Under the pieces are notes generated by a model, which was given only the letters and a program-made list of their open reading frames with translations, was not told the DNA's origin and did no database searches. A stretch of DNA of 64,000 nt from contig NZ_ABCK01000007.1 of the NCBI RefSeq assembly GCF_000170755.1, forward strand, positions 1 to 64,000, written 5' to 3'. Origin of the DNA: Lentisphaera araneosa HTCC2155. Its GTDB lineage: Bacteria; Verrucomicrobiota; Lentisphaeria; Lentisphaerales; Lentisphaeraceae. A program made the position numbers and the translations under genes. This document shows, piece by piece, positions 1 to 64,000 of the stretch; within the stretch, counting starts at the first letter, position 1, and each line of letters starts with the position of its first letter.

Positions 1-1284
1 CTTACCCTTAGCATTCTACTTTTCAGCTTTGTCAGTACCGCTGCAGAGCCAGTGAAAATTTGGATTAGTTCAGTTCAAGACAAGCAGTACTATGAAGAGA
101 TGGTCAACCGCTATAAAAAGATTGATCCCAGCTTTAATGCCGAAATCTCTGCTTTTGGCTTCATGGAAATGCCCGATAAGCTCAGCGTCGCCATGAAAAC
201 GGGTATCGGCACGCCTGATATTGTTCAGTTAGACGAAGTTGTTTACAGCATGTTCTTGCGCGGACCAGCTCCCTTCCTCGATCTCGCTGATCGCGTCAAA
301 AAAGCGGATATCGCAAAAGATTTTCATCCTCAGCGTCTTGCGCTCTTTAGTCAAGACAAAGCGATCTATGGCCTACCTCAGTCCATCAGTGCTTACTTAA
401 TTTTCTACCGCAAAGACCTCTTCGAAGAATTTGGTATTTCTGCAAGCGATATTCAAACTTGGGATGACTTCACTACTTTGGGCAAAGACCTCGCAGCTGA
501 AGGTCAAAAATTTCTCCCCTTAGACCCCAGTTACTTCGAAGTTCTGCTTCGTCAGCGTGGTGGCCGCCTCTTCGATGAAAAAGGCAATGCTTTCCCTGAC
601 TTTGATCTCGCCGTTGATACACTGCAATTTCTTGCTGACATGCAAAAAAATAAAGTCGCCGTAATGCCCGACCGCGGCACAATTTTTGACCCTGTCTTTT
701 TCTCTGGCGATGTAGAAAACAACGAAGTGCTTGCGATCATTGGTGCCGATTGGTATGGGCTCGATATGATTCAATCCTTTTGTCCCTCACTCGAAGGAAA
801 ATGGGGAATTGCGACGCTCCCTAAATGGACTGATAAGAAGACAAAGAAATCTTTCAAATCTGCTACTTTTGCCGGCCAAGGTCTAATGATCTACAAAGGC
901 AGCAAGAACGTCGATAAATCTTGGGGTTTCATGCAATGGGTAATGACCGATAAAGAAGCCAACGTGGCTCGCTTCGTTAATCGCAATAGTTTCCCTGCTT
1001 ACAAACCCGCATGGTCAGATGCGCGCCTCCTCGCAACTAACTCTTACTTCCCCCACGAATCACTTGGGGCAACAGTACTCAGCGTTTCTACTGATCTTCC
1101 CATGATCAACATGAATGCTAAACGTGGCATGTGCGTTTTCCTCATGCGCGAAAAATACTTTGCTTCAGTAATGATGGGTTACCAAACTGCTGAAGAAGCG
1201 CTCAAAGAACTCAAAACTATGCTCGACAAAGGCGCTTCAATGGGTGGTAAAGGTCCTGATGATAAGGACCCAAAAGATAAATAA
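1..1284 (+). CDS. ABC transporter extracellular solute-binding protein (5' partial)
   Basis: Periplasmic ligand-binding subunit of a carbohydrate-type ABC importer (family 1 solute-binding protein, like MalE/UgpB). The reading frame is open from base 1, so the start lies outside the window. The first residues (LTLSILLFSFVSTAAEP) are the hydrophobic core and cleavage region of a signal peptide; the in-frame GTG at 52 would remove it and is not the true start. The mature part has the family pattern: an N-terminal beta strand (KIWISS), a GTPDIVQLD segment, and a central motif YGLPQSISAYLIFYRKDLFEEFG typical of sugar-binding proteins, here split across the hinge. The tail is rich in Lys, Asp and Gly. 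Two permease genes follow within 13 bases, but no ATPase is in view. The substrate cannot be read from the sequence; a sugar or glycerol-phosphate-like compound is likely. Confidence 0.88.
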   Translation, partial: LTLSILLFSFVSTAAEPVKIWISSVQDKQYYEEMVNRYKKIDPSFNAEISAFGFMEMPDKLSVAMKTGIGTPDIVQLDEVVYSMFLRGPAPFLDLADRVKKADIAKDFHPQRLALFSQDKAIYGLPQSISAYLIFYRKDLFEEFGISASDIQTWDDFTTLGKDLAAEGQKFLPLDPSYFEVLLRQRGGRLFDEKGNAFPDFDLAVDTLQFLADMQKNKVAVMPDRGTIFDPVFFSGDVENNEVLAIIGADWYGLDMIQSFCPSLEGKWGIATLPKWTDKKTKKSFKSATFAGQGLMIYKGSKNVDKSWGFMQWVMTDKEANVARFVNRNSFPAYKPAWSDARLLATNSYFPHESLGATVLSVSTDLPMINMNAKRGMCVFLMREKYFASVMMGYQTAEEALKELKTMLDKGASMGGKGPDDKDPKDK

Positions 1285-1297
1285 GCTCTAAGCCGAA

Positions 1298-2242
1298 TTG
1301 CACAAAGCTCACTCACCTTATAATAGCAGTACAGCCGTACTGCTATTTCCTTTTTTTCTATTCCTGGTTCTCTTTTGGTTGATCCCACTCTGTCAGGGTT
1401 TGATGATGAGCCTGACGTCGGATCCCGACATTATTAATCACGAAGCCAGCCCTGAGAAATTTATTGGCTTGAGTCATTACTTTGACCTCATCAAAGATCC
1501 CTCTTACCACAAAGCCATTAAAAACACCACCATCTATACCCTGGGTGCCATAGGGATTATCGTTCCCCTCTCCTTTTTTATTGCTCACTTATTGCTGGCC
1601 TGCCACAAGTTTTTACGCCCCATTTTCAGCTTCATCCTCATTGTCCCTGGCATCACGCCGCCAATTGTTCTCTCGATTCTTTTCCTGCTCTTTTTTCACG
1701 GTGAAAATGGCATTCTCAATCAATTTGTGGCGACGCCTTTTATTGCCCTACTCAAATCGATCAATTCGCCTTGGGCTGAGAGCCTACCCGATTACATCAA
1801 TTGGCAAAAAGATCCGCGCTTCATCATGTTTGCCCTCATTTTTCAATCTGTGTGGCGTTGGACGGGTTTCATCACCCTCTTCTTCCTCTGCTCTCTGCAG
1901 GCCATCCCCAAAAATCTCGAAGAAGCGATTGAACTTGAAGGTGCTAACTTCTTCAAACGACTCATCCATTTACGCATCCCCGCCTGCTCCCACGTCATTC
2001 TTTTTGCCATCATTTATTTAATGGTTGATTCAATTGCGATGTTCGCAGGCTCCTATCGCTTACTCGGTGGATCGGGTGGCACTGATGACGCAGGCTTATT
2101 GCTGATTTCTTATGTCTATCAAACTGGTTTCACCTTTCAGCAATTCAATCGCGCTGCCGCCATCAGCATGTCGGTTGTACCCTTTTTGGCCTCATTAATT
2201 TGGGTGCTTTTTTGGCGCCAGAAAAAGGATGAAGTTCAATGA
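1298..2242 (+). CDS. ABC sugar transporter permease (MalF/UgpA type)
   Basis: First membrane subunit of the importer begun upstream; about 314 residues, close to the family's usual 290-310. Six hydrophobic segments are visible (about residues 11-34, 78-102, 108-131, 172-195, 240-258, 285-306). The cytoplasmic coupling loop LEEAIELEGANFFKRL matches the EAA motif that docks on the ATPase. The only start that keeps the first membrane helix is TTG at 1298; the next ATG lies inside helix 1. The gene starts 13 bases after the binding protein and overlaps the next permease by four bases (ATGA), so the three are translated as one operon. Confidence 0.9.
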   Translation: MHKAHSPYNSSTAVLLFPFFLFLVLFWLIPLCQGLMMSLTSDPDIINHEASPEKFIGLSHYFDLIKDPSYHKAIKNTTIYTLGAIGIIVPLSFFIAHLLLACHKFLRPIFSFILIVPGITPPIVLSILFLLFFHGENGILNQFVATPFIALLKSINSPWAESLPDYINWQKDPRFIMFALIFQSVWRWTGFITLFFLCSLQAIPKNLEEAIELEGANFFKRLIHLRIPACSHVILFAIIYLMVDSIAMFAGSYRLLGGSGGTDDAGLLLISYVYQTGFTFQQFNRAAAISMSVVPFLASLIWVLFWRQKKDEVQ

Positions 2243-3435
2243 GTTGGAAGCGCCATAAACTCGCCAAAAGCAATTTGTCTGCCCTCATTTTGACTGGCAT
2301 TGCTTTGGTCTTTATTTATCCCTTTATTTGGATGTTTTTCTCGAGCTTTAAAACCAATCCAGAAATCTATCAATCGACGCAATTACTGCCTCAGAGCCGA
2401 GAATTTATTGAGGCCCGACAGGAACAGATTCAAGATGATTCCAAAGTCAAAAATCGCGCCCAAGCTTTTCGCGAGAAACGCAAAATTAGATCAAAAATCA
2501 AAGAACTCGAAGCCCAAGAAGAGCTCACTCTTGAACAAGTCACTTCCCTGCAAGAACTCAAGAAGCAATTAGCTCAACTTGATCGCCCGAGCCCCACTAC
2601 TGAAGCTCCCACAAAAGCTATTGAGGAGACCGAATCCATGTGGACCAGTCTCAGCAATCTCGATTTCCAATACTTTGATATCTTGCTCAATTCCAATCGC
2701 CGTCACCTCGATAAACTAGAAAGCGAAATCGCGCAGGAAAACGACCTCAAGCAAAAAGCTCAGTTACAGGCGGATTATGATCACTTGAAGAAGTATCAAT
2801 ATTTTGACTTTAAAAAAGTTTTCACTAACTCACTCATTATTGCCTTATTGCACTGCTTTGGTGCCGTGGCCCTCAGTGCCTCCGCAGGCTATGTTTTTGC
2901 AAAAATTGATTTCAAAGGCAAGAAATTTTTCTTTACTTTAGCCATCTTGGTGATTCTTATCCCGAAACAAGCCCTCATCCTGCCCCTCTTTGAGTGGATC
3001 AACTTTATTGGGCTGAGCAACTCCCATGCCGGCATCGTTTTACCTGGCGCACTCAATGCGATTGGACTGCTCTTTTTCACACAAATATGGAAACAAGTTC
3101 CCAATGATATGCTTGATATCTGTCGCTTAGAAGGCGCCAGTGAACTGCGCACCTTTATTCACGCCCTACCGCTAATCAGTTCCGCTCTGCTCAGTTTTGC
3201 TCTCTTAGATTTCATCATGTCCTGGAACGAACACCTGCTCCCCCTAATCGTACTGCAAAGTCCCGATAAACAGACCCTTCCTCTCGCTCTTAGTCAACTC
3301 ATGGGGGCGAGCCTCGGCGAGCCTCTCGCAGTCATCATGGCCGGAGCGACTTTCACCATCTTGCCGACCCTCACCCTCTTTGCCCTACTCTACCGCCGCA
3401 TCAAATCCTCACTCGCGGACCTGCATTTGCATTAG
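2239..3435 (+). CDS. ABC sugar transporter permease (MalG/UgpE type) with large coiled-coil insertion
   Basis: Second membrane subunit. The family is usually about 270-300 residues; this protein has 398. The excess lies between the first membrane helix (about residues 14-36, followed by the typical SFKTNPEIY) and the second (NSLIIALLHCFGAV, about residue 195): roughly residues 53-185 are highly charged, with Glu/Lys/Gln-rich stretches such as KIKELEAQEELTLEQ that look helical and coiled. The rest is ordinary, including the coupling loop DICRLEGASELRTF and five more membrane spans. In this family the region between helices 1 and 2 is periplasmic, so the insert probably projects towards the binding protein (inference). 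The reading frame is intact and codon use looks the same as the rest. No ATPase gene follows; shared MsmX/UgpC-like ATPases encoded elsewhere are common. Confidence 0.88.
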   Translation: MSWKRHKLAKSNLSALILTGIALVFIYPFIWMFFSSFKTNPEIYQSTQLLPQSREFIEARQEQIQDDSKVKNRAQAFREKRKIRSKIKELEAQEELTLEQVTSLQELKKQLAQLDRPSPTTEAPTKAIEETESMWTSLSNLDFQYFDILLNSNRRHLDKLESEIAQENDLKQKAQLQADYDHLKKYQYFDFKKVFTNSLIIALLHCFGAVALSASAGYVFAKIDFKGKKFFFTLAILVILIPKQALILPLFEWINFIGLSNSHAGIVLPGALNAIGLLFFTQIWKQVPNDMLDICRLEGASELRTFIHALPLISSALLSFALLDFIMSWNEHLLPLIVLQSPDKQTLPLALSQLMGASLGEPLAVIMAGATFTILPTLTLFALLYRRIKSSLADLHLH

Positions 3436-3449
3436 ATAATTGGTCAGTT

Positions 3450-3496
3450 GGCAGGTGGCAGGTGGCAGGTGGCAGGTGGCAGGTGGCAGGTGGCAG
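3450..3496. repeat. 7-bp tandem repeat, GGCAGGT x6.7
   Basis: Six perfect copies of GGCAGGT followed by a partial GGCAG, starting 15 bases after the permease stop codon and ending one base before the left end of the IS3 element. It is a simple satellite prone to slippage; no role can be assigned. Confidence 0.97.
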
Positions 3497-3541
3497 TTGT
3501 CTTGTCCTGATATAGGTTGTCATCTAAAATAGGAAAAACCT

Positions 3542-3925
3542 ATGAAAGATACAATAAGATATAGTGAATCATTTAAACAAAAAGTGGTAAACGAGATCTC
3601 CAAAGGTAAATTTATAAGCTGTGGAGAAGCGAGCCAAGCTTATGGGATATCAGGCTCTTGTACAGTAAGAGCCTGGGTCAAAAAGTATGGTAGAACAGAC
3701 TTATTACCAAAGGTGATTAAAGTGGAAACAGAAAATGATATTGATGAGATTAAAGCTCTTAAAAAGCATATTGCTGAGTTAGAGAAAACAGTAACCGAAC
3801 TAGCGATAAGTGATGTTATGAATAAAGCTTACTTTGATATAGCTTGTGATGAGTTCGGCGTATCTGATAAAGAAGCCTTCAAAAAAAAAGTCGGTGTGAA
3901 GCGGTCAAAAGAGTCAGATCAATGA
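3542..3925 (+). CDS. IS3-family transposase OrfA (helix-turn-helix subunit)
   Basis: A 127-residue DNA-binding half of an IS3-type transposase. The N-terminal part (YSESFKQKVVNEI, then CGEASQAYGISGSCTVRAW) is the helix-turn-helix of the transposase_8 family. The C-terminal part (IDEIKALKKHIAELEKTVTEL) is a leucine-zipper-like coiled coil for dimerisation. An A9G run near the 3' end sits where -1 frameshifting would join it to OrfB. The stop codon overlaps the OrfB start as ATGA. Confidence 0.93.
   Translation: MKDTIRYSESFKQKVVNEISKGKFISCGEASQAYGISGSCTVRAWVKKYGRTDLLPKVIKVETENDIDEIKALKKHIAELEKTVTELAISDVMNKAYFDIACDEFGVSDKEAFKKKVGVKRSKESDQ
3881..3890 (+). other. A9G slippery sequence, probable -1 frameshift site for OrfAB
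   Basis: Nine A followed by G lie in the orfA frame as AAA AAA AAA GTC. The orfB frame is open through this point and continues into orfB without a stop, as required for an OrfAB fusion transposase. Programmed -1 slippage on A-rich heptamers is the known mechanism in IS3 elements; use of this site is inferred. Confidence 0.65.
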
Positions 3926-4758
3926 ATAGCCACTTTACTGTTAAACAACTTTGTAATCACCTCCATATGAGTCGGCAAAATTTCTATAAAAATAAATCTT
4001 TAAGCACCAAAAAAGAAGTAGATAGAAAACTTGTGATCGATCTTATTAAAGAACAACGTTGCATTCAATCTGAGCTCGGAATTCGAAAGCTGCAGAATAT
4101 GTTAGTAGATAACTTCAAAGAGAATTCTATACAGATAGGACGAGATCGCTTATTCGATATAGCTCGCGAAGAACGCCTATTAATCAAAAGAAAGAGGAAG
4201 TACTGTCGAACTACTGACTCTAGGCATCGTTTTAAAGTCTACAAAAATCTAATAAAGGATAAGGTGTTAACCGCACCTAACCAGGTGTGGGTTTGTGATA
4301 TAACCTACATCAGAGTTGCAAAAAGCTTTGTTTATCTAGCGTTAATCACAGATGCCTTCTCTAGAAAAATTATTGCTTATAATGTGGGAGAGAGTTTAGA
4401 AGCTGTAGGATGTATCAAAGCATTAAAGATGGCTTTAAAAAGTCTCCCAAAAGGGTCATACCCCATCCATCACTCTGACCGTGGGTCTCAGTACTGCTGT
4501 CACGATTACATTGAAATCTTGACGAATAGAAATCTTCCTGTCAGTATGACTGAAGAAAACCATTGCTATGAAAATTCAAAAGCTGAAAGAGTCAACGGAA
4601 TACTGAAGTATGAATATCATTTACGCGAAACATTTAAGAACTTTAAAGATGCTAAAAAAGCAATTAAGCAGGCTATTTACTTATACAATAATTGTCGCCC
4701 TCATACAGCTTTGGAATATTCATTTCCAAGTGTTGTTCATGAAACACAATGTGCATAA
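3922..4758 (+). CDS. IS3-family transposase OrfB (DDE integrase domain)
   Basis: Catalytic half of the transposase, 278 residues. An N-terminal HTH_21-like region (IQSELGIRKLQNML) precedes an rve-type DDE integrase core. The acidic triad is visible as Asp in VWVCDITYI, Asp in HHSDRGSQY and Glu in NSKAERVNGILK. The C-terminal YNNCRPHTALEY motif is typical of IS3. The frame is intact, so the element looks competent. The ATG overlaps the orfA stop codon; expression as OrfAB by frameshift is also possible. Confidence 0.95.
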   Translation: MNSHFTVKQLCNHLHMSRQNFYKNKSLSTKKEVDRKLVIDLIKEQRCIQSELGIRKLQNMLVDNFKENSIQIGRDRLFDIAREERLLIKRKRKYCRTTDSRHRFKVYKNLIKDKVLTAPNQVWVCDITYIRVAKSFVYLALITDAFSRKIIAYNVGESLEAVGCIKALKMALKSLPKGSYPIHHSDRGSQYCCHDYIEILTNRNLPVSMTEENHCYENSKAERVNGILKYEYHLRETFKNFKDAKKAIKQAIYLYNNCRPHTALEYSFPSVVHETQCA

Positions 4759-4822
4759 ATATTAGTCAATTAACATAAACAAAAGTGACAACTATTTTTC
4801 AGGACTTGACAGTTATGCTTTA

Positions 4823-4912
4823 AGTACCAAAGGTACGACATAACACAGCCTAGCTTGTGAGAGCTAGGAAATTTAATTGAAGCAAATATCTGAGTGCCGA
4901 AGGTACGGCATA
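4823..4912. repeat. Two copies of a 20-bp semi-palindromic motif
   Basis: AGTACCAAAGGTACGACATA at 4823-4842 and AGTGCCGAAGGTACGGCATA at 4893-4912 match at 17 of 20 positions. The second copy can fold (TGCCG/CGGCA). Short intergenic palindromes of this kind could be REP-like elements; a RAYT-type transposase is encoded 17 kb away, but the link is only inferred. Confidence 0.7.
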
Positions 4913-4974
4913 GAGTCCGGCTCATTTTTAATGATAAAGTTTCACCACAGAGGACTCCGAGAACACAGAGTTAA

Positions 4975-5047
4975 TCATATCTATTAATTCACACTTCATT
5001 TATTAAGCTATGAATAGAAACTCTTTTGAAATAGAAATAATTATTCT
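4975..5047. repeat. 73-bp direct repeat, copy 1
   Basis: Matches 5164-5236 at 69 of 73 positions (four substitutions, no gaps), offset 189 bp. Copy 2 covers the stop codon and region just downstream of the minus-strand hydrolase gene, so this copy looks like a duplicated 3' end of that locus. Confidence 0.95.
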
Positions 5048-5163
5048 AAAGCAGGGCAAAGCCACTTAGTCGCCTGGTCAAGGATTGGCAAATCCTTGCT
5101 GGGAGAGCTCGAGAGGGTCAGCGTCCTTCTCTTATGGGTCGCATCATGCACTCTAATGGTTAT

Positions 5164-5236
5164 TCATATTTATTAATTCACACTTCATTTATTAAGCTAT
5201 GATTAGAAGCTCTTTTGAAATAGAAATAGTTATTCT
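5164..5236. repeat. 73-bp direct repeat, copy 2 (overlaps the hydrolase 3' end)
   Basis: Second copy of the repeat at 4975-5047. Its last seven bases fall inside the coding end of the hydrolase; the rest is its 3' flank. Confidence 0.95.
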
Positions 5237-6000
5237 ATGAGAAAAAAATCCTTAATGGCTTTTTTGTATTCTTGACGCTCGGAGAGGTCGTTGTGACCCG
5301 CATTCTTAATAACTTCGACTTGGGGTTTTACTTTTGCGAAAGCCGCAATCAACTTTTGGGAATTTGCCATGGGGATGACTTCGTCATTATAAGCTAAGAG
5401 AATCAAGGTGGGAACAGGAAGTACAGGAACTCGATCAATTGACCTATACTTCTCTGTCAGTACCACTGACATGGGGTAAATTGGGAAACGTTTTTGCGCC
5501 ACACTCTGTATGCTATCATAAGGCGTGATCAGAACCATTTTATCAACGGGTCGCTGACTTGCCAGGTAAACGGCGACTCCCGTACCCAAACTACGCCCCA
5601 CGAGACTGATGTGATCATATCGAATTTTCAGTTCATCATAGAGCTTAAGAGCATCGGCAAAAATAGCTTTTTGTGATGGTTTTCCCGTACTCGAACCATA
5701 ACCGCGATATTGCATGAGGTACAAACTGCGATCTTCGCAAAGCTCAGCTATTTGGGGAGCTGAATACACCACATTTTCGCCATTGCCCCCAAAGTAAATA
5801 ACCGCTTGCGATTGCCCCTCCTCAATTTTTAAAACGGAGATCTTCTCTCCCTCACTTTCCAAAACTAAAACGGGGTACTGATGCTCAATATTTTTCACCG
5901 GATAATAAACCAAACTGGTCTGCACGGCATAAAGCACTAAGCCCAAAGCAAGATAGAGCCCCACATAGACTCCCAGCCTTATCTTTATCGCTTTTTTCAT
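5230..6000 (-). CDS. Membrane-anchored alpha/beta hydrolase (BEM46/ABHD13-like)
   Basis: A 256-residue serine hydrolase anchored by one N-terminal membrane helix (about residues 8-27), with the catalytic domain probably outside the cytoplasm. The catalytic triad can be read: nucleophile Ser in VGRSLGTG (GxSxG), Asp in AYNDEVIP, His in NAGHNDL. The oxyanion segment YFGGNGENV and the motif QYRGYGSSTGKPSQ are characteristic of the BEM46/YfhR group of alpha/beta hydrolases, whose natural substrates are mostly unknown. The start has a GTGGTGA-like ribosome site upstream. It is transcribed divergently from the next gene and its 3' end lies in a 73-bp duplicated repeat. Confidence 0.88.
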   Translation of the reverse strand: MKKAIKIRLGVYVGLYLALGLVLYAVQTSLVYYPVKNIEHQYPVLVLESEGEKISVLKIEEGQSQAVIYFGGNGENVVYSAPQIAELCEDRSLYLMQYRGYGSSTGKPSQKAIFADALKLYDELKIRYDHISLVGRSLGTGVAVYLASQRPVDKMVLITPYDSIQSVAQKRFPIYPMSVVLTEKYRSIDRVPVLPVPTLILLAYNDEVIPMANSQKLIAAFAKVKPQVEVIKNAGHNDLSERQEYKKAIKDFFLIE

Positions 6001-6124
6001 TTATCACCACATTTAAACTCAATATCCTGTAAATATAGGTCCTTAATTGACAATTTGGTCTTTTCCTATCAAATATCTTTGCTTATCTTATGTGACATTT
6101 GGATCATTTAGGGAGAGATAAAAA

Positions 6125-6865
6125 ATGAAAAAGGAAAATAAAGAACTCATCATCTGTTTGCTGAGTGGAGTCATTTTAGGGGTCTTAGCTTTTTACTTCC
6201 AATTCACTCGCTTCATTTTCTCCTACCTTACCATACTCGTGCATGAACTTGGGCACTCAATTTTTGGTTGGCTCTACGGCTACCCCTCTATCCCTGCCTT
6301 CGACTTTACTTATGGCGGGGGCGTTGCCGTGCATATGCACAGAAAAATTGAAATAACTTATGTGACCTATGCCATTTTAATTTACGGGATTTTTTATCTG
6401 AGAAAAAACCTCATACCACTTATTTGTAACATCGGGTTTCTCATTGTCTTTGCTCTAACTAGTCGCAACGAATGGGCCGATATCATGCGCATCTACATGG
6501 GGCACGGTACCGAACTTGTCTTTGCAGCGATTTTCCTCTACCGTGGTTTAACGGGAAGCCAGTCCGTGAACAACATAGAAAGTAGTCTCTATATTGCCTG
6601 CGCCTTTTTTATCTTTTCCCAAAACTTGGATTTTGCCCATAGCCTGAGAAATGATGCGGCTTTCCTCGCTAATTATATGCAGGGAAAAGGTGACCTCACC
6701 CACGATTTTCACGTTCTCTGCCTCGATCACTTTAATAAAAGTCAAATTAAGGATGTGGCCTTTTTTCACTACTTTGCCACCGGCTTCACAGTATTAATTG
6801 GCATTGGTTTTGCAGCCCTACGCGCCTTCCTACTCCAAAGAGAATTTGACGAAGAAGAAGATTAA
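6125..6865 (+). CDS. M50-like membrane zinc metallopeptidase homologue
   Basis: A 246-residue integral membrane protein with an HExxH zinc motif (VHELGHSIFGWLYGYP, about residues 40-55) inside a hydrophobic segment, as in site-2-protease (M50) relatives. Several further membrane spans follow (about residues 75-95, 100-118, 138-155, 160-180, 215-235). An obvious NPDG/LDG-type second motif for the third zinc ligand is not seen; GRxxNxxxD-like features are absent, so activity is uncertain. Start ATG is preceded by GGGAGA. It is a stand-alone gene between divergent and downstream units. It may be a protease-like membrane protein of unknown substrate. Confidence 0.7.
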   Translation: MKKENKELIICLLSGVILGVLAFYFQFTRFIFSYLTILVHELGHSIFGWLYGYPSIPAFDFTYGGGVAVHMHRKIEITYVTYAILIYGIFYLRKNLIPLICNIGFLIVFALTSRNEWADIMRIYMGHGTELVFAAIFLYRGLTGSQSVNNIESSLYIACAFFIFSQNLDFAHSLRNDAAFLANYMQGKGDLTHDFHVLCLDHFNKSQIKDVAFFHYFATGFTVLIGIGFAALRAFLLQREFDEEED

Positions 6866-6959
6866 TTTTCCTGCTCAGAGGAATTAACAGTTTCCAGCAG
6901 TTGAGCATTTGAGTATATGATTTATCTTGCTTGGTGTCATCTACTTAATGGAGTCAAAA

Positions 6960-7499
6960 ATGAACAACCGTAGAACTTTTATCAAATCAGCTCTCGTCGC
7001 CTCAGGTACGGCCCTCTTGGCCTCTTGTGAATCTAGCGAAGAAGTTGAAGATTTATATCAAGACGAAGACCCTTTTTCCTATGCCGAAAGCTCAAGTTTC
7101 CTCACCAAACCTGAGAGGGGCTTTGATTACTACAAATTTAATGGTTCTGACTACGACGGACAAAAGCGTAGTGAATCTGCCATGGATAAGCACAAGCCCA
7201 TCGTCAAAATCTCTGGCAACAAAAAAGAATTCATCGTCAGTTTTGGCAGCAATGGCAAAGAGCACCCCCACAAAAACGGCCATTATTGGACTTGGGTAGA
7301 AATTACTGACCGTCTCAATAATGTTCATACGGTCGCTTTCCCAGAGCCCGCGAAATACGACGAATTTTATGGTGACGAAGGAACGGAGTTCAGAGCTTAT
7401 ATTCAGACTCCCGAGCCTCTGCAAGTCGGTTGGATTCGTGTGCGAGCTTGCTGTAAACCCCACGGCGTTTTTGTCAATTACGCAGAAATTGAGGCTTAA
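6960..7499 (+). CDS. Tat-exported lipoprotein with superoxide reductase (desulfoferrodoxin centre II) domain
   Basis: A 179-residue protein starting at the ATG at 6960 (GGAG upstream); an earlier in-frame start at 6927 adds a non-signal leader. The N terminus combines a twin-arginine motif (NRRTFIKS) with a lipobox ending LLASC, Cys23. The mature domain keeps all five ligands of the superoxide reductase iron centre in order: His78 (DKHKP, with the preceding Lys), His102 (EHPH), His108 (GHYWTW), Cys165 and His168 (CKPHG). The N-terminal rubredoxin-like centre I of desulfoferrodoxin is absent. Tat export would suit a folded iron protein. Predicted role: superoxide or related redox chemistry at the cell envelope. 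It leads a tight operon with an LplA-like gene (1-base overlap) and a CsgG-like lipoprotein. Confidence 0.82.
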   Translation: MNNRRTFIKSALVASGTALLASCESSEEVEDLYQDEDPFSYAESSSFLTKPERGFDYYKFNGSDYDGQKRSESAMDKHKPIVKISGNKKEFIVSFGSNGKEHPHKNGHYWTWVEITDRLNNVHTVAFPEPAKYDEFYGDEGTEFRAYIQTPEPLQVGWIRVRACCKPHGVFVNYAEIEA

Positions 7500-8164
7500 T
7501 GGATAAATTCCGCCCATTACTCTCGGAGAACTCCGATTTCCTATCGGAGGAACCGCTTGGGGAAAGCGTTTTAGAAAAAGATGCTCGCCCCATACGAGTT
7601 TGGCAACCCAAACATCCCGTAGTGGTTTTGGGACGTTCGCAAAAAGCTCACAAAGAAATTCATCTCGATAATACCAAGGCCGACGCCATCCCCGTTTTTA
7701 AACGCATGGGTGGCGGGGGTTGTGTGGTTCTCGACGAGGGTTGTGCCTGTGTGGCCATTCGCTATGAACGCGAAAAAGAACTCAATATTGACCGTTACCT
7801 ACGCCATAGCTCCAAAGCGATTCAAGCTTTTCTCTACGAAACTTATGGCTTAGCCACAGAAATTCGCGAAAACTACGACCTCTCCTACCAAGGCAAAAAA
7901 TTCCTCGGTGCCTCTCTTTATATGCCGCGTGAATGGAGTGTTTATTCCTGTGTTATTTTACTCAAAAATGACTCTATGGAAAAAATCCTTAAGTACCTTA
8001 CTCCGCCTTCTAAGCAACCGGCTTATCGCGAAGATCGCAAACACGAAGATTTCTTATCTCCCCTCGAAAATCACATCAACTTTAAAATTGATGATTTCAT
8101 CAATGATTTAGAGACTTTTCTCTACGAAAAAAAATGGTACCTTGGTCCTCAGGACGAAGATTAA
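7499..8164 (+). CDS. Lipoate-protein ligase A / BPL-LplA-LipB family protein
   Basis: A 221-residue member of the lipoate/biotin transferase fold. The ligand-binding signature FKRMGGGGCVVLDEG matches the RxxGGGxV loop of LplA, and YQGKKFLGASLY matches the segment carrying the lipoyl-AMP-contacting lysine. It lacks the long C-terminal accessory domain of E. coli LplA, so it may be a LipM-like octanoyl/lipoyl transferase or an uncharacterised ligase. It shares one base with the upstream stop codon (TAATG) and precedes a CsgG-like lipoprotein gene. The link between lipoylation and an exported iron protein is not obvious; co-transcription may be incidental. Confidence 0.78.
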   Translation: MDKFRPLLSENSDFLSEEPLGESVLEKDARPIRVWQPKHPVVVLGRSQKAHKEIHLDNTKADAIPVFKRMGGGGCVVLDEGCACVAIRYEREKELNIDRYLRHSSKAIQAFLYETYGLATEIRENYDLSYQGKKFLGASLYMPREWSVYSCVILLKNDSMEKILKYLTPPSKQPAYREDRKHEDFLSPLENHINFKIDDFINDLETFLYEKKWYLGPQDED

Positions 8165-8177
8165 TTAGGAGCTCAAA

Positions 8178-9113
8178 ATGAAACTTTTATCTTTACTCAG
8201 CTTAGTCATACTTTTCTGTTCCTGCCAAACGAACTCCAAGCGTTTACCTGCTGATGTCATTGATAAAAAGATTCCTACCATTGCCGTTTTAGAATTTGCT
8301 GATAAGAGTCATTTTCGCTACCGTTGGAACGTAGGCGAAGGCATTCGCGATTCACTCATTGATGAGCTGGTGCAATCCAAGCGCTACAAAGTTCTCACTC
8401 GAAAAAATATTGATGCCGTCATTGGCGAGCTCAACATTCAACAAGACAAACTCTTTCGTCCCGAGGGTAAAGTAGCCCGTGGCCGCCTAAAAAATGTGCA
8501 ATACTTGCTCAAGGGTTCAGTCACCGATTTTGCTCACGTGGCAAAAACCGGCGCCTCGGCTTTCTTTAGTAACTGGGGTTTCTCGGGCAGCACCCACGTT
8601 GCCGTGGTTACGGTCACACTTTACATCATCGAGGTCGAGAGTGGCGAGATTATTGCCTCTAAGCAGGTCGAAGGTAAAGCCCATGCGACTTCACTCGACG
8701 TGGCAGGTCAATACAAAAACATGAGCTTTGGCAGTGGGTCTTTTTACCGCACACCCTTGGGAAAAGCCTGTAAAGAACTCATGCATCAAGCTCTGCTCGA
8801 AATTAATAAAACCATTGCCGATAAGAAGTGGTACCCTCGAGTCATTCGCAACGAAGGTGACACCGTCATTATTTCCGGAGGGGAAAATCGGGCTATTAAA
8901 CTGGGCGCTGAATACTCCGCCTTTTTTCAAGGCTCTCCCCTCATTGACCCCGAAACAGGTGATATTTTGGGTTACTCCGATAGCCAGCTCATCGGCAGAG
9001 TCAGAATCAGCGAAGTCAAAGATAAATTTAGCTACGCAAAAATCATTAGTGGCAGCTTTAAACAAGGCCAAGTTTTACGAGAAGTTATCCCTGAACCGCT
9101 CCCCAAAAAGTAG
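8178..9113 (+). CDS. CsgG/HfaB-like outer-membrane lipoprotein
   Basis: A 311-residue lipoprotein: signal peptide with lipobox ending FCSC (Cys about residue 16). The CsgG fold is visible in IPTIAVLEFADKS, then DSLIDELVQSKRYKVLTRKNIDAVI and YLLKGSVTDF, followed by the paired strands HVAVVTVTLYIIEVESG where membrane hairpins form in CsgG. A C-terminal extension (about residues 210-311) contains strands GDTVIISGGENRAIKLG and YAKIISGSFKQGQVLR, similar to extra domains on many PVC and Bacteroidetes CsgG relatives. A clear AGGAG precedes the ATG. In curli systems CsgG is a secretion pore; no curli subunit gene is present, so the cargo is unknown. Confidence 0.82.
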   Translation: MKLLSLLSLVILFCSCQTNSKRLPADVIDKKIPTIAVLEFADKSHFRYRWNVGEGIRDSLIDELVQSKRYKVLTRKNIDAVIGELNIQQDKLFRPEGKVARGRLKNVQYLLKGSVTDFAHVAKTGASAFFSNWGFSGSTHVAVVTVTLYIIEVESGEIIASKQVEGKAHATSLDVAGQYKNMSFGSGSFYRTPLGKACKELMHQALLEINKTIADKKWYPRVIRNEGDTVIISGGENRAIKLGAEYSAFFQGSPLIDPETGDILGYSDSQLIGRVRISEVKDKFSYAKIISGSFKQGQVLREVIPEPLPKK

Positions 9114-9266
9114 CTAAATCCGCCCATAGGGAGCTTATCCTGTTAATTTTTTAAGAAAATCTCCATTATTATCCCCATAAACGACAATTAGCTCTACTTC
9201 ACCAACAGCTTTTCGTGTAAAATTTTTGACAAAGAGTAAATTTTGTCAAAACAATAGGACATTATC

Positions 9267-11198
9267 ATGTGTGGGATTGCGGGTTTCCTCAGTAAAGGAG
9301 GAATTAGCATTGAAGATCGAGATGCTCTGGGTGAAATGGTCACCCAGCTCGACCACCGTGGTCCCGATGCTAATGGCAAATGGTTTGGTAATCACATGGC
9401 TTTGGGCCATACACGACTTTCCATCATTGAATTAAGTCCCGCTGGTGCGCAACCTATGCACAGCGCCTGTGGTCGCTACGTTATTTCATTTAACGGCGAA
9501 ATTTATAACTCAGAAGAAATTCGGAGTAAGATTACCACACCCTATCCCTATCAAGGCAACTCGGATACCGAGACCATACTCGCCGCCATAAGTTATTGGG
9601 GTGTCGAAGAAGCTCTCACACAATTCAATGGCATGTTTGTGGCTGCTGTATGGGATCGCGCTAATGAAGAGCTTAAATTATTTCGTGACCATCTGGGGAA
9701 GAAACCCTTATTTTACGCCTTTTCTCATCACCACTTCCTTTTTGCATCTGAGCTCAACAGCCTCAAGAAGGCGCCCAGCTTCAACGCAGAAGTCTCTCAA
9801 GATGCGCTTCATATGTATATGCAATTTGGCTATGTACCTGCACCTTATTCGATTTTCAAAAACTGCTACAAACTTCGTCCTGGTCACATTCTCTCTTTTT
9901 CACTGAGAAGTTTTACTGTGAAAAATATTAAAGCCTGGTGGGACCTCCACAAAATTGTCGTCAAGGAACCCACAAAATTGAGCTTTGCGGAAAATGTCGA
10001 AAAAACCGAAAGCTTGCTCGAAGATAGCATTCGCCTACGACTAAATGCCGATGTGCCAGTTGGAGCCTTTCTCTCTGGAGGAATAGATTCCTCACTCATT
10101 TGTGCGATGGCCGCAAAAATTCATCCCCAAGCACTCAAAACCTTCTCCATTGGCTTTGATGAAAGCCAATATAATGAGAGTGCTCAGGCAGAAATCACCG
10201 CAAAAGCCATTGGTGCTGACCACACGACCTTTATGGTACAGGCCCAAGATGCCCTCAAACTAATTCCCAAATTACCTCATATTTGTGATGAGCCCTTTGC
10301 GGATTCCTCGATTTTGCCCACCACACTCATTTCTCAATTGGCTCGCAAACAAGTCACGGTGGCGATTGGAGGCGATGGCGGTGATGAAATATTCTGCGGT
10401 TATGAGCGTTATTTATGGGGCGAAAAAATTCTCGAGATGCGTAAGAAATATCCTAATTTTATCAATAAAGCTATTTGTCATGGTGTTGACTTCCTAAGAC
10501 CTGCCACACTCAATAAACTAGCTGCGATGGCTTATAAATTTAAGGGCAAAAAAGCACCACATCTCTTTGCCGATAAAGCTGCGAAATTCACGAAAGCACT
10601 ACGCCAAACAAACTCGCGTAAGCTCTATCGCGAACTGCATTCTCTCTGGTCAAATCCGAATGAAGTTTTGTCCTACGGACAAGATGGTATTCACTTATTT
10701 TCAGACTCCGATGAATGGCCCGATTCTCTCAATCCCGTTCGCCAGTACATGTTTGCCGATTTAATGATGTACCTCAGTGATGATATTTTGCAAAAAGCTG
10801 ACCGTGCTTCCATGTCCACAAGTTTAGAATTACGCTCACCACTAATCGATCATCGTTTAGTGGAACATTCTTGGACCATGAGTATGGATAGCCTCATTGG
10901 ACCCGAGAAAAACATGAAAAAACGCGTCCTTAAGTCTCTTCTTGGAAGACATCTACCCGATTATAACTTAGAGGCCCCAAAGCAAGGTTTTGCAGTACCC
11001 ATTGCCGAATGGTTGCGCGGCGACCTCAAAGATTGGGCTCAGGACCTCATTAACGATTCCCATACTTTTGACTTCTTCTATCATAAACAATTGCAAGAGA
11101 CTTTTCAGCAACACCTCAGCAAACGTGCCAATCATCAGCACAAGCTTTGGGCCGCCCTCATGTTCATTCAATGGCACAAAGATTTAAAGCAGGGTTAA
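9267..11198 (+). CDS. asnB: Asparagine synthase (glutamine-hydrolysing)
   Basis: Full-length 643-residue class II amidotransferase. It begins MCGIAGF, so Cys2 is the glutaminase nucleophile after Met removal. The N-terminal domain has HRGPDANG, HTRLSIIE and SFNGEIYN. The synthetase domain has the PP-loop FLSGGIDSSLI (about residue 270), the segment GGDGGDEIFCGYERY, and a C-terminal EAPKQGFAVPIAEWLRG motif. It converts aspartate, ATP and glutamine to asparagine, or acts on a glycan or peptide precursor as some AsnB paralogues do. It is a single-gene unit. A separate structured region lies between its end and the convergent cytochrome gene. Confidence 0.93.
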   Translation: MCGIAGFLSKGGISIEDRDALGEMVTQLDHRGPDANGKWFGNHMALGHTRLSIIELSPAGAQPMHSACGRYVISFNGEIYNSEEIRSKITTPYPYQGNSDTETILAAISYWGVEEALTQFNGMFVAAVWDRANEELKLFRDHLGKKPLFYAFSHHHFLFASELNSLKKAPSFNAEVSQDALHMYMQFGYVPAPYSIFKNCYKLRPGHILSFSLRSFTVKNIKAWWDLHKIVVKEPTKLSFAENVEKTESLLEDSIRLRLNADVPVGAFLSGGIDSSLICAMAAKIHPQALKTFSIGFDESQYNESAQAEITAKAIGADHTTFMVQAQDALKLIPKLPHICDEPFADSSILPTTLISQLARKQVTVAIGGDGGDEIFCGYERYLWGEKILEMRKKYPNFINKAICHGVDFLRPATLNKLAAMAYKFKGKKAPHLFADKAAKFTKALRQTNSRKLYRELHSLWSNPNEVLSYGQDGIHLFSDSDEWPDSLNPVRQYMFADLMMYLSDDILQKADRASMSTSLELRSPLIDHRLVEHSWTMSMDSLIGPEKNMKKRVLKSLLGRHLPDYNLEAPKQGFAVPIAEWLRGDLKDWAQDLINDSHTFDFFYHKQLQETFQQHLSKRANHQHKLWAALMFIQWHKDLKQG

Positions 11199-11230
11199 GC
11201 CTGTTTTTTAATTTTCTCGGAAATAAATTT

Positions 11231-11292
11231 GCCGATTAACAATCGGCGCTCCCAGCAAAAATCTGCAAGCGCAGCGGTCTTGCAGGGGAGCG
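11231..11292. terminator. Hairpin pair between convergent genes, probable bidirectional terminator
   Basis: A perfect 7-bp stem GCCGATT/AATCGGC with an AAC loop (11231-11247) sits directly beside a nested hairpin: outer stem CGCTCCC/GGGAGCG (11247-11253 with 11286-11292) and inner stem CTGCAAG/CTTGCAG (11263-11269 with 11279-11285). The position between two gene 3' ends suggests transcript termination, but T-tracts are weak; a structured intergenic repeat is an alternative. Confidence 0.6.
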
Positions 11293-11316
11293 ATCTGACA
11301 ACTCTAGAGTTATCTT

Positions 11317-11943
11317 CTATTCTCCGAGATTGATATAAGAAATGTATTCCACAATATCTTTAAAGTTTTGATCACTCAAGGGAGTGACAAGTGCGCGCAT
11401 CGCCTGGCCTTCGATATCTTTTTCGTGATAACCACGGCGCCCTGATTTATAGTTGCGCAATTGAGTTAGCAGGTACCAATCTTCCAAGATCGCTAAGCTG
11501 CCCGTATTCGCCTCTTTGAGCCCTTGGGCGGAGTCGCCGTGACAAGCGAGACAATTCTTTTCATAAAGGTCTTTGCCCATTTTTGAATCGCCTTTCACCG
11601 TGCGTAAATAATTCCGAGGAGTTCGTCTCGCTAGCAAGGCCACCGCTTGAGTTACGTCTTGCTCATTTAAGTCTTTAATGGCCGTCGCCATCAACTCCCC
11701 CTGATAATCGTATCGGTGCGTTCCGCGCTGAGCTAATTTAAACTTCTGTATTTGCCCTAACATGTAAGCTTCGTCTAAACCATCGAGTATGGGGCCACGC
11801 TGCATTTCTTTGTTATCGTGACAGACGAGGCAGTGCTGAAGCATTTGCTGAGCTTCGGCACTTGCCAACGGCTTTTGAGCTTCTTGTTGACAAGAACTCA
11901 AAGCAAAGAGCAAAAGTATGAGCAATGAAGAGAATGATTTCAT
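11317..11943 (-). CDS. Diheme cytochrome c lipoprotein (c553/c4-like)
   Basis: A 208-residue exported protein with a lipobox ending LSSC (Cys18), so probably membrane-tethered. Two haem-binding motifs are seen, CLVCH at residues 38-42 and CLACH at about 130, giving two tandem class I cytochrome domains as in cytochrome c4. Candidate axial Met residues lie in each half (for example in GELMATAIKDL and GQAMRALVTPL). Predicted role: electron carrier to a terminal oxidase or reductase. It is transcribed in line with the upstream nuclease gene (25-base gap), though with no functional link apparent. Confidence 0.88.
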   Translation of the reverse strand: MKSFSSLLILLLFALSSCQQEAQKPLASAEAQQMLQHCLVCHDNKEMQRGPILDGLDEAYMLGQIQKFKLAQRGTHRYDYQGELMATAIKDLNEQDVTQAVALLARRTPRNYLRTVKGDSKMGKDLYEKNCLACHGDSAQGLKEANTGSLAILEDWYLLTQLRNYKSGRRGYHEKDIEGQAMRALVTPLSDQNFKDIVEYISYINLGE

Positions 11944-11968
11944 GAAAGTCGTTTTCCTTTAAACTCGC

Positions 11969-13189
11969 TCATGAAAAGCTTTTTAACAAAGAATTAACGC
12001 GAGTAACGGAAGGAAAGTCATTAAATAAAAAGCCGTGCTTTGCAAAATAGGGATGGCTTTCGACTTCTTCTTTAAAAGTAGATGCCCTCACTAAGCTACG
12101 GTCAATGCCGATGAGCAGCTGACAATTGGGCTTAGTATAGAGTTGGTCGAGGCGACGACGCAATGCCCCCGCATGCCAACGGTGAAAAAGCTCCATGTGC
12201 ACCGTTTTTGCGTCCTTCGCAAAACTGAGGTCGGGGAAAATCAATTCTTGCTTGCCTTCCTCGCCCATTTCCACAAAGGGAGTGTCTCCGACGATTTGCC
12301 AATCTTTTGCTTTGTCCGCAAAAGTTTTATGAAAGAGACGAATTTCTTCGGGTACAAAAGCACTGAAATTTTTATAATGGCTCTTGAGCCCCGCTCGGTG
12401 TGTCAGCTTGAGCACCTTATTTTTAAAGCGCGGCAAATCGACTTTAGCTTCAAATTGCCAATTAGCACAATCCACAAAGGCGGGAATGAAATTAGCCAGC
12501 TGTAAACCGTATTTGCGAGTGTTTTCAAAAAGGCTTATGGGGCCATCGATGGTGATTTTTAAGGTCCCTTTTTGGGGGCTTTCAATACGTGCGAGTAAGC
12601 GAAAAAATTTGAGGTATTTAAAGATCTTGCGCAATTCAGCCGCTTCGACTTTTTTGAGCGTCAGAGCTAAATCTCCGGCAAATAACATGTGGTACTGCAC
12701 TTGAGCTAAATTATAGCGATGCAAGAGGTCCACTGGACGCATAGCTTTAAACTTGAGCAGCAGGTCACTATGAGGTAAGTCCCCATAAAGATCTTCGTGA
12801 ACGAGTTCCTGTAATTCATTGGCCACCTGACTTTCAATCTGATCACGAAAGCCTTCAAAATCGTATTTATCTGCTTCTTTTAAGAATTTCGCACTCAAAT
12901 CAAAAACTTGTTCACGGGCCGAAGCGAAATCGACCTCTAAGCATTGAGTGAACTCGCAGCGATCCAGGCATAGGCGGTTGAGACCACGAGCCATGAGGGG
13001 TGTCGAAAAACCATTGATAATAATGGACGATTCTTCTTCGAGTTCCTGACGGTTTTTCCCTTCGCCAAATTGATAAATATTGAGCAGATCCTGCGCAAGA
13101 TCCAGTAAGCCTTGCTGATCCGTTTTTATCGAATGAGGGTGAATGCGATCTTTGCGACGGGAAAATTTAACGAGATCCTTCGTAAGCAC
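11969..13189 (-). CDS. Bax1-like nuclease (DUF790), XPB partner
   Basis: A protein of about 406 residues of the DUF790/Bax1 family. GTG at 13189 is chosen because AAGGAGG lies seven bases upstream and the protein then begins VLTKDLVKFSRRKDRIHP, the usual opening of the family; the longer frame to 13225 begins in non-conserved sequence. The C-terminal part carries a PD-(D/E)XK-like segment: FPDLSFAKDAKTVHMELFH, with Asp and Glu placed like a nuclease core, followed by LRRRLDQLY. In archaea Bax1 binds XPB and cuts DNA in nucleotide excision repair. Here the gene overlaps the end of the XPB-like helicase by 23 bases, the same pairing. Assignment rests on motif layout and context. Confidence 0.78.
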   Translation of the reverse strand: MLTKDLVKFSRRKDRIHPHSIKTDQQGLLDLAQDLLNIYQFGEGKNRQELEEESSIIINGFSTPLMARGLNRLCLDRCEFTQCLEVDFASAREQVFDLSAKFLKEADKYDFEGFRDQIESQVANELQELVHEDLYGDLPHSDLLLKFKAMRPVDLLHRYNLAQVQYHMLFAGDLALTLKKVEAAELRKIFKYLKFFRLLARIESPQKGTLKITIDGPISLFENTRKYGLQLANFIPAFVDCANWQFEAKVDLPRFKNKVLKLTHRAGLKSHYKNFSAFVPEEIRLFHKTFADKAKDWQIVGDTPFVEMGEEGKQELIFPDLSFAKDAKTVHMELFHRWHAGALRRRLDQLYTKPNCQLLIGIDRSLVRASTFKEEVESHPYFAKHGFLFNDFPSVTRVNSLLKSFS

Positions 13190-14558
13190 TATGCTGCCTC
13201 CTTCTTTCAGATACATTAAATTCACTGGTATTGCGGCTTATGAGTTCATAGAGTACGGCTTGTTTCCCTTGCGATTTTCGCAAAATTCGTCCCAAGCGCT
13301 GCACGTGTTCACGCGTACTGCCACTGCCCGAGACTACGATACCCACACTCGCTTCTGGTACATCGACGCCCTCGTTCAAAACTTTTGAAGTCGCTAAAAT
13401 AGGGTGCTGGCCCGAGCGGAAGCGCTCAAGCATTTTTTTACGTTCTGCGGACTTGGTGTGGTGCGTCAAAACGGGGAGTAAAAAGCGACGACCAATTTCA
13501 TAAGCCGTATCATTATCTGCGGTAAAAATCAAAATCCTTTCCCCCGCATGATCTTTAAACACTTGCCAGATCTGACGAAATTTAGCTCGCCCACAATTGG
13601 CAATTTTTTTCTGGGCATAAAAGGCTTTTAGTGCACGGCGACCCTCATCACTACGGGCGCAGGCCATGATAAAGCGGGCCCAGCCATCGCCATTGGAAAA
13701 ACTAATGCCACAACGCTTGAGGAAATCTAAATAAATTTGCCGTTCTTCGTGATAGAGAAATTCTTCATCCTCATCTAAATCGAGCTCAACTCGACGGGTC
13801 TCATAAGGTGAGAGGATCTCCCCTTTGAGTTCACCAATTTCCATGCGAAAACAAAGTGGGCCAGTCAGGCCGCCATATTCACTGAGCCCCGTGTGAGAGC
13901 GTTCGGGTGTGGCAGTCAAACCAAGACGAAAAGGCGCCAAAGACATGATTGCAGCCTGGCGCATGCGGTCTCCTGGCAAATGGTGACATTCATCAAAAAT
14001 CAACAGTCCAAAACGATCTCCGAGCCACTCCATCATCAACAAGGCTGAATCATAGGTACTAACGGTAATATTTTGCACATCTTTTTCACCTCCACCAAGC
14101 ATTCCGATTTCGCAAGCAAAGCATTCACTCAAACCGCGTTGCCACTGATGCATGAGGTCAATGGTGGGAACAAGAATGAGGCTTGGGCGTTGGCAATACT
14201 GAATGCCCATATAGGCCAAGAAAGATTTACCTGCCCCCGTGGGTAAAACCACCATGCCGCGGCAATTCACCTTTCGCCATGCTTCAAAAGCCTGGCTCTG
14301 GTGAGCTCGCGGGCTCATGCCATTTTGCATGGCAAAATTCTGTTTTTGGTAATCTTTAGCTTCATCAAGAAAAGGGATTTTTGCCCGATGCAAAGTCATG
14401 ACAATTTTTGCGTAGTTCATCGCTAAAGCACGATAAGTCCGCACGCGTTCATCATACGTTAGTAAGCCCTTGAGGAGCTCGCGGTGCTGATCACCGACTC
14501 GATCGACTAAAATTGTCCCCGCATCAAAGCTGAGGACAATGGGCTGTTCTTGACTCAT
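13167..14558 (-). CDS. XPB/Rad25-like superfamily 2 DNA helicase
   Basis: A 463-residue SF2 helicase. Motifs in order: Q-like LRAHQSQAFEAW region (here SPRAHQSQAFEAW), Walker A VLPTGAGKSFLA, motif Ia ILVPTIDLMHQW, Walker B IFDECHHLPGD, motif III GLTATPER, motif IV ILIFTADNDTAYEI, motif V LNEGVDVPEASVGIV and motif VI QRLGRILRKSQGK. The DEAD/H box reads DECH and the order and spacing match XPB rather than DinG or RecQ. XPB helicases open DNA around lesions in nucleotide excision repair. It follows the upstream secreted-protein gene by three bases and overlaps the Bax1-like gene, which supports a repair pair. Confidence 0.88.
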   Translation of the reverse strand: MSQEQPIVLSFDAGTILVDRVGDQHRELLKGLLTYDERVRTYRALAMNYAKIVMTLHRAKIPFLDEAKDYQKQNFAMQNGMSPRAHQSQAFEAWRKVNCRGMVVLPTGAGKSFLAYMGIQYCQRPSLILVPTIDLMHQWQRGLSECFACEIGMLGGGEKDVQNITVSTYDSALLMMEWLGDRFGLLIFDECHHLPGDRMRQAAIMSLAPFRLGLTATPERSHTGLSEYGGLTGPLCFRMEIGELKGEILSPYETRRVELDLDEDEEFLYHEERQIYLDFLKRCGISFSNGDGWARFIMACARSDEGRRALKAFYAQKKIANCGRAKFRQIWQVFKDHAGERILIFTADNDTAYEIGRRFLLPVLTHHTKSAERKKMLERFRSGQHPILATSKVLNEGVDVPEASVGIVVSGSGSTREHVQRLGRILRKSQGKQAVLYELISRNTSEFNVSERRRQHSAYEGSR

Positions 14559-14561
14559 TTA

Positions 14562-15968
14562 TTAATCGTTGTCTTCATCCAAAGTAATACGACGACCAAG
14601 TCCTTTGACGCTTACTTTTTTTGCGTTGCTGAGGTAGAGTTTGCCACCCTTAATACCCTCTGCGGTCACGTAGGCTGTTACATAGACATTTTTTGAACCA
14701 TATTCAATGCGCTCAAATTCACCTTGGGGACGATCGCGACGATTTTTGCTCATGGAATCTTTCTTAGATTTCTTACTCTCTGTTCTCCAAGTCTTCATTT
14801 TGTCATTGAGGTCACTCCAGTTCGCGAGGTCAACATTGTAGAGAGGAATCTGCATAATGATCTGATCGGAATCAAGCGTCAGCATATAATTACGGCTACT
14901 TCCTGTCCCCATGTTTTGTATGTAACCGTTAACTTTAAATTCCTTGCCTTTATACTTCTCAATCTGCGTACGGCTGTAGTTTCTCAGCTTTTGTTGCAAG
15001 ACATAAGCCGGAACGCCTGCCGTGCCCCACTCAGGAAAAAGGGGTGGCGGAGCATCCGTTATTTTCACCGAATTACCCTCGACTTTATATTCGAGATTGA
15101 GGCTTTCGCACATATGTTCGAGAATGTCTCGTACTGATTTATTGGCCAAAGTATAAGTTTCTTTTTCAGGACGAGGTAAAACACTTTTATAAAAAACAGC
15201 GCCATTTGTCGCCTTCATTGGCCCTAGGTGAGAAAGGCGAATACCTTCATATTCAAAAGTCACTCCCAACCAATACATCGCGTGTATCATTTCGTTGAGC
15301 ATGCTAATAGCTGAGACTTCTGAGTAAGCCACGGTCATTTTATGATTCTGCAAAAGCGATTTGAAATCATCTTCTTCAATACCGCCACCTTCGTCATCAC
15401 TCCCAGAAATACGTCTCATTTCTTCGTCTTCTTTGCGTTGACGCTCGGCTTCAGCTGCTAACTGTGCTGCCTCAACTTCCACATCGTAGATTTCTGGTGA
15501 TCCTGCAATTTTAAATAAGTGGGCTAAATTTAAATTAAATGCTGATGCACGAGCATCATCCATAATTAGGTGAGTTGACTCGTTAAGCTTGGTGTATTTC
15601 TCTGCCATTTGAGCGTAAATATAAAGAAACTCCCGCTTATCTTTATCACCCTCTAATTCAACAGCTCGGTCAGATAAGTTCTTTCCTAAGAACTGGCTCG
15701 TATCACGGCCTTTAACCGACTGGGGCTTCCCATATATTAAATTCGTTTTTATATTTTTTGCCACACCTAGGTCGGGGCGCATGAAATGAACAAAGGCGAG
15801 GAGGCTCTTTAAATCTGCTGCTTTTGGATCCGTGTTGGCTTTGTGATAAGCGAGTTGCACACTGTAGTGGTAAATTTTTTCTTCTAGTGGAGAACGAAAC
15901 TTAATTGTCCCTGCACAAATGCTTTGGATAAAAAGCAAAGACATTAATAAGTAAAATATTTTTTTCAT
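14562..15968 (-). CDS. Exported protein of unknown function with STN-like domain
   Basis: A 468-residue protein not recognised as a whole. Residues 1-19 form a signal peptide (core FYLLMSLLFIQSICAG). Residues about 175-200 are acidic and Glu/Arg-rich (coiled). Around residues 255-305, YTLANKSVRDILEHMCESLNLEYKVEG-type sequence resembles the short STN/secretin N-terminal fold that begins secretins and TonB receptors. After residue 325 there is a strand-rich OB-like region (EFKVNGYIQNMG, NVYVTAYVTAEG). It is upstream of the XPB-Bax1 pair by three bases, yet its export signal makes a direct role in DNA repair unlikely. Confidence 0.7.
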   Translation of the reverse strand: MKKIFYLLMSLLFIQSICAGTIKFRSPLEEKIYHYSVQLAYHKANTDPKAADLKSLLAFVHFMRPDLGVAKNIKTNLIYGKPQSVKGRDTSQFLGKNLSDRAVELEGDKDKREFLYIYAQMAEKYTKLNESTHLIMDDARASAFNLNLAHLFKIAGSPEIYDVEVEAAQLAAEAERQRKEDEEMRRISGSDDEGGGIEEDDFKSLLQNHKMTVAYSEVSAISMLNEMIHAMYWLGVTFEYEGIRLSHLGPMKATNGAVFYKSVLPRPEKETYTLANKSVRDILEHMCESLNLEYKVEGNSVKITDAPPPLFPEWGTAGVPAYVLQQKLRNYSRTQIEKYKGKEFKVNGYIQNMGTGSSRNYMLTLDSDQIIMQIPLYNVDLANWSDLNDKMKTWRTESKKSKKDSMSKNRRDRPQGEFERIEYGSKNVYVTAYVTAEGIKGGKLYLSNAKKVSVKGLGRRITLDEDND

Positions 15969-16054
15969 AGACTTCCCAGTATTAAATTAAGAGCACAAAT
16001 ATATATCGGGCAGGATAAAATTTCTGTCCCGATTGAATGAGGAGAGGTACAAAA

Positions 16055-18097
16055 ATGTCTATTGACTGCCATGCATACCCTTTGGAACGATTTTTTGGGG
16101 CGTTTATTGTGGGACTTATCACTTTTCTTCCCTGGCATTCACTGCCCCTCATGGCTCAAAGCCTCATTCTGCTCAGTAGCCTACTTTTCCTATTTTATAA
16201 AAAGCTTTACTCACTAATTTTTTTTGTTTTACTCGGTGCTCTCTGGGCGATTTTGTTTCAAGAACGGGAACCTGAAAAATTTAAGGCAATGGGTGGCTCA
16301 CTACTGGCTCGAGTCGATGATAGCCAAATCGTTCATGGCCAGACGAAGCGGAGGACCATTGAAATTTCTGTACAGTCATTCACCGGTCATGACCAAACTC
16401 AATTGACTGACTTTAAGGCCCTCTTTGAAAAGCCAAGAGAACTGGAAACTCACTTCCATGATCAGATAAGCTGCCAAGGTTCATTAGTCCCCGTAAGTAG
16501 TCAGCTCGCTTCCGACCAGGCTTACATCAAGCATTTACACCTCCGGGGTATTTTCTGGAAATTCATTCCTCTATCTGAACAAGATATCAAAATCGCCCCT
16601 CAAAAATCTCTGCAAAAAAGCATTCTCAATGGGCGAGATAATTTCTTGGGTCGCTTGGAACGGCAACTCGGCAATGAAAGGAATTATACCATTCTCACCG
16701 CCATGCTTTTTGGTCTCAAACAAGAACTCAGTAGTAGCCAAAAAGATACCCTCCGACGATCAGGACTGATGCATATCTTTGCCGTATCTGGTTTACATGT
16801 GGGTATCGTTGCCTTTATTCTTTTATGGCTTATGCGACTGCTATTAATTCCCGTATGGTGGAGATTCTCTTTGCTCCCCATCATTCTAATTCCCTACTTA
16901 ATCATGACGGGTTTACCGGCTTCTGCACTGAGGGCTTGGGTTATGATTAGTATTTGGTCCATTGGACTTTGCTTGAGTAAGAGTAGCATCAGCCTCAATA
17001 GCCTTTATGCGGCTGGATTTGTCATCTTACTTTTTGATCCCAACCAAGTCCTACTCGCTGGCTTCCAATTTTCCTTCCTAGTGATTTTTGCTTTGCTCAT
17101 GAGTCTCAAGCCCTTAGATGAACTCTGCAAAATTCTCGATGAAAAAATTAATTGGGGACAAAGTTTTTCTTATCATCGGCATCACTTAAAAAATAAGATT
17201 CTCAAAACTTTTGGCATCACTTTTGTGGCCTACATGAGTTCTTTAGGAATGAATATTTACCTCTCGGCAAATAGTAATCCCTTTTCCCTCTTGGTTAACT
17301 TAATTTGTATCTTTTTAGCTGCTCCGCTTATGGCTTGCGCCCTACTTTCGAGTGCCCTTCCCTTTTTAAGTCCTTTACTCAATAGCTTTACGGATTTTTT
17401 TGCGGGACTCGCAAATATGAGCTCACAATTTTCGCTTAAGCTAGGAGATTTACCCGGCTTTGTTTGTGCCTTGTATTCTCTCTCTTTTCTAATGATTTTG
17501 CGCTTACGCCCCACAGTTAAAACTCAAATGATTTTACTCTCGTCTCTGCTTTTCTCTTTGATCTTATTTTTGCAATGGAATCACGATGATGAGGGGATTA
17601 TTATCTTTCGGGGCACTGGTCAAGAGCAAGTTTCCCTCGCTATTTTCGAAAAGGATCAAAGTCTCTTAATCAACTGCAGTGATTTTCAGGCGGCGAGTTT
17701 CTTTATAAACGAATGTGATAAACGGGGACTTTCGCGCATTGATTTACTCATTTGCGATAATCGCAAAAATTCTTCTTTAGGTTCACTCAGCTTGCTCAAT
17801 AAGCAAAGGCTCCAAAGCCTCACATTTCTCAACCCACGCTCAACGCCAACTCAATTTCAGCAATACCTTCACCAACAGAGTTTTGAGATGAATTGCCCCC
17901 TCTATTTTTCACCACCTCTGCATAGCCCGATTAAAAAAATTGATACGCAAAGTTTTACTTGGGGTTCCTACCAGATTGAGCTCAAAAATTCACATTTAGG
18001 GAAAACTGAACTCAGTATTCACCATAAAGATAAGAGTATCAATCGTTCATTAGCCATGGCCAACTACCCTCAAATCGAAGTCATTCCACTGCAATAA
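16055..18097 (+). CDS. comEC: ComEC/Rec2-family DNA uptake channel with degenerate C-terminal domain
   Basis: A 680-residue multi-spanning membrane protein. ATG 16055 is used since GAGGAGAGG lies just upstream; the ATG at 16037 would place that site inside the gene. It has an N-terminal pair of membrane spans, a soluble DUF4131-like region, then the competence domain with the signature GLMHIFAVSGLHVGIVA and ALRAWVMISIW (about residues 240-300), and about eight further spans. The C-terminal 150 residues occupy the place of the metallo-beta-lactamase-like nuclease domain, but the HxHxDH zinc motif is missing: the equivalent stretch reads LLICDNRKNSSLGSLSLL. It would import single-stranded DNA in transformation; nuclease function seems lost. 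Confidence 0.88.
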   Translation: MSIDCHAYPLERFFGAFIVGLITFLPWHSLPLMAQSLILLSSLLFLFYKKLYSLIFFVLLGALWAILFQEREPEKFKAMGGSLLARVDDSQIVHGQTKRRTIEISVQSFTGHDQTQLTDFKALFEKPRELETHFHDQISCQGSLVPVSSQLASDQAYIKHLHLRGIFWKFIPLSEQDIKIAPQKSLQKSILNGRDNFLGRLERQLGNERNYTILTAMLFGLKQELSSSQKDTLRRSGLMHIFAVSGLHVGIVAFILLWLMRLLLIPVWWRFSLLPIILIPYLIMTGLPASALRAWVMISIWSIGLCLSKSSISLNSLYAAGFVILLFDPNQVLLAGFQFSFLVIFALLMSLKPLDELCKILDEKINWGQSFSYHRHHLKNKILKTFGITFVAYMSSLGMNIYLSANSNPFSLLVNLICIFLAAPLMACALLSSALPFLSPLLNSFTDFFAGLANMSSQFSLKLGDLPGFVCALYSLSFLMILRLRPTVKTQMILLSSLLFSLILFLQWNHDDEGIIIFRGTGQEQVSLAIFEKDQSLLINCSDFQAASFFINECDKRGLSRIDLLICDNRKNSSLGSLSLLNKQRLQSLTFLNPRSTPTQFQQYLHQQSFEMNCPLYFSPPLHSPIKKIDTQSFTWGSYQIELKNSHLGKTELSIHHKDKSINRSLAMANYPQIEVIPLQ

Positions 18098-18125
18098 AAA
18101 AGGCAGATACCTAAGTACCTGCCTT
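18092..18125 (-). terminator. Intrinsic terminator after nadA
   Basis: On the minus strand a stem AAGGCAG/CTGCCTT with a partly paired interior is followed by six T. It lies 50 bases past the nadA stop codon and directly at the end of the convergent comEC gene. Confidence 0.8.
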
Positions 18126-18173
18126 AATTCACTACTGAGTTTGTTGCGATAAAATTATCGCATCTGGCAATAG

Positions 18174-19196
18174 TTATTTGCGCTTTTCAGCGTAATGGAA
18201 CATGGCGTCGATACAACGACGTGAACCATCAATATCCTCTTGAGTGAGGTGAATTTCATTATGAGCTTTTGGATTCTTTAGGCATTCCAAAACATTCTCT
18301 AGTGTGTTTGCTTTCATGTATTTACATACTGAGCAAGAACCCACAAAATTCTTTTCGGGCATCTCCACTTGAAGGCGAGCCGAGAGGCCACATTCCGTGA
18401 GCATGAGAAAATCATCTGCAGCAGATGTTTCCATAAACTTGAGAAGCTGAGCCGTTGAACCCACAAAATCGGAGTGATGTAAAACACCTGGGCTGCACTC
18501 GGGGTGGGCCAAAACTTTTACACCATCAAATTCACCACGGATATAATCGATCATATCGGGATCATATTCTTCGTGTACGTAGCAAACGCCATCCCAGAGT
18601 TTGATATCTTTTTCAACGCCACGACGCTTCATTTCGTCAATGATGTTGAGTCCCATTAATTTATCGGGAACAAAGAAAATCTTGTCCGTTGGGAGGTCTT
18701 CGATAATGTTATAAACATTGCCCGAGGTCACACATACGTCGCACTGAGCTTTCACATCCGCAGTGGTATTTATGTAGCAAACAAAAGTATAATCAGGGTT
18801 GTCTTGCTTCAATTTGCGCACGTTAGCACCCGTGATCGAGTCAGCTAAACTACAGCCATTAAGTGCTGCGGGTACATAGACATTTTTCTCGGGGTTGAGG
18901 ATTTTTGCGGTTTCCGCCATGAATTTCACAGCGACAAAAAGTATGTTATCCGCTCCACTCTCGAGCGCATTGCGGCTGAGTTGGTAGGAATCACCCGTGT
19001 AATCGGACACACCATAGACAATCTCTGGATTGACGTAGGAGTGCGCGAGAATCACTGTGTTTGTTTCTTTTTTGAGACGGTTAATCTCATTAATCATTGG
19101 AGCGATCTTATCGCAGTACTCTTCTGTGTAGCTGCAGGTAGAACCTGCAACCGTCACATTTTTGAGTTTCTCATGCAGTTGATCTGATGTTATCAT
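18174..19196 (-). CDS. nadA: Quinolinate synthase A
   Basis: A 340-residue NadA, normal length. It condenses iminoaspartate with dihydroxyacetone phosphate to quinolinate in NAD synthesis. Substrate and cluster motifs are present: VILAHSYVNPEI, VAVKFMAETAKILNP, ALNGCSLADS, a CDVCVTSGN segment, LAHPECSPGVLHHSDFVGST, TECGLSARL and SCSVCKYMKAN. Three conserved Cys (in LNGCSL, TECGL and the SCSVC region) can ligate the [4Fe-4S] cluster. A GAGAG site precedes the ATG. It starts nine bases after the glycogen phosphorylase stop codon, so the two are co-transcribed although they have no evident shared pathway. No nadB or nadC is nearby. Confidence 0.95.
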   Translation of the reverse strand: MITSDQLHEKLKNVTVAGSTCSYTEEYCDKIAPMINEINRLKKETNTVILAHSYVNPEIVYGVSDYTGDSYQLSRNALESGADNILFVAVKFMAETAKILNPEKNVYVPAALNGCSLADSITGANVRKLKQDNPDYTFVCYINTTADVKAQCDVCVTSGNVYNIIEDLPTDKIFFVPDKLMGLNIIDEMKRRGVEKDIKLWDGVCYVHEEYDPDMIDYIRGEFDGVKVLAHPECSPGVLHHSDFVGSTAQLLKFMETSAADDFLMLTECGLSARLQVEMPEKNFVGSCSVCKYMKANTLENVLECLKNPKAHNEIHLTQEDIDGSRRCIDAMFHYAEKRK

Positions 19197-19205
19197 TTTA
19201 CTCTC

Positions 19206-21653
19206 TTAATAGGGCTTTATATCCCATATTTCTTCTGCGTATTGTTTAATTGTTCGGTCGGATGAAAAGCCGCCCATATTTGCAATGTTGAGAATAGCAC
19301 GTTTTGCCCAATCGTCTTCCTTAATGAAATCATTAGACACAAGTTCTTGAGCATCAGAATAACTTTCAAAATCCGCCGCCAATTTATAGTGATCACCACC
19401 TATGGTGAGTGAATCAACTAATGGACGGAACAGCTCGGGGTCTTCTGGGCAGAAAAAGCCAGAAGAAATCAAGTCGAGTGCATTCGCTAAATGAGAACCG
19501 TGTGGCATGTAGTCGTGAGGATTATAACCGTTTTGGTTAAGGTTTGTCACGCCATCAACATCGAGACCAAAAATATAAATATTATCGTCGCCAACAGCGT
19601 CTTTAATTTCCACGTTTGCACCATCCAAAGTACCGATAGTTAAAGCACCATTGAGGGCAAACTTCATATTGCCTGTTCCCGAAGCTTCTTTACCTGCAGT
19701 AGAGATTTGCTCGGAGAGGTCAGTGGCTGGAACGAGAACTTCTGCCATACTCACGCTGTAGTTGGGAAGGAAAAGGACTTTGAGAAACTTATTCACTTCT
19801 GGATCATTGTTGACGATTGCCGAAACTGAGTTCACCATCTTGATGATGAGCTTCGCCATGTAGTAACCCGGAGCCGCTTTACCGGCAACGATAATTGTAC
19901 GTGGCGTGTAGTGCCCCTTGGGGTTCGCTTTAATCTTCTGATACAAATGAATCGCATGGAGAATATTGAGCAGCTGACGCTTGTATTCGTGAAGGCGTTT
20001 CACTTGTATATCAAAGATTGAATTGACATCAAGTTCGTCACCCGTGAGGTCCTTTACGTATTCAGCTAAGCGCGTTTTGTTATTCTTTTTGATTTTAGAA
20101 ATTTCCTTGCGGAAAACTTTATCTTCTGCAAAAGGAATGAGTTTTTGTAACTCGTCGAGATCAGTGACCCATTTGTCGCCAATTTTGGAAGTGATGAGTT
20201 CAGAGAGTTCAGGATTACACTTCCTCAACCAGCGGCGAGGTGTAATACCATTGGTCTTGTTGTTGAATTTTTTTGGATAGAGATCGTAGAAATCTCTGAC
20301 CAAATCATGCTTCAAAAGTTCTGTGTGCATCGCGGCCACACCATTAACTGAAAAACTACCGACAATCGCGAGGTAAGCCATGCGAACCATTTTCTCGCCA
20401 CCCTCTTGGATGATCGACATATCGCACTGACGCTCATTATCACCTGGGTATTTTTGCGCCACTTCACGCAAGAAGTGATAGTTGATCTCATAGATGATCT
20501 GCATGTGACGTGGAAGTAAGTTTTCGATTAAACCCACGGGCCATTTCTCTAATGCTTCTGCAAGTAAAGTGTGATTTGTGTAGGCAAAAACTTGTCGAGT
20601 GATGTTCCAAGCTTCATCCCAAGTGAGGCCTTCGTCATCCATGAGAATACGCATCAGCTCTGGTACGGCAATTGCGGGGTGAGTGTCATTGAGTTGGCAG
20701 ACGACTTTTTTTGGTAAGTCAGAAATTGGTAAGCCAAGATCTTTGAAGTCCTCAATCATATCGGCAAGTGTTGCCGCTGCAAGAAAGTACTGCTGCTTCA
20801 AGCGCAGTTCTTTACCTTCGTAATTATTATCGTTGGGATAAAGAACTTTTGTAATATTTTCTGTGAGCGATTTTTGGATGTTGGCGTTAATGAAGTCGCC
20901 TTGGTTGAAATCAGTGAGGTTAAAACCAAAGATCGAACGCGCTGACCAAAGGCGAAGTGTATTGACTGTGCCCATGGAGAATCCTGGAATTGGCGTATCG
21001 TAAGGCATCGCAAGAACATCTTCGGTATCCACCCAAGTGCACCATTGCTTACCGTCGTGATCTTTGTAACACTCCACATGTCCGTAAAACTTGATAACGC
21101 GCTTGCGTTCCGGGCGAACCACTTCCCAAGGATTACCAAAACGTAACCAGTTATCGGGCTCTTCAACTTGATGACCATGATCGATTTTTTGACGGAAGAT
21201 CCCATAATCATAACGAATACCTGAACCGAAGCCTGGTAAATCTAAGCTTGCAATTGAGTCGAGGAAACAAGCGGCTAAACGACCCAAACCCCCATTGCCA
21301 AGTCCCGCATCCATCTCTTCATCGAGAAGGTCTTCGAGCTCAACACCTAATTCTTTGAGCGCTGTATCGGCCTGATCAAAAAAACCACAGTTAATCAAGC
21401 TATTACCTAGCGTACGACCCATGAGAAACTCTAGGGAGATGTAATACATTCTCTTGGGAGCGTCTTTGCTCGCCAATTTTTGATTCGTTGTTTTCCACGC
21501 TTCGACCTGAAGGTCACGCACTGTGTAGGCCAAAGCCATGTAAAGGTCGTGCTTATTGCATTCTGACAAATCTTTTGCCAAAGTCATATCCACACGCTTT
21601 TGAAAAGCTTCTTTGAACTTTTTGACGGCAGTTTTTGTTACTTTGCTAGCCAT
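19206..21653 (-). CDS. glgP: Glycogen/starch phosphorylase
   Basis: An 815-residue GT35 phosphorylase, typical length. It releases glucose 1-phosphate from alpha-1,4-glucan using pyridoxal phosphate. Family motifs: YISLEFLMGRTLGNSL, GNGGLGRLAACFLDS, CQLNDTHPAIAVPELMR, TNHTLLAEALEKWP, NGVAAMHTELLK, KTNGITPRRWL, DIQVKRLHEYKRQLLN and the PLP-lysine region EASGTGNMKFALNGALT, with TLDGANVEI. The N-terminal regulatory segments of animal enzymes are absent. It leads an operon with nadA. The upstream 190 bases hold no other gene and should contain its promoter. Confidence 0.96.
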   Translation of the reverse strand: MASKVTKTAVKKFKEAFQKRVDMTLAKDLSECNKHDLYMALAYTVRDLQVEAWKTTNQKLASKDAPKRMYYISLEFLMGRTLGNSLINCGFFDQADTALKELGVELEDLLDEEMDAGLGNGGLGRLAACFLDSIASLDLPGFGSGIRYDYGIFRQKIDHGHQVEEPDNWLRFGNPWEVVRPERKRVIKFYGHVECYKDHDGKQWCTWVDTEDVLAMPYDTPIPGFSMGTVNTLRLWSARSIFGFNLTDFNQGDFINANIQKSLTENITKVLYPNDNNYEGKELRLKQQYFLAAATLADMIEDFKDLGLPISDLPKKVVCQLNDTHPAIAVPELMRILMDDEGLTWDEAWNITRQVFAYTNHTLLAEALEKWPVGLIENLLPRHMQIIYEINYHFLREVAQKYPGDNERQCDMSIIQEGGEKMVRMAYLAIVGSFSVNGVAAMHTELLKHDLVRDFYDLYPKKFNNKTNGITPRRWLRKCNPELSELITSKIGDKWVTDLDELQKLIPFAEDKVFRKEISKIKKNNKTRLAEYVKDLTGDELDVNSIFDIQVKRLHEYKRQLLNILHAIHLYQKIKANPKGHYTPRTIIVAGKAAPGYYMAKLIIKMVNSVSAIVNNDPEVNKFLKVLFLPNYSVSMAEVLVPATDLSEQISTAGKEASGTGNMKFALNGALTIGTLDGANVEIKDAVGDDNIYIFGLDVDGVTNLNQNGYNPHDYMPHGSHLANALDLISSGFFCPEDPELFRPLVDSLTIGGDHYKLAADFESYSDAQELVSNDFIKEDDWAKRAILNIANMGGFSSDRTIKQYAEEIWDIKPY

Positions 21654-21852
21654 AATCAGGTATCCTCAATCTTTTGTGTAATTTTTACCGACTTAAAGAT
21701 AGAAGACTCTGAAAATAAATTCAAAACTCAGAGGCTTTCCTGTGACACTGAAATGAGTTAATTTATGGTAAAGTTATGGTTGCGCTACACTTTTAATTCA
21801 CTCTCAAGCTCACTGTAGATCTAGCCAACTTCACGCTGCCTATATACTTAAC

Positions 21853-22665
21853 TTACCCCGATTCAACCTGCTTCACTCTACTCCAGGAAGCATGTCTTTG
21901 TAACAACGCATCTAAAACACTGCGATTAAGCTTGGCAAAACTACCAAACTCTCTGATTGCCTCACAGACGAGTTTTAATCGTTTTGAGTAAAGCGCAAAA
22001 ACCTGAGCGTCACTCTTCGTTTCCATACCTCCATTAAATAGACGGATACAATGAATGATATTTTTTTTGATTCTCTTTCCCAATGAAACTTTTTTCAAAA
22101 GGTCTGACCAAGAGGTGAACTGATAATGTTGAGGTGAGCTAACCATTTGTGCTCGAACTGCATTCATCTCGACATACTGCATACATTGAATAAGTACCTT
22201 CGTGTCCTTTAATTGAATAGATCTGAAATTATGGTTAAAGAGTTGTCCTCTACGGGCATTATCACCCTGCCGATTATACCAACGAGTGAAACGTTTTTGC
22301 ACGTTGCCAATGAAATCACTTAAATTATTTAAACGGTTTTTGAATTTGCGGATTTCGCAACTGCGCGCATCTAAAGCGTATTTTCTGCCTCGATATTTTT
22401 GCTCTCTTATGGCAACTTCTCTTAGGCTTAAATTAGCTAGAGCATTTTTCTCATGACAAATTATAAAATGAGCATGGGTACTCATTATTGTGTAGCAAAG
22501 ACACTTGAGTTCATAAATATCTTCGAGCCAAAAAAACAGATCTTTCAATCGGCTCTTATGATTTTCGTCAAAGGCATATTCTTTATTCCCGTAAGTATTA
22601 TCGGGAACTTTAATAATGATATGATAAAAACTGACTTCACTTTTAGTATCTAAATAACGTTTCAT
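21853..22665 (-). CDS. RAYT-type (Y1, IS200-like) transposase
   Basis: A 270-residue REP-associated tyrosine transposase. The HUH metal motif is STHAHFI with His64 and His66; the single catalytic tyrosine is probably Tyr130 in RFTRWYNRQ; the downstream motif YVEMNAVRAQMV matches the Y[VI]xxNPVRA block of this family. AGGAG precedes the ATG. RAYTs are usually single-copy, do not form IS elements with terminal repeats, and act on short palindromic REP sequences. No IS-like ends are seen around it. The 20-bp palindromic motif at 4823 and 4893 is a possible but unproven substrate. Confidence 0.9.
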   Translation of the reverse strand: MKRYLDTKSEVSFYHIIIKVPDNTYGNKEYAFDENHKSRLKDLFFWLEDIYELKCLCYTIMSTHAHFIICHEKNALANLSLREVAIREQKYRGRKYALDARSCEIRKFKNRLNNLSDFIGNVQKRFTRWYNRQGDNARRGQLFNHNFRSIQLKDTKVLIQCMQYVEMNAVRAQMVSSPQHYQFTSWSDLLKKVSLGKRIKKNIIHCIRLFNGGMETKSDAQVFALYSKRLKLVCEAIREFGSFAKLNRSVLDALLQRHASWSRVKQVESG

Positions 22666-22809
22666 TTGAGGTCTCCTTTCTTCTACGTAAATAAATACTT
22701 AAAGCTTTTCAAGCACAAGTTATCTGCATAAAATAACCATATAAATAATTCTTAACCACTTCACTTAAAATATATTACAAAATTTTTATAGTTTTCTGGG
22801 AAAATTGAA

Positions 22810-22987
22810 GAAGTACTTTATAAAGAGGGGGTGTGCTAAAAGTATGGGCCGTTTGAGGCAAGTGAACTTTATAACAATGAAGTGCCTGGCGTTGATGGGC
22901 TGTACAGGGTGGATCGCAATACCATTCTTCACCAACGAAGTACTTTATAAAGAGACTTAGAAAGAAGTACTTTATAAAGAGACTTAG
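22810..22987. repeat. Three copies of an 18-24 bp repeat around a duplicated gene fragment
   Basis: GAAGTACTTTATAAAGAG occurs at 22810, 22937 and 22964; the last two copies share a further six bases (ACTTAG). The third overlaps the stop codon of the pseudouridine synthase gene. They bracket the duplicated fragment at 22835-22933, so the whole block looks like a local duplication at the 3' end of that gene. Confidence 0.95.
22835..22933 (-). pseudogene. Partial duplicate of the pseudouridine synthase 3' region
   Basis: These 99 bases are identical to 23047-23145 (offset 212), internal to the intact gene next door. The fragment has neither start nor active-site region and cannot make the enzyme. 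The absence of any substitution points to a recent event or gene conversion. The rest of the 22666-22983 gap shows no gene. Confidence 0.9.
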
Positions 22988-23640
22988 AGGTATTGACTCA
23001 AGCCGTGATTTTGTGCCAATTGCTTTAAATCTTCGGCTAAGGGTGAGCTAAAAGTATGGGCCGTTTGAGGCAAGTGAACTTTATAACAATGAAGTGCCTG
23101 GCGTTGATGGGCTGTACAGGGTGGATCGCAATACCATTCTTCACCTACAAGTGGATGACCTAAATGACTTAGGTGAATGCGGATTTGATGGGTCCGACCT
23201 GTAAAGATCTTGACTTTAATGAGACTAAAATCCTTAACACTTCCTATAACTTCAAAATGACTATGAGCAGTTTTGCCTTCGGCATGTATGCCTAAACTGC
23301 GAGCATCTACCTTTCCAATACGCCCATGCTCTTCGCATTGCTTCCAGCTGGGAACGCCGTGAACAATTGCCAAATATTGTTTATCCGCTTGCGCTTGCTC
23401 TAGCAGTTCTTTGTAATATTTAACGAGTTTCTTTTCCGTGACAAACAAGTTAATACCACTAGTATCCGCATCGAGTTGATGAACGGCCCAAACCATGGCT
23501 CCCTGACGCTGTATGAGCCAATATTGGAGACAATCATCATCGTCTAATTTTCTCCCTGTAGACGGGAGGTCATAGGGTTTATTAAGAACTAATAGACCAT
23601 CTTTTTCATAGATAATACGCTTCTCTAGGTCAGCTATCAT
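22984..23640 (-). CDS. RluA-family RNA pseudouridine synthase
   Basis: A 218-residue catalytic-domain-only enzyme. The active-site motif VHQLDADTSGINLFV carries the catalytic Asp; the usual Arg of HRLD is Gln here, seen in several divergent members. FTGRTHQIRIHLSHLGHPLVG is the RluA C-terminal signature. No S4 domain is present. It isomerises uridines in rRNA or tRNA; the target cannot be told. It lies 15 bases downstream of the globin gene, in line with the DNA repair genes upstream. A 99-bp piece of it is duplicated just past its stop codon. Confidence 0.88.
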   Translation of the reverse strand: MIADLEKRIIYEKDGLLVLNKPYDLPSTGRKLDDDDCLQYWLIQRQGAMVWAVHQLDADTSGINLFVTEKKLVKYYKELLEQAQADKQYLAIVHGVPSWKQCEEHGRIGKVDARSLGIHAEGKTAHSHFEVIGSVKDFSLIKVKIFTGRTHQIRIHLSHLGHPLVGEEWYCDPPCTAHQRQALHCYKVHLPQTAHTFSSPLAEDLKQLAQNHGLSQYL

Positions 23641-23655
23641 TGAAAGGCGCCCGCC

Positions 23656-24066
23656 CTATTCTTTATTCACCATCCAAGGAGAAAAACCGGCAATGAAGCC
23701 AATAAAGCTATCGAGGTGCTGTTCGGGAAAATTGTAATCTTGAGGATTCTTAAGAACTTTGAGAAAACACGCCAACCATACGTCACGGGAATTCATATCA
23801 ATGGGAAAAGGAAAATGGCGGCGGCGTAACATAGGATTACCATAACGCTGATGATAGAGTGGCGGGCCACCACAAAGTCCCACAAAAAAGCAGGCGGATT
23901 TATCTGCGGCTTCCGCTAGCCCCTCTGGATCAGTTGGGAACATGTCTTTAATGGATGAATTCGCAAATTCATCGTAAACATCATGTAAGAGGCGAAACAT
24001 ATTTTCTTCGCCCATGAGTTGATAGATTTCTGGATTGGGAGGGTCGACTTGTGGAGGGCCATTCAT
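23656..24066 (-). CDS. Group II truncated haemoglobin
   Basis: A 136-residue globin. The block FVGLCGGPPLYHQRYGNPMLRRRHFPFPI is the group II trHb signature, here given in parts: GGPPLYHQRYG, then LRRRHFPFPI with the proximal His. Tyr in LLHDVYDEF is the likely B10 residue, and Trp in RDVWLACF is the G8 residue typical of group II. Such proteins bind O2 and NO and often handle peroxide or nitrosative stress. AGGTGA lies upstream of the ATG. It sits between DUF2256 and a pseudouridine synthase on the same strand. Confidence 0.88.
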   Translation of the reverse strand: MNGPPQVDPPNPEIYQLMGEENMFRLLHDVYDEFANSSIKDMFPTDPEGLAEAADKSACFFVGLCGGPPLYHQRYGNPMLRRRHFPFPIDMNSRDVWLACFLKVLKNPQDYNFPEQHLDSFIGFIAGFSPWMVNKE

Positions 24067-24119
24067 AATTTCACCTAGATTTTTTCATTGATATTAATTG
24101 ATCGAGAAAAAAAGACAAG

Positions 24120-24269
24120 TCAGCTTTTATGCTTCAAACTATGACGATTACTGGCACATCGTTTTGAACAGTATTTGACTTCTGACCAATTTTTCTCCCA
24201 TTTTTTACGCCATGTGAAGGGGTGATTACAAACAAGACAAATTTTCTGAGGCAAATCAGCTTTCTTCAT
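24120..24269 (-). CDS. DUF2256 small zinc-finger-like protein
   Basis: A 49-residue protein, [20 protein letters not shown] at its start, that matches the DUF2256 family: Cys11-x2-Cys14, a [10 protein letters not shown] segment, then YCSKRC (Cys34, Cys38), a likely zinc site. Its ATG lies inside the last codons of the upstream helicase gene (14-base overlap), which suggests coupled translation. The family is often found next to photolyase or other DNA-repair genes; the function is unknown. Confidence 0.88.
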
Positions 24270-26538
24270 TTTTTTTAAACTCTTGAATTAATTTTAATGA
24301 CTGATCAGGTGAGTTGATATGATTAAGCTGCCAAGATTGAGGCAAATATTGTAAGTACTGTTGTTGCTTAAAACGTGGGTCAATTAGTACTAAAATTCCC
24401 TTATCAGATTCAGTGCGAATTAGTCGTCCCGCAGTTTGGATGAGGCGAGTTATACCAGGGATTAAAAAATTATATAGAAATGCATCTAAACCATCATTGG
24501 ACAGGCAACGATTCAATTGCTCCATTCTAAACGAGGGTTGGGGCATACCTGTACCAATAATCACACATGATTTAAGAGCTTCACCTTTAAAGTCAATACC
24601 CTCGGCAAAGACTCCACCTAAAATAGCTAAACCTAATACAGGATTTTTATCATTAAAAAAACCGTTCAAAAATTTTTCTCTTGATTCTTGGGATCTTTCT
24701 TGATAAATGCATGGAACCTGATTATACAAAACTTCTTTTGCCATTTCCAAGTATTGATACGAGGGAAAATAAACTATATGTTTTCCGGGATATGCTTTAT
24801 AGATTTCTAAAATACTTCCACATAAAATTTCTAAACTTGAATGACGATTTAGCCAGCGGGTATCTATATAATCTAAGGCTAGGGTTAGCTGATTTTCTCG
24901 TGGAAAAACAGGAGGTAATTTATAAAATTTTGCTTGCTCTAATGCTAGGCACTGCTGAAAGTAGAATTCAGGGCTCAGGGTCGCAGAAAATAGACAGAGT
25001 GAATTAAGCTTTTTCCACTTGGAAACTAAATGACGATGAACCTGAGAACAGTAGAGGTGTAACTTCAATTTAGGATTGCGTGACAAGTGGTACTTATCTA
25101 CATAAAAAATATCTTCTTGAGTACTAAAGTCATAAATTTTTAAGAAGCGATAGAGTTCCTTTAGCTCATTTTGAACTTCGTCTTTACTTTCAAGACCGGG
25201 AAGGCTTTGTTGATCATTTTCAAATTCTTGTGCACAAGATTCTAAAAAACTACGTATTAAATCAGGGACAAATTCAAAAGTAGACAAATGCTGCCCCATA
25301 CTTAATTCATCGAATTTTTTTTGAATTGAAACGATTATTTTACGACATGCTGATTTAGCTTTTTTTGTCTTGAGTAATTTACGAATTTTCTCTAAATACG
25401 CCGTATCTAAGCTTACTGAATACATGCTTCTGGCCCTTTCCAAAAGGTTGTGGCCCTCGTCTAAGAGGAGATCAATCTTTGAATTTTCGAAATAATCAAA
25501 GCTTACCATAGGGTCAAAAAAATAATTAAAATCTGCAATAATGATTTTCTGCCATGGAATCATTTCGAGTGATAATTGAAAGGGGCACACGTGATATTGT
25601 TGAGCAATTTTATTGAGCTCATGCTGATCTAAAAAGCCAATTTCGAGGGCAGCTAAGCGAGCCCTAGGTAAGCGCTCAAAGTAGTCTTTTTTGATTTCTT
25701 CCTGAGAACTAGTTGAAACTTTTTCTCTAGCCGAAATTTGGAGACATGAAAAGCTATCTTTGGTAATTTGCTTAAGTGCATCTAAAGCACTTTGTTGAGC
25801 CGCGGTTTTTGCTGATAAATAAAGAATTTGTCGAGACTGCTTTTCCCCTAGTGCTTTACTGGCAGGGAATAAGGTACTCAAACTTTTTCCTGTTCCAGTG
25901 GGTGCTTCGAACATGAGCAGCTTACCATCGCGGATATTGCGATACACTTCCTTAGCAATACCCCTTTGAGAAGGTCGAAATTCCGCATGGGGAAAAGGTG
26001 CAGACTTTAATTCTTCCAAATACGCTTTTTCACACTTTTGATACTTTGAATAAAATTCTAAGTAAATTTTGAGATATTGATTAATATCATTCAAAAGCTC
26101 CGCTGAAGAAAAGCTATGAAAGCGTTTATTTTCTGAAGATTCTCCTAAGTGGTAATAATTAACGACTGCGGTAATTTCTTCACGATCTTGCCAAAGCATG
26201 TACGCATAAACTTTTGCCTGAGCCAAATCACAGGAGAATTTATGTTGAGGAATATCATGGGTATAAGTTGTTTTAATTTCTTCTAAAGTAAAATTTGCCT
26301 GATCAACTAAGTCAGCTCTACCATGAAGTGTGACTAAATAAGATTGGAATTGAAAATCATGCTTCAAAGTTAATTCTTTATCCCAATTTTCAGACCTTAA
26401 GGATTGCACGTATTGGTGCCCCTTTATGCCTTCCAAATGCGTAGGAGTTTTCTGATATGTTTGCACTAAGTCACCCTTTCGAGCTGCAAAATCAACCAAT
26501 TCTCGAACTGAGAGTTTTAACTTACTTCCAGCGGACAT
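24256..26538 (-). CDS. Rad3/DinG-like (XPD-type) DNA helicase with N-terminal PD-(D/E)XK domain
   Basis: About 760 residues. ATG 26538 is preferred over an upstream TTG at 26571. An N-terminal RecB/Cas4-like region has GRADLVD (about residues 71-77) and LEEIKTTY (about 83-90), that is, the D...ExK nuclease core. The helicase has Walker [14 protein letters not shown], Walker [14 protein letters not shown] (DEGH box), LFSATLSP and the motif VI region [15 protein letters not shown] Cys-rich Fe-S insertion as in XPD is not evident: the interval between motifs Ia and II contains only scattered Cys ([14 protein letters not shown]). The gene overlaps the FAN1-like gene by 17 bases; the pair likely acts on crosslinked or branched DNA. 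Confidence 0.85.
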
Positions 26539-28075
26539 TTGCCACTCTCGCTTTAATTTTTTTATCCTCAAAAAAATTTAACCACGTATTTTGATGTTTT
26601 TGTAAACGATCGCCAGGCGCTTTAATTTCGATTAACTCGACTCCACCTTGATGTGGAAAATGAATAAGATCTGGAAACCCTTTTTTCTTATTTCTTAGAT
26701 CCTTAAGTAGCTCTATAAAAATACTTTTTATTTGGTATTGTTCAAAATTCTCGAGTGCTAAGCTAAGATAATCTTTGTTAATCGCACTCCAGTTAACAAA
26801 GGGATTGCTCAAACCAAATTTTGATTCGTATACTTTTTCTGCCTGAGCCCATGTAAAAGGCTTTCCCATAATTTCACTAATCATCACTTTGCGATTTTCG
26901 CAAAAGTCACTTTCATATAAATCATGAGGACGATGTTGAAAAGGGTGACTAAAGGCCCCAGGTACATTCGCAAATATTACTGGCCAAAAAAACAAGCCAA
27001 ATAACGCGTTAGCCCATAAGTTTTCGGCATAATAACAATGACCAAATTGTGTGTAGTATTCACATGCGGCACGCTCTACTGATAGCTCAGTTTTATCGAG
27101 CTCCAAAAGCTCTGTAGGTGGAATATAATTTTCAACTTTCTGGTAGGTTTTTGACAGGAATTTTGAATTTTTAAATAAAAAAAATTGCGCGAACTCTTTT
27201 TCCTGATCGTTTTGCGGACTTCGTAATATTTGTAAACATTTAGATTCCATTTGATCATATTTTTTGAGGGCTGCAAGAACTCTTGCTTGACGTTCTCCTG
27301 AACGTATACTGAAGCGATAAATTTTGAGCGCTTGCTCAAAATGCTTATGTCTTTCCAATTGTCGCGCAAACGAAAAATGAAATTTATCCAAGCGTCTTTT
27401 CAATACTGTATTAGTGCTTTTTATAATTACATAATTATTGAAAAACTCTAGAGCGTGATCACGATCATAATCAGAAAGGGTGGCGTAAAAATTTAAAAAC
27501 TCTTCAAGTTCCTGAATAGAATTAATAAAACCATGACTTAGATCATATTTTTCGTATTGGTAGATTCCAAGATCATTTAAAATAAACTCGCTCAAATCTT
27601 GATGGAAATTACCAAAATACAGTAAAGAAAACACTTTAAAATCTTTCTGAATTTTAAGAACTTTTTCAGGGATATCAGAAATGGTCAAAAGCAAGGCTTT
27701 CTCCAAGTCAACGCGGGCTAATTTAGAATCAAATTCTTCTGGAAAAAGTGTGCTGAGTTCAGTTTTTGAGAAAAGCTTAATTTTTTCTGTGACTGTAGCG
27801 TCCCAAGAAATGAAAGCGAAAAGCTCTAATTCCTTTAGGCAATCATTCAAATTTGGTATTTCAGAATAAGAGATTTTATTGGGTCGAAAGCAAGTCCCCT
27901 TACGCATTAAAAATCTGACATATAGGGCCTTTGAGTTAGGACTGAGTAATGAGAAGTTATTATAATCATCTAAGTCCTGAGGCCTTAAAATACTTTTATG
28001 ATTATCGAAGACGTAAGTAATAAGCTGGGTAAAGTTATCCAGGTAATAAAAGTCAGGTAATTGTATACTTTGCAT
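26522..28075 (-). CDS. FAN1-like nuclease (VRR-NUC domain)
   Basis: A 517-residue FAN1-type structure-specific nuclease. ATG 28075 is used; the upstream TTG adds three residues only. The N terminus FYYLDNFTQLITYVF, followed by SKALYVRFLMRKGTCFR, matches bacterial FAN1. The middle (about residues 170-330) is helical and TPR-like. The C-terminal VRR-NUC core is intact: KGFPDLIHF, then VELIEIKAPGDRLQKHQ, giving the PD...ExK catalytic residues. Bacterial and human FAN1 unhook DNA interstrand crosslinks. It is first in an operon followed by the Rad3/DinG-like helicase, DUF2256, globin and pseudouridine synthase genes. Confidence 0.9.
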   Translation of the reverse strand: MQSIQLPDFYYLDNFTQLITYVFDNHKSILRPQDLDDYNNFSLLSPNSKALYVRFLMRKGTCFRPNKISYSEIPNLNDCLKELELFAFISWDATVTEKIKLFSKTELSTLFPEEFDSKLARVDLEKALLLTISDIPEKVLKIQKDFKVFSLLYFGNFHQDLSEFILNDLGIYQYEKYDLSHGFINSIQELEEFLNFYATLSDYDRDHALEFFNNYVIIKSTNTVLKRRLDKFHFSFARQLERHKHFEQALKIYRFSIRSGERQARVLAALKKYDQMESKCLQILRSPQNDQEKEFAQFFLFKNSKFLSKTYQKVENYIPPTELLELDKTELSVERAACEYYTQFGHCYYAENLWANALFGLFFWPVIFANVPGAFSHPFQHRPHDLYESDFCENRKVMISEIMGKPFTWAQAEKVYESKFGLSNPFVNWSAINKDYLSLALENFEQYQIKSIFIELLKDLRNKKKGFPDLIHFPHQGGVELIEIKAPGDRLQKHQNTWLNFFEDKKIKARVANVRWK

Positions 28076-28237
28076 ATTACACAATGGGCCAAAGCTAGAA
28101 AAAAAAAGTTCTAAACTTTAAAAATCTTTACTGATTTTTGGAATAACTAAATTTCCGAATAATCCCAAACAAACAGTAGCGTGAACAGAAGTGCTAGTTG
28201 TTATCAAAGTTTGCTTAATGAGTGTGGCTTATGATAA

Positions 28238-29119
28238 TTATGATTTTTTAAAAAGGTCTCTAAGGTCATCGGCAATTTCGCGGAAGATCTCTGCTTTAGG
28301 TGAAGTTTTTCTCCAAAAGAGTGCAATCTCGCGTTTTGGGCTGGGGTCGGAAAATTTCATATACTTAATTTTTGCACTTTCGTCTTGGGCACATTTGGGG
28401 ATAAGGGTAACACCTAAGCCAGCGGCAACCATGTGTCGCAAAGTCTCGAGGCTGCTAGCACGGAAGTCAAAGTTTTCTCGAGCTTGATTGACGCTACATA
28501 ACTCAAGCGCCTGGTCGCGAAAGCAGTGGCCTTCATCCAAGAGCATCAGTTCACGCCCTTTTAATGACTGTAAAGAAAGTTCATTGGGGAAGTCTTCTGG
28601 ATAATTTGCGGGAGTCGCAAAAAGGAATTCTTCTGAAAAAATAAACTCGGAATCCAGTGTGGAGTCTTCATGTGGTAAAGCAATAAAGGCCGCATCTACT
28701 TTCCCCTCTTTGAGCATTTTGAGAAGAGTCTCGGTTTTTTCCTCTTTAATGAAAAATTTCATCTCGGGGTAGGACTGATGAAGTTCGTCAATGATTTGTG
28801 GGAAGAGATAGGGAGCTAAAGTTGGAAAGGCTCCCAAAATCAATTGACCTTGGTAGGGATCTTTAAACTGACGAGCGCAAGTTTGGAAGTCTTCGACTTG
28901 GCGAAGTATTTTTTGCGCACGCTCGAGAAGAACCTCTCCTTCTGGACTCAAAACGACTTGGCGATTTGAACGTTCAAAAAGGCAGACACCGAGCTCTGCT
29001 TCCATTTTTTTAATTTGGATGGAGAGCGCGGGCTGACTCACTCCGGCCTGGACCGAGGCCTGGCCGAAGTGTTTTTCTTTTGCGAGGATCGCAAAATATT
29101 CTAAATCTTTGAAAGTCAT
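28238..29119 (-). CDS. oxyR: LysR-type peroxide sensor OxyR
   Basis: A 293-residue LysR regulator. The N-terminal winged helix-turn-helix is clear: FGQASVQAGVSQPALSIQIK. The effector domain has the OxyR redox switch, Cys residues in DEGHCFRDQALELC with nine-residue spacing as in E. coli Cys199/Cys208. Peroxide would form a disulfide and activate transcription. The ATG overlaps the stop codon of the flavoprotein gene (TAATG), so it is made from the peroxide-defence operon it probably controls. Confidence 0.92.
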   Translation of the reverse strand: MTFKDLEYFAILAKEKHFGQASVQAGVSQPALSIQIKKMEAELGVCLFERSNRQVVLSPEGEVLLERAQKILRQVEDFQTCARQFKDPYQGQLILGAFPTLAPYLFPQIIDELHQSYPEMKFFIKEEKTETLLKMLKEGKVDAAFIALPHEDSTLDSEFIFSEEFLFATPANYPEDFPNELSLQSLKGRELMLLDEGHCFRDQALELCSVNQARENFDFRASSLETLRHMVAAGLGVTLIPKCAQDESAKIKYMKFSDPSPKREIALFWRKTSPKAEIFREIADDLRDLFKKS

Positions 29120-30501
29120 TAAGCTTCATTAAGATTTTTTTGGAGATCTTGCAGAGCGGTTCTCAAGCCCTCTTCCACCACGGGGTGATAGAAAGGAAGT
29201 TCGAGAATTTGGTCCACAGTTAATTCCTGTTGAACCACCCAAGAAATGAGGTGTCCAAGGTGTTCTGCCGATGGACCGAAAATTTGCGCACCGCGCAAAC
29301 GGCGATCACCTTTTTCGGCATAAAGGTGCATGAGACCTTTATTCTTACCCATAACTCGGGATCGCCCCTGCCCTTCAAAACTCACACGACCGATGACTAA
29401 ATCTTTGAAAGAATTATAGCCCTGACCAATCGAGGCAATCTCTGGCTCAGAGAAAACAATGCCTAAATGCGTGCGACGATGACCGGGGTCAACCGTCGGA
29501 TAAGTTCCCGCATTTTTGCCCGCAATCTTTCCTTCATCAGAAGCTTCGTGAAGAAGTGGGATATCATCATTTGCGTCACCCGCAATAAAGAAATGGGTGT
29601 CGCCACATTGCATGGTTCGCTCATTGTAAATCGGAGTCCCACGACCGTTAACTTGCACGCTAGTGTTTTCCAATTTTAGGCGATCGGTATTGCTCACACG
29701 ACCCGAGGCTGTGAGAATGAAATCGAAGCTCTCTTCAATTTTGCCCTGCTCTTTATGCTCATAAGAGATTATTGCTTTACCATTTTCTTTGCGTACTGAA
29801 TGAATTGTTGCCTTGGTATCGGTATAGAATTCTTCTGCGAAAGTCTTGGTGGCATATTCGCGGATCTCAGGATCTTGGATACCGCCTATCGAACCGCTGC
29901 GTCCAAAGAGTCGAACATCAGCGCCGAGGCGGCTGAGTGCCTGCCCCAGTTCTAAACCAATGACACCTGGGCCAAAGACCGCAACGCTTTTTGGAATGGA
30001 TTCAATTTCGAAAATGTGATCACTACTCAAGATAAGATCTTCGGCACCATCGAGAATCGGTACATGACGTGGACGTGACCCCACGGCTAAAACAAATTTA
30101 TCGGCCGTTAAAATTCGTCCCCCAGAGAGCTTCACGGTATGATCATCAATGAATTCAGCGTATTCACGAATGAGCTCGCCTTCGGGGACATTATCAATAC
30201 CTTCCATGACAAAGCCAACGAAACGATCTCGTTCGAAACGCACCCGCTCAAGAACCGCTTTATCATTTACCACTGGCTCTTGAGTCTCGATACCGAACAT
30301 GCGTGCTTTAGTGACGCCGTAGTTGGCATTTGCTGCAGAGATAAGCAATTTACTCGGCATACAGCCGACGCGTGCACAAGTTGTTCCTAAAGGCCCACCG
30401 TCAATCATGACGACTTTCTCTGCACCATTAGCTTTAGCAGCTCGACGTGCATTGAGACCCGCTGTTCCGGCTCCGATTATAATTACATCATAGTGACTCA
30501 T
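29119..30501 (-). CDS. Pyridine nucleotide-disulfide oxidoreductase (dihydrolipoyl dehydrogenase-like)
   Basis: A 460-residue flavoprotein. ATG 30501 is chosen (GAGGAG upstream). FAD-binding GAGTAGLNARRAA; redox disulfide in GTTCARVGCMPSK, the CxxxxC of the Lpd/mercuric reductase/glutathione reductase group; NAD(P)-binding GPGVIGLELGQALSRLG; second FAD motif FFIAGDAND; dimerisation domain with C-terminal PFYHPVVEEGL, where His and Glu form the active base. The closest type is the STH/Lpd3-like group rather than the E3 of dehydrogenase complexes, since no E2 gene is near. It probably supplies electrons for thiol peroxidase recycling, given the Prx-Grx gene upstream and oxyR downstream. Confidence 0.88.
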   Translation of the reverse strand: MSHYDVIIIGAGTAGLNARRAAKANGAEKVVMIDGGPLGTTCARVGCMPSKLLISAANANYGVTKARMFGIETQEPVVNDKAVLERVRFERDRFVGFVMEGIDNVPEGELIREYAEFIDDHTVKLSGGRILTADKFVLAVGSRPRHVPILDGAEDLILSSDHIFEIESIPKSVAVFGPGVIGLELGQALSRLGADVRLFGRSGSIGGIQDPEIREYATKTFAEEFYTDTKATIHSVRKENGKAIISYEHKEQGKIEESFDFILTASGRVSNTDRLKLENTSVQVNGRGTPIYNERTMQCGDTHFFIAGDANDDIPLLHEASDEGKIAGKNAGTYPTVDPGHRRTHLGIVFSEPEIASIGQGYNSFKDLVIGRVSFEGQGRSRVMGKNKGLMHLYAEKGDRRLRGAQIFGPSAEHLGHLISWVVQQELTVDQILELPFYHPVVEEGLRTALQDLQKNLNEA

Positions 30502-30513
30502 TTTTTTCTCCTC

Positions 30514-30540
30514 TAAAAACTCCCTGCCTGAGCAGGGAGT
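30514..30540 (-). terminator. Intercistronic terminator/attenuator between the Prx-Grx and flavoprotein genes
   Basis: On the minus strand a perfect 9-bp stem ACTCCCTGC/GCAGGGAGT with a four-base loop is followed by TTTTT and then the GAGGAG ribosome site of the next gene. It would end most prx transcripts and lower expression of the flavoprotein and oxyR genes. Confidence 0.88.
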
Positions 30541-30554
30541 CAATAATGTATGAC

Positions 30555-31289
30555 TTATTGATTTAAGTATTTAATTAATTCATCTGCACCGCCAATAAGT
30601 TGGCCGTCGATGAAAACTTGTGGTGTTGTGGCATTGCCACTTACAGCTTTAAGCGTGGTGAGACTCATACCGCCCTGCCCTAGTTTGATTTCCTCGTATG
30701 GCATTGCTTGATCTTCAAGTACCTGACGAGCTCTTTGGCAGTGGCTGCAACCTGGCTTGGAGATCATGCTCACAAGCTTAGGAAGTTTCGCCTGAGGATT
30801 GATGTAATTGAGCATTGTATCTGCATCACTTACTTCGAAGGGATCACCTGGCTTATCTGGCTCGATGAACATTTTTTCGATTACACCATCTTTTACGAGC
30901 ATGGAGTATCTCCAAGAACGTTTGCCGAAACCGAGGTCATCTTTATCCACGAGCAAACCCATGCCATCTGAGAACTCTCCATTGCCATCGGGAAGGAGCT
31001 TAATATTAGCTGAGTCTTGATCAGCTGCCCATGCGTTCATAACGAAAGAGTCGTTAACAGAGAGGCAGTAGATATCGTCGACACCATTGGCTTTCAAAAC
31101 CGGTGCTAGCTGATTGTAGCGCGGAAGGTGAGTTGATGAACAGGTGGGAGTGAAAGCTCCTGGTAAAGCGAAAACTACCACTGTTTTATTTTTGAAGATT
31201 TCACCGGTGCTCAAATCTTTCCAATCATTATTAACACGAGTGCGGAAAGTGACTGAAGGTACGTTTTGTTTTTCTTTGTTGACTAACAT
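30555..31289 (-). CDS. Peroxiredoxin-glutaredoxin fusion (Prx5/Grx hybrid)
   Basis: A 244-residue hybrid. The N-terminal peroxiredoxin-5 domain has FALPGAFTPTCSSTHLPRY with the peroxidatic Cys (about residue 50). The C-terminal glutaredoxin domain begins near residue 170 with the redox motif SKPGCSHCQRAR and ends with TTPQVFIDGQLIGGADEL, the glutathione-binding TVP-like and GG motifs. It reduces hydroperoxides with electrons passed from its own Grx domain. A strong AAGGAAC site lies upstream. It leads the operon Prx-Grx, flavoprotein reductase, OxyR. Confidence 0.95.
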   Translation of the reverse strand: MLVNKEKQNVPSVTFRTRVNNDWKDLSTGEIFKNKTVVVFALPGAFTPTCSSTHLPRYNQLAPVLKANGVDDIYCLSVNDSFVMNAWAADQDSANIKLLPDGNGEFSDGMGLLVDKDDLGFGKRSWRYSMLVKDGVIEKMFIEPDKPGDPFEVSDADTMLNYINPQAKLPKLVSMISKPGCSHCQRARQVLEDQAMPYEEIKLGQGGMSLTTLKAVSGNATTPQVFIDGQLIGGADELIKYLNQ

Positions 31290-31374
31290 CTTTTTTGTTC
31301 CTTATGTTTTGTTAAGATGCTTGAATATGCACGGCTTATTGAAAAATATAAAATTTATTAAAACAATCACTATA

Positions 31375-31390
31375 ATAAGTTTTACTTATA
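31375..31390 (-). promoter_or_regulatory. Candidate operator upstream of the peroxide-defence operon
   Basis: ATAAGTTTTTACTTAT-like inverted repeat: half sites ATAAGT and ACTTAT separated by TTTT, about 86 bases before the Prx-Grx start codon. It could be a site for OxyR or a Fur/PerR-type regulator, but does not exactly match the OxyR consensus. Confidence 0.45.
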
Positions 31391-31405
31391 ATTAAAAACA
31401 AATAA

Positions 31406-31435
31406 AAAGGAGCCCTAAGAGCTCCTTTTTTAAAA
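31406..31435 (-). terminator. Intrinsic terminator of the vWA gene
   Basis: A 9-bp stem AAAAGGAGC/GCTCCTTTT with a seven-base loop and T-rich tails on both strands, directly after the vWA gene stop codon. It separates that gene from the peroxide-defence operon. Confidence 0.88.
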
Positions 31436-33259
31436 CTATTTCTTTTTCTTCTTTTTCTTACCCCCACCATCAGGTGCGCCGGGTCCCACTTCAATGGACT
31501 CATGGCGTCCTTCATTATATTTAGCGAGGTTAATCATGTAGGCTTGATTACCTGCTTTCGGATCAAAGTCAATACAATGAACGGCAATGGGCATATAGCG
31601 AGTGAGCATCATAACTCCCTCGGTAATGCCCTGCCAGTTTTTCACACTATCCCGGGCGGGAGCACCATCAGAGAGAAAATAAATGGAATCAATTCCTGGG
31701 AAGAGTAAACTTTGGCGAATCGCGCAAAAGCTACGTGTACCCAAGCTGAGGTCCCAAGCTTTGACTCGAGCTCCACCTTTTCGCAAGTCATCAGTTAGGC
31801 CTCTCGTTTCCATAATTTCTACGTCACCGCCAAAGTCCACAATATTGTACTTGGATTTATTAAGGAGTTGTTCCACGGACATAGCCATATTTTCATCTAA
31901 TGATTCAATTCTTGGACCTCTCATTGAAGCGGAAGTATCGACTACATAACAAAAGCGATCACTATAAATCGGGAGGCTATAGAAGTAACCATTAGGCCCT
32001 TCGTTCATTACTTGAACCATGTATTTATTGCGAAAGTCGGCTGATGCTTGCTCGTCTACTTTGAAAGCTTTATTCGACTTGTACCAAGAAAGCCAGTCTT
32101 TGTAAGCAGCGCCATGTTGACCACCTGTGATAACACTAATGGCATAATTGAGGTTGATTCTCATGCGCCCTTTTTCTTTTGCCAAACGTTGGATCAAAGC
32201 CGGAAGCAATTTCGCATTTGGAACTTCTGCTGAGTAATAACATAAGTGAACGAGTACGGGCCATGGCGCTTTAGCTATTTTTGAATTCACTGTGGATAAA
32301 CTTTGGGGTGATTTCATTTTCACAATGGCTTTAGCCGCATCAACTTGAACTTTGAGGTCTGGAGCGTTTAAGGCTTGATGTAAAACAGCTGACAGACTTT
32401 CATCCATGGTTTCCCCAATCGCTTGGCAAATAAATGACATCGCGGGAGCATCCAATGAAAAAGAAACTGCGCTGGCTGAATTACTCGATCGTTTTTTGAG
32501 TGCGACTTTCGCTAAAGTCATCAAGTCTTTCTGATTCAGCTGACCGTCGACACGGGCTTCATAAAATAAACGTGCGGCCTGAGACTCTAAGGATTTGAGT
32601 GTAAGTCCATTAATCGTTTCTTTGAGTGAAGAAATTTTGGCATAAGCCGCAGCTTGAATCGCTAAAAATTGGGCTCGAGTATTATTACTATTAAGGAACT
32701 TGAGGAGTACTTCTTCATCTATGGCTACTGCAGGTGAGGACTCCCCAGAACTTTTTCCACCTTTTTTACCTTTCTTGCCTCTTTTTTTCTTTTTAGATCC
32801 TTTGGCTTCGGGCACAGCTTCGACATTCTCACTAATATTTAAATTGTTTCTTTCAATCAAACTTTCGTGGTATGAAATGGCTGCACTCATGGCCATTGTC
32901 GCCACCGACAAAGCAGCTAAATTGGCATCTTGGCTATTGGCTAAGGATGAATTGAGTTCTGAGTTTTTCTTAAGGTGTAAAAGAAAGGCCGCGTTATAGA
33001 AGTTTTCTGATGACTTGATATATGAGCCTAATATTTTTTGAGCGGCATCTGTCGATACGGGTTCTTGATCTTTAGCACCTGCGGGATCAACTAAATAAGA
33101 TACACCCCAAAAGGAAGATGCATCTGCCTTGCTCTTGGCCGCAATTGTCACATCACTTTTGATTTCCTTGGCGGAACTCAATAATTTTGCTGCCTCGATA
33201 TTTGGACCACTAAGAAGAGCTAGAAATAAACTTGTCGAGAATAAAGATTTATAAAACAT
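31436..33259 (-). CDS. Exported vWA-domain protein with HEAT-like repeats and lysine-rich segments
   Basis: A 607-residue protein with a signal peptide (KSLFSTSLFLALLSGPNIEA). A basic linker near residues 155-170 (GSKKKKRGKKGKKGGKSSG) is followed by a helical HEAT-like region (for example LNAPDLKVQVDAAKAIVKM). The C-terminal von Willebrand A domain starts near residue 430 with an intact MIDAS motif, DTSASMRGPRIES, and ends before a poly-Lys tail of seven residues. Such proteins bind metal-dependent ligands at the cell surface. Homologues in planctomycetes and Lentisphaerae are usually annotated as hypothetical vWA proteins. It is a single-gene unit. Confidence 0.78.
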   Translation of the reverse strand: MFYKSLFSTSLFLALLSGPNIEAAKLLSSAKEIKSDVTIAAKSKADASSFWGVSYLVDPAGAKDQEPVSTDAAQKILGSYIKSSENFYNAAFLLHLKKNSELNSSLANSQDANLAALSVATMAMSAAISYHESLIERNNLNISENVEAVPEAKGSKKKKRGKKGKKGGKSSGESSPAVAIDEEVLLKFLNSNNTRAQFLAIQAAAYAKISSLKETINGLTLKSLESQAARLFYEARVDGQLNQKDLMTLAKVALKKRSSNSASAVSFSLDAPAMSFICQAIGETMDESLSAVLHQALNAPDLKVQVDAAKAIVKMKSPQSLSTVNSKIAKAPWPVLVHLCYYSAEVPNAKLLPALIQRLAKEKGRMRINLNYAISVITGGQHGAAYKDWLSWYKSNKAFKVDEQASADFRNKYMVQVMNEGPNGYFYSLPIYSDRFCYVVDTSASMRGPRIESLDENMAMSVEQLLNKSKYNIVDFGGDVEIMETRGLTDDLRKGGARVKAWDLSLGTRSFCAIRQSLLFPGIDSIYFLSDGAPARDSVKNWQGITEGVMMLTRYMPIAVHCIDFDPKAGNQAYMINLAKYNEGRHESIEVGPGAPDGGGKKKKKKK

Positions 33260-33482
33260 AGACGACCTCTGTTTGGATTTTTATTGATCTCACTTTATCA
33301 CTCCAATAACAATTCTTTAAGTCAAATCTTTGTCGAGGATCATCATCCTGCCCGTATATGGAATGAAATTAATAAAGTTTTAAAGGGTTTAACTCAATTG
33401 TATACAAAGTTAAGACAATGAATTAGATTAGTTTTGGAAAAAAGCATTCATTACATAAGTCAATAATTTCATAAGACATTCA

Positions 33483-34886
33483 TTATTGTAAGGGCGCAAA
33501 TAGCTGACTCACTTTGGCTAAAAACCTGAGACCTTTATGAATATCTTCATAACCACTGATCTTTACTGAATGCTTGATGTCTTCTTCAAAAGTTTTCAGA
33601 TTTTTTTCGGCAAATTCTTTTGAGTTCACCAAAATACTAATCTCGAAATTAATTCTAAAAGAACGGTTATCTAAGTTCGCCGTTCCGATACTCACTAATT
33701 TTTGATCGACAATTAAGACTTTCTTGTGGATCATTCCCTTCTCATAAAAATAAACATTAATACCCTTTCTCGCCAAATACCTGGCGTATTCATGTGCCGA
33801 TAAGTCTACTAAGTAATTATTATCTGATCGTTTCGGAATAATGAGTCGCACTTGGACTCCTTGTAAATGCGCTGAAATCAGTGCCGATATAATCGCCGCA
33901 TCTGGAGCAAAAAATGGGCTAACCAAGTCCAATGTACTATTTGCCTGATTGATGAGATTTAAATAATAAAGCAAGCAGGTTTCTTTTTCATCGGCCGGTC
34001 CACTTGCAATGGCTAAGGCATCATAGGTATCTGGGTTGTTCTCGTGTTTTGTGAAGTCAAGTTCAGGCAAAGGATCAGTTTTAGCTTTGGCCCACTGATA
34101 ATCCAAGAGGTAAGTGAACTGCAAAGAAGGTCCCATGGGTCCCTGAATCCTAAGGTGAGCATCTCGCCATGAGTCTGTCTTATACGATTCTGCTATATTC
34201 ATGCCACCGGTATAAATAATTTGGCTATCGATAATGACGAGTTTGCGATGATTGCGAAAGTTAATCTGCCCTCTTCGCCCAAATTTAGTCGTTCGAAAAT
34301 AATGAGCCTTTACTCCGGCTTCACGAAGTTTATTCATAAAAGATTTTTTGATATTGAATGAGCCAATGTAATCACAAATTAGATAGACCTCTAAGCCCTG
34401 TTTGGCTTTCTTGATAAGCATTTCCTGGAGCTCTTGACCTACTTCATCATTTCTTATGATGTAATATTCTATAAATATACTTTGTGTAGCGGCGTTTAAA
34501 TCGTCGAAAAGTTTTCTATACTTTTCCTGACCATTATTAATAAGTTCTATCTTATTTCCACTCGTAAAGAAGAATTTAGATATTTTTTCATAAAGACATA
34601 ATTCATTAATTACCACTTTATGATTGGACATTTTGTCACATGCATTTCGCCATAACTTATCTAATGGCTCCCTGCCCTCTTTGTGCGCAATGACGTAACC
34701 ACTAAATTTTCTGGAGCCAAATAGTAAATAGATAGGTACCGCTAAAATCGGCATGAGTATTAAACTTAATATCCATGCCGTTTTACCTTGACTGGTACGA
34801 CCTTTGTATAGTACTTCTATAGCTAATATCGTACCTAGAAAATAGGTCGTTATAAATACGATAATGTGATTAAGGTTTTCGAGCAT
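33483..34886 (-). CDS. cls: Cardiolipin synthase (phospholipase D family)
   Basis: A 467-residue membrane enzyme. Two N-terminal membrane spans (about residues 8-25 and 36-56) precede two HKD motifs, RNHRKLVIIDSQIIYTGGMN and MIHKKVLIVDQKLVSIGTAN. These give the paired PLD active site that joins two phosphatidylglycerols, or PE and PG, into cardiolipin. Length and layout match bacterial ClsA. It starts seven bases after the secretin-like gene, so the two are probably co-transcribed. Confidence 0.93.
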   Translation of the reverse strand: MLENLNHIIVFITTYFLGTILAIEVLYKGRTSQGKTAWILSLILMPILAVPIYLLFGSRKFSGYVIAHKEGREPLDKLWRNACDKMSNHKVVINELCLYEKISKFFFTSGNKIELINNGQEKYRKLFDDLNAATQSIFIEYYIIRNDEVGQELQEMLIKKAKQGLEVYLICDYIGSFNIKKSFMNKLREAGVKAHYFRTTKFGRRGQINFRNHRKLVIIDSQIIYTGGMNIAESYKTDSWRDAHLRIQGPMGPSLQFTYLLDYQWAKAKTDPLPELDFTKHENNPDTYDALAIASGPADEKETCLLYYLNLINQANSTLDLVSPFFAPDAAIISALISAHLQGVQVRLIIPKRSDNNYLVDLSAHEYARYLARKGINVYFYEKGMIHKKVLIVDQKLVSIGTANLDNRSFRINFEISILVNSKEFAEKNLKTFEEDIKHSVKISGYEDIHKGLRFLAKVSQLFAPLQ

Positions 34887-34893
34887 GTCGTCT

Positions 34894-35856
34894 TTACTTT
34901 TGTGGTGGCCCTACTTTTTTAGCCCATGCCGTTAGAGTAAAATCTAGATAATTAGTGCCATCACCTTTAACCATACCCGTAGGGTTAAATAAGCTCGCAA
35001 AAAAGTCATTTGTCGACTTACTCACACCGCCCAAGTTTATGGGACGCCCTTGATAAGCTGTTACTTTGGTATTTAAGGTTTGTACTTCAAACTTATCATA
35101 TCCTCCACCAGGTTTCTTTACTCGAATCATTGGGACAAGTTCAACTTCTATTATCCCATTTCCGCGATATTTCGGCTTTATGTAAAGTTCAGTTCCTACA
35201 TTAGTAGTTCCTCTTAAATGCTCGTTGAGTTGTACAGGTTGTCGTGTTCTGTGGTTGATCCATACATATTGACTCATTGATTTTGTATAGTACGCAGTTT
35301 CTACTGCCCATAGTTTCGCTGGGTACCCACTCATTGTAGTTAAAGTTATTTTTTGAGTTTCATCTGAGCTCTGTTTATGAACACCACCATCAATTCTAAT
35401 ATCTCTTGGTGTTTTGATATCACCATCTTTAATGATGATGGGGCCAGTATTAATAATAATACCCTTTCTTGCTAAACTCTTGGTATTTTTATAGTTTATT
35501 TCTACGTGGATGTTATAAGCTTCTTCCTGACTCTCATTAAGTATCTGAATAACTCGGTTATGCCCCTCTATTTGATCTATAACTAATATTGAATTCATTC
35601 GACTTATATAGGTCGCTTTCCCTTTTTGAGTCAAAGAAATATTGATGAGTTCAGAAAGTTCTGCATAATTTGACATTCCTAAGGAATAACGTTTAACTAG
35701 TGGTTCGGGTTTTAATTCAATTTTCTTCCCATTTATTTCTGCATACTTCTTAGTTGGGACTTCCATGAGTTCATACTTTAATTTGTATCCCTCAGTTTTA
35801 TCCTGAGCAATTAAAGTTCCGATCATTAGAGCAAAACAAATAATAGATTTAAACAT
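34894..35856 (-). CDS. Secretin-like exported protein
   Basis: A 320-residue protein with a signal peptide (FKSIICFALMIGTLIAQ). Residues about 65-110 (ELINISLTQKG, then ISRMNSILVIDQIEGHNRVIQIL) resemble the N1/STN-type folds before secretin barrels. Residues about 200-290 (VGTELYIKPKYRGNGIIEVELVPMI) resemble part of the secretin beta domain (VGxxLxVxPxI...I.L.i.P). It is too short for a full GspD (about 600-700 residues). It may be a small secretin-fold protein or a remnant. No other secretion genes are present. Confidence 0.55.
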   Translation of the reverse strand: MFKSIICFALMIGTLIAQDKTEGYKLKYELMEVPTKKYAEINGKKIELKPEPLVKRYSLGMSNYAELSELINISLTQKGKATYISRMNSILVIDQIEGHNRVIQILNESQEEAYNIHVEINYKNTKSLARKGIIINTGPIIIKDGDIKTPRDIRIDGGVHKQSSDETQKITLTTMSGYPAKLWAVETAYYTKSMSQYVWINHRTRQPVQLNEHLRGTTNVGTELYIKPKYRGNGIIEVELVPMIRVKKPGGGYDKFEVQTLNTKVTAYQGRPINLGGVSKSTNDFFASLFNPTGMVKGDGTNYLDFTLTAWAKKVGPPQK

Positions 35857-35985
35857 AATAGCAGCCTGCTTTTACTTTAATTTTTATAGCTATCTTTATT
35901 ATAGCCTTTTTAGGGAAACGTAAACCATTGGAAATTACTAACTTACGTTTTTAACTATAACAAATCTCTGATTTCCTTTCTAAAG

Positions 35986-36570
35986 TATAACTTTTTTTTG
36001 ATGATATGTAACTTTTTTCTGACTTTATTAGTTTAAATATAACTTTTTTTCACTTTCCCTAATTCGTTGATTTCTATGTATTTACGGATCTAGTCATTTG
36101 TATTGTGTTTATAGTCAATGTTTTGTAACTATCCAAGAAAAAACTACTATAACTTTTTTCTGACTTCTTTAGGGTAATTGGATCTTTTTGAGTTCAAAAT
36201 CCATAAAAAGTATAGGATAACTTTTTTCGGATTGTTGCTCATTAAGTGTAGTTGCTTTTAACTATAACTAATATCGGAGTTTTGGGGCTATTCCTGTGTG
36301 AAAGCTCTTCAATCCTTGCTTAATATCCACCTTTCAAGAGTGTTTTCTTCTTCAAAGGAACCTACTTCCCGTGTAATGATGAGGAAATCCGCACTTGGTT
36401 ATATTTTATTGCATGATGAAAATCAGTAAAAAGTTATATTTAAAGAGTATTTAATTAAGCAACTAAATAATTAATGTATTATTTAGTTATATATATAATA
36501 TTTTCATTATAAATATTTACATATTATTAAATAATTAATGTAAGATTGAAAAAATCAGTAAAAAGTTATA
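35986..36570. repeat. Seven iteron-like 16-bp repeats, TATAACTTTTTTCTGA family
   Basis: Direct copies begin at 35986, 36007, 36038, 36148 and 36216. Two inverted copies, TCAGTAAAAAGTTATA, begin at 36423 and 36555. All share TAAC or GTTA beside an A/T run of six or seven and most end in CTGA or TCAG. Spacing is irregular (21, 31, 110, 68 bp between direct copies), unlike CRISPR. They could be Rep-binding iterons or centromere sites for the RHH partition protein encoded downstream. Confidence 0.88.
36461..36542. promoter_or_regulatory. Palindrome and direct repeat just upstream of parA, probable operator
   Basis: A perfect 11-bp inverted repeat AACTAAATAAT/ATTATTTAGTT with loop TAATGT (36461-36488), and a direct repeat TAAATAATTAATGTA at 36464-36478 and 36528-36542. 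The position, 100-180 bp before the parA start codon, fits an autoregulatory site bound by the RHH protein of the same operon. Confidence 0.6.
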
Positions 36571-36638
36571 GAAGGATCTTGTTTCTCTTATAAATGAGTA
36601 TTAGCTTGAATCAATCTTATAAAAAAAGGAGATCGGCG

Positions 36639-37283
36639 ATGATTATATCAGTATTAAATATTAAAGGTGGTGTCGGTAAGACGACTGTGGCAGTCAACTT
36701 GGCGTGTAGCATTCAGCAAGCAGGGCAAAAGGTTCTTATAATAGATACGGATAGCCAGGGCTCAGCTCTAGCTTGGCAAGGGCAACGCGAACAGAATGAT
36801 GTTATGCTCATTAGTCTGCCCAATGCGGTAGTGCTCCGTAAGCAGGCTTTAAAGCTCTCAGAAGAGTACGATACAGTAATTATTGATGGCTCACCAAATG
36901 TTGATACTTTAGCAGCCGTTAGCATTGCTTTAAGTGATTTAATTTTATTGCCAGTGGGGCCTTCACCTCTTGACATTTGGGCCAGTAGTAAGATGGTGAG
37001 TAAAATCGAAGAGGCTCAAGCAATTAATCCTTCTATTAATGCTGCTTTCTTAGTTAATAAGTTTAATGGAAGAACCTTAATTTCTCAGGAAACTGAAATG
37101 GTTTTAAAAGAGTATCCATTAGAGATGATGGACACAAAACTAGGGAGTAGGGTGGCTTATGCTGATACCATGACTCAAGGCTTGAGTGTATTGGAATGGC
37201 ATGATAAGAAGGCGAAAGAGGAATTGCAGTCACTTCATGAAGAAATAAATCGAAAATGGTTAAGTTTAAAAAAGGTGGTCTAA
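36639..37283 (+). CDS. parA: ParA/ParF-type partition ATPase
   Basis: A 214-residue ParA-family ATPase; ATG 36639 follows AAAAGGAGA and removes a non-conserved leader of 15 residues present in the longer frame at 36594. The deviant Walker A is KGGVGKTTVAVN with both lysines; Walker A' region IIDTDSQGSALAW; Walker B-like TVIIDGSP; DLILLPVGPSPLDIWAS. It lacks the N-terminal HTH of type Ia ParA and has ParF size (about 206), pointing to a type Ib plasmid segregation system. The next gene starts directly after the stop codon and encodes an RHH protein, the usual partner. Confidence 0.9.
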   Translation: MIISVLNIKGGVGKTTVAVNLACSIQQAGQKVLIIDTDSQGSALAWQGQREQNDVMLISLPNAVVLRKQALKLSEEYDTVIIDGSPNVDTLAAVSIALSDLILLPVGPSPLDIWASSKMVSKIEEAQAINPSINAAFLVNKFNGRTLISQETEMVLKEYPLEMMDTKLGSRVAYADTMTQGLSVLEWHDKKAKEELQSLHEEINRKWLSLKKVV

Positions 37284-37658
37284 ATGGCTGGATCAAAAAG
37301 AAAGCCGCTTTCATTAGCAGGCGTTAGAAGTGAGGAAGAAGTAGATAAAGTTTTGTCTAATCTGAGCAACTCTAAAAGTGAACTAGAAAATATTGTCAAC
37401 TTGAGTGCCAAGAGCGAAAGTCATAAGAAAGAGCAGAGTAAAGAGCGAGTGACTTTTTATTTATCTTCAGACGTACTAGAAGAACTAGAAAATACTTACG
37501 ATGAAATCAGGCGATCAATGCCATATAAGTTCAAGACTAAGATCAAGAAGTCCCACTTAGTGGAATTTGCTATGGAACGTTTATTAGAAGATCATAACAA
37601 GAATGGGCGTGATAGTTCATTAGGAAGAATGGTCGAGTCGGTTAAGCGCGGCGAGTAA
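37284..37658 (+). CDS. Ribbon-helix-helix partition protein (ParG-like)
   Basis: A 124-residue protein whose ATG touches the parA stop codon. Residues 1-50 are polar and probably flexible (SKRKPLSLAGVRSEEEVDKV), as in ParG-type proteins where the tail stimulates the ATPase. Residues about 52-110 form an RHH fold: strand ERVTFYLSSD, helix A DVLEELENTYDEIRRSM, helix B KKSHLVEFAMERLLED. It should bind the repeats upstream of parA as centromere-binding protein and repressor. It is longer than ParG (76 residues). Alternative: a CopG-like regulator. Followed by a strong terminator. Confidence 0.8.
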   Translation: MAGSKRKPLSLAGVRSEEEVDKVLSNLSNSKSELENIVNLSAKSESHKKEQSKERVTFYLSSDVLEELENTYDEIRRSMPYKFKTKIKKSHLVEFAMERLLEDHNKNGRDSSLGRMVESVKRGE

Positions 37659-37669
37659 GGGAGTTTAAA

Positions 37670-37707
37670 AAAACAGCCCCCAAGTAGAGATACTTGGGGG
37701 CTGTTTT
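37670..37707 (+). terminator. Strong intrinsic terminator of the par operon
   Basis: A perfect 17-bp stem AAAACAGCCCCCAAGTA/TACTTGGGGGCTGTTTT with a GAGA loop, ending in a T run, 12 bases past the RHH gene. It works on both strands in principle. Confidence 0.97.
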
Positions 37708-37724
37708 GGTTTAATGAATAAGTA

Positions 37725-39606
37725 GTGCCTGACCGAAATGAACCTAAGTCTTTTAAGTATAATAATTTATAAGGAAAATAAGTTGTGAGTTTTTCTAGAA
37801 AACAGTATTAAAGCACCCTATAAAACTTTTGTTTAAATGTATAGTACTTCATCATAAACTACTTTTATCCAATAGGATACAGATAAAATAAAAGAACCCA
37901 AGGTGTCATATAGCATGCGTAATTTTACAAGTACACAAGCAGAATTAGGAGAAAACCCACTTCTCGGAGTCACGCCAATTGAACAAGTGAGACTCGACAC
38001 ATACTGCCGTGATGAAATAACCAAAACTCTTCGTGGTTTACAAGAAATTTATCGAAACAAAGTTTTACTCAAAGAAATCCAAGATGTTTTGTCTGAATTA
38101 GTTCCTAAAGGAACATCCTGGAATGATGGACGTAAAGGAATGGATCTCTGGGTTATTTTTGTTTTAGGCACTTTGCGTTTGAGCTGTAATTGGGATTATG
38201 ACAAGCTCAAAAGTTGCTATGATTATCATCACAAAATTCGGGAGATCTGTGGAGTTGATCTTTTTTGTGATGTCGACATAGTTACAGGACGCCAAACAAT
38301 ACACGATAACGTTAGCCTTTTTACAAAAGAAATTGCCAATAAAATTAGTAAGCTCGTAGTTGCTTTCAGCCATGAATTACTTTTCCCAGAAGAACGAGAA
38401 TTACATAGTCGTTGCGATTCTTTTGTTTTTGAAACGAATGTTCATTTCCCCACTGATTTGAATCTATTAAAAGATTCTGTACGCAAAGTATTGAGCATCG
38501 GAGGCAAATTGGCTTCATCTTTGAAAATCACTGGCTGGCGTGAAGTAAAAAGCCAGCAAAAGAAATTCCATAGCCTTTATAATAAACTGAGCAAGATGCG
38601 TCACTCTAACTCGAAGAAAGAAGAGCGAAAGGAAAAACGTCGCTTAGAAATAGAGGAGATAATTAAGGATTACCTTAGTGTGGCTCGAGCTCATTTACTC
38701 AAAGCAAGAACTCTCCAGAATTCTTTAGATGAAGAGTGTCCCAAGCTTCAGTTAAACATGGATTACACGGACTTATTCATTAAGCAAATAAGTCGTAGAG
38801 TTCTTAATGGAGAGACTATTTCACCCGATGAAAAGGTGTATTCGATTTTTGAACCTCACACAGAATGGATATGCAAAGGAAAAGCTGGGATTCGTCAGGA
38901 ACTTGGCGTGAAGGTATGTGTAGTTGAAGATCAGTTTGGCTTTATTCTCGACCATAGGATCATGAAGGGCGAGCAGGATAAAGACGTGGCGGTTGAAATG
39001 GTTCGTAAAAGTAAGGAGCTGTACCCTGGGCTGACATCGATGAGTTTTGATAAGGGTTTTTATTCAAAGGTAGATAAGGATGGTCAAAATAATCACTCCC
39101 GCATTGAAGCATTAGAGGTAAGAGCTCACCTCCCTGTAAAAGGTCGCCGAAATAAAGCTGCTCAAGAGCGTGAACGTAAGGAGGCCTTTGTCGTCGCTCG
39201 CAAACAACACCCCGCAGTTGAATCAGCTATTAACGCTCTTGAAAGTCATGGTTTTGACCGATGCCCTGATAAGGGTACTCCTAATTTCGAACGTTATGCC
39301 GCTATGGCGATAAGTGCCAGTAATATCCATCATCTTGGTGCTATCATCATGGCCAGATAAATCAAAGTCCTACGTAGAAAAAGAAAAAGCGCTTAAAGCT
39401 CTTCATAATAATAAAAACGCCATTCACGGCGTACTTTCTCCTGCCTTGACTTAGTGAATAAATAGAAAAAAGCCTTTGTTCTGACGCCTAGGCCTTAAAA
39501 AAATGATAATACTATGACTGCACGACACGTATAGCCATATTTTGAATTTTTATATTAACTTAAAATCATCAACAAACTCATAAACACTGGGTTTTCGGTC
39601 ACGCAC
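37725..39606 (+). mobile_element. Complete insertion sequence (ISNCY-type), with 14-bp TIRs and 6-bp TSD
   Basis: A 1,882-bp element. Left end GTGCCTGACCGAAA and the reverse complement of the right end GTGCGTGACCGAAA match at 13 of 14 bases. Both sides are flanked by TAAGTA (37719-37724 and 39607-39612), a perfect 6-bp target duplication. One intact transposase gene fills the element, followed by about 245 bases without a gene that include a short hairpin (ACGCC/GGCGT near 39416). It inserted between the par operon terminator and a convergent chromosomal gene. Confidence 0.93.
37915..39360 (+). CDS. ISNCY-family transposase
   Basis: A 481-residue transposase; ATG 37915 is used (AAGGTG upstream), with a GTG at 37903 as alternative. 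The N-terminal half is helical (GRKGMDLWVIFVLGTLRLSCNWDYDKL, in parts). The catalytic RNase H-like half has YSIFEPHTEWICKGKAGIRQE preceded by the acidic NMDYTDLF, then SMSFDKGFYSKVDKD as a likely second Asp and a C-terminal ANIHHL-like end (ISASNIHHLGAI). This arrangement is that of the large ISNCY transposases (DDE). The frame is intact. Confidence 0.85.
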   Translation: MRNFTSTQAELGENPLLGVTPIEQVRLDTYCRDEITKTLRGLQEIYRNKVLLKEIQDVLSELVPKGTSWNDGRKGMDLWVIFVLGTLRLSCNWDYDKLKSCYDYHHKIREICGVDLFCDVDIVTGRQTIHDNVSLFTKEIANKISKLVVAFSHELLFPEERELHSRCDSFVFETNVHFPTDLNLLKDSVRKVLSIGGKLASSLKITGWREVKSQQKKFHSLYNKLSKMRHSNSKKEERKEKRRLEIEEIIKDYLSVARAHLLKARTLQNSLDEECPKLQLNMDYTDLFIKQISRRVLNGETISPDEKVYSIFEPHTEWICKGKAGIRQELGVKVCVVEDQFGFILDHRIMKGEQDKDVAVEMVRKSKELYPGLTSMSFDKGFYSKVDKDGQNNHSRIEALEVRAHLPVKGRRNKAAQERERKEAFVVARKQHPAVESAINALESHGFDRCPDKGTPNFERYAAMAISASNIHHLGAIIMAR

Positions 39607-39640
39607 TAAGTAAATAATTAATTAACAAAGTCAATAATTG

Positions 39641-39925
39641 TTAACCTAAGTCTTTGAAACGCTGGAGAAAATCTTGGTCAAAGGAACTTGGGTTGGAAAC
39701 TATAAGGTCGGATTCCCTAAAATTGAGAGAAAAAACGAGGCGGTATATGTCGACTTTTTTTGATGGATTATAGCGAATGCGTACTTTGAGAAGACCTTCT
39801 TGAAGTGCTCGAGAAGTGGTGGTTTGTGACCAGCCATAAGAGTGGGCATTTGAAATGAGTTTTTCTTCAATCATATGCACTTGTCGTTTTTTACTATGAT
39901 AATGATCTGGATCTTTTAGCTTCAT
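39641..39925 (-). CDS. Small protein of unknown function
   Basis: A 94-residue basic protein from ATG 39925; a TTG at 39958 is the only upstream alternative and no good ribosome site is seen. Visible features are a charged N terminus (DPDHYHSKKRQVHMIEEKL) and a central stretch GWSQTTTSRALQEGLLKVRIRYNP that could be a small DNA-binding or beta domain. No family recognised. It follows the exonuclease gene on the same strand and may be the third gene of that operon. The IS element lies just downstream. Confidence 0.55.
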   Translation of the reverse strand: MKLKDPDHYHSKKRQVHMIEEKLISNAHSYGWSQTTTSRALQEGLLKVRIRYNPSKKVDIYRLVFSLNFRESDLIVSNPSSFDQDFLQRFKDLG

Positions 39926-39986
39926 AATTTTGTTTTGTTTGTTGAATAAATATAACAAGTCAAAAATTAAAAAGCAAAAAAACTCT

Positions 39987-40619
39987 TTAAGAACGCGATT
40001 TAAGGCTAAGCAGCGACTGTAGGGAAACTAATTGTTTTTTTCGTAACTCAGAGAGAATTTTTAAAAAAAGGCAGGCCGTTGAAGTGGCATCGCCAAGAGC
40101 ATTATGAGCTTCAAAACTTGGTAGATTATAAAAGTCACAGAGTTCGTTGAGTTGGATGGAAGAGGGGCATGGTTGAAGTGTTTTAACTAGAAGCCGAGTA
40201 TCTAAATGAGGGTACAAGAAGGGGAGGGGCATGACTGGATTTAAGAAGGATAAGTCAATATCAAAGAAGTGACCGACGGGGATACAGTTTTGACAAAAAT
40301 CACTGAATTCTTTTAAGACTGCTATTTGATCGGAACCTGTTGAGATTTGTTCGTGATTCAAGCGGTGAATCAGAATCGTCTCATCTCGAAGCTTCTGTTT
40401 TTCTTGGAAGATAACACGGTAAAAACTTTCCTGGCTTTGAATGCGTCCTTGGCTAATTTTTACAGCTGCAATTGAAAGTAATTTATCTTGTTTGGGTTTG
40501 AGTCCAGTCATTTCGCAATCGATGACGACATAATCCAGTTTGCTCGCATCATGATCCAACATTTCTTCGGGAAAAGAAGCGGAAGCAGGTTTTGTAAAAA
40601 TGTCTGTTAAAAAACTCAC
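39987..40619 (-). CDS. DnaQ-like 3'-5' exonuclease
   Basis: A 210-residue DEDD exonuclease. Exo I: YVVIDCEMTGLKPKQDKLLSIAA region, with Asp and Glu in VIDCEMTG; Exo II: GHFFDIDLSFL; Exo III: SFEAHNALGDATSTACLFL with the His and Asp of the DEDDh type. It resembles the DNA polymerase III epsilon subunit but is a stand-alone nuclease. The ATG overlaps the stop codon of the upstream CBS/DUF294 gene (ATGA). Such pairs occur widely in proteobacteria and other phyla; the RNA or DNA substrate is unknown. Confidence 0.88.
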   Translation of the reverse strand: MSFLTDIFTKPASASFPEEMLDHDASKLDYVVIDCEMTGLKPKQDKLLSIAAVKISQGRIQSQESFYRVIFQEKQKLRDETILIHRLNHEQISTGSDQIAVLKEFSDFCQNCIPVGHFFDIDLSFLNPVMPLPFLYPHLDTRLLVKTLQPCPSSIQLNELCDFYNLPSFEAHNALGDATSTACLFLKILSELRKKQLVSLQSLLSLKSRS

Positions 40620-42505
40620 TGAGTCAAACCTGCATTAAAACGCAGTTTAATTTTTAATTGGATATCAGGTATAAGTTTGAATGCGGATTTTAACATATCG
40701 CGTTCCAGAGTCGAAAGTTCCTGCGGGTTGATGAAGTTATGGCTGTCTTCGTTTTGTTCTAATAGTTCAATTTGGTGCTGTAAACGGTGGTAGAGGTATA
40801 AGCTCCATGCACGCTGGAGGTTTTGGTTTTCCTCATTCGATAAAATCTCTTTTTGATTAAGCTCATCTAATCGACGGGCCGTTGAAGTGGCATCGAGAGA
40901 AGATTCGAGTGATAAGATGCGAGCGAATTCCACAATAAAATTCATGACGTATTTAATGTCGAGAGAATTTTTATGTTCGCCGCCTTTGGAGACGATAAAA
41001 TTATTAAAAAAACCTAGGGGGGCAGATTGTTGGAGATAGTTATGGCTAAGGGCAGAAAAGAGTTTATGAGTACTGGGACATAGGTCAGCTAATAGGTGAG
41101 AGCGCAGCTTTTGAGAAAGTTGACCCTTGCCAAAGACGTGGCGAAAATCAAAGAATATTTGCGCATTCAAGAGATTTTCTTTGAAAGGTTTTTCGACCCA
41201 TCTGCTAAAGTTACTTTTCCAAATTTTGAGAGGCTGGCACCACTGATCATTTTCTGCCATGATACGACCTTTGCAATAGATGTAGCCTGCACTATCGAGT
41301 TGACTACAAACAAGGCTCGCAAAATTTTGGAACCAAGAATGAACCTTGGGGTCATCACAATCTTCGTAGATGAGGGCGTTATCTTGATCCCCAGACAGAG
41401 TTTGTTCTAGGCGACCTTCGCTTCCTAAAACGAGGAAGTCAAAATCGACGGGAGCTTCACCTGTAGTCTTCAAGGTTTCCTTTATGGTGCACCGCATAAT
41501 AGCGTCATTAACACGGGAGATGTATTGAACAGTATTGAGGGGAGAATAACCTTGGAGTAATAAATCATTAACGACTTGAGGGAGTTTGTTTTTGATTTCT
41601 CGAGTTTCGTTAACAGTTTTGCATTGGCGAATTTTATATATAAAATCAAGTGGAGAGCCACTTTGGACCTGAGGTAAATCAAGAGCAGACAAAACCGCAC
41701 TCACTTCTCCATCTGAATTAATCCCAGGTAAGTGAGAAAGTCCATGACGCTCCATTTTTAAGAGAGCCTCGAGAACACTGTAATCATCTTGGATAGTTTT
41801 GACGTTTTTTGTCATGATATCGGAGGCAAAAGTAGAGGAGGGGGGCTGTCCCGCAGCGATGGAGCGACGAATATCACTATCACTGATGACACCTGTGAGC
41901 TTCTGCTCATTCATAACCATACAAAAACCAAAATCTGAATCAGACATAATTTTAGCAACTTCACTTAGGCTATGGTGTTCTTGGCAAAAATTTAAAGGTC
42001 GTTTACAAGCCGTCTTCATGCTTACCTGCATAAAGCCTTCTTGATTGCGGTTACCGCGATTTCGCATTTGTGAACAGGAACGGATAAAATTGGCTTCGTT
42101 TAGTGGATTGAAGAAGTAATCTTCAATATGACTATGAAGTTTGATTAAATCTACGAAATCACTCTTTGGGATGAAGTAGGCAAAGGTGTCCTCTTTGGAT
42201 TTTACACTGCGAAGTGAAATCCCTCCGTTGCGCAAGATGCTGAGTGCGCCATAAACTTCATATTCATTGAGGATGTCATGTTCGATTTCTTCATTGCTTT
42301 CATAGCTGAGCTCGAAGCCCCCCTGCATAATAAAGTAGGCACCATCTAAAGGGCTGAGGGCTTGTTGAAAAATATGCGTGTTTTTGGGGAAGTAAACTAT
42401 TTGGGCTTTCTTTGAAATCGCTTGTATATCATCTTCATGCATTCCCTGAAAAGTGGGAACTCGTGAGAAAAATTCAAAGATTTCTTTAAGTTGATTTGAG
42501 GGCAT
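40616..42505 (-). CDS. Cyclic-nucleotide-binding / CBS / DUF294 nucleotidyltransferase protein
   Basis: A 629-residue regulatory protein. Order: cNMP-binding-like domain (about residues 15-130, GAYFIMQGGFELSYE), two CBS domains (about 165-290, FGFCMVMNEQKLTGVISDSDIRRSI and VKTIQDDYSVLEALLKMERHGLSHLPG, in part), then a DUF294/GlnD-like nucleotidyltransferase: DFLVLGSEGRLEQTLSGDQDNAL with the GS...DxD pattern, and a DUF294_C helical tail. Probably transfers a nucleotide in response to small-molecule binding, target unknown. Overlaps the exonuclease gene. Confidence 0.88.
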   Translation of the reverse strand: MPSNQLKEIFEFFSRVPTFQGMHEDDIQAISKKAQIVYFPKNTHIFQQALSPLDGAYFIMQGGFELSYESNEEIEHDILNEYEVYGALSILRNGGISLRSVKSKEDTFAYFIPKSDFVDLIKLHSHIEDYFFNPLNEANFIRSCSQMRNRGNRNQEGFMQVSMKTACKRPLNFCQEHHSLSEVAKIMSDSDFGFCMVMNEQKLTGVISDSDIRRSIAAGQPPSSTFASDIMTKNVKTIQDDYSVLEALLKMERHGLSHLPGINSDGEVSAVLSALDLPQVQSGSPLDFIYKIRQCKTVNETREIKNKLPQVVNDLLLQGYSPLNTVQYISRVNDAIMRCTIKETLKTTGEAPVDFDFLVLGSEGRLEQTLSGDQDNALIYEDCDDPKVHSWFQNFASLVCSQLDSAGYIYCKGRIMAENDQWCQPLKIWKSNFSRWVEKPFKENLLNAQIFFDFRHVFGKGQLSQKLRSHLLADLCPSTHKLFSALSHNYLQQSAPLGFFNNFIVSKGGEHKNSLDIKYVMNFIVEFARILSLESSLDATSTARRLDELNQKEILSNEENQNLQRAWSLYLYHRLQHQIELLEQNEDSHNFINPQELSTLERDMLKSAFKLIPDIQLKIKLRFNAGLTQ

Positions 42506-42703
42506 GAAGTTAAGCTATTTTAATTGTTAGTTATTAATGAAATTAAGTTTTCTCGAAGCTTTTACAAATGAGGAAGTCCCAAGATGGATTATTGTTGATG
42601 TGGTTTTTTATACGGCTGTTTTTGACACGATGAAAAGACAAAGTTCGCTTTCTCTTTCTGTAGTATATATATTGGATAGAATGTGAGACAAGGTTTTTAG
42701 ATA

Positions 42704-45700
42704 ATGATGTATAAAATATTTTTCTTTTTGGCAATCAGTTTGTCAGTGTTTTCTCAAGGGAACTTGGGTTTAAGCAATGAAGAAAAAGAATGGCTAAAGC
42801 AGCATCCCGTTTTGCGCGTAAGTAATGAACTGGATTGGGCTCCGTATGACTTTAATGTTAAGGGAAAGGCTCAAGGTTACAGCGTGGGTTATATTAAACT
42901 ATTAGCTGAACGCTTGGGTGTGGAAGTTGAATTCATCAGTGGTTATTCCTGGAAACAATTATTGAGGATGAGTCGAGAGAAAAAGATCGACATTATACAT
43001 CCTATTAGTTATTCAGAAGAAAGAGAAAAGTTTCTCCATTACACACAAGCCTACCTAGAAACAGTGAACACTTTGGCGATTCGTCAAAACGAGACAAAGA
43101 TTAAAATATTAGGGGATATGAAAGGAAAAACTTTGGCCATGGTCGAAGATTATGTGACCGTTCAGCCTGTTAAAGAAAAATTCCCACAGATCAATTTTAT
43201 CATGGTTAAAACTGCAAAAGATGGTCTCAGGGCCGTTGCTGCAGGTAAGGCGGATGCTTTTATGGAGGAAGTAAACACCATGGACTATTTAATGCATGCC
43301 TATGATATTAAAGGCTTAAAGCTCACAACTCAGTTAGGCTTTCCTGAACAACGTCAAGGGACTCATTATTTAGCCGTACGTAAAGATTGGAAAATTTTAA
43401 AAGATATTCTGCAAAAAGCGATGAATAGTATTAGCGAGGAAGATCGCTACTCTTTGCGGCAGCAATGGTTCTTCGGGAAGCGAAAGTCAGAAGAGCTAAA
43501 GTTTACCGAAAAAGAAAAAACATGGATAGCTAATACACCAGAAATTATGATAGGAATTGATGAGTCCTGGCATGAGTTCGAAGAAGGAGGAAAAGTATAT
43601 AAAGGTTTGTCCAGCGATTATTTAGAACTCATTTCTAAAAAGTCAGGCTTACATTTTAGTTTTGTGAGAAACGACTCATGGGAAAAAACGGTTGGCTATT
43701 TAAAAGAGGAAAAATTACACGCTTTAGACACGGTAGTAAAAACACCTCAGCAACAACAGTATTTAAGTTTCACCAAACCCTATCTCTCTTTCCCCTTTGT
43801 TATTGTGACCGACAAAGAAACGACTTTAATTAGCACTCTTGAGCAAGTAAAAGGTCGTAAAATAACTGTGGTGGGAAATCGCCCTGCACATGAAATTTTG
43901 CGTTATAAGCATAGTGACTTAGAGCTAATTTTAGAAGATGATGTGACCACATCTTTAATAAAGGTATCAAGGGGAGAAGCTTTTGCTTTTGTAGGTAATT
44001 TGGCGGAAGTATCACGCTGTTTAAAAGATCAGAAATTCTCTGATTTAAAAATTTCGGGTGAAGCTCCTTTTCGTTGTGACTTATCTATTGGAGTGCATCA
44101 CGACTACCCTGAGTTAGTGAATATTCTCAACAAATCTATCAGTATGATAAGTGATGCAGAACACAAATCTATCAAAGAGCGTTGGGGTCGTGATCATATG
44201 GGGCAATCTAGGGAGCATGGCTATTTCTGGAGAGTTTTTCTGGTAAGTGTTTTAGTACTATTTGTCGTGTTTATATGGCTTCGTCGACTGTACACACTTA
44301 ACAAGCAATTATTAAGCTCTAATAAGCAGTCACAGGAACTTAAAGAAGAAGCTGAAGCGGCGAATACTGCAAAGTCCGAATTTTTGGCAAATATGAGTCA
44401 TGAAATTCGCACCCCGATGAATGCGATCATTGGTTTAGCGCAGCTGGGCTTGAAGGATAAATCTGGTGAAAAGCACGAAGAGTACCTTTATAAAATTAAG
44501 CAGTCCAGTGAGAATCTACTGACTATCATCAATGATATTTTAGATTTTTCTAAGATTGAAGCAGGTAAAATGACCATGGAGAAAATCCCCTTTAAATTGA
44601 ATGAAGTTTTAGAAAAAGTAGGAGGCACACTGAGAGGTCGCATGACGAATCGTAACGTTGATCTGATTTTTCCTGGCCCCCTTTCCTACAAGTTAGTAGG
44701 TGATCCCCTTCGTCTTGAACAGGTTTTGCTCAACTTGTTAGGCAATGCATTAAAGTATACCCGCAAGGGGCATGTGATCTTATCGGTTGATGAGAAAGAA
44801 CTAAAAGAAGATTCAATTTGTCTTCAGTTTTCAGTGGAAGACACGGGGATTGGTTTAAGTGATACTCAAAGAAATAGACTCTTTCAGCCCTTTGCTCAAG
44901 GGGATACATCGACGACGAGAAAATATGGTGGAACGGGTTTAGGCCTGTCAATTTCCAAAAAAATTGTCAAATATATGGGTGGGGAAATCTGGCTCGATAG
45001 CATGCCGCATAAGGGCAGTGTTTTTTGTTTTACAGCCAATTTTGAAATCCCATTAGAGGACCGAACTAAAACTCGTGATTTTGGGAAAATGGCGGACAAA
45101 AAAGCCGTGTTAATTGAAAGCTCAAAACCTTTACGTGACTCTATTGAGAAGAGTTTGGAAGCGGCTTATATGTCAGTCGATTGCTTTGAATCACCTAGTG
45201 AATATTTTGAGGCGAAAAAAGATGAGAAACAATACCAGCTGATGATTTGCCCTTACCGCAACTGTGGCGATGTCTTCGAAAAAATAGGGATTCCGATCAT
45301 TTATACAGCCCACCCACAGGAAACAATTCACCAATCTTTATCGAGTGATCAGAATATTCTCTTTAAACCGATTTATCCTCAGATCCTTTATTCTTCAATT
45401 AAAGAAATGTTAAGTAACAAAAAAATCGAAACCAATATTGTTCGCCACATGGATAAAAAGACTCAGGTCAAGTTCCAAGATATTGACTTACTTCTTGTCG
45501 ATGATAACAAAATGAATCGCTTTGTCGCTTTAGAAATGTTGGAATGTTTGGACATAGTGACCGATAGCGCTGTGAATGGCCGAGATGCTGTTGAGATGTG
45601 TCAGAAGAAAACCTACGACATCATTTTAATGGATATTCAGATGCCAATTATGGATGGCCTAGAAGCCACTAAAAATATTCGAGTTGGGGGCCTTAATAAG

Positions 45701-46252
45701 GATACTCCCATCATTGCGGTGACCGCAAATGCCTTTGTTGATCAGGGTTACGAGTACTTACACGAAGGAATGAATGATCGTCTCATTAAACCTTTTTATA
45801 ATGAAGACTTACTCTCGGTTTTGGTGAAATGGTTACCGAAAGAAAAGGTGATTAAGAATAGAGCTAGTGAAGGAGAGGACGAACATAAAAACTTTATAGA
45901 GAAGTTTAATTTCAAAAAGATTAATGTGGAAGAGGGGATTCATTACACCAATGATAGTGAAAAGCTTTATGATAAGCTCCTCCATGAATTTGTGAATGAA
46001 TACAGTGATCTGTTGACGACTTTAAATGAGCTCTATCAAAAGCGCAATTTTGGAGACTTAAGTCGTTTAATTCATACCCTCAAGGGGATATCAGCCGTTA
46101 TTGGAGCCAAAGACTTAGCTTTTAGTTGCCAAGTTTTGGAAGAGCATATCAAGGCTGATAAATTAGAAGAGTTCCCAAAAGCGCTGAGTCAGTTTACTAA
46201 ACAATTTACTGATGTGATTGAGGACTTGAGCAATCACGGCTATTTGCCCTAA
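42704..46252 (+). CDS. BvgS/EvgS-like hybrid sensor histidine kinase
   Basis: A 1,182-residue multidomain kinase. Order: signal peptide; two periplasmic SBP_bac_3 sensor domains (about residues 25-255 and 270-500); membrane span about 505-525; coiled linker; HisKA with [18 protein letters not shown], His near residue 567; HATPase_c (about 665-785, [19 protein letters not shown]); a degenerate receiver (about 795-900) without a phospho-Asp; a complete receiver with [15 protein letters not shown] (Asp near 975); HPt with [13 protein letters not shown] (His near 1122). It is a full phosphorelay in one chain. No response regulator gene follows, so the output partner lies elsewhere. The SBP domains suggest sensing of amino acids or similar ligands. 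Confidence 0.93.
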
Positions 46253-46253
46253 G

Positions 46254-46282
46254 CAAAAAAAAGCCCCTCGAAGTGAGGGGCT
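46254..46282 (-). terminator. Bidirectional terminator between the hybrid kinase and khpB genes
   Basis: Stem AGCCCCTC/GAGGGGCT with a five-base loop. The A run at its left edge becomes a T-tract on the minus strand, after khpB, 20 bases past that stop codon; it also ends the plus-strand kinase transcript. Confidence 0.9.
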
Positions 46283-46301
46283 AAAATCAATCTAATCGAG
46301 T

Positions 46302-47147
46302 TTATTGCTTAATAGAAAGCTTAACTCGTTTTTTATCACCAGAAGTACGATTCTCATCGATTTCAGCAATGATTTCTTTGTCGTTTTTGAAGTAGTCGAG
46401 AGCTTTGAAGCAGTCGCCTTCAGTCATTGGTGGTAAGTAAGCATCCTCACCCCATTTCTTCACTTCACGTGAAGAGTTACGACATTCAATCTCTAAGCGA
46501 GAGAGCTTCTTCTTTGGTTCAGCTTTCGGAGCCGGCTTTTCAGTAGCTTCAGCTTTCGGCTCAGCTTCAGCTTTCGGCTCAGCTTCAGCTTTCGGAGCGT
46601 CTTGCTTAGGAGCAGGCTTTTCAGCTGCTTCAGCTTTTGGTTCAGCCTTAGGGGCGGGTTTCTCAGTAGTTTCAGCTTTTGGCTCAGCTTTAGCTTGAGG
46701 AGCACTCTGCTCTTTCTTTTCTTGAGGAGCGGGCTTTTCAGTAGCTTCGTCTTTAGACTCAGCTTTATCCTGAGGGCCGTCTTGCTCACCGTTTTCATTT
46801 TTATTATTGCGGCGGTTATTGTTGTTGCGCTTGTTATTGTTGTTGCGCTTATTACGAGGTCCGCGTTCGCGTTCGCCTCTGTCTTCTTCGCCTACACCTT
46901 TTACATCGATAACGACGTGAGGGTGCTCACCATCTTCACGTTTAAGAACGAGGTTCATGAGGTGTGTAATACTATTGAGGGCAATACCTCTACGTCCGAT
47001 AAGGCGACCTGGGTCTTCGGAAGTTACGTTGAGGACAATGTTTTTACCTGTGTACTTGTGAGCAACTTCAGCCTTTTGGCCGAGGAGTGTAATAATAGTT
47101 TCAAATACGCGTTTAGATTTTTCGCATTCTTGTGTCTTAGTTTCCAT
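46302..47147 (-). CDS. khpB: Jag/KhpB-like RNA-binding protein with long low-complexity linker
   Basis: A 281-residue protein in the usual Jag position next to yidC. Residues about 30-95 form a KH domain with GRLIGRRGIALNSI (GxxG loop). Residues about 95-215 are low complexity: an Asn/Arg run (NNNKRNNNNRRNN), then repeated Ala/Glu/Lys/Pro blocks such as KAEAEPKAEAEPKAEATEKP. The C-terminal 65 residues (LSRLEIECRNSSREVKKWGEDAYLPPMTEGDCF) hold a weak R3H-like fold, the R-x3-H signature not being intact. Jag/KhpB binds RNA with KhpA and affects cell division and envelope. The repeats make the DNA prone to slippage. Confidence 0.82.
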   Translation of the reverse strand: METKTQECEKSKRVFETIITLLGQKAEVAHKYTGKNIVLNVTSEDPGRLIGRRGIALNSITHLMNLVLKREDGEHPHVVIDVKGVGEEDRGERERGPRNKRNNNNKRNNNNRRNNKNENGEQDGPQDKAESKDEATEKPAPQEKKEQSAPQAKAEPKAETTEKPAPKAEPKAEAAEKPAPKQDAPKAEAEPKAEAEPKAEATEKPAPKAEPKKKLSRLEIECRNSSREVKKWGEDAYLPPMTEGDCFKALDYFKNDKEIIAEIDENRTSGDKKRVKLSIKQ

Positions 47148-47159
47148 GATTTCTCCTAA

Positions 47160-49004
47160 TCATTTTGCGGCAGCAGCTGGAGCTGGAGTGCCGTCTGTAG
47201 TCCGGTTGTTGAGTTTGTATTGAATAAGTGTCATGAGCGACTGGAAGCACCAGTAGAGTGTGAGACCAGCAGGCATGCCGTAACAGAAGAACAGCATCAT
47301 AATAGGCATAAACATCATGACTTTTTTCTGAGTTTCATCCGCAGAGGAAGGAGTCATTTTCTGCTGAACGAGCATTAATAGAGCCCAGATAATTACTAGG
47401 GGTCTAATTGGGACACCAGGAATAAAGCCTAGGGTATCGGGCTGCGATAAGTCCGTTATCCATAGGAATTCTACGTGGCGTAATTCAATGGCACTACGAA
47501 GTGCATTAAAAAGGGCGATAAAAATAGGCATTTGTAAGAGCATGGGAAGACAGCCACCAGCGGGGTTGACGCCTTCTTCACGATAGAGGGCCATAACCTT
47601 TTGGTTCATGACTTGTGGGTTGTCTTTGTTCTCTTCGCGAATTTCTTTGATGCGAGGGCCGAGTACAGCCATCTTTTTCATTGATTTGTTACTCTTGTTC
47701 GTTAAACGCCAGAAAAGCAGTTTAACACTGATAGTAAGTAAAATGATGGCGAGGCCAAAGCTATTGACGAAGCCATTGAAGAAGAAGAGTGCTTTGAGAA
47801 TCATTTCTGATAAAAACCCCAACCAAGAAACCTTCATGTTCATGAACATGTTGAGCTGCATGATGCCTTTCTTGTCATTACCGAGATTTTCTAAAACGTG
47901 AATTTCCTGTGGCCCAGCATAGATATCGAGTACGATTTCTTTGGAAGCACCAGGTGCTAAATCAAAGTCAGAGATTTGACCTTCTGCAAAGAGCAAGTCG
48001 TATTTGTCTTGGCTACCGTCTTCATTTTTAGTAGGAGAAATGATCTCTTTCGTTTTGGTTCTTACCGTGGCAAATGAATCTGTGGTATCGGCGATAAAAG
48101 CAAAGTACTGATTCTTAACGGCGATCCAATCGTAGCTGTCGTTATCATCAGGATCTGGCGAGTAGACCATGAAAGGGTCTTTAAGAACGCGTCCTTGATC
48201 TTGAGCTTCTTCAACTTTATCTTGAATATCGCCATCAATGCTAGTTTTGATGTGAGTTTCAATTTTGCGTTCTTTCTTAAGAATCGTATCAATGGCTTGG
48301 TCATTACCAATGGCCTGTTGAGTAAAGAAGCCATGCTCGCCCATTTGAATGGGTTGGATGTAACCGCAGTTGAGGTAGAGGCCACTAACATTTAAAGTTT
48401 TATCGGAAGTATTGATAAGCTTGTGGTTTAAAGCGAAGTGATAATCTTCTTCAAGTTCCCAAGTACTTTGAACAGCAAAACTTTGACCTTCAAAAGTGTA
48501 GGCGGCTTCAGTAATGAGTTTGTCATTTGACTTTTCTTTGACGCGGAGATCAATGAGTTCCCATTTTTCCGCAACCCCAGAGAGGCTAAAGCTGGGCGTA
48601 TTTTTGTCACCAATTTTAACGTTTTGATCTTTTGCACTCGTTGTAAAGTACTCATTGAGTTGAGCATCTTTCAGGCCTTGGCCAGGACGAATATTGAGTG
48701 TGAAATTTTCACCAACACTCAGCGTGTGTAGGGGAAGTTCAGTATTGAGCTCCTTAGGGAGTTCTTCTTTGATTTCAGTCTTGGCAATTTCTTGCTTGGG
48801 CTCAGCAATAGTTTTTTCGTTTGTCGTAGAAGTCGGTGAAACTACATCTGAACTTAGAGCAGTATCCGTATTTTCTTCTACGGGAGCTGCAGCTTGGGGC
48901 TCAATACCAAAAAACTTTTGATTGATTTTATCGTTCTCAGTATTGAGAATGAGGTAAAGCGAAAGACCTAGAATAATTAGCCAGGCTAATCCTTTCTTAT
49001 CCAT
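47160..49004 (-). CDS. yidC: Membrane protein insertase YidC
   Basis: A 614-residue YidC of Gram-negative type: an N-terminal membrane anchor (AWLIILGLSLYLIL), a large periplasmic beta domain (about residues 80-385), then the conserved five-helix insertase core starting with LNMFMNMKVSWLGFLSEMIL. The groove arginine is in SNKSMKKMAVLGPRIKEIR region or nearby R/K residues; GVNPAGGCLPMLLQMPIFIALF is the hallmark stretch, in part. Ends with LTLYWCFQSLMTLIQY. It inserts and folds inner-membrane proteins. The gene lies in the conserved rpmH-rnpA-yidD-yidC-khpB order. Confidence 0.96.
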   Translation of the reverse strand: MDKKGLAWLIILGLSLYLILNTENDKINQKFFGIEPQAAAPVEENTDTALSSDVVSPTSTTNEKTIAEPKQEIAKTEIKEELPKELNTELPLHTLSVGENFTLNIRPGQGLKDAQLNEYFTTSAKDQNVKIGDKNTPSFSLSGVAEKWELIDLRVKEKSNDKLITEAAYTFEGQSFAVQSTWELEEDYHFALNHKLINTSDKTLNVSGLYLNCGYIQPIQMGEHGFFTQQAIGNDQAIDTILKKERKIETHIKTSIDGDIQDKVEEAQDQGRVLKDPFMVYSPDPDDNDSYDWIAVKNQYFAFIADTTDSFATVRTKTKEIISPTKNEDGSQDKYDLLFAEGQISDFDLAPGASKEIVLDIYAGPQEIHVLENLGNDKKGIMQLNMFMNMKVSWLGFLSEMILKALFFFNGFVNSFGLAIILLTISVKLLFWRLTNKSNKSMKKMAVLGPRIKEIREENKDNPQVMNQKVMALYREEGVNPAGGCLPMLLQMPIFIALFNALRSAIELRHVEFLWITDLSQPDTLGFIPGVPIRPLVIIWALLMLVQQKMTPSSADETQKKVMMFMPIMMLFFCYGMPAGLTLYWCFQSLMTLIQYKLNNRTTDGTPAPAAAAK

Positions 49005-49009
49005 AAGAG

Positions 49010-49267
49010 TTATTTCTCTCTTTTTGTCACCTTTTTGTCAGGAACTGGATCATAGTTCGAGCCCTTATAGAAAGGGTGACATTTAAAAATTCTTTTTATC
49101 GTCAAGTAAAAGCCGCGTAAAAAACCATGAGTGCTTAATGCTTGACGGGAGTAGTTCGAACAATTGGGATGAAATCTGCAAACGGGAGGGAAAAGGGGAG
49201 AAAGGCATTTTTGATAAAGCCACACAATTATCATTGCGAAGCGCGCAGCCAAACTTATTTTCTTCAC
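49010..49267 (-). CDS. yidD: Membrane protein insertion efficiency factor YidD
   Basis: An 85-residue YidD with the family core YQKCLSPLFPPVCRFHPNCS and SRQALSTHGFLRGFYLTIKRI, plus conserved CHPFYKGSNYDPVP. An N-terminal amphipathic helix attaches it to the membrane. It overlaps rnpA by four bases and precedes yidC by five. Confidence 0.94.
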   Translation of the reverse strand: MKKISLAARFAMIIVWLYQKCLSPLFPPVCRFHPNCSNYSRQALSTHGFLRGFYLTIKRIFKCHPFYKGSNYDPVPDKKVTKREK

Positions 49268-49659
49268 ACTAATTTGCTTTTGTCGATAAGCTTTAAGAGT
49301 TCTTCCTGTACTTCGATGGAACTCTTACCCGATAAATGGGCCCGGGAAATGATGACAAACCAGCAATTCGGAAGTTTATCCTGAAGGTGACGATAGGCCT
49401 CTCGAATGATTCTCTTAGCTCGGTTTCTCTTTACAGCGTGTTTATGAAACCTTTTACTTACGACAATTCCTAGTCTTCGTTGATCGTCAGGCGCTGGTGC
49501 ATAGCATAAGATAATGGACTTCCCGCGTATGCTTTCAGCATTTTCTCGCATGTAGCGAAATTCATGTCCTTTTACGAGCCTGTGCGATTTTGGAAAACTT
49601 AAGTCAGAACTGAGCGTAACTAAGCTTTTTTTGTGAGAATCTTGAGAGGGTTCAGTCAC
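49264..49659 (-). CDS. rnpA: Ribonuclease P protein component
   Basis: A 131-residue RnpA. Conserved RNA-binding signature HAVKRNRAKRIIREAYR and LGIVVSKRF are present. GTG 49659 is the best start in frame, 16 bases after rpmH; a later start before FPKSHRLVKGHEFRYM is possible because the first 20 residues are not conserved. It completes RNase P, which matures tRNA 5' ends, together with the RNA subunit (not found in the window). Confidence 0.94.
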   Translation of the reverse strand: MTEPSQDSHKKSLVTLSSDLSFPKSHRLVKGHEFRYMRENAESIRGKSIILCYAPAPDDQRRLGIVVSKRFHKHAVKRNRAKRIIREAYRHLQDKLPNCWFVIISRAHLSGKSSIEVQEELLKLIDKSKLV

Positions 49660-49675
49660 CTTTCAGGATGCCAAA

Positions 49676-49813
49676 TTAGGCTTGCGTAAGCTTAGCGCGA
49701 CCCTTGGATCTTCTTCTAGCGATAAGTTTGCGACCACTCTTTGTAGCCATACGAGCGCGGAAACCACACATTCTTTTTCTCTTCAACTTTGAAGGTTGAT
49801 AAGTTCTTTTCAT
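49676..49813 (-). CDS. rpmH: Ribosomal protein L34
   Basis: A 45-residue, very basic protein: [20 protein letters not shown] at the start, then [21 protein letters not shown], an unmistakable L34. It is first in the rpmH-rnpA-yidD-yidC-khpB block. In many bacteria dnaA and oriC lie just upstream of rpmH; here an acyltransferase gene on the same strand is found instead. Confidence 0.98.
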
Positions 49814-49977
49814 TTTATTTTCCTTGTTACATTATAATTAAAAGTGTCTAAACCTAACCGGATTTGAACAATAAAAACCATAGGGTCCAGTTAAGCGAGT
49901 GCTGAATCTAATGCGATATCGCTATTTCATCAAACTGACTAATTGATTTTTCAAAGTAAAAATTTCCCTGGTCATTT

Positions 49978-52900
49978 TCATGCGTTCTGTTTTTCTACCA
50001 TTTTGATTGCCAAGTCTTTAAGTCCTTTGAGATCGACTTTTCCTGAGCCCAAAAGTGGAATTTCATCAATTTGGATGAAGTTTTGCGGACGTGGAATCCA
50101 AAGATTCGGCAGGCCGTGACTTCGCAAACTTTCAATGATTTCCGCAATGTCTTTGTCGAGTTCAGTGAACAAGACAATGAGCTTTTCCCCACGCGCTTCA
50201 TCGGGAACACCCATAACGGCGAGTTGTGATGGATCAGTACTAGCTTCCTGATGAAGTACTTCTTCCACAGCTCCATGGGGAACCATTTCACCAGCGATTT
50301 TACTGAAGCGAGACAGACGTCCCTGAAGCTGAATCGAGCCATCGCGATGGATTGATGCAATATCACCCGTTATATACCAACCATTTTTGAGAACGGCATT
50401 CGTACGGTCGGGATCTTTGAGGTAGCCCCGCATGGTGCCTGGACTGCGCACTAGAAGTAAACCATCTTCACCATGGGCTAAATCTTCGAGTGTATCGGGG
50501 TTAACCGTTTTGATTTGAATACCAGGCAAGGGGCGGCCGACGGAATTATCGCGTAAGTGTTTTTTGCCCAATTCCCAAATTTTTACGGGAGCATTAAAAC
50601 TCACACCAGGAGCAAGCTCGGTGGCGCCATAAGCCTCTGTGGGTAGGACACCAAATTTTTCAAAGAACTCTTTTGAGGTATTTGCATTAAGTTTTTCAGC
50701 ACCCACAAGCACGAGGCGGAGTTTACTGAAATCTTCTTTTTTACAACGACGCGTATAATTAGCGAGGAAACTCGGTGTGGCAAAGAGAATTGAGCAAGCA
50801 TATTTACCCATATTTTCACTAACGGCTTTAGCATCGAGCGGGTTCGCTTGCATAACCGCGGGAGTTCCTTGACTAATAGGTAAGTAGAAAGCGGATAGGT
50901 AACCAAAGGCATGGAAGAGGGGCATGTGACCTAAAACCACATCATTTTGATTTAAATCACAGACCATTCCCAAAGAGTCGAGATTAGAACTCACATTGAG
51001 GTGAGTCAGTTCAACACCCTTGGGAGTCCCCGTAGAACCACTTGAGAAAAGGATCGTTGCGGTATCATCAATTTTTGCTTTGCAGATTGATCTAGAAGGG
51101 CGAGCAATACTGAGTAGGGCTTTGATGACATCGACTTTAGTAATGCTTTTAGCAATATCTTCTAAGTAAACGGGTGTGCAGCTCTCCGGCAACTCAATTT
51201 TCATTTTCTTGATGGCGAGCTTGGAAGTGATCACGTGTTGGCAATCAGTTGTTTTTAAGGCATGGGCCAAGCCATCTTTTGAAACAGTTGAGTTGAGGAA
51301 TACGGGAACGGAATCCTGATAATAAGCAGCAAGAGCAGAACTCACTGCAGCCACTGTATTGGGGAGTAAGATGGACGTGTATTCTTTTTTACCATGAACT
51401 TTTTTAATTTTTGCGGAAAGCGCTAAAATTTTAATCAGTAGAGGCAAATTCTTAATAGGGCCCTTGTCGGGGTCAATAAAAATGGAACCAAAGGGATTAA
51501 ACTTGGCATGATGTAAAAATTTCACTGGGCCAGGGACATTTTCATCTGCGCGTATTTTGTGGTCGATAAACTCGAGTTCTTTGACTTTTTCCCAAAGTTC
51601 GAGGGCAGGAATATCGTGAGGAACGACTTCGCCTACGTGTACACTGATTTTAGGAGGGAGCGGACCGACGGTATTTGTGAGGCTGAGTCTTTCGCCACTG
51701 CGCAAGCTGAAGGTACTATCCCAAGTGCCTCCCATATAAACGGGAAGAACAGTGGCGTCCTCATTTCCTTTAAGTACGCGCTGGAAACCACTTTTAAATT
51801 CATTCATGAAACCAGAACGAGTGAGCACACCCTCGGGGAATAAGCACAAAGCTTTACCATCGGCCAAAGCTTGGCGCCCAGCTTCGAGGGACTGAAGAAC
51901 TGACTTTCTACCGGTATTTACTGGGAGGAAATCAAACATCTCAAAAAAGGGCTTGAGCAAAGGTTTATAATAATAGGTGGAATCAATCATAAACACGATA
52001 TTACGTGGAATCGCGGCAGAAAGTAAAAAACCATCAATCCAGGTTGAGTGATTCGGCAATAAGAGTAGGGGACCATCGTGCGGAACATTTTCTAAACCAC
52101 GCCCTCTGATACGGTAGTTGAGTCGAATGGGACCCAAAACTAGGAGCCTAAGGAAGTTGTTGGAAAGAATAATTGCGGCCGGAATACAGGTTAAAGCGAG
52201 TGCTAAGGAGCAAGCCCAAATAACTGAATGAGATGTAAGGTCACCACTGCGCTTCCCAAATTCATAGGTTAACCATGTGGTAAAGAGCATACCGAGAAAA
52301 ACGAGGATGTTTTCAGCTGCCATAATGCGCATGCGTTCTTTCTCAGGAGTTTCTTCTTGAAGATAAACTTTAATTGGCAAGACGAAAAGTCCACCAAAAA
52401 AACCGGCCAATAGAATCCATAGACTTGCGATAGTTGGATTTGAAGTTGAGATAAGTTGGCAGAGAGCAAAGGTCATGCCCATGAGACCCGGAACACAAAG
52501 CCCACGGTTCATAGTGGTGTGATTGAGGCGACCAGCCACAAAGCAACCGAGACCAATACCGAAAGTCAAAGGTAATAACATGAGTGAACGCTCGATGTCG
52601 CTGAGCATCAAGTCATACTTACCCATAGTGAGAATCGCGAAAACGAGGACAATGCCAATACTATAAAAAATAGTTTCACCAATGGCTGCTGCAAGAAGGC
52701 CTTTATCTTGGCGAATCGTTTTCATTGGGCCTGCGAGTTCTTTAATCGGGTTAAGGGAAAAAGGCAGGGTGGGGTTTGCGGCTTCAACAGCTTGAGTTTT
52801 GCGAATAAAAAACCAGCCGATAATAGCAAATATGGGGAGAACGAGGAGAGAAGCTTTGTAGGTAACGCAAACGCCGGCAAGAGCCGTACCTAAGATGATT

Positions 52901-53370
52901 CCGGCAAAGTTGAGAAGCTCGAGTTTACCATTGGCATCTTTGATTTCTTGTTCATTAAAAAGCTGAGGCATAATACTAGCGCGAGCGGGAACAAAAAAAG
53001 TTGATTGAACGGCCATGAGGAAAACACAGCTATAGAGTAAGCCACCAAGTAGAGGGCTTGGATTTGACGAATCATAGAGCATAACAGCTACAGAGCCTAC
53101 GAGCATAATGGGGAGCTCGCAGGCTTTGGCAAAGCCCATGACTTTGTGGCGACAAAAACGATCGCCTGCCCAGCCAGCAAATACAGAGAAGAGGATAAAA
53201 GGGACTGTAAAAACAATGGAAATACGCGCGTTTAAAATCAGTTCTTCACTACTATCAGTTATAGACATGGCCATAATCAATATAGAAATGTTCTTAAAAG
53301 CATTATCATTGAGTGTGCCGAAGAAGTTAGCGAATGCAACAGGTATCAAGCGGCGTGTTTGGGGTGTCAT
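49978..53370 (-). CDS. aas: LplT-Aas fusion: MFS lysophospholipid transporter, acyltransferase and acyl-ACP synthetase
   Basis: A 1,130-residue three-part protein. Residues about 1-405: MFS transporter with about 12 spans and the loop GWAGDRFCRHKVMG, like LplT. About 415-620: PlsC-type acyltransferase with HX4D in LPNHSTWIDGFLL and FPEGVLTRSG. About 640-1130: AMP-binding acyl-ACP/CoA synthetase with ILFSSGSTGTPKGVELTH, YGATELAPG and YITGDIASIHRDG. In E. coli lplT and aas are separate adjacent genes that re-acylate 2-acyl-lysophospholipids. GGAG lies upstream of the ATG. Confidence 0.92.
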   Translation of the reverse strand: MTPQTRRLIPVAFANFFGTLNDNAFKNISILIMAMSITDSSEELILNARISIVFTVPFILFSVFAGWAGDRFCRHKVMGFAKACELPIMLVGSVAVMLYDSSNPSPLLGGLLYSCVFLMAVQSTFFVPARASIMPQLFNEQEIKDANGKLELLNFAGIILGTALAGVCVTYKASLLVLPIFAIIGWFFIRKTQAVEAANPTLPFSLNPIKELAGPMKTIRQDKGLLAAAIGETIFYSIGIVLVFAILTMGKYDLMLSDIERSLMLLPLTFGIGLGCFVAGRLNHTTMNRGLCVPGLMGMTFALCQLISTSNPTIASLWILLAGFFGGLFVLPIKVYLQEETPEKERMRIMAAENILVFLGMLFTTWLTYEFGKRSGDLTSHSVIWACSLALALTCIPAAIILSNNFLRLLVLGPIRLNYRIRGRGLENVPHDGPLLLLPNHSTWIDGFLLSAAIPRNIVFMIDSTYYYKPLLKPFFEMFDFLPVNTGRKSVLQSLEAGRQALADGKALCLFPEGVLTRSGFMNEFKSGFQRVLKGNEDATVLPVYMGGTWDSTFSLRSGERLSLTNTVGPLPPKISVHVGEVVPHDIPALELWEKVKELEFIDHKIRADENVPGPVKFLHHAKFNPFGSIFIDPDKGPIKNLPLLIKILALSAKIKKVHGKKEYTSILLPNTVAAVSSALAAYYQDSVPVFLNSTVSKDGLAHALKTTDCQHVITSKLAIKKMKIELPESCTPVYLEDIAKSITKVDVIKALLSIARPSRSICKAKIDDTATILFSSGSTGTPKGVELTHLNVSSNLDSLGMVCDLNQNDVVLGHMPLFHAFGYLSAFYLPISQGTPAVMQANPLDAKAVSENMGKYACSILFATPSFLANYTRRCKKEDFSKLRLVLVGAEKLNANTSKEFFEKFGVLPTEAYGATELAPGVSFNAPVKIWELGKKHLRDNSVGRPLPGIQIKTVNPDTLEDLAHGEDGLLLVRSPGTMRGYLKDPDRTNAVLKNGWYITGDIASIHRDGSIQLQGRLSRFSKIAGEMVPHGAVEEVLHQEASTDPSQLAVMGVPDEARGEKLIVLFTELDKDIAEIIESLRSHGLPNLWIPRPQNFIQIDEIPLLGSGKVDLKGLKDLAIKMVEKQNA

Positions 53371-53431
53371 TGGTTTTTTAGGCTCCGTAATTTTTAGCTG
53401 CCTTTAATATATGTATAAGAGTGTTTGCGCC

Positions 53432-54229
53432 CTAATCAATAATTGGGTCACCCGATATTGATTCTGTCAATACTTGGCTTTCGGGTTTAGGGCTTAGGTA
53501 AATTTCGATCCGGCGGTTTTGGGCACGTCCGTCTTTAGTCGTGTTATCTGCAACGGGATGAAACTCACCCATGGCCACAGCTTCGATATCTTTTGAGTTG
53601 AGTTGCTGAGTAATGAGTAGTTCTTTCACAACAGAGAGAGCGCGAGCTGCCGAGAGTTCCCAGTTATTTTTATAAAGCCCTTTACCGGATAAAGGAACAT
53701 TATCGGTATGACCTTCCACTCGAATAATGTGATCTGTGGTTTCACTCAGGGCATCGCTAATTTTATTGAGAACTTCTGTTCCACGATCCCCAAGGTTTGC
53801 CGTACCTGATGGGAATAGAATTTTATTTTCCATGCTCAAGCTAATTCGGCCATTGAGTTCCTTGAGCTTGATCTCACGACTAGTGATTTCATTTTGTAGC
53901 TCTTCAACCAACTTGCTATGTAGAGTCGACATCTCTTCTTTCTCTTCTTCGACACTTCGTTTAAACTCGTCGAGTGTTTGTTGATGCGCTTCGATTAGGG
54001 CTTCTTGTTTTTTGATCTCTTGGTCAAGTGCCTGAGAGAGTTCAATTTGTTCTTTTTCCTTTGTACTAAGGTGATCCTCTAAACCAGACTTTTGTTCGAG
54101 CAGTTCAGTACGTTCACTTTCGAGTTGAGCTTTATTTTGTTTGAGCTGATCATTTTCCCAGAGTAACCACCCGGCCGTTCCCAAGAGAGAAACAGTGACA
54201 ATACTCAAAATCCAGAGGGTTGCCTTCAT
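53432..54229 (-). CDS. OmpA/MotB-family peptidoglycan-binding protein
   Basis: A 265-residue protein with one N-terminal membrane anchor (LWILSIVTVSLLGTAGWLLW), a long coiled coil (about residues 28-125, e.g. LKQNKAQLESERTELLEQK) and a C-terminal OmpA-like domain: FPSGTANLGDRGTEVL, RVEGHTDNVPLSG, WELSAARALSVVKEL and GRAQNRRIEIYL. The conserved NELSxxRAxxV and NRRVE residues bind diaminopimelate in peptidoglycan. No stator partner is nearby. Start overlaps the stop codon of the zinc-ribbon gene. Confidence 0.92.
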   Translation of the reverse strand: MKATLWILSIVTVSLLGTAGWLLWENDQLKQNKAQLESERTELLEQKSGLEDHLSTKEKEQIELSQALDQEIKKQEALIEAHQQTLDEFKRSVEEEKEEMSTLHSKLVEELQNEITSREIKLKELNGRISLSMENKILFPSGTANLGDRGTEVLNKISDALSETTDHIIRVEGHTDNVPLSGKGLYKNNWELSAARALSVVKELLITQQLNSKDIEAVAMGEFHPVADNTTKDGRAQNRRIEIYLSPKPESQVLTESISGDPIID

Positions 54230-54402
54230 CTTTTACCGTGTACGCTTTGCTCAATTTCTTGTAGAGCTGAAAAGTCACCACGGAAGCTGCGAGCACAATT
54301 GGGACAACGAAAATCAATGAGAGTTTCTTCATTCGTAAATTCTTCGTGAATGAGAGAATTGTTTTCACTACAAAGTGGGCAAGCGAAAATAATTTTCCTC
54401 AT
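54226..54402 (-). CDS. Small zinc-ribbon protein
   Basis: A 58-residue protein with CPLC (Cys8, Cys11) and CPNC (Cys33, Cys36), a typical zinc ribbon. ATG 54402 is preferred over ATG 54444 because the ribbon normally starts near the N terminus, but no strong ribosome site is seen for either. It overlaps the OmpA-like gene by four bases, so it is translated with it. Function unknown. Confidence 0.7.
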   Translation of the reverse strand: MRKIIFACPLCSENNSLIHEEFTNEETLIDFRCPNCARSFRGDFSALQEIEQSVHGKR

Positions 54403-54659
54403 ATTTTTAATATAAGAGAGAATTTTTATTTTTATGACATTCATGCGTTTTATCCCAAATTTCGTTGTAAGTAGCGTACTTTCAAAAAGATGACTAATAA
54501 TAGACTGATTTTTCTAAATTTAAAGAGGCTTTTTTTGTTATAGAATTGTTAATCTTTTCCTTGCTTTTCACTCGCTCTCGTAGTTCTTTATTAGTGGGAA
54601 GTGGCTTCCAACAGGAAAAAGTTTCCCAAACGTAAACTCCAAAGAAGAGGAACCATATA

Positions 54660-55019
54660 ATGGATATTATCGTATCAGGAAAAAACCTCCAGTTAACTGA
54701 AGCACTAAAAGACAGCGTAGAGAGTCACCTCTCCAATATGCGCGTTAGCTATCCGAAACTCAACAAGGCCGAAGTTGTCCTTTCCCATGGCCACGGGAAA
54801 TTCAAAGTGGAAATAGTTCTCCATGGGAACAAAATTAATTTAGATGCCCATGCCGAAACCGATGACATGTATAAATCAATTGCCGATGCCGTCGATCGCC
54901 TCGATCGCCAGCTCGAGAAAAAACTCGAAACCTTTCACCACAACCATAAAGGTGAACACCTCGGCAATATTGAAAGACGTCATGAAGAAGAGATTCTAGA
55001 AGATATCGACGATTACTAA
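54660..55019 (+). CDS. hpf: Ribosome hibernation promoting factor (short form)
   Basis: A 119-residue HPF/RaiA-family protein: MDIIVSGKNLQLTEALKDSV, then HGKFKVEIVLHGN, LDAHAETDDMYKSIADAVDRLDRQLEKK and a His/Glu-rich tail. It binds the decoding centre of idle 70S ribosomes. The usual rpoN neighbour is not present. GAGGAACC precedes the ATG. A perfect terminator follows. Confidence 0.93.
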   Translation: MDIIVSGKNLQLTEALKDSVESHLSNMRVSYPKLNKAEVVLSHGHGKFKVEIVLHGNKINLDAHAETDDMYKSIADAVDRLDRQLEKKLETFHHNHKGEHLGNIERRHEEEILEDIDDY

Positions 55020-55041
55020 ACTCTTCTAAAACCATGACAAT

Positions 55042-55070
55042 AAGGCGATCCAATTTGGATCGCCTTTTTT
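55042..55070 (+). terminator. Intrinsic terminator of hpf
   Basis: A 10-bp stem AAGGCGATCC/GGATCGCCTT with an AATTT loop followed by a T run, 22 bases after the stop codon. Confidence 0.96.
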
Positions 55071-55189
55071 ATTTGTACGCTATGCAATAATTTCTAATAT
55101 GATCTTACTCAAGAATGACGAAGTCGTAAATCAGCAGGTAGTGATATAAATAAATGACCGATTAAAGTATAAGATTGAGTAATACATGG

Positions 55190-56287
55190 ATGGAACTGAT
55201 GTTTAAAAATTTAGATGATTTATTGAAAAGCAAAAATAAGTATGTGCTTTATGAGGCAATTGCAGGTAGCCATGCTTATGGAACCAATCATGCAGGAAGT
55301 GACAAAGATATAAAAGGTATATTCATTTTTCCGGCGACGTATTATTTGTTGGAGGTTGATCCCATTAAGCAATTTTCAGATGATAAAAATGATATTGTTT
55401 ATTACAGTTTAAAAAGATTCATAGAACTTGCATCCAAAGCTAACCCAAATATTATCGAAATGCTATGGATGCCAATGGATTGTGAATTATATAGAAGCCC
55501 AATTGTTGAAAAGCTTTTTGCTTCGCGCGAAATGTTTATTACAAAGCAAGCTTATGATTCTCATGTTAACTATGCACGGGCACAAATTAAAAAAGCCAAA
55601 GGGAAAAATAAGTGGGTCAATAACCCCCAACCCATAGACACCCCTAAACGGGAGGATTTTTGTTGGTTTATTCCTCTGGAAAGCAATAAACCCTTTCGAC
55701 CGCAAAGTTTAAAGACCTGCAAGTTAAATCTAAATCACTTTCATGTCAGTGCAGTTGAGCACAGTCAATCACTCTACCGCTTGTATGAATATGGGAACAA
55801 AGCCAAAGGCGTTTTTAGAAATGGGGAGTTAGTTTGTGAGTCAATTCCTTTAGAAGATGAAGACCTCTTGTGTAAAGGCTTATTACTTTTTAATGAAGCA
55901 GCTTATGAATGTGCTCGCCGAGATCATAAAAATTATTGGGAATGGCGTAGTAAACGAAATGAAACTCGATGGATAGGTCAAGAAGAAGGACTAAGAGATT
56001 ACGATGCTAAAAACATGCTTCATACGTTTCGTCTACTTTTATCCGGTAAGAATATTCTAGAGAAGGGAGAACCCACGGTCAGGTTTAAGGGTGAGGAATT
56101 ACGACTCCTTTGTGATATCCGTGACGGTAAATTTCAGTATGACGAACTTATTCAGAAAGTAGAGATCATGCTAGATGAATTAAATAGTAGCTATTTGAAC
56201 TCAAATCTACCTGAAGAAGTTGATGAATCTAAGCTTAAAGAATTATTACTAAATATTAATGAATTGTGGGAAGTTCGAAATAAATGA
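55190..56287 (+). CDS. Polymerase-beta-type nucleotidyltransferase (COG3541 family), first copy
   Basis: About 365 residues. The start is uncertain: TTG 55175, ATG 55190 or ATG 55199, none with a good ribosome site. The catalytic motif is AIAGSHAYGTNHAGSDKDIKG, written here in parts as GSHAYG and GSDKD, the GSxxxGxxxxxSDxD pattern of pol-beta nucleotidyltransferases. A helical C-terminal domain with ANPNIIEMLWMP is typical of the predicted nucleotidyltransferases linked to RNA repair. It overlaps its neighbour by four bases. No RtcB, ligase or toxin-antitoxin partner is adjacent; target unknown. Confidence 0.8.
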   Translation: MELMFKNLDDLLKSKNKYVLYEAIAGSHAYGTNHAGSDKDIKGIFIFPATYYLLEVDPIKQFSDDKNDIVYYSLKRFIELASKANPNIIEMLWMPMDCELYRSPIVEKLFASREMFITKQAYDSHVNYARAQIKKAKGKNKWVNNPQPIDTPKREDFCWFIPLESNKPFRPQSLKTCKLNLNHFHVSAVEHSQSLYRLYEYGNKAKGVFRNGELVCESIPLEDEDLLCKGLLLFNEAAYECARRDHKNYWEWRSKRNETRWIGQEEGLRDYDAKNMLHTFRLLLSGKNILEKGEPTVRFKGEELRLLCDIRDGKFQYDELIQKVEIMLDELNSSYLNSNLPEEVDESKLKELLLNINELWEVRNK

Positions 56288-57045
56288 AAGAGCATATACA
56301 AAAAACTTTGAGTGATCTAGCAGAAAATGAACAAATTAAAATACTTTATGCCTGTGAAAGTGGAAGTCGAGCTTGGGGTTTTGCATCTCCAGATAGCGAT
56401 TGGGACGTGAGGTTTATTTATGTGAATCAATTAAATTGGTACTTAAATTTAGAAAAGAAATCAGATACTATCGATTTAATGCTTCCCTTGGAATTGGATT
56501 TAGGCGGTTGGGATTTACAAAAGGCTCTACGACTTTTTGCCTCATGTAACTTGGCACTTTATGAATGGATAAATAGTCCAAAAACATACCTGATAAACTC
56601 TGAATTTCATGTAAAAATTCAATCACTAATTCCGGGTTACTTTAGTGCTATTAAAGGTATGCATCATTATTTAGCAATGGCGAACAAAAACTTTGAATCA
56701 CATTTAGAAGGTACACAGATTAAAATAAAAAAACTATTTTATATTTTACGTCCTCTTTTAGCATGTGAGTGGATCTCAAACAAAAAAACTATGCCCCCAA
56801 CAGAATATCAACTTCTCCTCTCTTCTTCAAAACGTTTGTCTAACGATCGCTTAGATGAAGTTTTAAACTTTATGAAAATGAAAGAAACTGCAGCAGAAGG
56901 TTTTTTAATAGATCTATCAGAAGAATTGATTCAATGGATCTCCAATGAAATTGACTATTATAAAAATATAGCAAGAGATCTTCCGTCAGCCAAAGAAAAA
57001 GACTGGAAGCCGTTAAATCAACTCTTTATAGATTGTGTTAAGTAG
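56284..57045 (+). CDS. Polymerase-beta-type nucleotidyltransferase (COG3541 family), second copy
   Basis: A 253-residue relative of the upstream protein, with ESGSRAWGFASPDSDWDVRF as the catalytic region (GS...SDxD, third Asp expected in SDTIDLMLP). LALYEWINSPKTY matches the xxEWLxSP block of this family. The ATG overlaps the preceding stop codon, so the two copies are translationally coupled and may form a heteromer. Ends six bases before a convergent gene. Substrate unknown. Confidence 0.8.
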   Translation: MKEHIQKTLSDLAENEQIKILYACESGSRAWGFASPDSDWDVRFIYVNQLNWYLNLEKKSDTIDLMLPLELDLGGWDLQKALRLFASCNLALYEWINSPKTYLINSEFHVKIQSLIPGYFSAIKGMHHYLAMANKNFESHLEGTQIKIKKLFYILRPLLACEWISNKKTMPPTEYQLLLSSSKRLSNDRLDEVLNFMKMKETAAEGFLIDLSEELIQWISNEIDYYKNIARDLPSAKEKDWKPLNQLFIDCVK

Positions 57046-57050
57046 GGCAC

Positions 57051-57377
57051 TTAATTATTAGAATCTGCCTTCGTCATAACTGAATACTGCTTCTCCTCTT
57101 TATAAAAGAGGGATTTGCAGTAAGTGAGTAAGAAGCAGATGCTCAAGATCGCGATCACTAGGTAAAATGCGAGTGGAAAGATTAAACTCAAAGCGGTAGA
57201 ACAAATGAGTAATAAGCAAAGAGTTTTCTTTATAGAGCTATCTTGTGGCTTGATTCGCTTGGCCTTGAGCTTCCCCAATTTTAAACGCAAGCGCTTTTTA
57301 CGCGGGTGACGTTTTTTCTTTTTTAGAAATCCCCAGTTGTGTTTATGTCTATTGACAAAGTAGGGCTTATACCTCAT
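57051..57377 (-). CDS. Small basic membrane protein of unknown function
   Basis: A 108-residue protein with a very basic N-terminal half (KKKKRHPRKKRLRLKLGKL) and two adjacent membrane spans in the second half (LCLLLICSTALSLIF, AFYLVIAILSICFLLTY). A good ribosome site (GAGGAGGT) lies upstream of the ATG, which supports it as a real gene. No family recognised. Converges with the nucleotidyltransferase pair. Confidence 0.68.
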   Translation of the reverse strand: MRYKPYFVNRHKHNWGFLKKKKRHPRKKRLRLKLGKLKAKRIKPQDSSIKKTLCLLLICSTALSLIFPLAFYLVIAILSICFLLTYCKSLFYKEEKQYSVMTKADSNN

Positions 57378-57436
57378 GATTTACCTCCTCGTAATCGGGG
57401 GTAAATATAGCTGTTTAAACTTTGAAAATCAAGGCT

Positions 57437-57880
57437 TTAAACGGCTGCGATCTTTACTAGGAAGCTATCGGGGATAGGAATAACGCGCGGCGGTTTTTGA
57501 AAAGTTCCATCATAGAGACAGCATGTGGCAGTATAGTTTCCCGTGAGAACTTTGTCCTCTGAGCCGTCTTTGTTAAGGCGAAACATATCGACTTGATAGA
57601 CTATTGCGGCAGAGCGAATGCGTTTGATGCTGAGGTCGACACGAATTTCATCTCGAAACTTTACCGGTTGAACAAATTTTACATTCATTTCACTACGAGG
57701 CCAACCGCTACCTTCTAAACTTTCATCAAATTCACCTACAACTTCTTCACCTATATGATCAAATAGAGCATATTCAGTTTCTTCGATCCAGTGAAAGTAA
57801 TTGCTGTGATGAACTATTCCACCGAGGTCAGTTTCATGAAGTCTTACGATATAAGTTTTTGAAAAGGAAGAAGTTTTCAT
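57437..57880 (-). CDS. YbgC/4-HBT hot-dog acyl-CoA thioesterase
   Basis: A 147-residue hot-dog-fold thioesterase. The active-site loop RLHETDLGGIVHHSNYFHW matches the DxxGIVYHxNY pattern of 4-hydroxybenzoyl-CoA thioesterase/YbgC enzymes, Asp being catalytic. It hydrolyses acyl-CoA or acyl-ACP thioesters. AGGAA precedes the ATG. It lies 31 bases downstream of the desaturase gene, in one minus-strand operon of lipid genes. Confidence 0.85.
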   Translation of the reverse strand: MKTSSFSKTYIVRLHETDLGGIVHHSNYFHWIEETEYALFDHIGEEVVGEFDESLEGSGWPRSEMNVKFVQPVKFRDEIRVDLSIKRIRSAAIVYQVDMFRLNKDGSEDKVLTGNYTATCCLYDGTFQKPPRVIPIPDSFLVKIAAV

Positions 57881-57911
57881 AGAGTTCCTAATTGTGTCAT
57901 TATTGCATTAA

Positions 57912-58808
57912 TTATTTAAGATTTTTCGGTAGTGCTTTAAAATCAGACACTAAACCGACACATTTCATCATATAGAGAATGTAGTAGGTGACGTCGAGTT
58001 CGCGTTTGCGAAAGCCTTGACGAATTGTATTGGGGTAATGATGATGGTTATTATGCCAACCTTCACCCAAAGTAATTAGAGCTAACCAGAAGTTATTTCT
58101 ACTTTGGTCACGAGTCTCATAGGTTCGAGAACCGTATTTGTGAGCCAATGAATTAATTGTGAAAGTTCCGTGGTATAGAATTAAAGTTGAAATAATAAAA
58201 CCCCAAACAAAAGCATTGCCCGCAGTGAGACCTAATTCAGGGAAATACATCGAAGAGAGTTTACCGAAAGCAATGATAAGCAAAGCGTAAACAACCGGAG
58301 CAAACCAATCAAAGCGATTGAGGAAAACGAGTTCTTTAAATTTCATCCAATCTCGAACATATTTTTTATTGGTGGGGAAGTGTTTTTCCGTTAAGAACCA
58401 GCCCATATGACTGTACCAAAAAGATCGCTGTACGGGTGAATGTGCATCGTCTTTTTGGTCGGAAAAGCGATGATGTTGGCGGTGGTGAGATGCCCACCAC
58501 AAAGGTCCTCGTTGTACTGATGCGCAGCCCAGGAAAGCAAAAATAAATTGGACTGGACGAGATGTTTTAAAAGTTTTATGAGAGAAATAGCGATGATAAA
58601 ATGCGGTGATTGCAAACATTCTAATGACATAAGAAAAGGCAAGTAGGGCAACACAAGCCCAGCTAAAACTTACCAATAGAGCTGATAAGGCAGCAAAGTG
58701 AAGTAAGATGAAGGGAAGGATACGTTTAAAATCTGTTTGGTCGGATGGGTTTTCGACTTGATCCAAAGCATCACTATCTAGCATTGATATGAGTGTTTTT
58801 AAGTTCAT
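57912..58808 (-). CDS. Acyl-CoA/lipid fatty acid desaturase (SCD/Ole1 type)
   Basis: A 298-residue membrane di-iron desaturase. Three histidine boxes are intact: HRYFSH (72-77), HHRQHH (about 107-112) and HNNHHH (about 254-259), as in stearoyl-CoA delta-9 desaturases. Four membrane spans surround them. It introduces a cis double bond in saturated acyl chains with O2. GGAG precedes the ATG. It starts directly at the end of the thioredoxin-fold lipoprotein gene (1-base overlap). Confidence 0.92.
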   Translation of the reverse strand: MNLKTLISMLDSDALDQVENPSDQTDFKRILPFILLHFAALSALLVSFSWACVALLAFSYVIRMFAITAFYHRYFSHKTFKTSRPVQFIFAFLGCASVQRGPLWWASHHRQHHRFSDQKDDAHSPVQRSFWYSHMGWFLTEKHFPTNKKYVRDWMKFKELVFLNRFDWFAPVVYALLIIAFGKLSSMYFPELGLTAGNAFVWGFIISTLILYHGTFTINSLAHKYGSRTYETRDQSRNNFWLALITLGEGWHNNHHHYPNTIRQGFRKRELDVTYYILYMMKCVGLVSDFKALPKNLK

Positions 58809-59362
58809 TATTGCTCCAAGTAATTGGCTAGTTTAAGCCATTTTTCATCTGAGAAACGGCCTTTATCACGATAAATAATTTTACCGTCGTTATCTAATAT
58901 AAAGATGTAAACAATTTCTTCATCATTTATTTCGAGATGTTTGTTAAATGATTCTTTATCGATATGAATCGTAATCACTTGAGAACGCATTTTTTCTGAG
59001 GTAATTCCACCTCTCATTCCACGATGTATCCACCATCGAACAGGGGCGGATAATTTAGAAATAGTGGGTATTTCATAGTAAGATAAGGTTTTTGGGTTTC
59101 CATTTACAACTTTTTCAATTTCAACATACCATTCATCTACCCATTCTTGTTGCCAACGCTGATAAGCAACCACGCAAATGGTTTGATCTTTCTCCAAACA
59201 ATTGGGAAATGTTTGTTCATTTCCTTGGAGGTCTAAGCCACCAACTATTGGAAAATAATCTTTACTACTGGTTTTTACTTCGCTTGTTCCGACTGAGCAA
59301 GAAGAAATAAATAAAAGTAAGAGGGCGAATGAAATGAAGCTGGCGATAATTCGTTTTTTCAT
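58808..59362 (-). CDS. Thioredoxin-fold lipoprotein without active-site cysteines (ATP10-like)
   Basis: A 184-residue lipoprotein with lipobox ending ISSC (Cys22). The mature part looks like a thioredoxin fold: TICVVAYQRWQQEWVDEW, RSQVITIHID, EEIVYIFILDNDGKIIYRDKG and a final helix. There is no CxxC. The segment APVRWWIHRGMRGGI followed by these strands recalls the mitochondrial assembly factor ATP10, so this could be a chaperone-like relative; assignment is weak. Overlaps both neighbours. Confidence 0.55.
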   Translation of the reverse strand: MKKRIIASFISFALLLLFISSCSVGTSEVKTSSKDYFPIVGGLDLQGNEQTFPNCLEKDQTICVVAYQRWQQEWVDEWYVEIEKVVNGNPKTLSYYEIPTISKLSAPVRWWIHRGMRGGITSEKMRSQVITIHIDKESFNKHLEINDEEIVYIFILDNDGKIIYRDKGRFSDEKWLKLANYLEQ

Positions 59363-59745
59363 GAACTTAATTTCCTGTATGAATAAAATGACATGAGAGC
59401 TAATACTAATTCTAAAATAAGAAAACTAAGATGGTTACCTTGCAGCCCATGAATTCCAAGACCAATGATTCTGCCTCCTGCAAAGCCCAGTAGTGAAATT
59501 AAACATACAAATGCTGCAGCTTTGGCATCGCCTTTAGCGAGTCCGGCAAACACAGCTATGGCAATTGCCAATTCTAAGCCCCCATAAATTGCCATAATTT
59601 CAATTGTTGAACTAGCCGTGAGCTCCGTGTAGCCAAGAGATGGTGCAAATTTTTCAGGAGCTAAGAAAAACATGATACCAAAGATGCCATAGAGGATCCC
59701 TACAACGAATAAGCTGATTTTAGCTGATTTTTGATTTTTAAACAT
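59359..59745 (-). CDS. DUF4345 membrane protein
   Basis: A 128-residue protein with four membrane helices (about residues 8-28, 45-70, 75-95, 100-122). The pattern EIMAIYGGLELAIAIAVFAGL and AFVCLISLLGFAGGRIIGL fits DUF4345. Function unknown. First gene of the minus-strand lipid operon; its stop overlaps the lipoprotein start as ATGA. Confidence 0.78.
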   Translation of the reverse strand: MFKNQKSAKISLFVVGILYGIFGIMFFLAPEKFAPSLGYTELTASSTIEIMAIYGGLELAIAIAVFAGLAKGDAKAAAFVCLISLLGFAGGRIIGLGIHGLQGNHLSFLILELVLALMSFYSYRKLSS

Positions 59746-59792
59746 ATAGATATTCCAAATTTTTTTAAAGATATACCACTTTCAAAAAAAAA

Positions 59793-59811
59793 TGAACGTT
59801 TTGAACGTTTT
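59793..59811. promoter_or_regulatory. Tandem GAACGTTTT motif between divergent lipid operons
   Basis: GAACGTTTT occurs twice in direct contact (59794-59802, 59803-59811), each containing the palindrome AACGTT, in the 135-base divergent promoter region. It could bind a regulator common to both operons; no regulator gene is in view. Confidence 0.4.
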
Positions 59812-59880
59812 TGTTTTGTTTTTTTTGGTTTAGGGCCATAATGTTACTAATGGATACACAACAAAATAGAAGAACACAAC

Positions 59881-60627
59881 GTGAATAAACCCTTGATTAA
59901 TAAAGTAATATGGATATGTGGAGCTAAGACTGGAATCGGTTTGGCGGTGGCAAAAGAATTAATCCAAAAAGGTGCACGTTTGTGTGTTTCATCTCGTGAT
60001 GGTCAAGTAGTTAAAGAACTTGAAGGGCGAGTTAAAGCATTAAAATGCGACGTGAAATCGATGGATGATTGGCATCATTGTGCAAAGGAAATTACTGAAG
60101 AATTTGGAAAGCTCGATATTTTTATTTACAATGCAGGGGATTGCACATACGTCGATGATGTGGAGATAAAAGCAGAAGATTTTGAAACCATGATGGATAT
60201 TAATTTTCATGGCATGGTCAGAGCGGCACAAGTTGTTCTTCCCTTACTCAAAAAAAGCCAATCAGCCCAATTTGTGGGTATGGCTAGTTCGGTGGCTTGG
60301 TTAGCTTTACCACGAGCCGAAGCCTATGGAGCTTCAAAAGCGGCAGCTCATTATTTTTTAAAAAGCTTAAGACTCGATCTCTCACAATATGGAATTGACG
60401 TGAGTATTATTTGCCCAGGATTTGTTAAAACACCCATGACCGACAAGAATGATTTCCCCATGCCTTTTTTGGTAAGTTCTGAAAGAGCCGGACGAGAAAT
60501 TTGCCAAGGAATTATCAAGCGCAAGCCCGTGATTCACTTTCCCAAACGTTTCACTTATTTAGTTAAATTCATAGCAGCCTTACCTCACTTTTTGGAATTT
60601 CGTATTTGCAGGAGTTTTGCCAAATGA
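59881..60627 (+). CDS. Short-chain dehydrogenase/reductase
   Basis: A 248-residue classical SDR starting with GTG (GAAGAACAC upstream). NAD(P)-binding WICGAKTGIGLAVAKEL (TGxxxGIG form), NAG in YNAGDC, active-site Ser in MASSVAWL and YGASKAA with catalytic Tyr-Lys. First gene of a plus-strand operon with FAD amine oxidase, DUF1365 and CFA-type methyltransferase genes. The next gene overlaps its stop codon by four bases. In other bacteria this operon is linked to oxidative or light stress and membrane lipid change. Substrate unknown. Confidence 0.88.
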   Translation: MNKPLINKVIWICGAKTGIGLAVAKELIQKGARLCVSSRDGQVVKELEGRVKALKCDVKSMDDWHHCAKEITEEFGKLDIFIYNAGDCTYVDDVEIKAEDFETMMDINFHGMVRAAQVVLPLLKKSQSAQFVGMASSVAWLALPRAEAYGASKAAAHYFLKSLRLDLSQYGIDVSIICPGFVKTPMTDKNDFPMPFLVSSERAGREICQGIIKRKPVIHFPKRFTYLVKFIAALPHFLEFRICRSFAK

Positions 60628-61874
60628 AAAAAATTGCCATAATTGGAACGGGAATTTCTGCTCTAACCACCGCCTATAAATTGCATGGTGATTATGAAGT
60701 CCATCTCTATGATAAAGCCGATTACATAGGCGGTCATACGAATACAATTCAAGTGCCTGAGGGCGATAAAACCTTGTCGATTGATACAGGATTCATTGTT
60801 TTCAATGATTGGACTTATCCAGAATTTATTAAACTCATGGATGAATTAGGTGTCGAATCTCAGTTTAGCGATATGAGTTTTTCAGTTAAATGTGAGGATT
60901 CAGGTCTCGAATATAATGGCACGAATACCAACAGTCTTTTTGCTCAAAGGCGCAATATCCTCAATCCCAAATTTTGGAAAATGATCAAGGATATCCTAGA
61001 CTTTAATAAAGCTGCTTTGCAGTGGCTAGAAAGCGCAGATGAAAGCGATGCCACAAGCCTAGCTGAATTTATACAACCTTATGGAGCCATGTTTAAGGAA
61101 AAGTATTTATTTCCGATGACAGCAGCCATTTGGTCTGCTGGAAGAGAGTCAGTAGAAAAATTTCCCTTGCGTTTTTATTTAAATTTTTTCAAAAATCACG
61201 GTTTTTTATCTGTAGACGATCGACCCGTTTGGCGAGTCATTAAAGGTGGATCCAATTCATATGTTGAGCCCCTGAGCGCGAGTTTTAAAGAAAATATTCA
61301 TTTGAATTGCGCAGTTCGCAAAGTTGAACGTTTTGAAGACCGAGTTGAACTCACAAGCGATCAAGGTAAGGAGCTTTTCGATGGTGTGGTTTTTGCTTGC
61401 CATAGTGATCAAGCCTTAAAGATTTTGGAGGGTGGCAACTCAAAAGAAGCTGAGATTCTGGGAGCCATTCCCTATGATAAAAATACGGCGATTCTTCATT
61501 GGGATGAAAAAGTCTTACCTAAGCGCAAGCTCGCTCATGCAGCGTGGAATTATCACCTAGAAAAAGCTGGGGTAGAGGACCAAGCCAAGCTCACATACAA
61601 CATGAATATTTTACAATCATTGGATTGTGAAAAGATATATAATGTAAGTTTAAATTATGACAAAATTGAACCTGAAAAGATCATTAAAACTATTCAGTAC
61701 AGTCACCCTGTTTTTACTTTGAAAGGAGTTGAGGCTCAAATGAGAAAGAAGGAAATTTGTGGTCACAATCGCAGTTTCTTCGCAGGCGCTTATTGGCGTT
61801 TTGGTTTTCATGAAGATGGTGTGATGTCCGGTTTAGATGCCGCAGAACGCGTTAGGGAGGTTTTGCCAAAATGA
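60624..61874 (+). CDS. FAD-dependent amine oxidase-like flavoprotein (COG2907, UfaD-like)
   Basis: A 416-residue flavoprotein from ATG 60624, which overlaps the SDR stop as ATGA. FAD-binding KKIAIIGTGISALTTAYKL, then YDKADYIGGHTNTI and DTGFIVFNDWTYPEF, a strong COG2907 hallmark; C-terminal GAYWRFGFHEDGVMSGL. It resembles a phytoene desaturase-type fold. The family is encoded beside CFA-like methyltransferases, and one member, UfaD, acts on methylated phospholipid acyl chains in furan fatty acid formation. That role is inferred here from context. Confidence 0.88.
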   Translation: MKKIAIIGTGISALTTAYKLHGDYEVHLYDKADYIGGHTNTIQVPEGDKTLSIDTGFIVFNDWTYPEFIKLMDELGVESQFSDMSFSVKCEDSGLEYNGTNTNSLFAQRRNILNPKFWKMIKDILDFNKAALQWLESADESDATSLAEFIQPYGAMFKEKYLFPMTAAIWSAGRESVEKFPLRFYLNFFKNHGFLSVDDRPVWRVIKGGSNSYVEPLSASFKENIHLNCAVRKVERFEDRVELTSDQGKELFDGVVFACHSDQALKILEGGNSKEAEILGAIPYDKNTAILHWDEKVLPKRKLAHAAWNYHLEKAGVEDQAKLTYNMNILQSLDCEKIYNVSLNYDKIEPEKIIKTIQYSHPVFTLKGVEAQMRKKEICGHNRSFFAGAYWRFGFHEDGVMSGLDAAERVREVLPK

Positions 61875-62647
61875 CAAAGTTCACAAAATCTGCAATTTAT
61901 ACTGGTTGGGTGAGACATCGGCGTTTCCTACCTGCAAAGCATGAGTTCACTTATAAAGTTTATCTCACATGGATAAATTTAGATGAAGTAAATAAATTGT
62001 TTACTAAGGGCCCTTTGCTCTCTCGTAGTAAGTGGCCTTCAATGATTGCCTTTAGGAGAAAGAATTACCTGCGATCATCTAAAGAAGATCTCTTGCAAGC
62101 CTGTCGTGCAAAAGTGAGCGAAGATCTTTCCTTTGATTTTGATGGAGAAGTCTGCATTCTGACAAATTTGCAGTATTTCGGTCTCTGTTATAATCCTGTA
62201 AGTTTTTATTATTGTTATGGTAAGGATGAAAATCTTAAAGCCATAATTGCCGAAATCAATAATACGCCCTGGAATCAACGTCACTCATATTGCATTGATA
62301 TGCGAGAAAAGAACTACAAAGATTTTGACAAAGATTTTCATATTTCCCCCTTCATGCCCATGGATATTAATTACCATTGGGCTTTTGGTCCAGCTAAGGA
62401 AAAACTAGCTGTCAAAATGCAGAATTTTCATAAAGAAAAACAAATGTTTGATGTGGATATGCAGCTCGAACGCCAAGAATGGTCAACAGCTCGAGTTCTT
62501 AAGTATAGTTTACTGTATCCACTCATTCCTCTGAAAGTTATTTGGGGGATTTATTATCAAGCACTGCGTTTGAAAATGAAAAAAGTTCCCTTTTACGATC
62601 ACCCCAAATTAAGTGCCGATGAGCACAAGGAGCCTAGCCATGGATAA
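61871..62647 (+). CDS. DUF1365 family protein
   Basis: A 258-residue DUF1365 protein: SAIYTGWVRHRRFLPAKHEF at the N terminus, LTNLQYFGLCYNPVSFYYC and EINNTPWNQRHSY are family signatures. ATGA overlap with the flavoprotein gene and overlap with the methyltransferase gene. DUF1365 almost always sits in this gene order; its function is unknown but it must belong to the lipid pathway. Confidence 0.92.
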   Translation: MTKFTKSAIYTGWVRHRRFLPAKHEFTYKVYLTWINLDEVNKLFTKGPLLSRSKWPSMIAFRRKNYLRSSKEDLLQACRAKVSEDLSFDFDGEVCILTNLQYFGLCYNPVSFYYCYGKDENLKAIIAEINNTPWNQRHSYCIDMREKNYKDFDKDFHISPFMPMDINYHWAFGPAKEKLAVKMQNFHKEKQMFDVDMQLERQEWSTARVLKYSLLYPLIPLKVIWGIYYQALRLKMKKVPFYDHPKLSADEHKEPSHG

Positions 62648-63893
62648 TACAAAACTAGCAACGAATAAGAGCCTCTTGGGTAAGCGTTTATCATTACCCG
62701 ATCAAGTCTGTAAAAATCTTTTCATCAAAGTGCTATCGCAAATCAAACGCGGCCGCTTAGTGATGCATCACGCCGGTGAAAGTCATGAGTTTGGCAAGGC
62801 AGGAAGCGACATTGATGCTGAAATTCACATTCATCAGAACTCGGTATTTAGCGATTTTGTCCTCGGTGGAAGTTTGGGTTGTGGAGAATCCTATATTCGA
62901 GGAGAATGGACAAGCAATAATTTAACCGAGTTTATTCGCTTATTTGCAGTAAACATGGATGTGGTCGACAAAATTGATGGCTTCCTGCCTCGCCTAATCA
63001 ACCCTTTCCTTCGTGGTCTGCATTGGTTAAGTCGCAATACACGCAGCGGTTCTCGCAAAAATATCGAAGCTCATTATGATTTGGGGAATGATTTTTTTGA
63101 ATTGTTCTTGGATGAAACGATGATGTACTCATCTGCGATTTATCCCAAGTCAGACTCAAGCCTCTTCGAAGCACAGCAACATAAACTTAAAGTGATATGC
63201 GATAAACTGCAGCTCTCGAATCAAGATCACCTTTTAGAAATTGGTACTGGTTGGGGGGCTTTAGCGATATACGCAGCGGAGCATTACGACTGCAAAGTGA
63301 CGACAACGACGCTTTCTCAAGAGCAGTATAACAAAGCAGTCGAAAGGGTGAAAGAGAAAAAATTAGAAGATAAAATCACCGTGCTTATGCAGGACTACCG
63401 CGACTTAGATGGTCAGTTTGATAAGCTCGTTTCCATTGAAATGATTGAAGCCGTGGGGCATGAGTACTTACCAAATTACTTTGAATCCTGCTCGTCACTA
63501 CTCAAAGAGGATGGCCTCTTCCTCATGCAAGTCATTACAATTCCAGATCAACGTTATGATTCAGCGCGCAAAGAAGTTGACTTCATCAAGCGTTACATCT
63601 TTCCTGGCTCCTGTATTCCCTCAGTTGAACGAGTCATGTCTTGTGTAAAAAGTGAAAGTGATATGCGTTTGTTGGATCATCGCGATTACACGGGTGATTA
63701 TGAACGCACACTTAATGCTTGGGGCAAAAACCTCCAAGACCATCGATCTCAAATTAAAGATATGGCCGGAGAAGATTTCCTAAGAATGTGGGAAATGTAT
63801 TTTGCCTATTGTGAAGGTGGATTCTCAGAAAGAGTGATTGGCGTCGCACAAATGGTCTTTGCTAAACCTCACAACAAATCGGAATTAAGATGA
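62640..63893 (+). CDS. Cyclopropane-fatty-acid synthase-type SAM methyltransferase (UfaM-like)
   Basis: A 417-residue enzyme from ATG 62640 (AAGGAG seven bases upstream; earlier ATG at 62613 lies inside DUF1365). CFA-synthase N-terminal part GESYIRGEWTSNNLTEFIRL, then NIEAHYDLGNDFFELFLDETMMYSSAIYP in parts, SAM-binding LEIGTGWGALAIYAAE, and SIEMIEAVGHEY. It adds a methyl(ene) group to the double bond of phospholipid acyl chains. The operon partner set points to a methylated or furan fatty acid route rather than plain cyclopropane formation (inference). Confidence 0.92.
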   Translation: MDNTKLATNKSLLGKRLSLPDQVCKNLFIKVLSQIKRGRLVMHHAGESHEFGKAGSDIDAEIHIHQNSVFSDFVLGGSLGCGESYIRGEWTSNNLTEFIRLFAVNMDVVDKIDGFLPRLINPFLRGLHWLSRNTRSGSRKNIEAHYDLGNDFFELFLDETMMYSSAIYPKSDSSLFEAQQHKLKVICDKLQLSNQDHLLEIGTGWGALAIYAAEHYDCKVTTTTLSQEQYNKAVERVKEKKLEDKITVLMQDYRDLDGQFDKLVSIEMIEAVGHEYLPNYFESCSSLLKEDGLFLMQVITIPDQRYDSARKEVDFIKRYIFPGSCIPSVERVMSCVKSESDMRLLDHRDYTGDYERTLNAWGKNLQDHRSQIKDMAGEDFLRMWEMYFAYCEGGFSERVIGVAQMVFAKPHNKSELR

Positions 63894-63980
63894 AATTATT
63901 AAAGTACATTTTCCTTCTTCGAATTTAGATAATTTCGAATTTGGATTATAAATTATAAACTTTAGAAAAAGAAGAAAATT

Positions 63981-64000
63981 ATGAATCAACGACTATTTAG
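63981..64000 (+). CDS. Possible start of a further gene (3' partial)
   Basis: An ATG at 63981 preceded by AAGAAGAAAATT opens a frame (MNQRLF) that runs out of the window after six codons. Nothing can be said about its product. Confidence 0.3.

Follow-up and report, generated by a model that had tools for sequence, protein, structure and literature searches.

The spacer downstream of an RluA-type pseudouridine synthase gene in Lentisphaera araneosa HTCC2155 contains a direct copy of part of that gene's tail, set among three copies of an 18-nt sequence, and this arrangement probably arose, in this lineage, by a templated duplication next to the boundary of a Y1 transposase unit that has been inserted there. 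The structure, seen at a single locus in a single assembly, is real in that assembly and is specific to this lineage. It lies in the window, the 64-kb stretch of DNA analysed here, which comprises the opening 64 kb of contig C7 in a draft genome of 6,023,180 bases in 81 contigs (G000 below), all of which was scanned for the 18-mer. On the minus strand the genes run in the order globin, RluA-type pseudouridine synthase, repeat region, Y1 transposase, and an 815-aa gene (19206-21653) that we take to encode glycogen phosphorylase. The features are as follows.

22984-23640, minus strand: RluA-type pseudouridine synthase gene, open, 218 aa (ORF; PF00849 profile, 80.9 bits)
23041-23148, minus strand: S, the source stretch within the pseudouridine synthase gene (repeat comparison)
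22964-22981, no strand assigned: Ra, the R copy adjoining the stop codon (pattern search)
22937-22954, no strand assigned: Rb, the second R copy, joined to S' (pattern search)
22934-22960 and 22961-22987 (together 22934-22987), no strand assigned: two 27-nt tandem units carrying Rb and Ra, 96% alike, with the stop codon at 22984-22986 included
22829-22936, minus strand: S', the copy beyond the stop codon, 98% identical to S over 108 nt and exact at 22835-22933
22810-22827, no strand assigned: R0, the R copy lying beyond S', adjoining the transposase unit (pattern search)
22784-22803, minus strand: likely left end of the transposase unit, TTTCCCAGAAAACTATAAAA, common to paralogues
21853-22665, minus strand: Y1 (HUH) transposase gene, a divergent RAYT relative, 270 aa (ORF and profile searches)
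21764-22983, no strand assigned: stretch that neither sister spacer clearly matches, homology resuming at about 21764, past the transposase gene

Anatomy of the repeat region

The identity of 22835-22933 with 23047-23145, reported in the original prediction, is confirmed as 99 nt exact, a sequence that occurs twice in the 64-kb window and that meets a mismatch if extended by one base at either end; with mismatches allowed, the repeat grows to 22829-22936 and 23041-23148 (108 nt). The same prediction placed the duplication inside the gene, which is wrong, because the gene is on the minus strand at 22984-23640 and one copy therefore lies 3' of its stop codon, leaving only the copy at 23041-23148 inside. 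Missing from S' are the final 57 nt of the gene, including the stop codon. A protein-coding role for S' was considered and rejected, as it falls in no ORF of at least 60 aa and, being offset from S by 212 nt, does not keep the gene's reading frame; S' looks to be without function.

The 18-mer R, GAAGTACTTTATAAAGAG, has exactly three exact occurrences in the 6.02-Mb draft genome, all at this locus. They stand as had been described, once before the copy and twice after it, with the last at the stop codon, which lies inside the 27-nt unit; read along the minus strand from the stop codon, the order is Ra, Rb, S', R0, transposase unit. A search for the repeat elsewhere had also been proposed, and no exact copy of R is present in the genome outside the locus. 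When up to two mismatches are allowed, R finds one further match in the genome (with two mismatches), the same number as a reversed control pattern, and GTACTTTATAAAGAG finds 4 matches in the window against 0.24 expected, a count that none of 100 shuffles reached. A second match to the 371-nt repeat region was sought across its own genome and none was found. A dispersed origin of R was rejected on the three exact copies, all here, and on the lack of a second genome match for the 371-nt region. The only palindrome that R holds is CTTTATAAAG, and the R/left-end and S' stretches fold no more stably than shuffles (z -0.24, -0.56 and +1.02).

On the minus strand, all three R copies break at GTACTTC, Rb at once and Ra and R0 after an extra TT. 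The sequences that follow GTACTTC in the three copies are GTTGG, TTTCTAAG and TTCAATTTTCCC: at the Rb joint GTACTTC passes into GTTGGTGAAG, the beginning of S', and Ra and R0 part company after their common TT (TTTCTAAG and TTCAATTTTCCC). The opposite ends of the R copies also differ, with CTAAGT preceding R in Ra and Rb and not in R0. That the breakpoint is fixed on just one side suggests a 3' end restarting from R, and this breakpoint lies six bases before the likely left end of the transposase unit. Judged by eye only, the bases that match at the joints are ACTT and CT/CC.

The transposase gene and its probable left end

The start of the transposase gene is 145 nt from the nearest R, in agreement with the original prediction of a RAYT gene about 150 bp further on. 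The RAYT label itself holds loosely, in that the gene is a Y1/RAYT relative, but its scores are below the curated cut-offs of both families (45.6 bits against 80 for NCBIfam REP_Tyr_transpos, 20.4 bits against 23 for Pfam Y1_Tnp). Its translation includes THAHF and QYVEMNAVRA, which we take to be the putative HUH motif and catalytic tyrosine motif. The transposase is made more relevant to the repeats by two observations, namely that both sister genomes lack it at this position and that R is six bases from its likely left end.

That left end is placed at TTTCCCAGAAAA, which stands six bases past R0. The sequence CCCAGAAAA precedes the start codon by 135 nt here and by 138 nt in paralogues on C11 and C6, with exact or near copies also found elsewhere on C6, some in tandem. 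In the sister genome G002, three near-identical related transposase units start sharply at the corresponding place within three different flanks, and carry a different hairpin sequence. It is the common position in the paralogues, together with the sharp starts of the G002 units, that leads us to read TTTCCCAGAAAA as the left end. The left-end stem in the window is weak, at -1.5 kcal/mol, and no stronger than that of shuffles (z -0.24).

Related units were seen in several arrangements. At G002:C2:1419408-1426076, three of them lie in direct orientation within 6.7 kb, with sharp left boundaries; two are 99.6% alike over 948 nt, and in one a 16-nt piece of its left end is repeated. At G000:C6:139481-139940, a 126-nt unit is present three times, starting near the left-end-like TTTCTCAGAAAACTAAAAAA and containing, by eye, a hairpin of the GAAAAAGTA/TACTTTTTTC type; it may represent a short, non-autonomous element related to the transposase unit. 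A left-end-like sequence with two mismatches is also found on the minus strand of the window at 11204-11223, a match that may be due to chance because the reversed control pattern also matched.

Comparison with sister genomes

Two genomes of the same genus, those of L. marina (G001) and G002, were compared at the corresponding spacer, which measures 218 nt and 217 nt from the stop codon to the next start. Neither spacer has R, S' or a transposase gene. S, on the other hand, is conserved in both sister genes (80/99 and 77/99 nt identical), and for this reason S is regarded as the source and S' as the derived copy. Inheritance of the duplication from the genus was considered and rejected, since the two sister spacers lack it. 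With R, the copy and the transposase gene all missing from both, the copy, the triplication of R and the transposase gene are taken together as one lineage-specific change; parsimony among three genomes would assign the gain to this lineage, the alternative being loss in both sisters. S and S' differ at 0 of 99 positions, compared with 19 and 22 of 99 between S and its sister counterparts, and by these counts S' appears to be either young or homogenised. The 3' flank of the gene has been rewritten, as the original prediction had it: the protein is 218 aa long, six residues shorter than the 224 aa found in both sister species.

Local repeats near Y1 genes

Local repeat clusters, defined as direct repeats of at least 40 nt and at least 90% identity within 1.5 kb, were counted around Y1 genes in two sets. 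In the first (1.246 Mb), a cluster was present within 1 kb of 13 of 15 Y1 genes, against 11.7% expected for a random position (binomial 7e-11), on contigs that had been chosen for carrying such genes and that included some of the loci that had prompted the idea. Because the idea of an enrichment arose from some of those loci, the second set of 29 genes is the more independent. It left out short or fragmentary matches and matches on other contigs, and showed a cluster within 1 kb of 15/29 Y1 genes, compared with 7.7% for positions more than 3.5 kb away on the same tiles. By genome, the counts were 10/18 in G002, 1/5 in L. marina, which has few such genes, and 4/6 among further genes of G000. 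The background was 14 more distant clusters across 449,763 bases, and the G000 control tiles held 4 clusters in 240 kb.

Most of this signal resembles known REP arrays: 10 of the 13 Y1-linked clusters in the first set recur elsewhere in the 1.25 Mb scanned. The first set contained 49 local repeat clusters in all, 36 of them outside the 13 linked to Y1 genes. No cluster lies within 1 kb of the nearest paralogue (on C11), and short repeats directly upstream were present at 4 of 11 loci of this transposase group (the window not included) against 20 of 131 overlapping intergenic windows, which is no clear excess. Across the phylum, a local repeat cluster was found at 14/29 RAYT loci (L211-L239, the best RAYT locus per genome, with the window genome's own locus left out) and at 0/30 PF00849 loci, a count that is kept out of the specific claim because many of the pairs flank the gene on both sides, like known REP structures.

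Among nine Y1 loci examined, only the present one has copies inside and outside a gene shown to be conserved, and at C14:60025 the repeats overlap a 117-aa ORF of unassessed conservation; the idea that all Y1-linked repeats are gene-fragment copies was rejected after this examination. Across the 1.63 Mb scanned, repeat pairs (at least 50 nt, at least 90% identity, no more than 1.5 kb apart) with one member in an ORF of 100 aa or longer and its partner outside were found at five places: this locus, with 2 blast hits, and four repeat arrays, each row of which had 4 to 36 hits. The gene-fragment copy is thus a single case in 1.63 Mb.

Two further rearrangements were encountered. At G002:C1:288450-289770, a related transposase gene is broken by a stop codon, and a truncated copy of the gene's own 5' end (219 nt, 99.5%) lies 580 nt upstream; short repeats lie nested in a mosaic around GTCTGAGACGCG and, by eye, often break after GTCTGAG. 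At 4970-5237 of the window, a 79-nt direct repeat (4970-5048 and 5159-5237) flanks some 110 nt of dispersed repeat (5049-5158). With a 286-nt query covering this scar, 42 genome matches were obtained, the query's own among them; the scar is the sole framed case among nine places checked for its dispersed repeat, and no listed Y1 gene lies within 3 kb of it.

Origin of the duplication

The inserted S' is a direct-orientation copy of nearby DNA that both sister spacers lack, and the locus is most likely the scar of serial template switching. A 3' end would have halted at R (GTACTTC), slipped back 27 nt and recopied R and the stop codon, producing the 27-nt tandem repeat. Next, using a few matching bases (ACTT), it would have primed again inside the gene, about 185 nt upstream, and synthesised S' from 108 nt of the gene tail; a forward jump onto R (CTCTTTATAAAG) would then have joined it back to the transposase unit. 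The product would be no different had a tandem duplication been followed by a deletion within one of the copies. The original prediction had proposed either route, template switching or duplication with partial deletion, and is borne out in part: both fit the anatomy, and the 3' flank is indeed rewritten.

There is an even chance that plain polymerase slippage or template switching was at work with the transposase uninvolved, the two merely sharing a spacer tolerant of change. In favour of this are the scar at 4970-5237, a comparable structure with its direct repeat around a dispersed repeat and no listed Y1 gene nearby, and the 36 clusters outside the 13 linked to Y1 genes; arguing against it are the breakpoint common to the R copies, six bases away from where the unit probably begins, and the excess of local repeats around Y1 genes. 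The position of S' between Rb and R0, and the palindrome in R, could also mean that a staggered break spanning the near-palindromic R received S' as a fragment, leaving R on both sides like a target-site duplication, with the 27-nt repeat arising later. This is quite improbable, since S' has no ends of its own and derives from the adjoining gene, the region has no second genome match, and IS200/IS605 elements are described as making no larger target-site duplications (PMC2817692).

An artefact of assembly, which a draft in 81 contigs invites, is very unlikely on the argument that the copy edges differ, that S' lacks part of the gene end and that the three joints are unlike one another, whereas a misjoined or over-expanded repeat would more simply yield clean tandem copies. 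That R is a REP-like repeat belonging to the transposase is also very improbable: RAYT genes are often flanked by their own REP repeats (PMC6006769, PMC3733652), but R has no exact copy elsewhere in the genome and, by eye, no R-like sequence is found at the left ends of the paralogues.

If the locus is a templated duplication, a nick by the Y1 transposase is a plausible, if somewhat doubtful, source of the free 3' end. TnpA-REP proteins are described as making single-strand cuts at C|T beside hairpins, leaving a 3'-OH that might prime replication (PMC8266576). The shared breakpoint near the left end, the enrichment of repeats at Y1 genes and the self-copy of a transposase gene in G002 are points for such a trigger; the recurring clusters (10/13), the gene-fragment copy being a single case, the C11 paralogue with no cluster, the short upstream repeats in no clear excess, the 1/5 count in L. 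marina, the weak stem and the scar at 4970-5237 are points against it. A broader proposal is that Lentisphaera Y1/RAYT-type transposases act as local mutagens, in which a left-end nick would free a 3' end that re-primes nearby and copies pieces of a neighbouring gene, or of the transposase's own gene (G002:C1:288450-289770), into the flank. This is unlikely, and if true would offer a physical route to tandem REP clusters that carry flanking DNA.

Relation to known systems

Template-switch or microhomology-mediated local duplications are characterised by short-range direct copies, serial joints and a few matching bases at the joints. The locus has the first two of these features, the matching bases being judged by eye, and nothing in it conflicts, its only special point being the common breakpoint beside a transposase unit. 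It resembles a transposon target-site duplication in having an insert between two direct repeats (R), and differs in that the insert is a copy of a neighbouring gene, not a transposon, and that R is present a third time. With the TnpA-REP/RAYT system of E. coli and its relatives (PMC8266576) it shares a Y1-type family, a C|T at the breakpoint of two of the three R copies and a hairpin-like sequence nearby; here, however, the scores are below curated cut-offs, the stem is weak, and no GTAG-tagged REP was recognised.

A further likeness is to the tandem REP/REPIN (BIME) clusters near RAYT genes (PMC3116915, PMC3733652, PMC2817692), which likewise consist of direct, local, serial copies, flanking DNA included, next to a gene of the Y1/RAYT type. 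Such inclusion of flanking sequence in tandem REP clusters has been described (PMC3116915, PMC3733652); a RAYT-catalysed reaction has been proposed as the driver of these clusters (PMC2817692), and a second mechanism, not identified there, has been suggested for ordered clusters (PMC3116915). R itself, unlike a REP or REPIN, is not dispersed and has no stable palindromic stem, its stretches folding no better than shuffles. Among the literature searched, no report was recognised of copied gene fragments next to a RAYT gene. Should the transposase have made the break, the locus would show how a RAYT-linked repeat cluster might grow, and take up its flank, in the absence of the usual high-copy palindromes; if it did not, the locus is an ordinary but well-resolved templated duplication. 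The locus is a further instance of the known REP-cluster neighbourhood, from which it differs in that part of a host gene and an 18-mer unique to the locus, rather than a dispersed palindrome, have been copied.

Follow-up and report, generated by a model that had tools for sequence, protein, structure and literature searches.

The window analysed here is the first 64 kb of contig C7 (327,870 bp) of a genome of 6,023,180 bp in 81 contigs. Its eight ORFs between 57437 and 63893 have Pfam matches that fit the named families, and they form two divergent gene sets with a gap of 135 bp between them (59746-59880; Table 1). Outward from this gap, the left operon runs through the genes for a DUF4345 protein, an ATP10-like lipoprotein, a desaturase (DES) and a thioesterase (TE), and the predicted right operon consists of a short-chain dehydrogenase (SDR), a UfaD-type flavoprotein, a DUF1365 protein (UfaO) and a UfaM-type methyltransferase, followed by a MerR-type regulator (REG) as its last gene. 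The preliminary description of divergent lipid operons sharing a promoter region is borne out by the ORFs, their families, the gap and a layout kept in four relatives; it had missed the operator in that shared region, the regulator, and the link to light and photo-repair. For UfaD and UfaM, 60624 and 62640 are probably the true starts, since ribosome-binding-like AGGAG/GGAG sequences precede them. Scans for sigma-70 promoters and terminators gave little above shuffled controls. Elsewhere in the window (55175-57045, + strand) there are two adjacent nucleotidyltransferase-type-looking ORFs; the relatives that were checked do not have them next to the unit.

Table 1. Features of the divergent locus, in positions of the window
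Feature	Position	Strand	Evidence
TE, YbgC/FadM-like 4HBT acyl thioesterase	57437..57880	-	Pfam 4HBT 7e-10; TIGR00051 below cut-off
DES, membrane fatty acid desaturase	57912..58808	-	PF00487 FA_desaturase 3.7e-22; three His boxes
ATP10-like predicted lipoprotein, lipobox Cys22	58808..59362	-	PF05176 ATP-synt_10 1.5e-5, just above cut-off
DUF4345 membrane protein, first gene of left operon	59359..59745	-	PF14248 3.3e-8
Candidate operator TGAACGTTTTGAACGTTTTT in divergent promoter region	59793..59812	.	core conserved in five genomes
SDR, short-chain dehydrogenase, first gene of right operon	59881..60627	+	PF00106 5.8e-45
UfaD-type NAD/FAD flavoprotein, COG2907-like	60624..61874	+	PF01593 Amino_oxidase/NAD_binding_8 8.4e-23
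UfaO (DUF1365), furan-forming oxygenase family	61871..62647	+	PF07103 6.3e-74
UfaM-type SAM-dependent fatty acyl methyltransferase	62640..63893	+	PF02353 CMAS 4.1e-89
REG, MerR-HTH regulator gene	63981..64724 on contig (63981..64000 within window)	+	HTH_17 2.3e-7

In the furan fatty acid pathway described for R. sphaeroides and R. palustris, UfaM methylates vaccenate on phospholipids, the NAD/FAD flavoprotein UfaD (RSP1091) forms a methyl-diene and the DUF1365 protein UfaO (RSP1090) inserts an oxygen derived from O2 (PMC7380195). The three enzymes are enough for 9M5-FuFA in R. palustris, where their genes are contiguous (RPA2569-2571). As DUF1365 is the UfaO family, the set of UfaM, UfaD and UfaO is complete inside the window, and the UfaO that the preliminary description proposed to look for past position 64000 is the DUF1365 protein already within it. 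The three genes are contiguous here, and the same holds for nearly all of 80 named loci picked by UfaO similarity, which come from Pseudomonadota, Nitrospirota, Marinimicrobia, Planctomycetota and other groups; almost all related loci have UfaD, the same kind of protein as RSP1091, adjoining UfaO. The earlier reading of the locus in terms of furan fatty acids is well supported by the protein families, the order of the genes and the active-site residues, and would put a complete pathway into a non-proteobacterial lineage, unlike that of R. sphaeroides and R. palustris. A further difference from these two species is the presence here of the divergent desaturase/ATP10/DUF4345/thioesterase operon and of a MerR regulator.

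The methyltransferase shares the CMAS family with E. coli Cfa (6BQC), scores well against Cfa models and has Cfa enzymes as its closest solved structures. Furthermore, the DUF1365 family is broad and mostly uncharacterised, and the window UfaO shares only about 24-30% identity with most members from the same phylum that do not belong to its own family. These observations would fit a cluster that ends at methyl-branched or cyclopropane-type chains, with UfaD and UfaO homologues that are inactive or act on other lipids, an outcome that we regard as quite improbable. At Cfa positions 139/236/239/266/268/317, the residues are C/G/E/H/I/Y in E. coli and S/E/E/Q/I/Y in the window enzyme, i.e. the equivalents of Glu239, Ile268 and Tyr317 are retained, whereas Cys139, Gly236 and His266 are replaced by Ser, Glu and Gln. 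The combination of E236 and Q266 is found in 81/81 scorable UfaO-linked CMAS enzymes, which the window enzyme resembles in this respect, arguing against a plain cyclopropane synthase. With the Gly236/His266 active site absent and Glu/Gln in its place, we rejected an assignment as E. coli-type Cfa; judged against the UfaO-linked homologues, an enzyme of the UfaM kind is well supported. Also speaking against an early end of the pathway, the order of UfaD and UfaO and the operator are conserved in five genomes, and UfaO keeps the invariant residues of its family, including H16, R18, N108, P109, N131, T132, Y140, K154 and S159-P160-F161.

Another 73 CMAS proteins of the same ufaDOM neighbourhoods carry E236, H266 and F268 and are about 24-30% identical to the window UfaM. 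FufM, the ring methylase, has 26% identity to the UfaM of R. sphaeroides, and by this level of identity the group, which occurs beside ufaDOM in many phyla, provides a lead to candidate FufM-like enzymes. The residue markers would tell three groups apart: UfaM-like enzymes, Cfa of the E. coli type and a FufM-like group. A profile search of the genome found one strong CMAS only, the window UfaM, so that a monomethyl product is predicted; unlike in R. sphaeroides and R. palustris, there is no strong second CMAS and hence no FufM candidate.

An AlphaFold2 model of UfaO (mean pLDDT 91) gave no significant match to solved folds (best E 0.012, TM about 0.3), with a weak calycin-like or FABP-like trend, and so points to no particular cofactor; a sequence search of the PDB found no DUF1365 relative. 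Going by the model, UfaO may be an O2-using enzyme that has a previously unseen fold and no known cofactor. A plasmid search returned DUF1365 proteins only, all at <37% identity, and a literature search gave no lead on Lentisphaera lipid data.

Comparison with two relatives of the same genus (G201, G202) and two of the same family (G199, G200) showed that the layout DES - ATP10 - DUF4345 <-> SDR - UfaD - UfaO - UfaM - REG is kept in all of them. Since these four represent two genera and the protein identities are 30-92%, the gene arrangement is not due to chance. The ATP10-like protein and DUF4345 are unchanged in position in all four, and Cys22 of the former is invariant in five family members; this synteny agrees with the earlier proposal of both proteins as new members and supports their assignment to the unit. 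The thioesterase adjoins DES also in G201 and G202, and its homologue in G199 stands alone with an operator site of its own. The SDR is part of the operon in the four relatives; of the distant loci, a minority have an SDR match close to ufaD. In G202, G199 and G200, a space of ~520 bp between ufaM and REG codes for a membrane protein, which in G202 is a DUF2878 protein (PF11086, 3.4e-23). In the genome studied here, the DUF2878 gene that had been suspected past position 64000 is found on contig C1 instead, where it adjoins a Chalcone_3 gene and has a copy of the same operator. In a tree of UfaD made with a quick method and no bootstrap, 33 same-phylum proteins are separate from the five of the family, which make up a single clade nested in a group of mainly proteobacterial and Marinimicrobia sequences (SH-aLRT 95 and 99); this placement suggests lateral acquisition.

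Another question is whether the left operon belongs to the pathway at all. More than one third of the distant ufa loci are without a nearby desaturase, and the furan acids of R. sphaeroides come from vaccenate (PMC7380195). The left operon could then be a separate cold or envelope-stress unit sharing the promoter region by accident, which we hold to be improbable. Against it, the divergent pairing with the operator in between is kept in five genomes, and the operator next to the lone thioesterase homologue of G199 points the same way. Moreover, a DES homologue lies immediately 5' of ufaD, on the same strand and at <300 bp, in 28/80 named loci (not a census, as the loci were chosen by UfaO similarity), among them loci of Xanthomonas, Methylophilaceae and Lysobacter, and within 3 kb of ufaD in a few further loci. 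Several loci from the same phylum also have it in the neighbourhood of their ufa genes. The DES His boxes HRYFSH / HHRQHH / HNNHH are invariant in 8 homologues. The genome has two desaturases; outside the lpx cluster, a FabA-family search of it found no dehydratase of the FabA type. Together with the repeated linkage of DES and ufaD, this lends support to the earlier proposal that DES would supply the unsaturated substrate to the Ufa enzymes, although such a step is without biochemical precedent in the furan pathway and the delta-9 specificity also proposed is not readable from the sequence. The pathway would thereby be tied to a substrate-supplying desaturase found in many unrelated genomes. 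Within the lpx cluster, between lpxC and lpxA, a single 317-aa ORF (C6:248898-249713) contains two FabA/FabZ hotdog domains of the FabZ type.

The motif TGAACGTTTTGAACG(T/A)T is common to the divergent regions of the five genomes, with differing flanks, and two copies are conserved in tandem. Exact copies of TGAACGTTTTGAACG occur at four sites in the genome studied here (C1:7588, C7:59793, C11:62793 and C15:67291), where 0.015 are expected from base composition, and at 3-5 sites in each of the relatives; the reversed sequence used as a control gave none in this genome and few single-mismatch matches in the relatives. A single-mismatch site on C5 is probably a chance match, since it falls inside an ORF. 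The genes at the operator sites are those for DUF2878 and Chalcone_3 on C1, for RudS (2-thiouracil desulfurase-DUF1722), an NmrA-DUF2867 protein and a flavin reductase on C11, and for a fasciclin-SOUL protein on C15. In G202, G199 and G200 they include a photolyase, a cryptochrome/photolyase and a DPRP photolyase-related protein. As no operator with up to 3 mismatches accompanies the photolyase genes checked in the present genome (C1, C4, C15), its link to photo-repair rests on RudS and on the relatives. In several cases the site is no more than tens of bases from a start codon, which would suit a repressor.

The candidate for this role is REG, which has an N-terminal MerR-type HTH (MerR 4e-4, in addition to the HTH_17 match). 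Among 198 genomes of the class, five have REG orthologues and the same five hold 3-5 exact operators; four further genomes have one operator copy each, which is the level of the reversed control. Since the five genomes all belong to one family, this co-occurrence amounts to one or two evolutionary events, for which the sister genome G086 is the informative case: it has ufaO and ufaM, is without REG and has no operator. We infer that REG binds the operator and would act as a repressor.

In Pseudomonas, class II LitR (PplR/PmlR) controls phrB, an SDR, an FAD oxidoreductase, UfaM and cryB (PMC9758184), and RudS is found in operons of this type. The set described here is similar in its SDR, FAD oxidoreductase, UfaM and RudS, in the MerR-HTH regulator beside the cluster and, in the relatives of the window, in its photolyases, so that by gene context REG resembles LitR. 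Class II LitR proteins have a MerR HTH, keep the 4-helix B12-binding_2 domain, have lost the second B12 domain and have a short LOV partner; they recognise T(G/A)TACA-N12-TGTA(C/T)A, unlike the TGAACGTTTTGAACG operator found here. The match of REG to PF02607 (B12-binding_2) is very weak (E 0.1; 0.09 in the G202 orthologue), with no second B12 domain among the matches listed up to E 10. Because of the different operator and the weak B12-type match, we do not file REG as a class II LitR.

The operator might instead serve another factor, as the -35 element of an ECF sigma factor or the site of a different repressor, with REG a mere neighbour. GAAC is a common ECF -35 motif. In R. sphaeroides, RpoE-ChrR responds to singlet oxygen and controls the genes for furan fatty acids as well as a photolyase, and ChrR-like Cupin_7 proteins occur in 4/6 genomes of the family. 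Yet G200, with the unit and 4 exact operator sites, lacks Cupin_7, leading us to reject RpoE-ChrR (ECF11) control; a tandem-repeat operator with a MerR-type regulator also differs from that sigma/anti-sigma system. The tandem copies are conserved, but no fixed -10 was found in the region after them, which argues against an ECF promoter, and REG and the operator go together throughout the six genomes of the family, the negative case G086 among them. Overall, we consider control by a factor other than REG rather unlikely. One of the Cupin_7 proteins, at C35:5578-6198, has two ChrR-like domains and is also found in G201, G202 and G199 (one match); at about 237 aa, its ORF looks unlikely to hold a separate anti-sigma domain.

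Taken together, the locus seems likely to be a furan fatty acid unit within a light/photo-oxidative-stress regulon. By analogy with Pseudomonas LitR, light would be the signal: in the dark or without stress, REG would occupy the TGAACGTTTTGAACG sites near start codons and repress both divergent operons, and a light-derived signal would free it from the operator. DES would then use O2 to make cis-unsaturated chains and, if the reactions are those worked out in Rhodobacter and Rhodopseudomonas, UfaM would methylate the double bond of a phospholipid chain, UfaD would introduce a second one beside the methyl group, and UfaO would insert an O2-derived oxygen, closing the ring of a monomethyl furan. 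An accessory role would fall to the SDR and, from the left operon, to the thioesterase, the ATP10-like lipoprotein and DUF4345, and the furan acids may serve as sacrificial antioxidants of the membrane. More speculatively, the light-controlled, O2-dependent desaturase might give UfaM/UfaD/UfaO delta-9 chains, placing the ring at C8-C11 (e.g. from 16:1 delta-9) rather than yielding the 9M5 type, with REG as a new B12-free MerR-family light regulator that has its own tandem operator. On a practical matter, the analysis provides a precise operator and a candidate regulator for a probable photo-protection regulon. Photolyase/cryptochrome genes also form two closely similar two-gene pairs in this genome, at C1:266682-269258 and C15:45184-47761.
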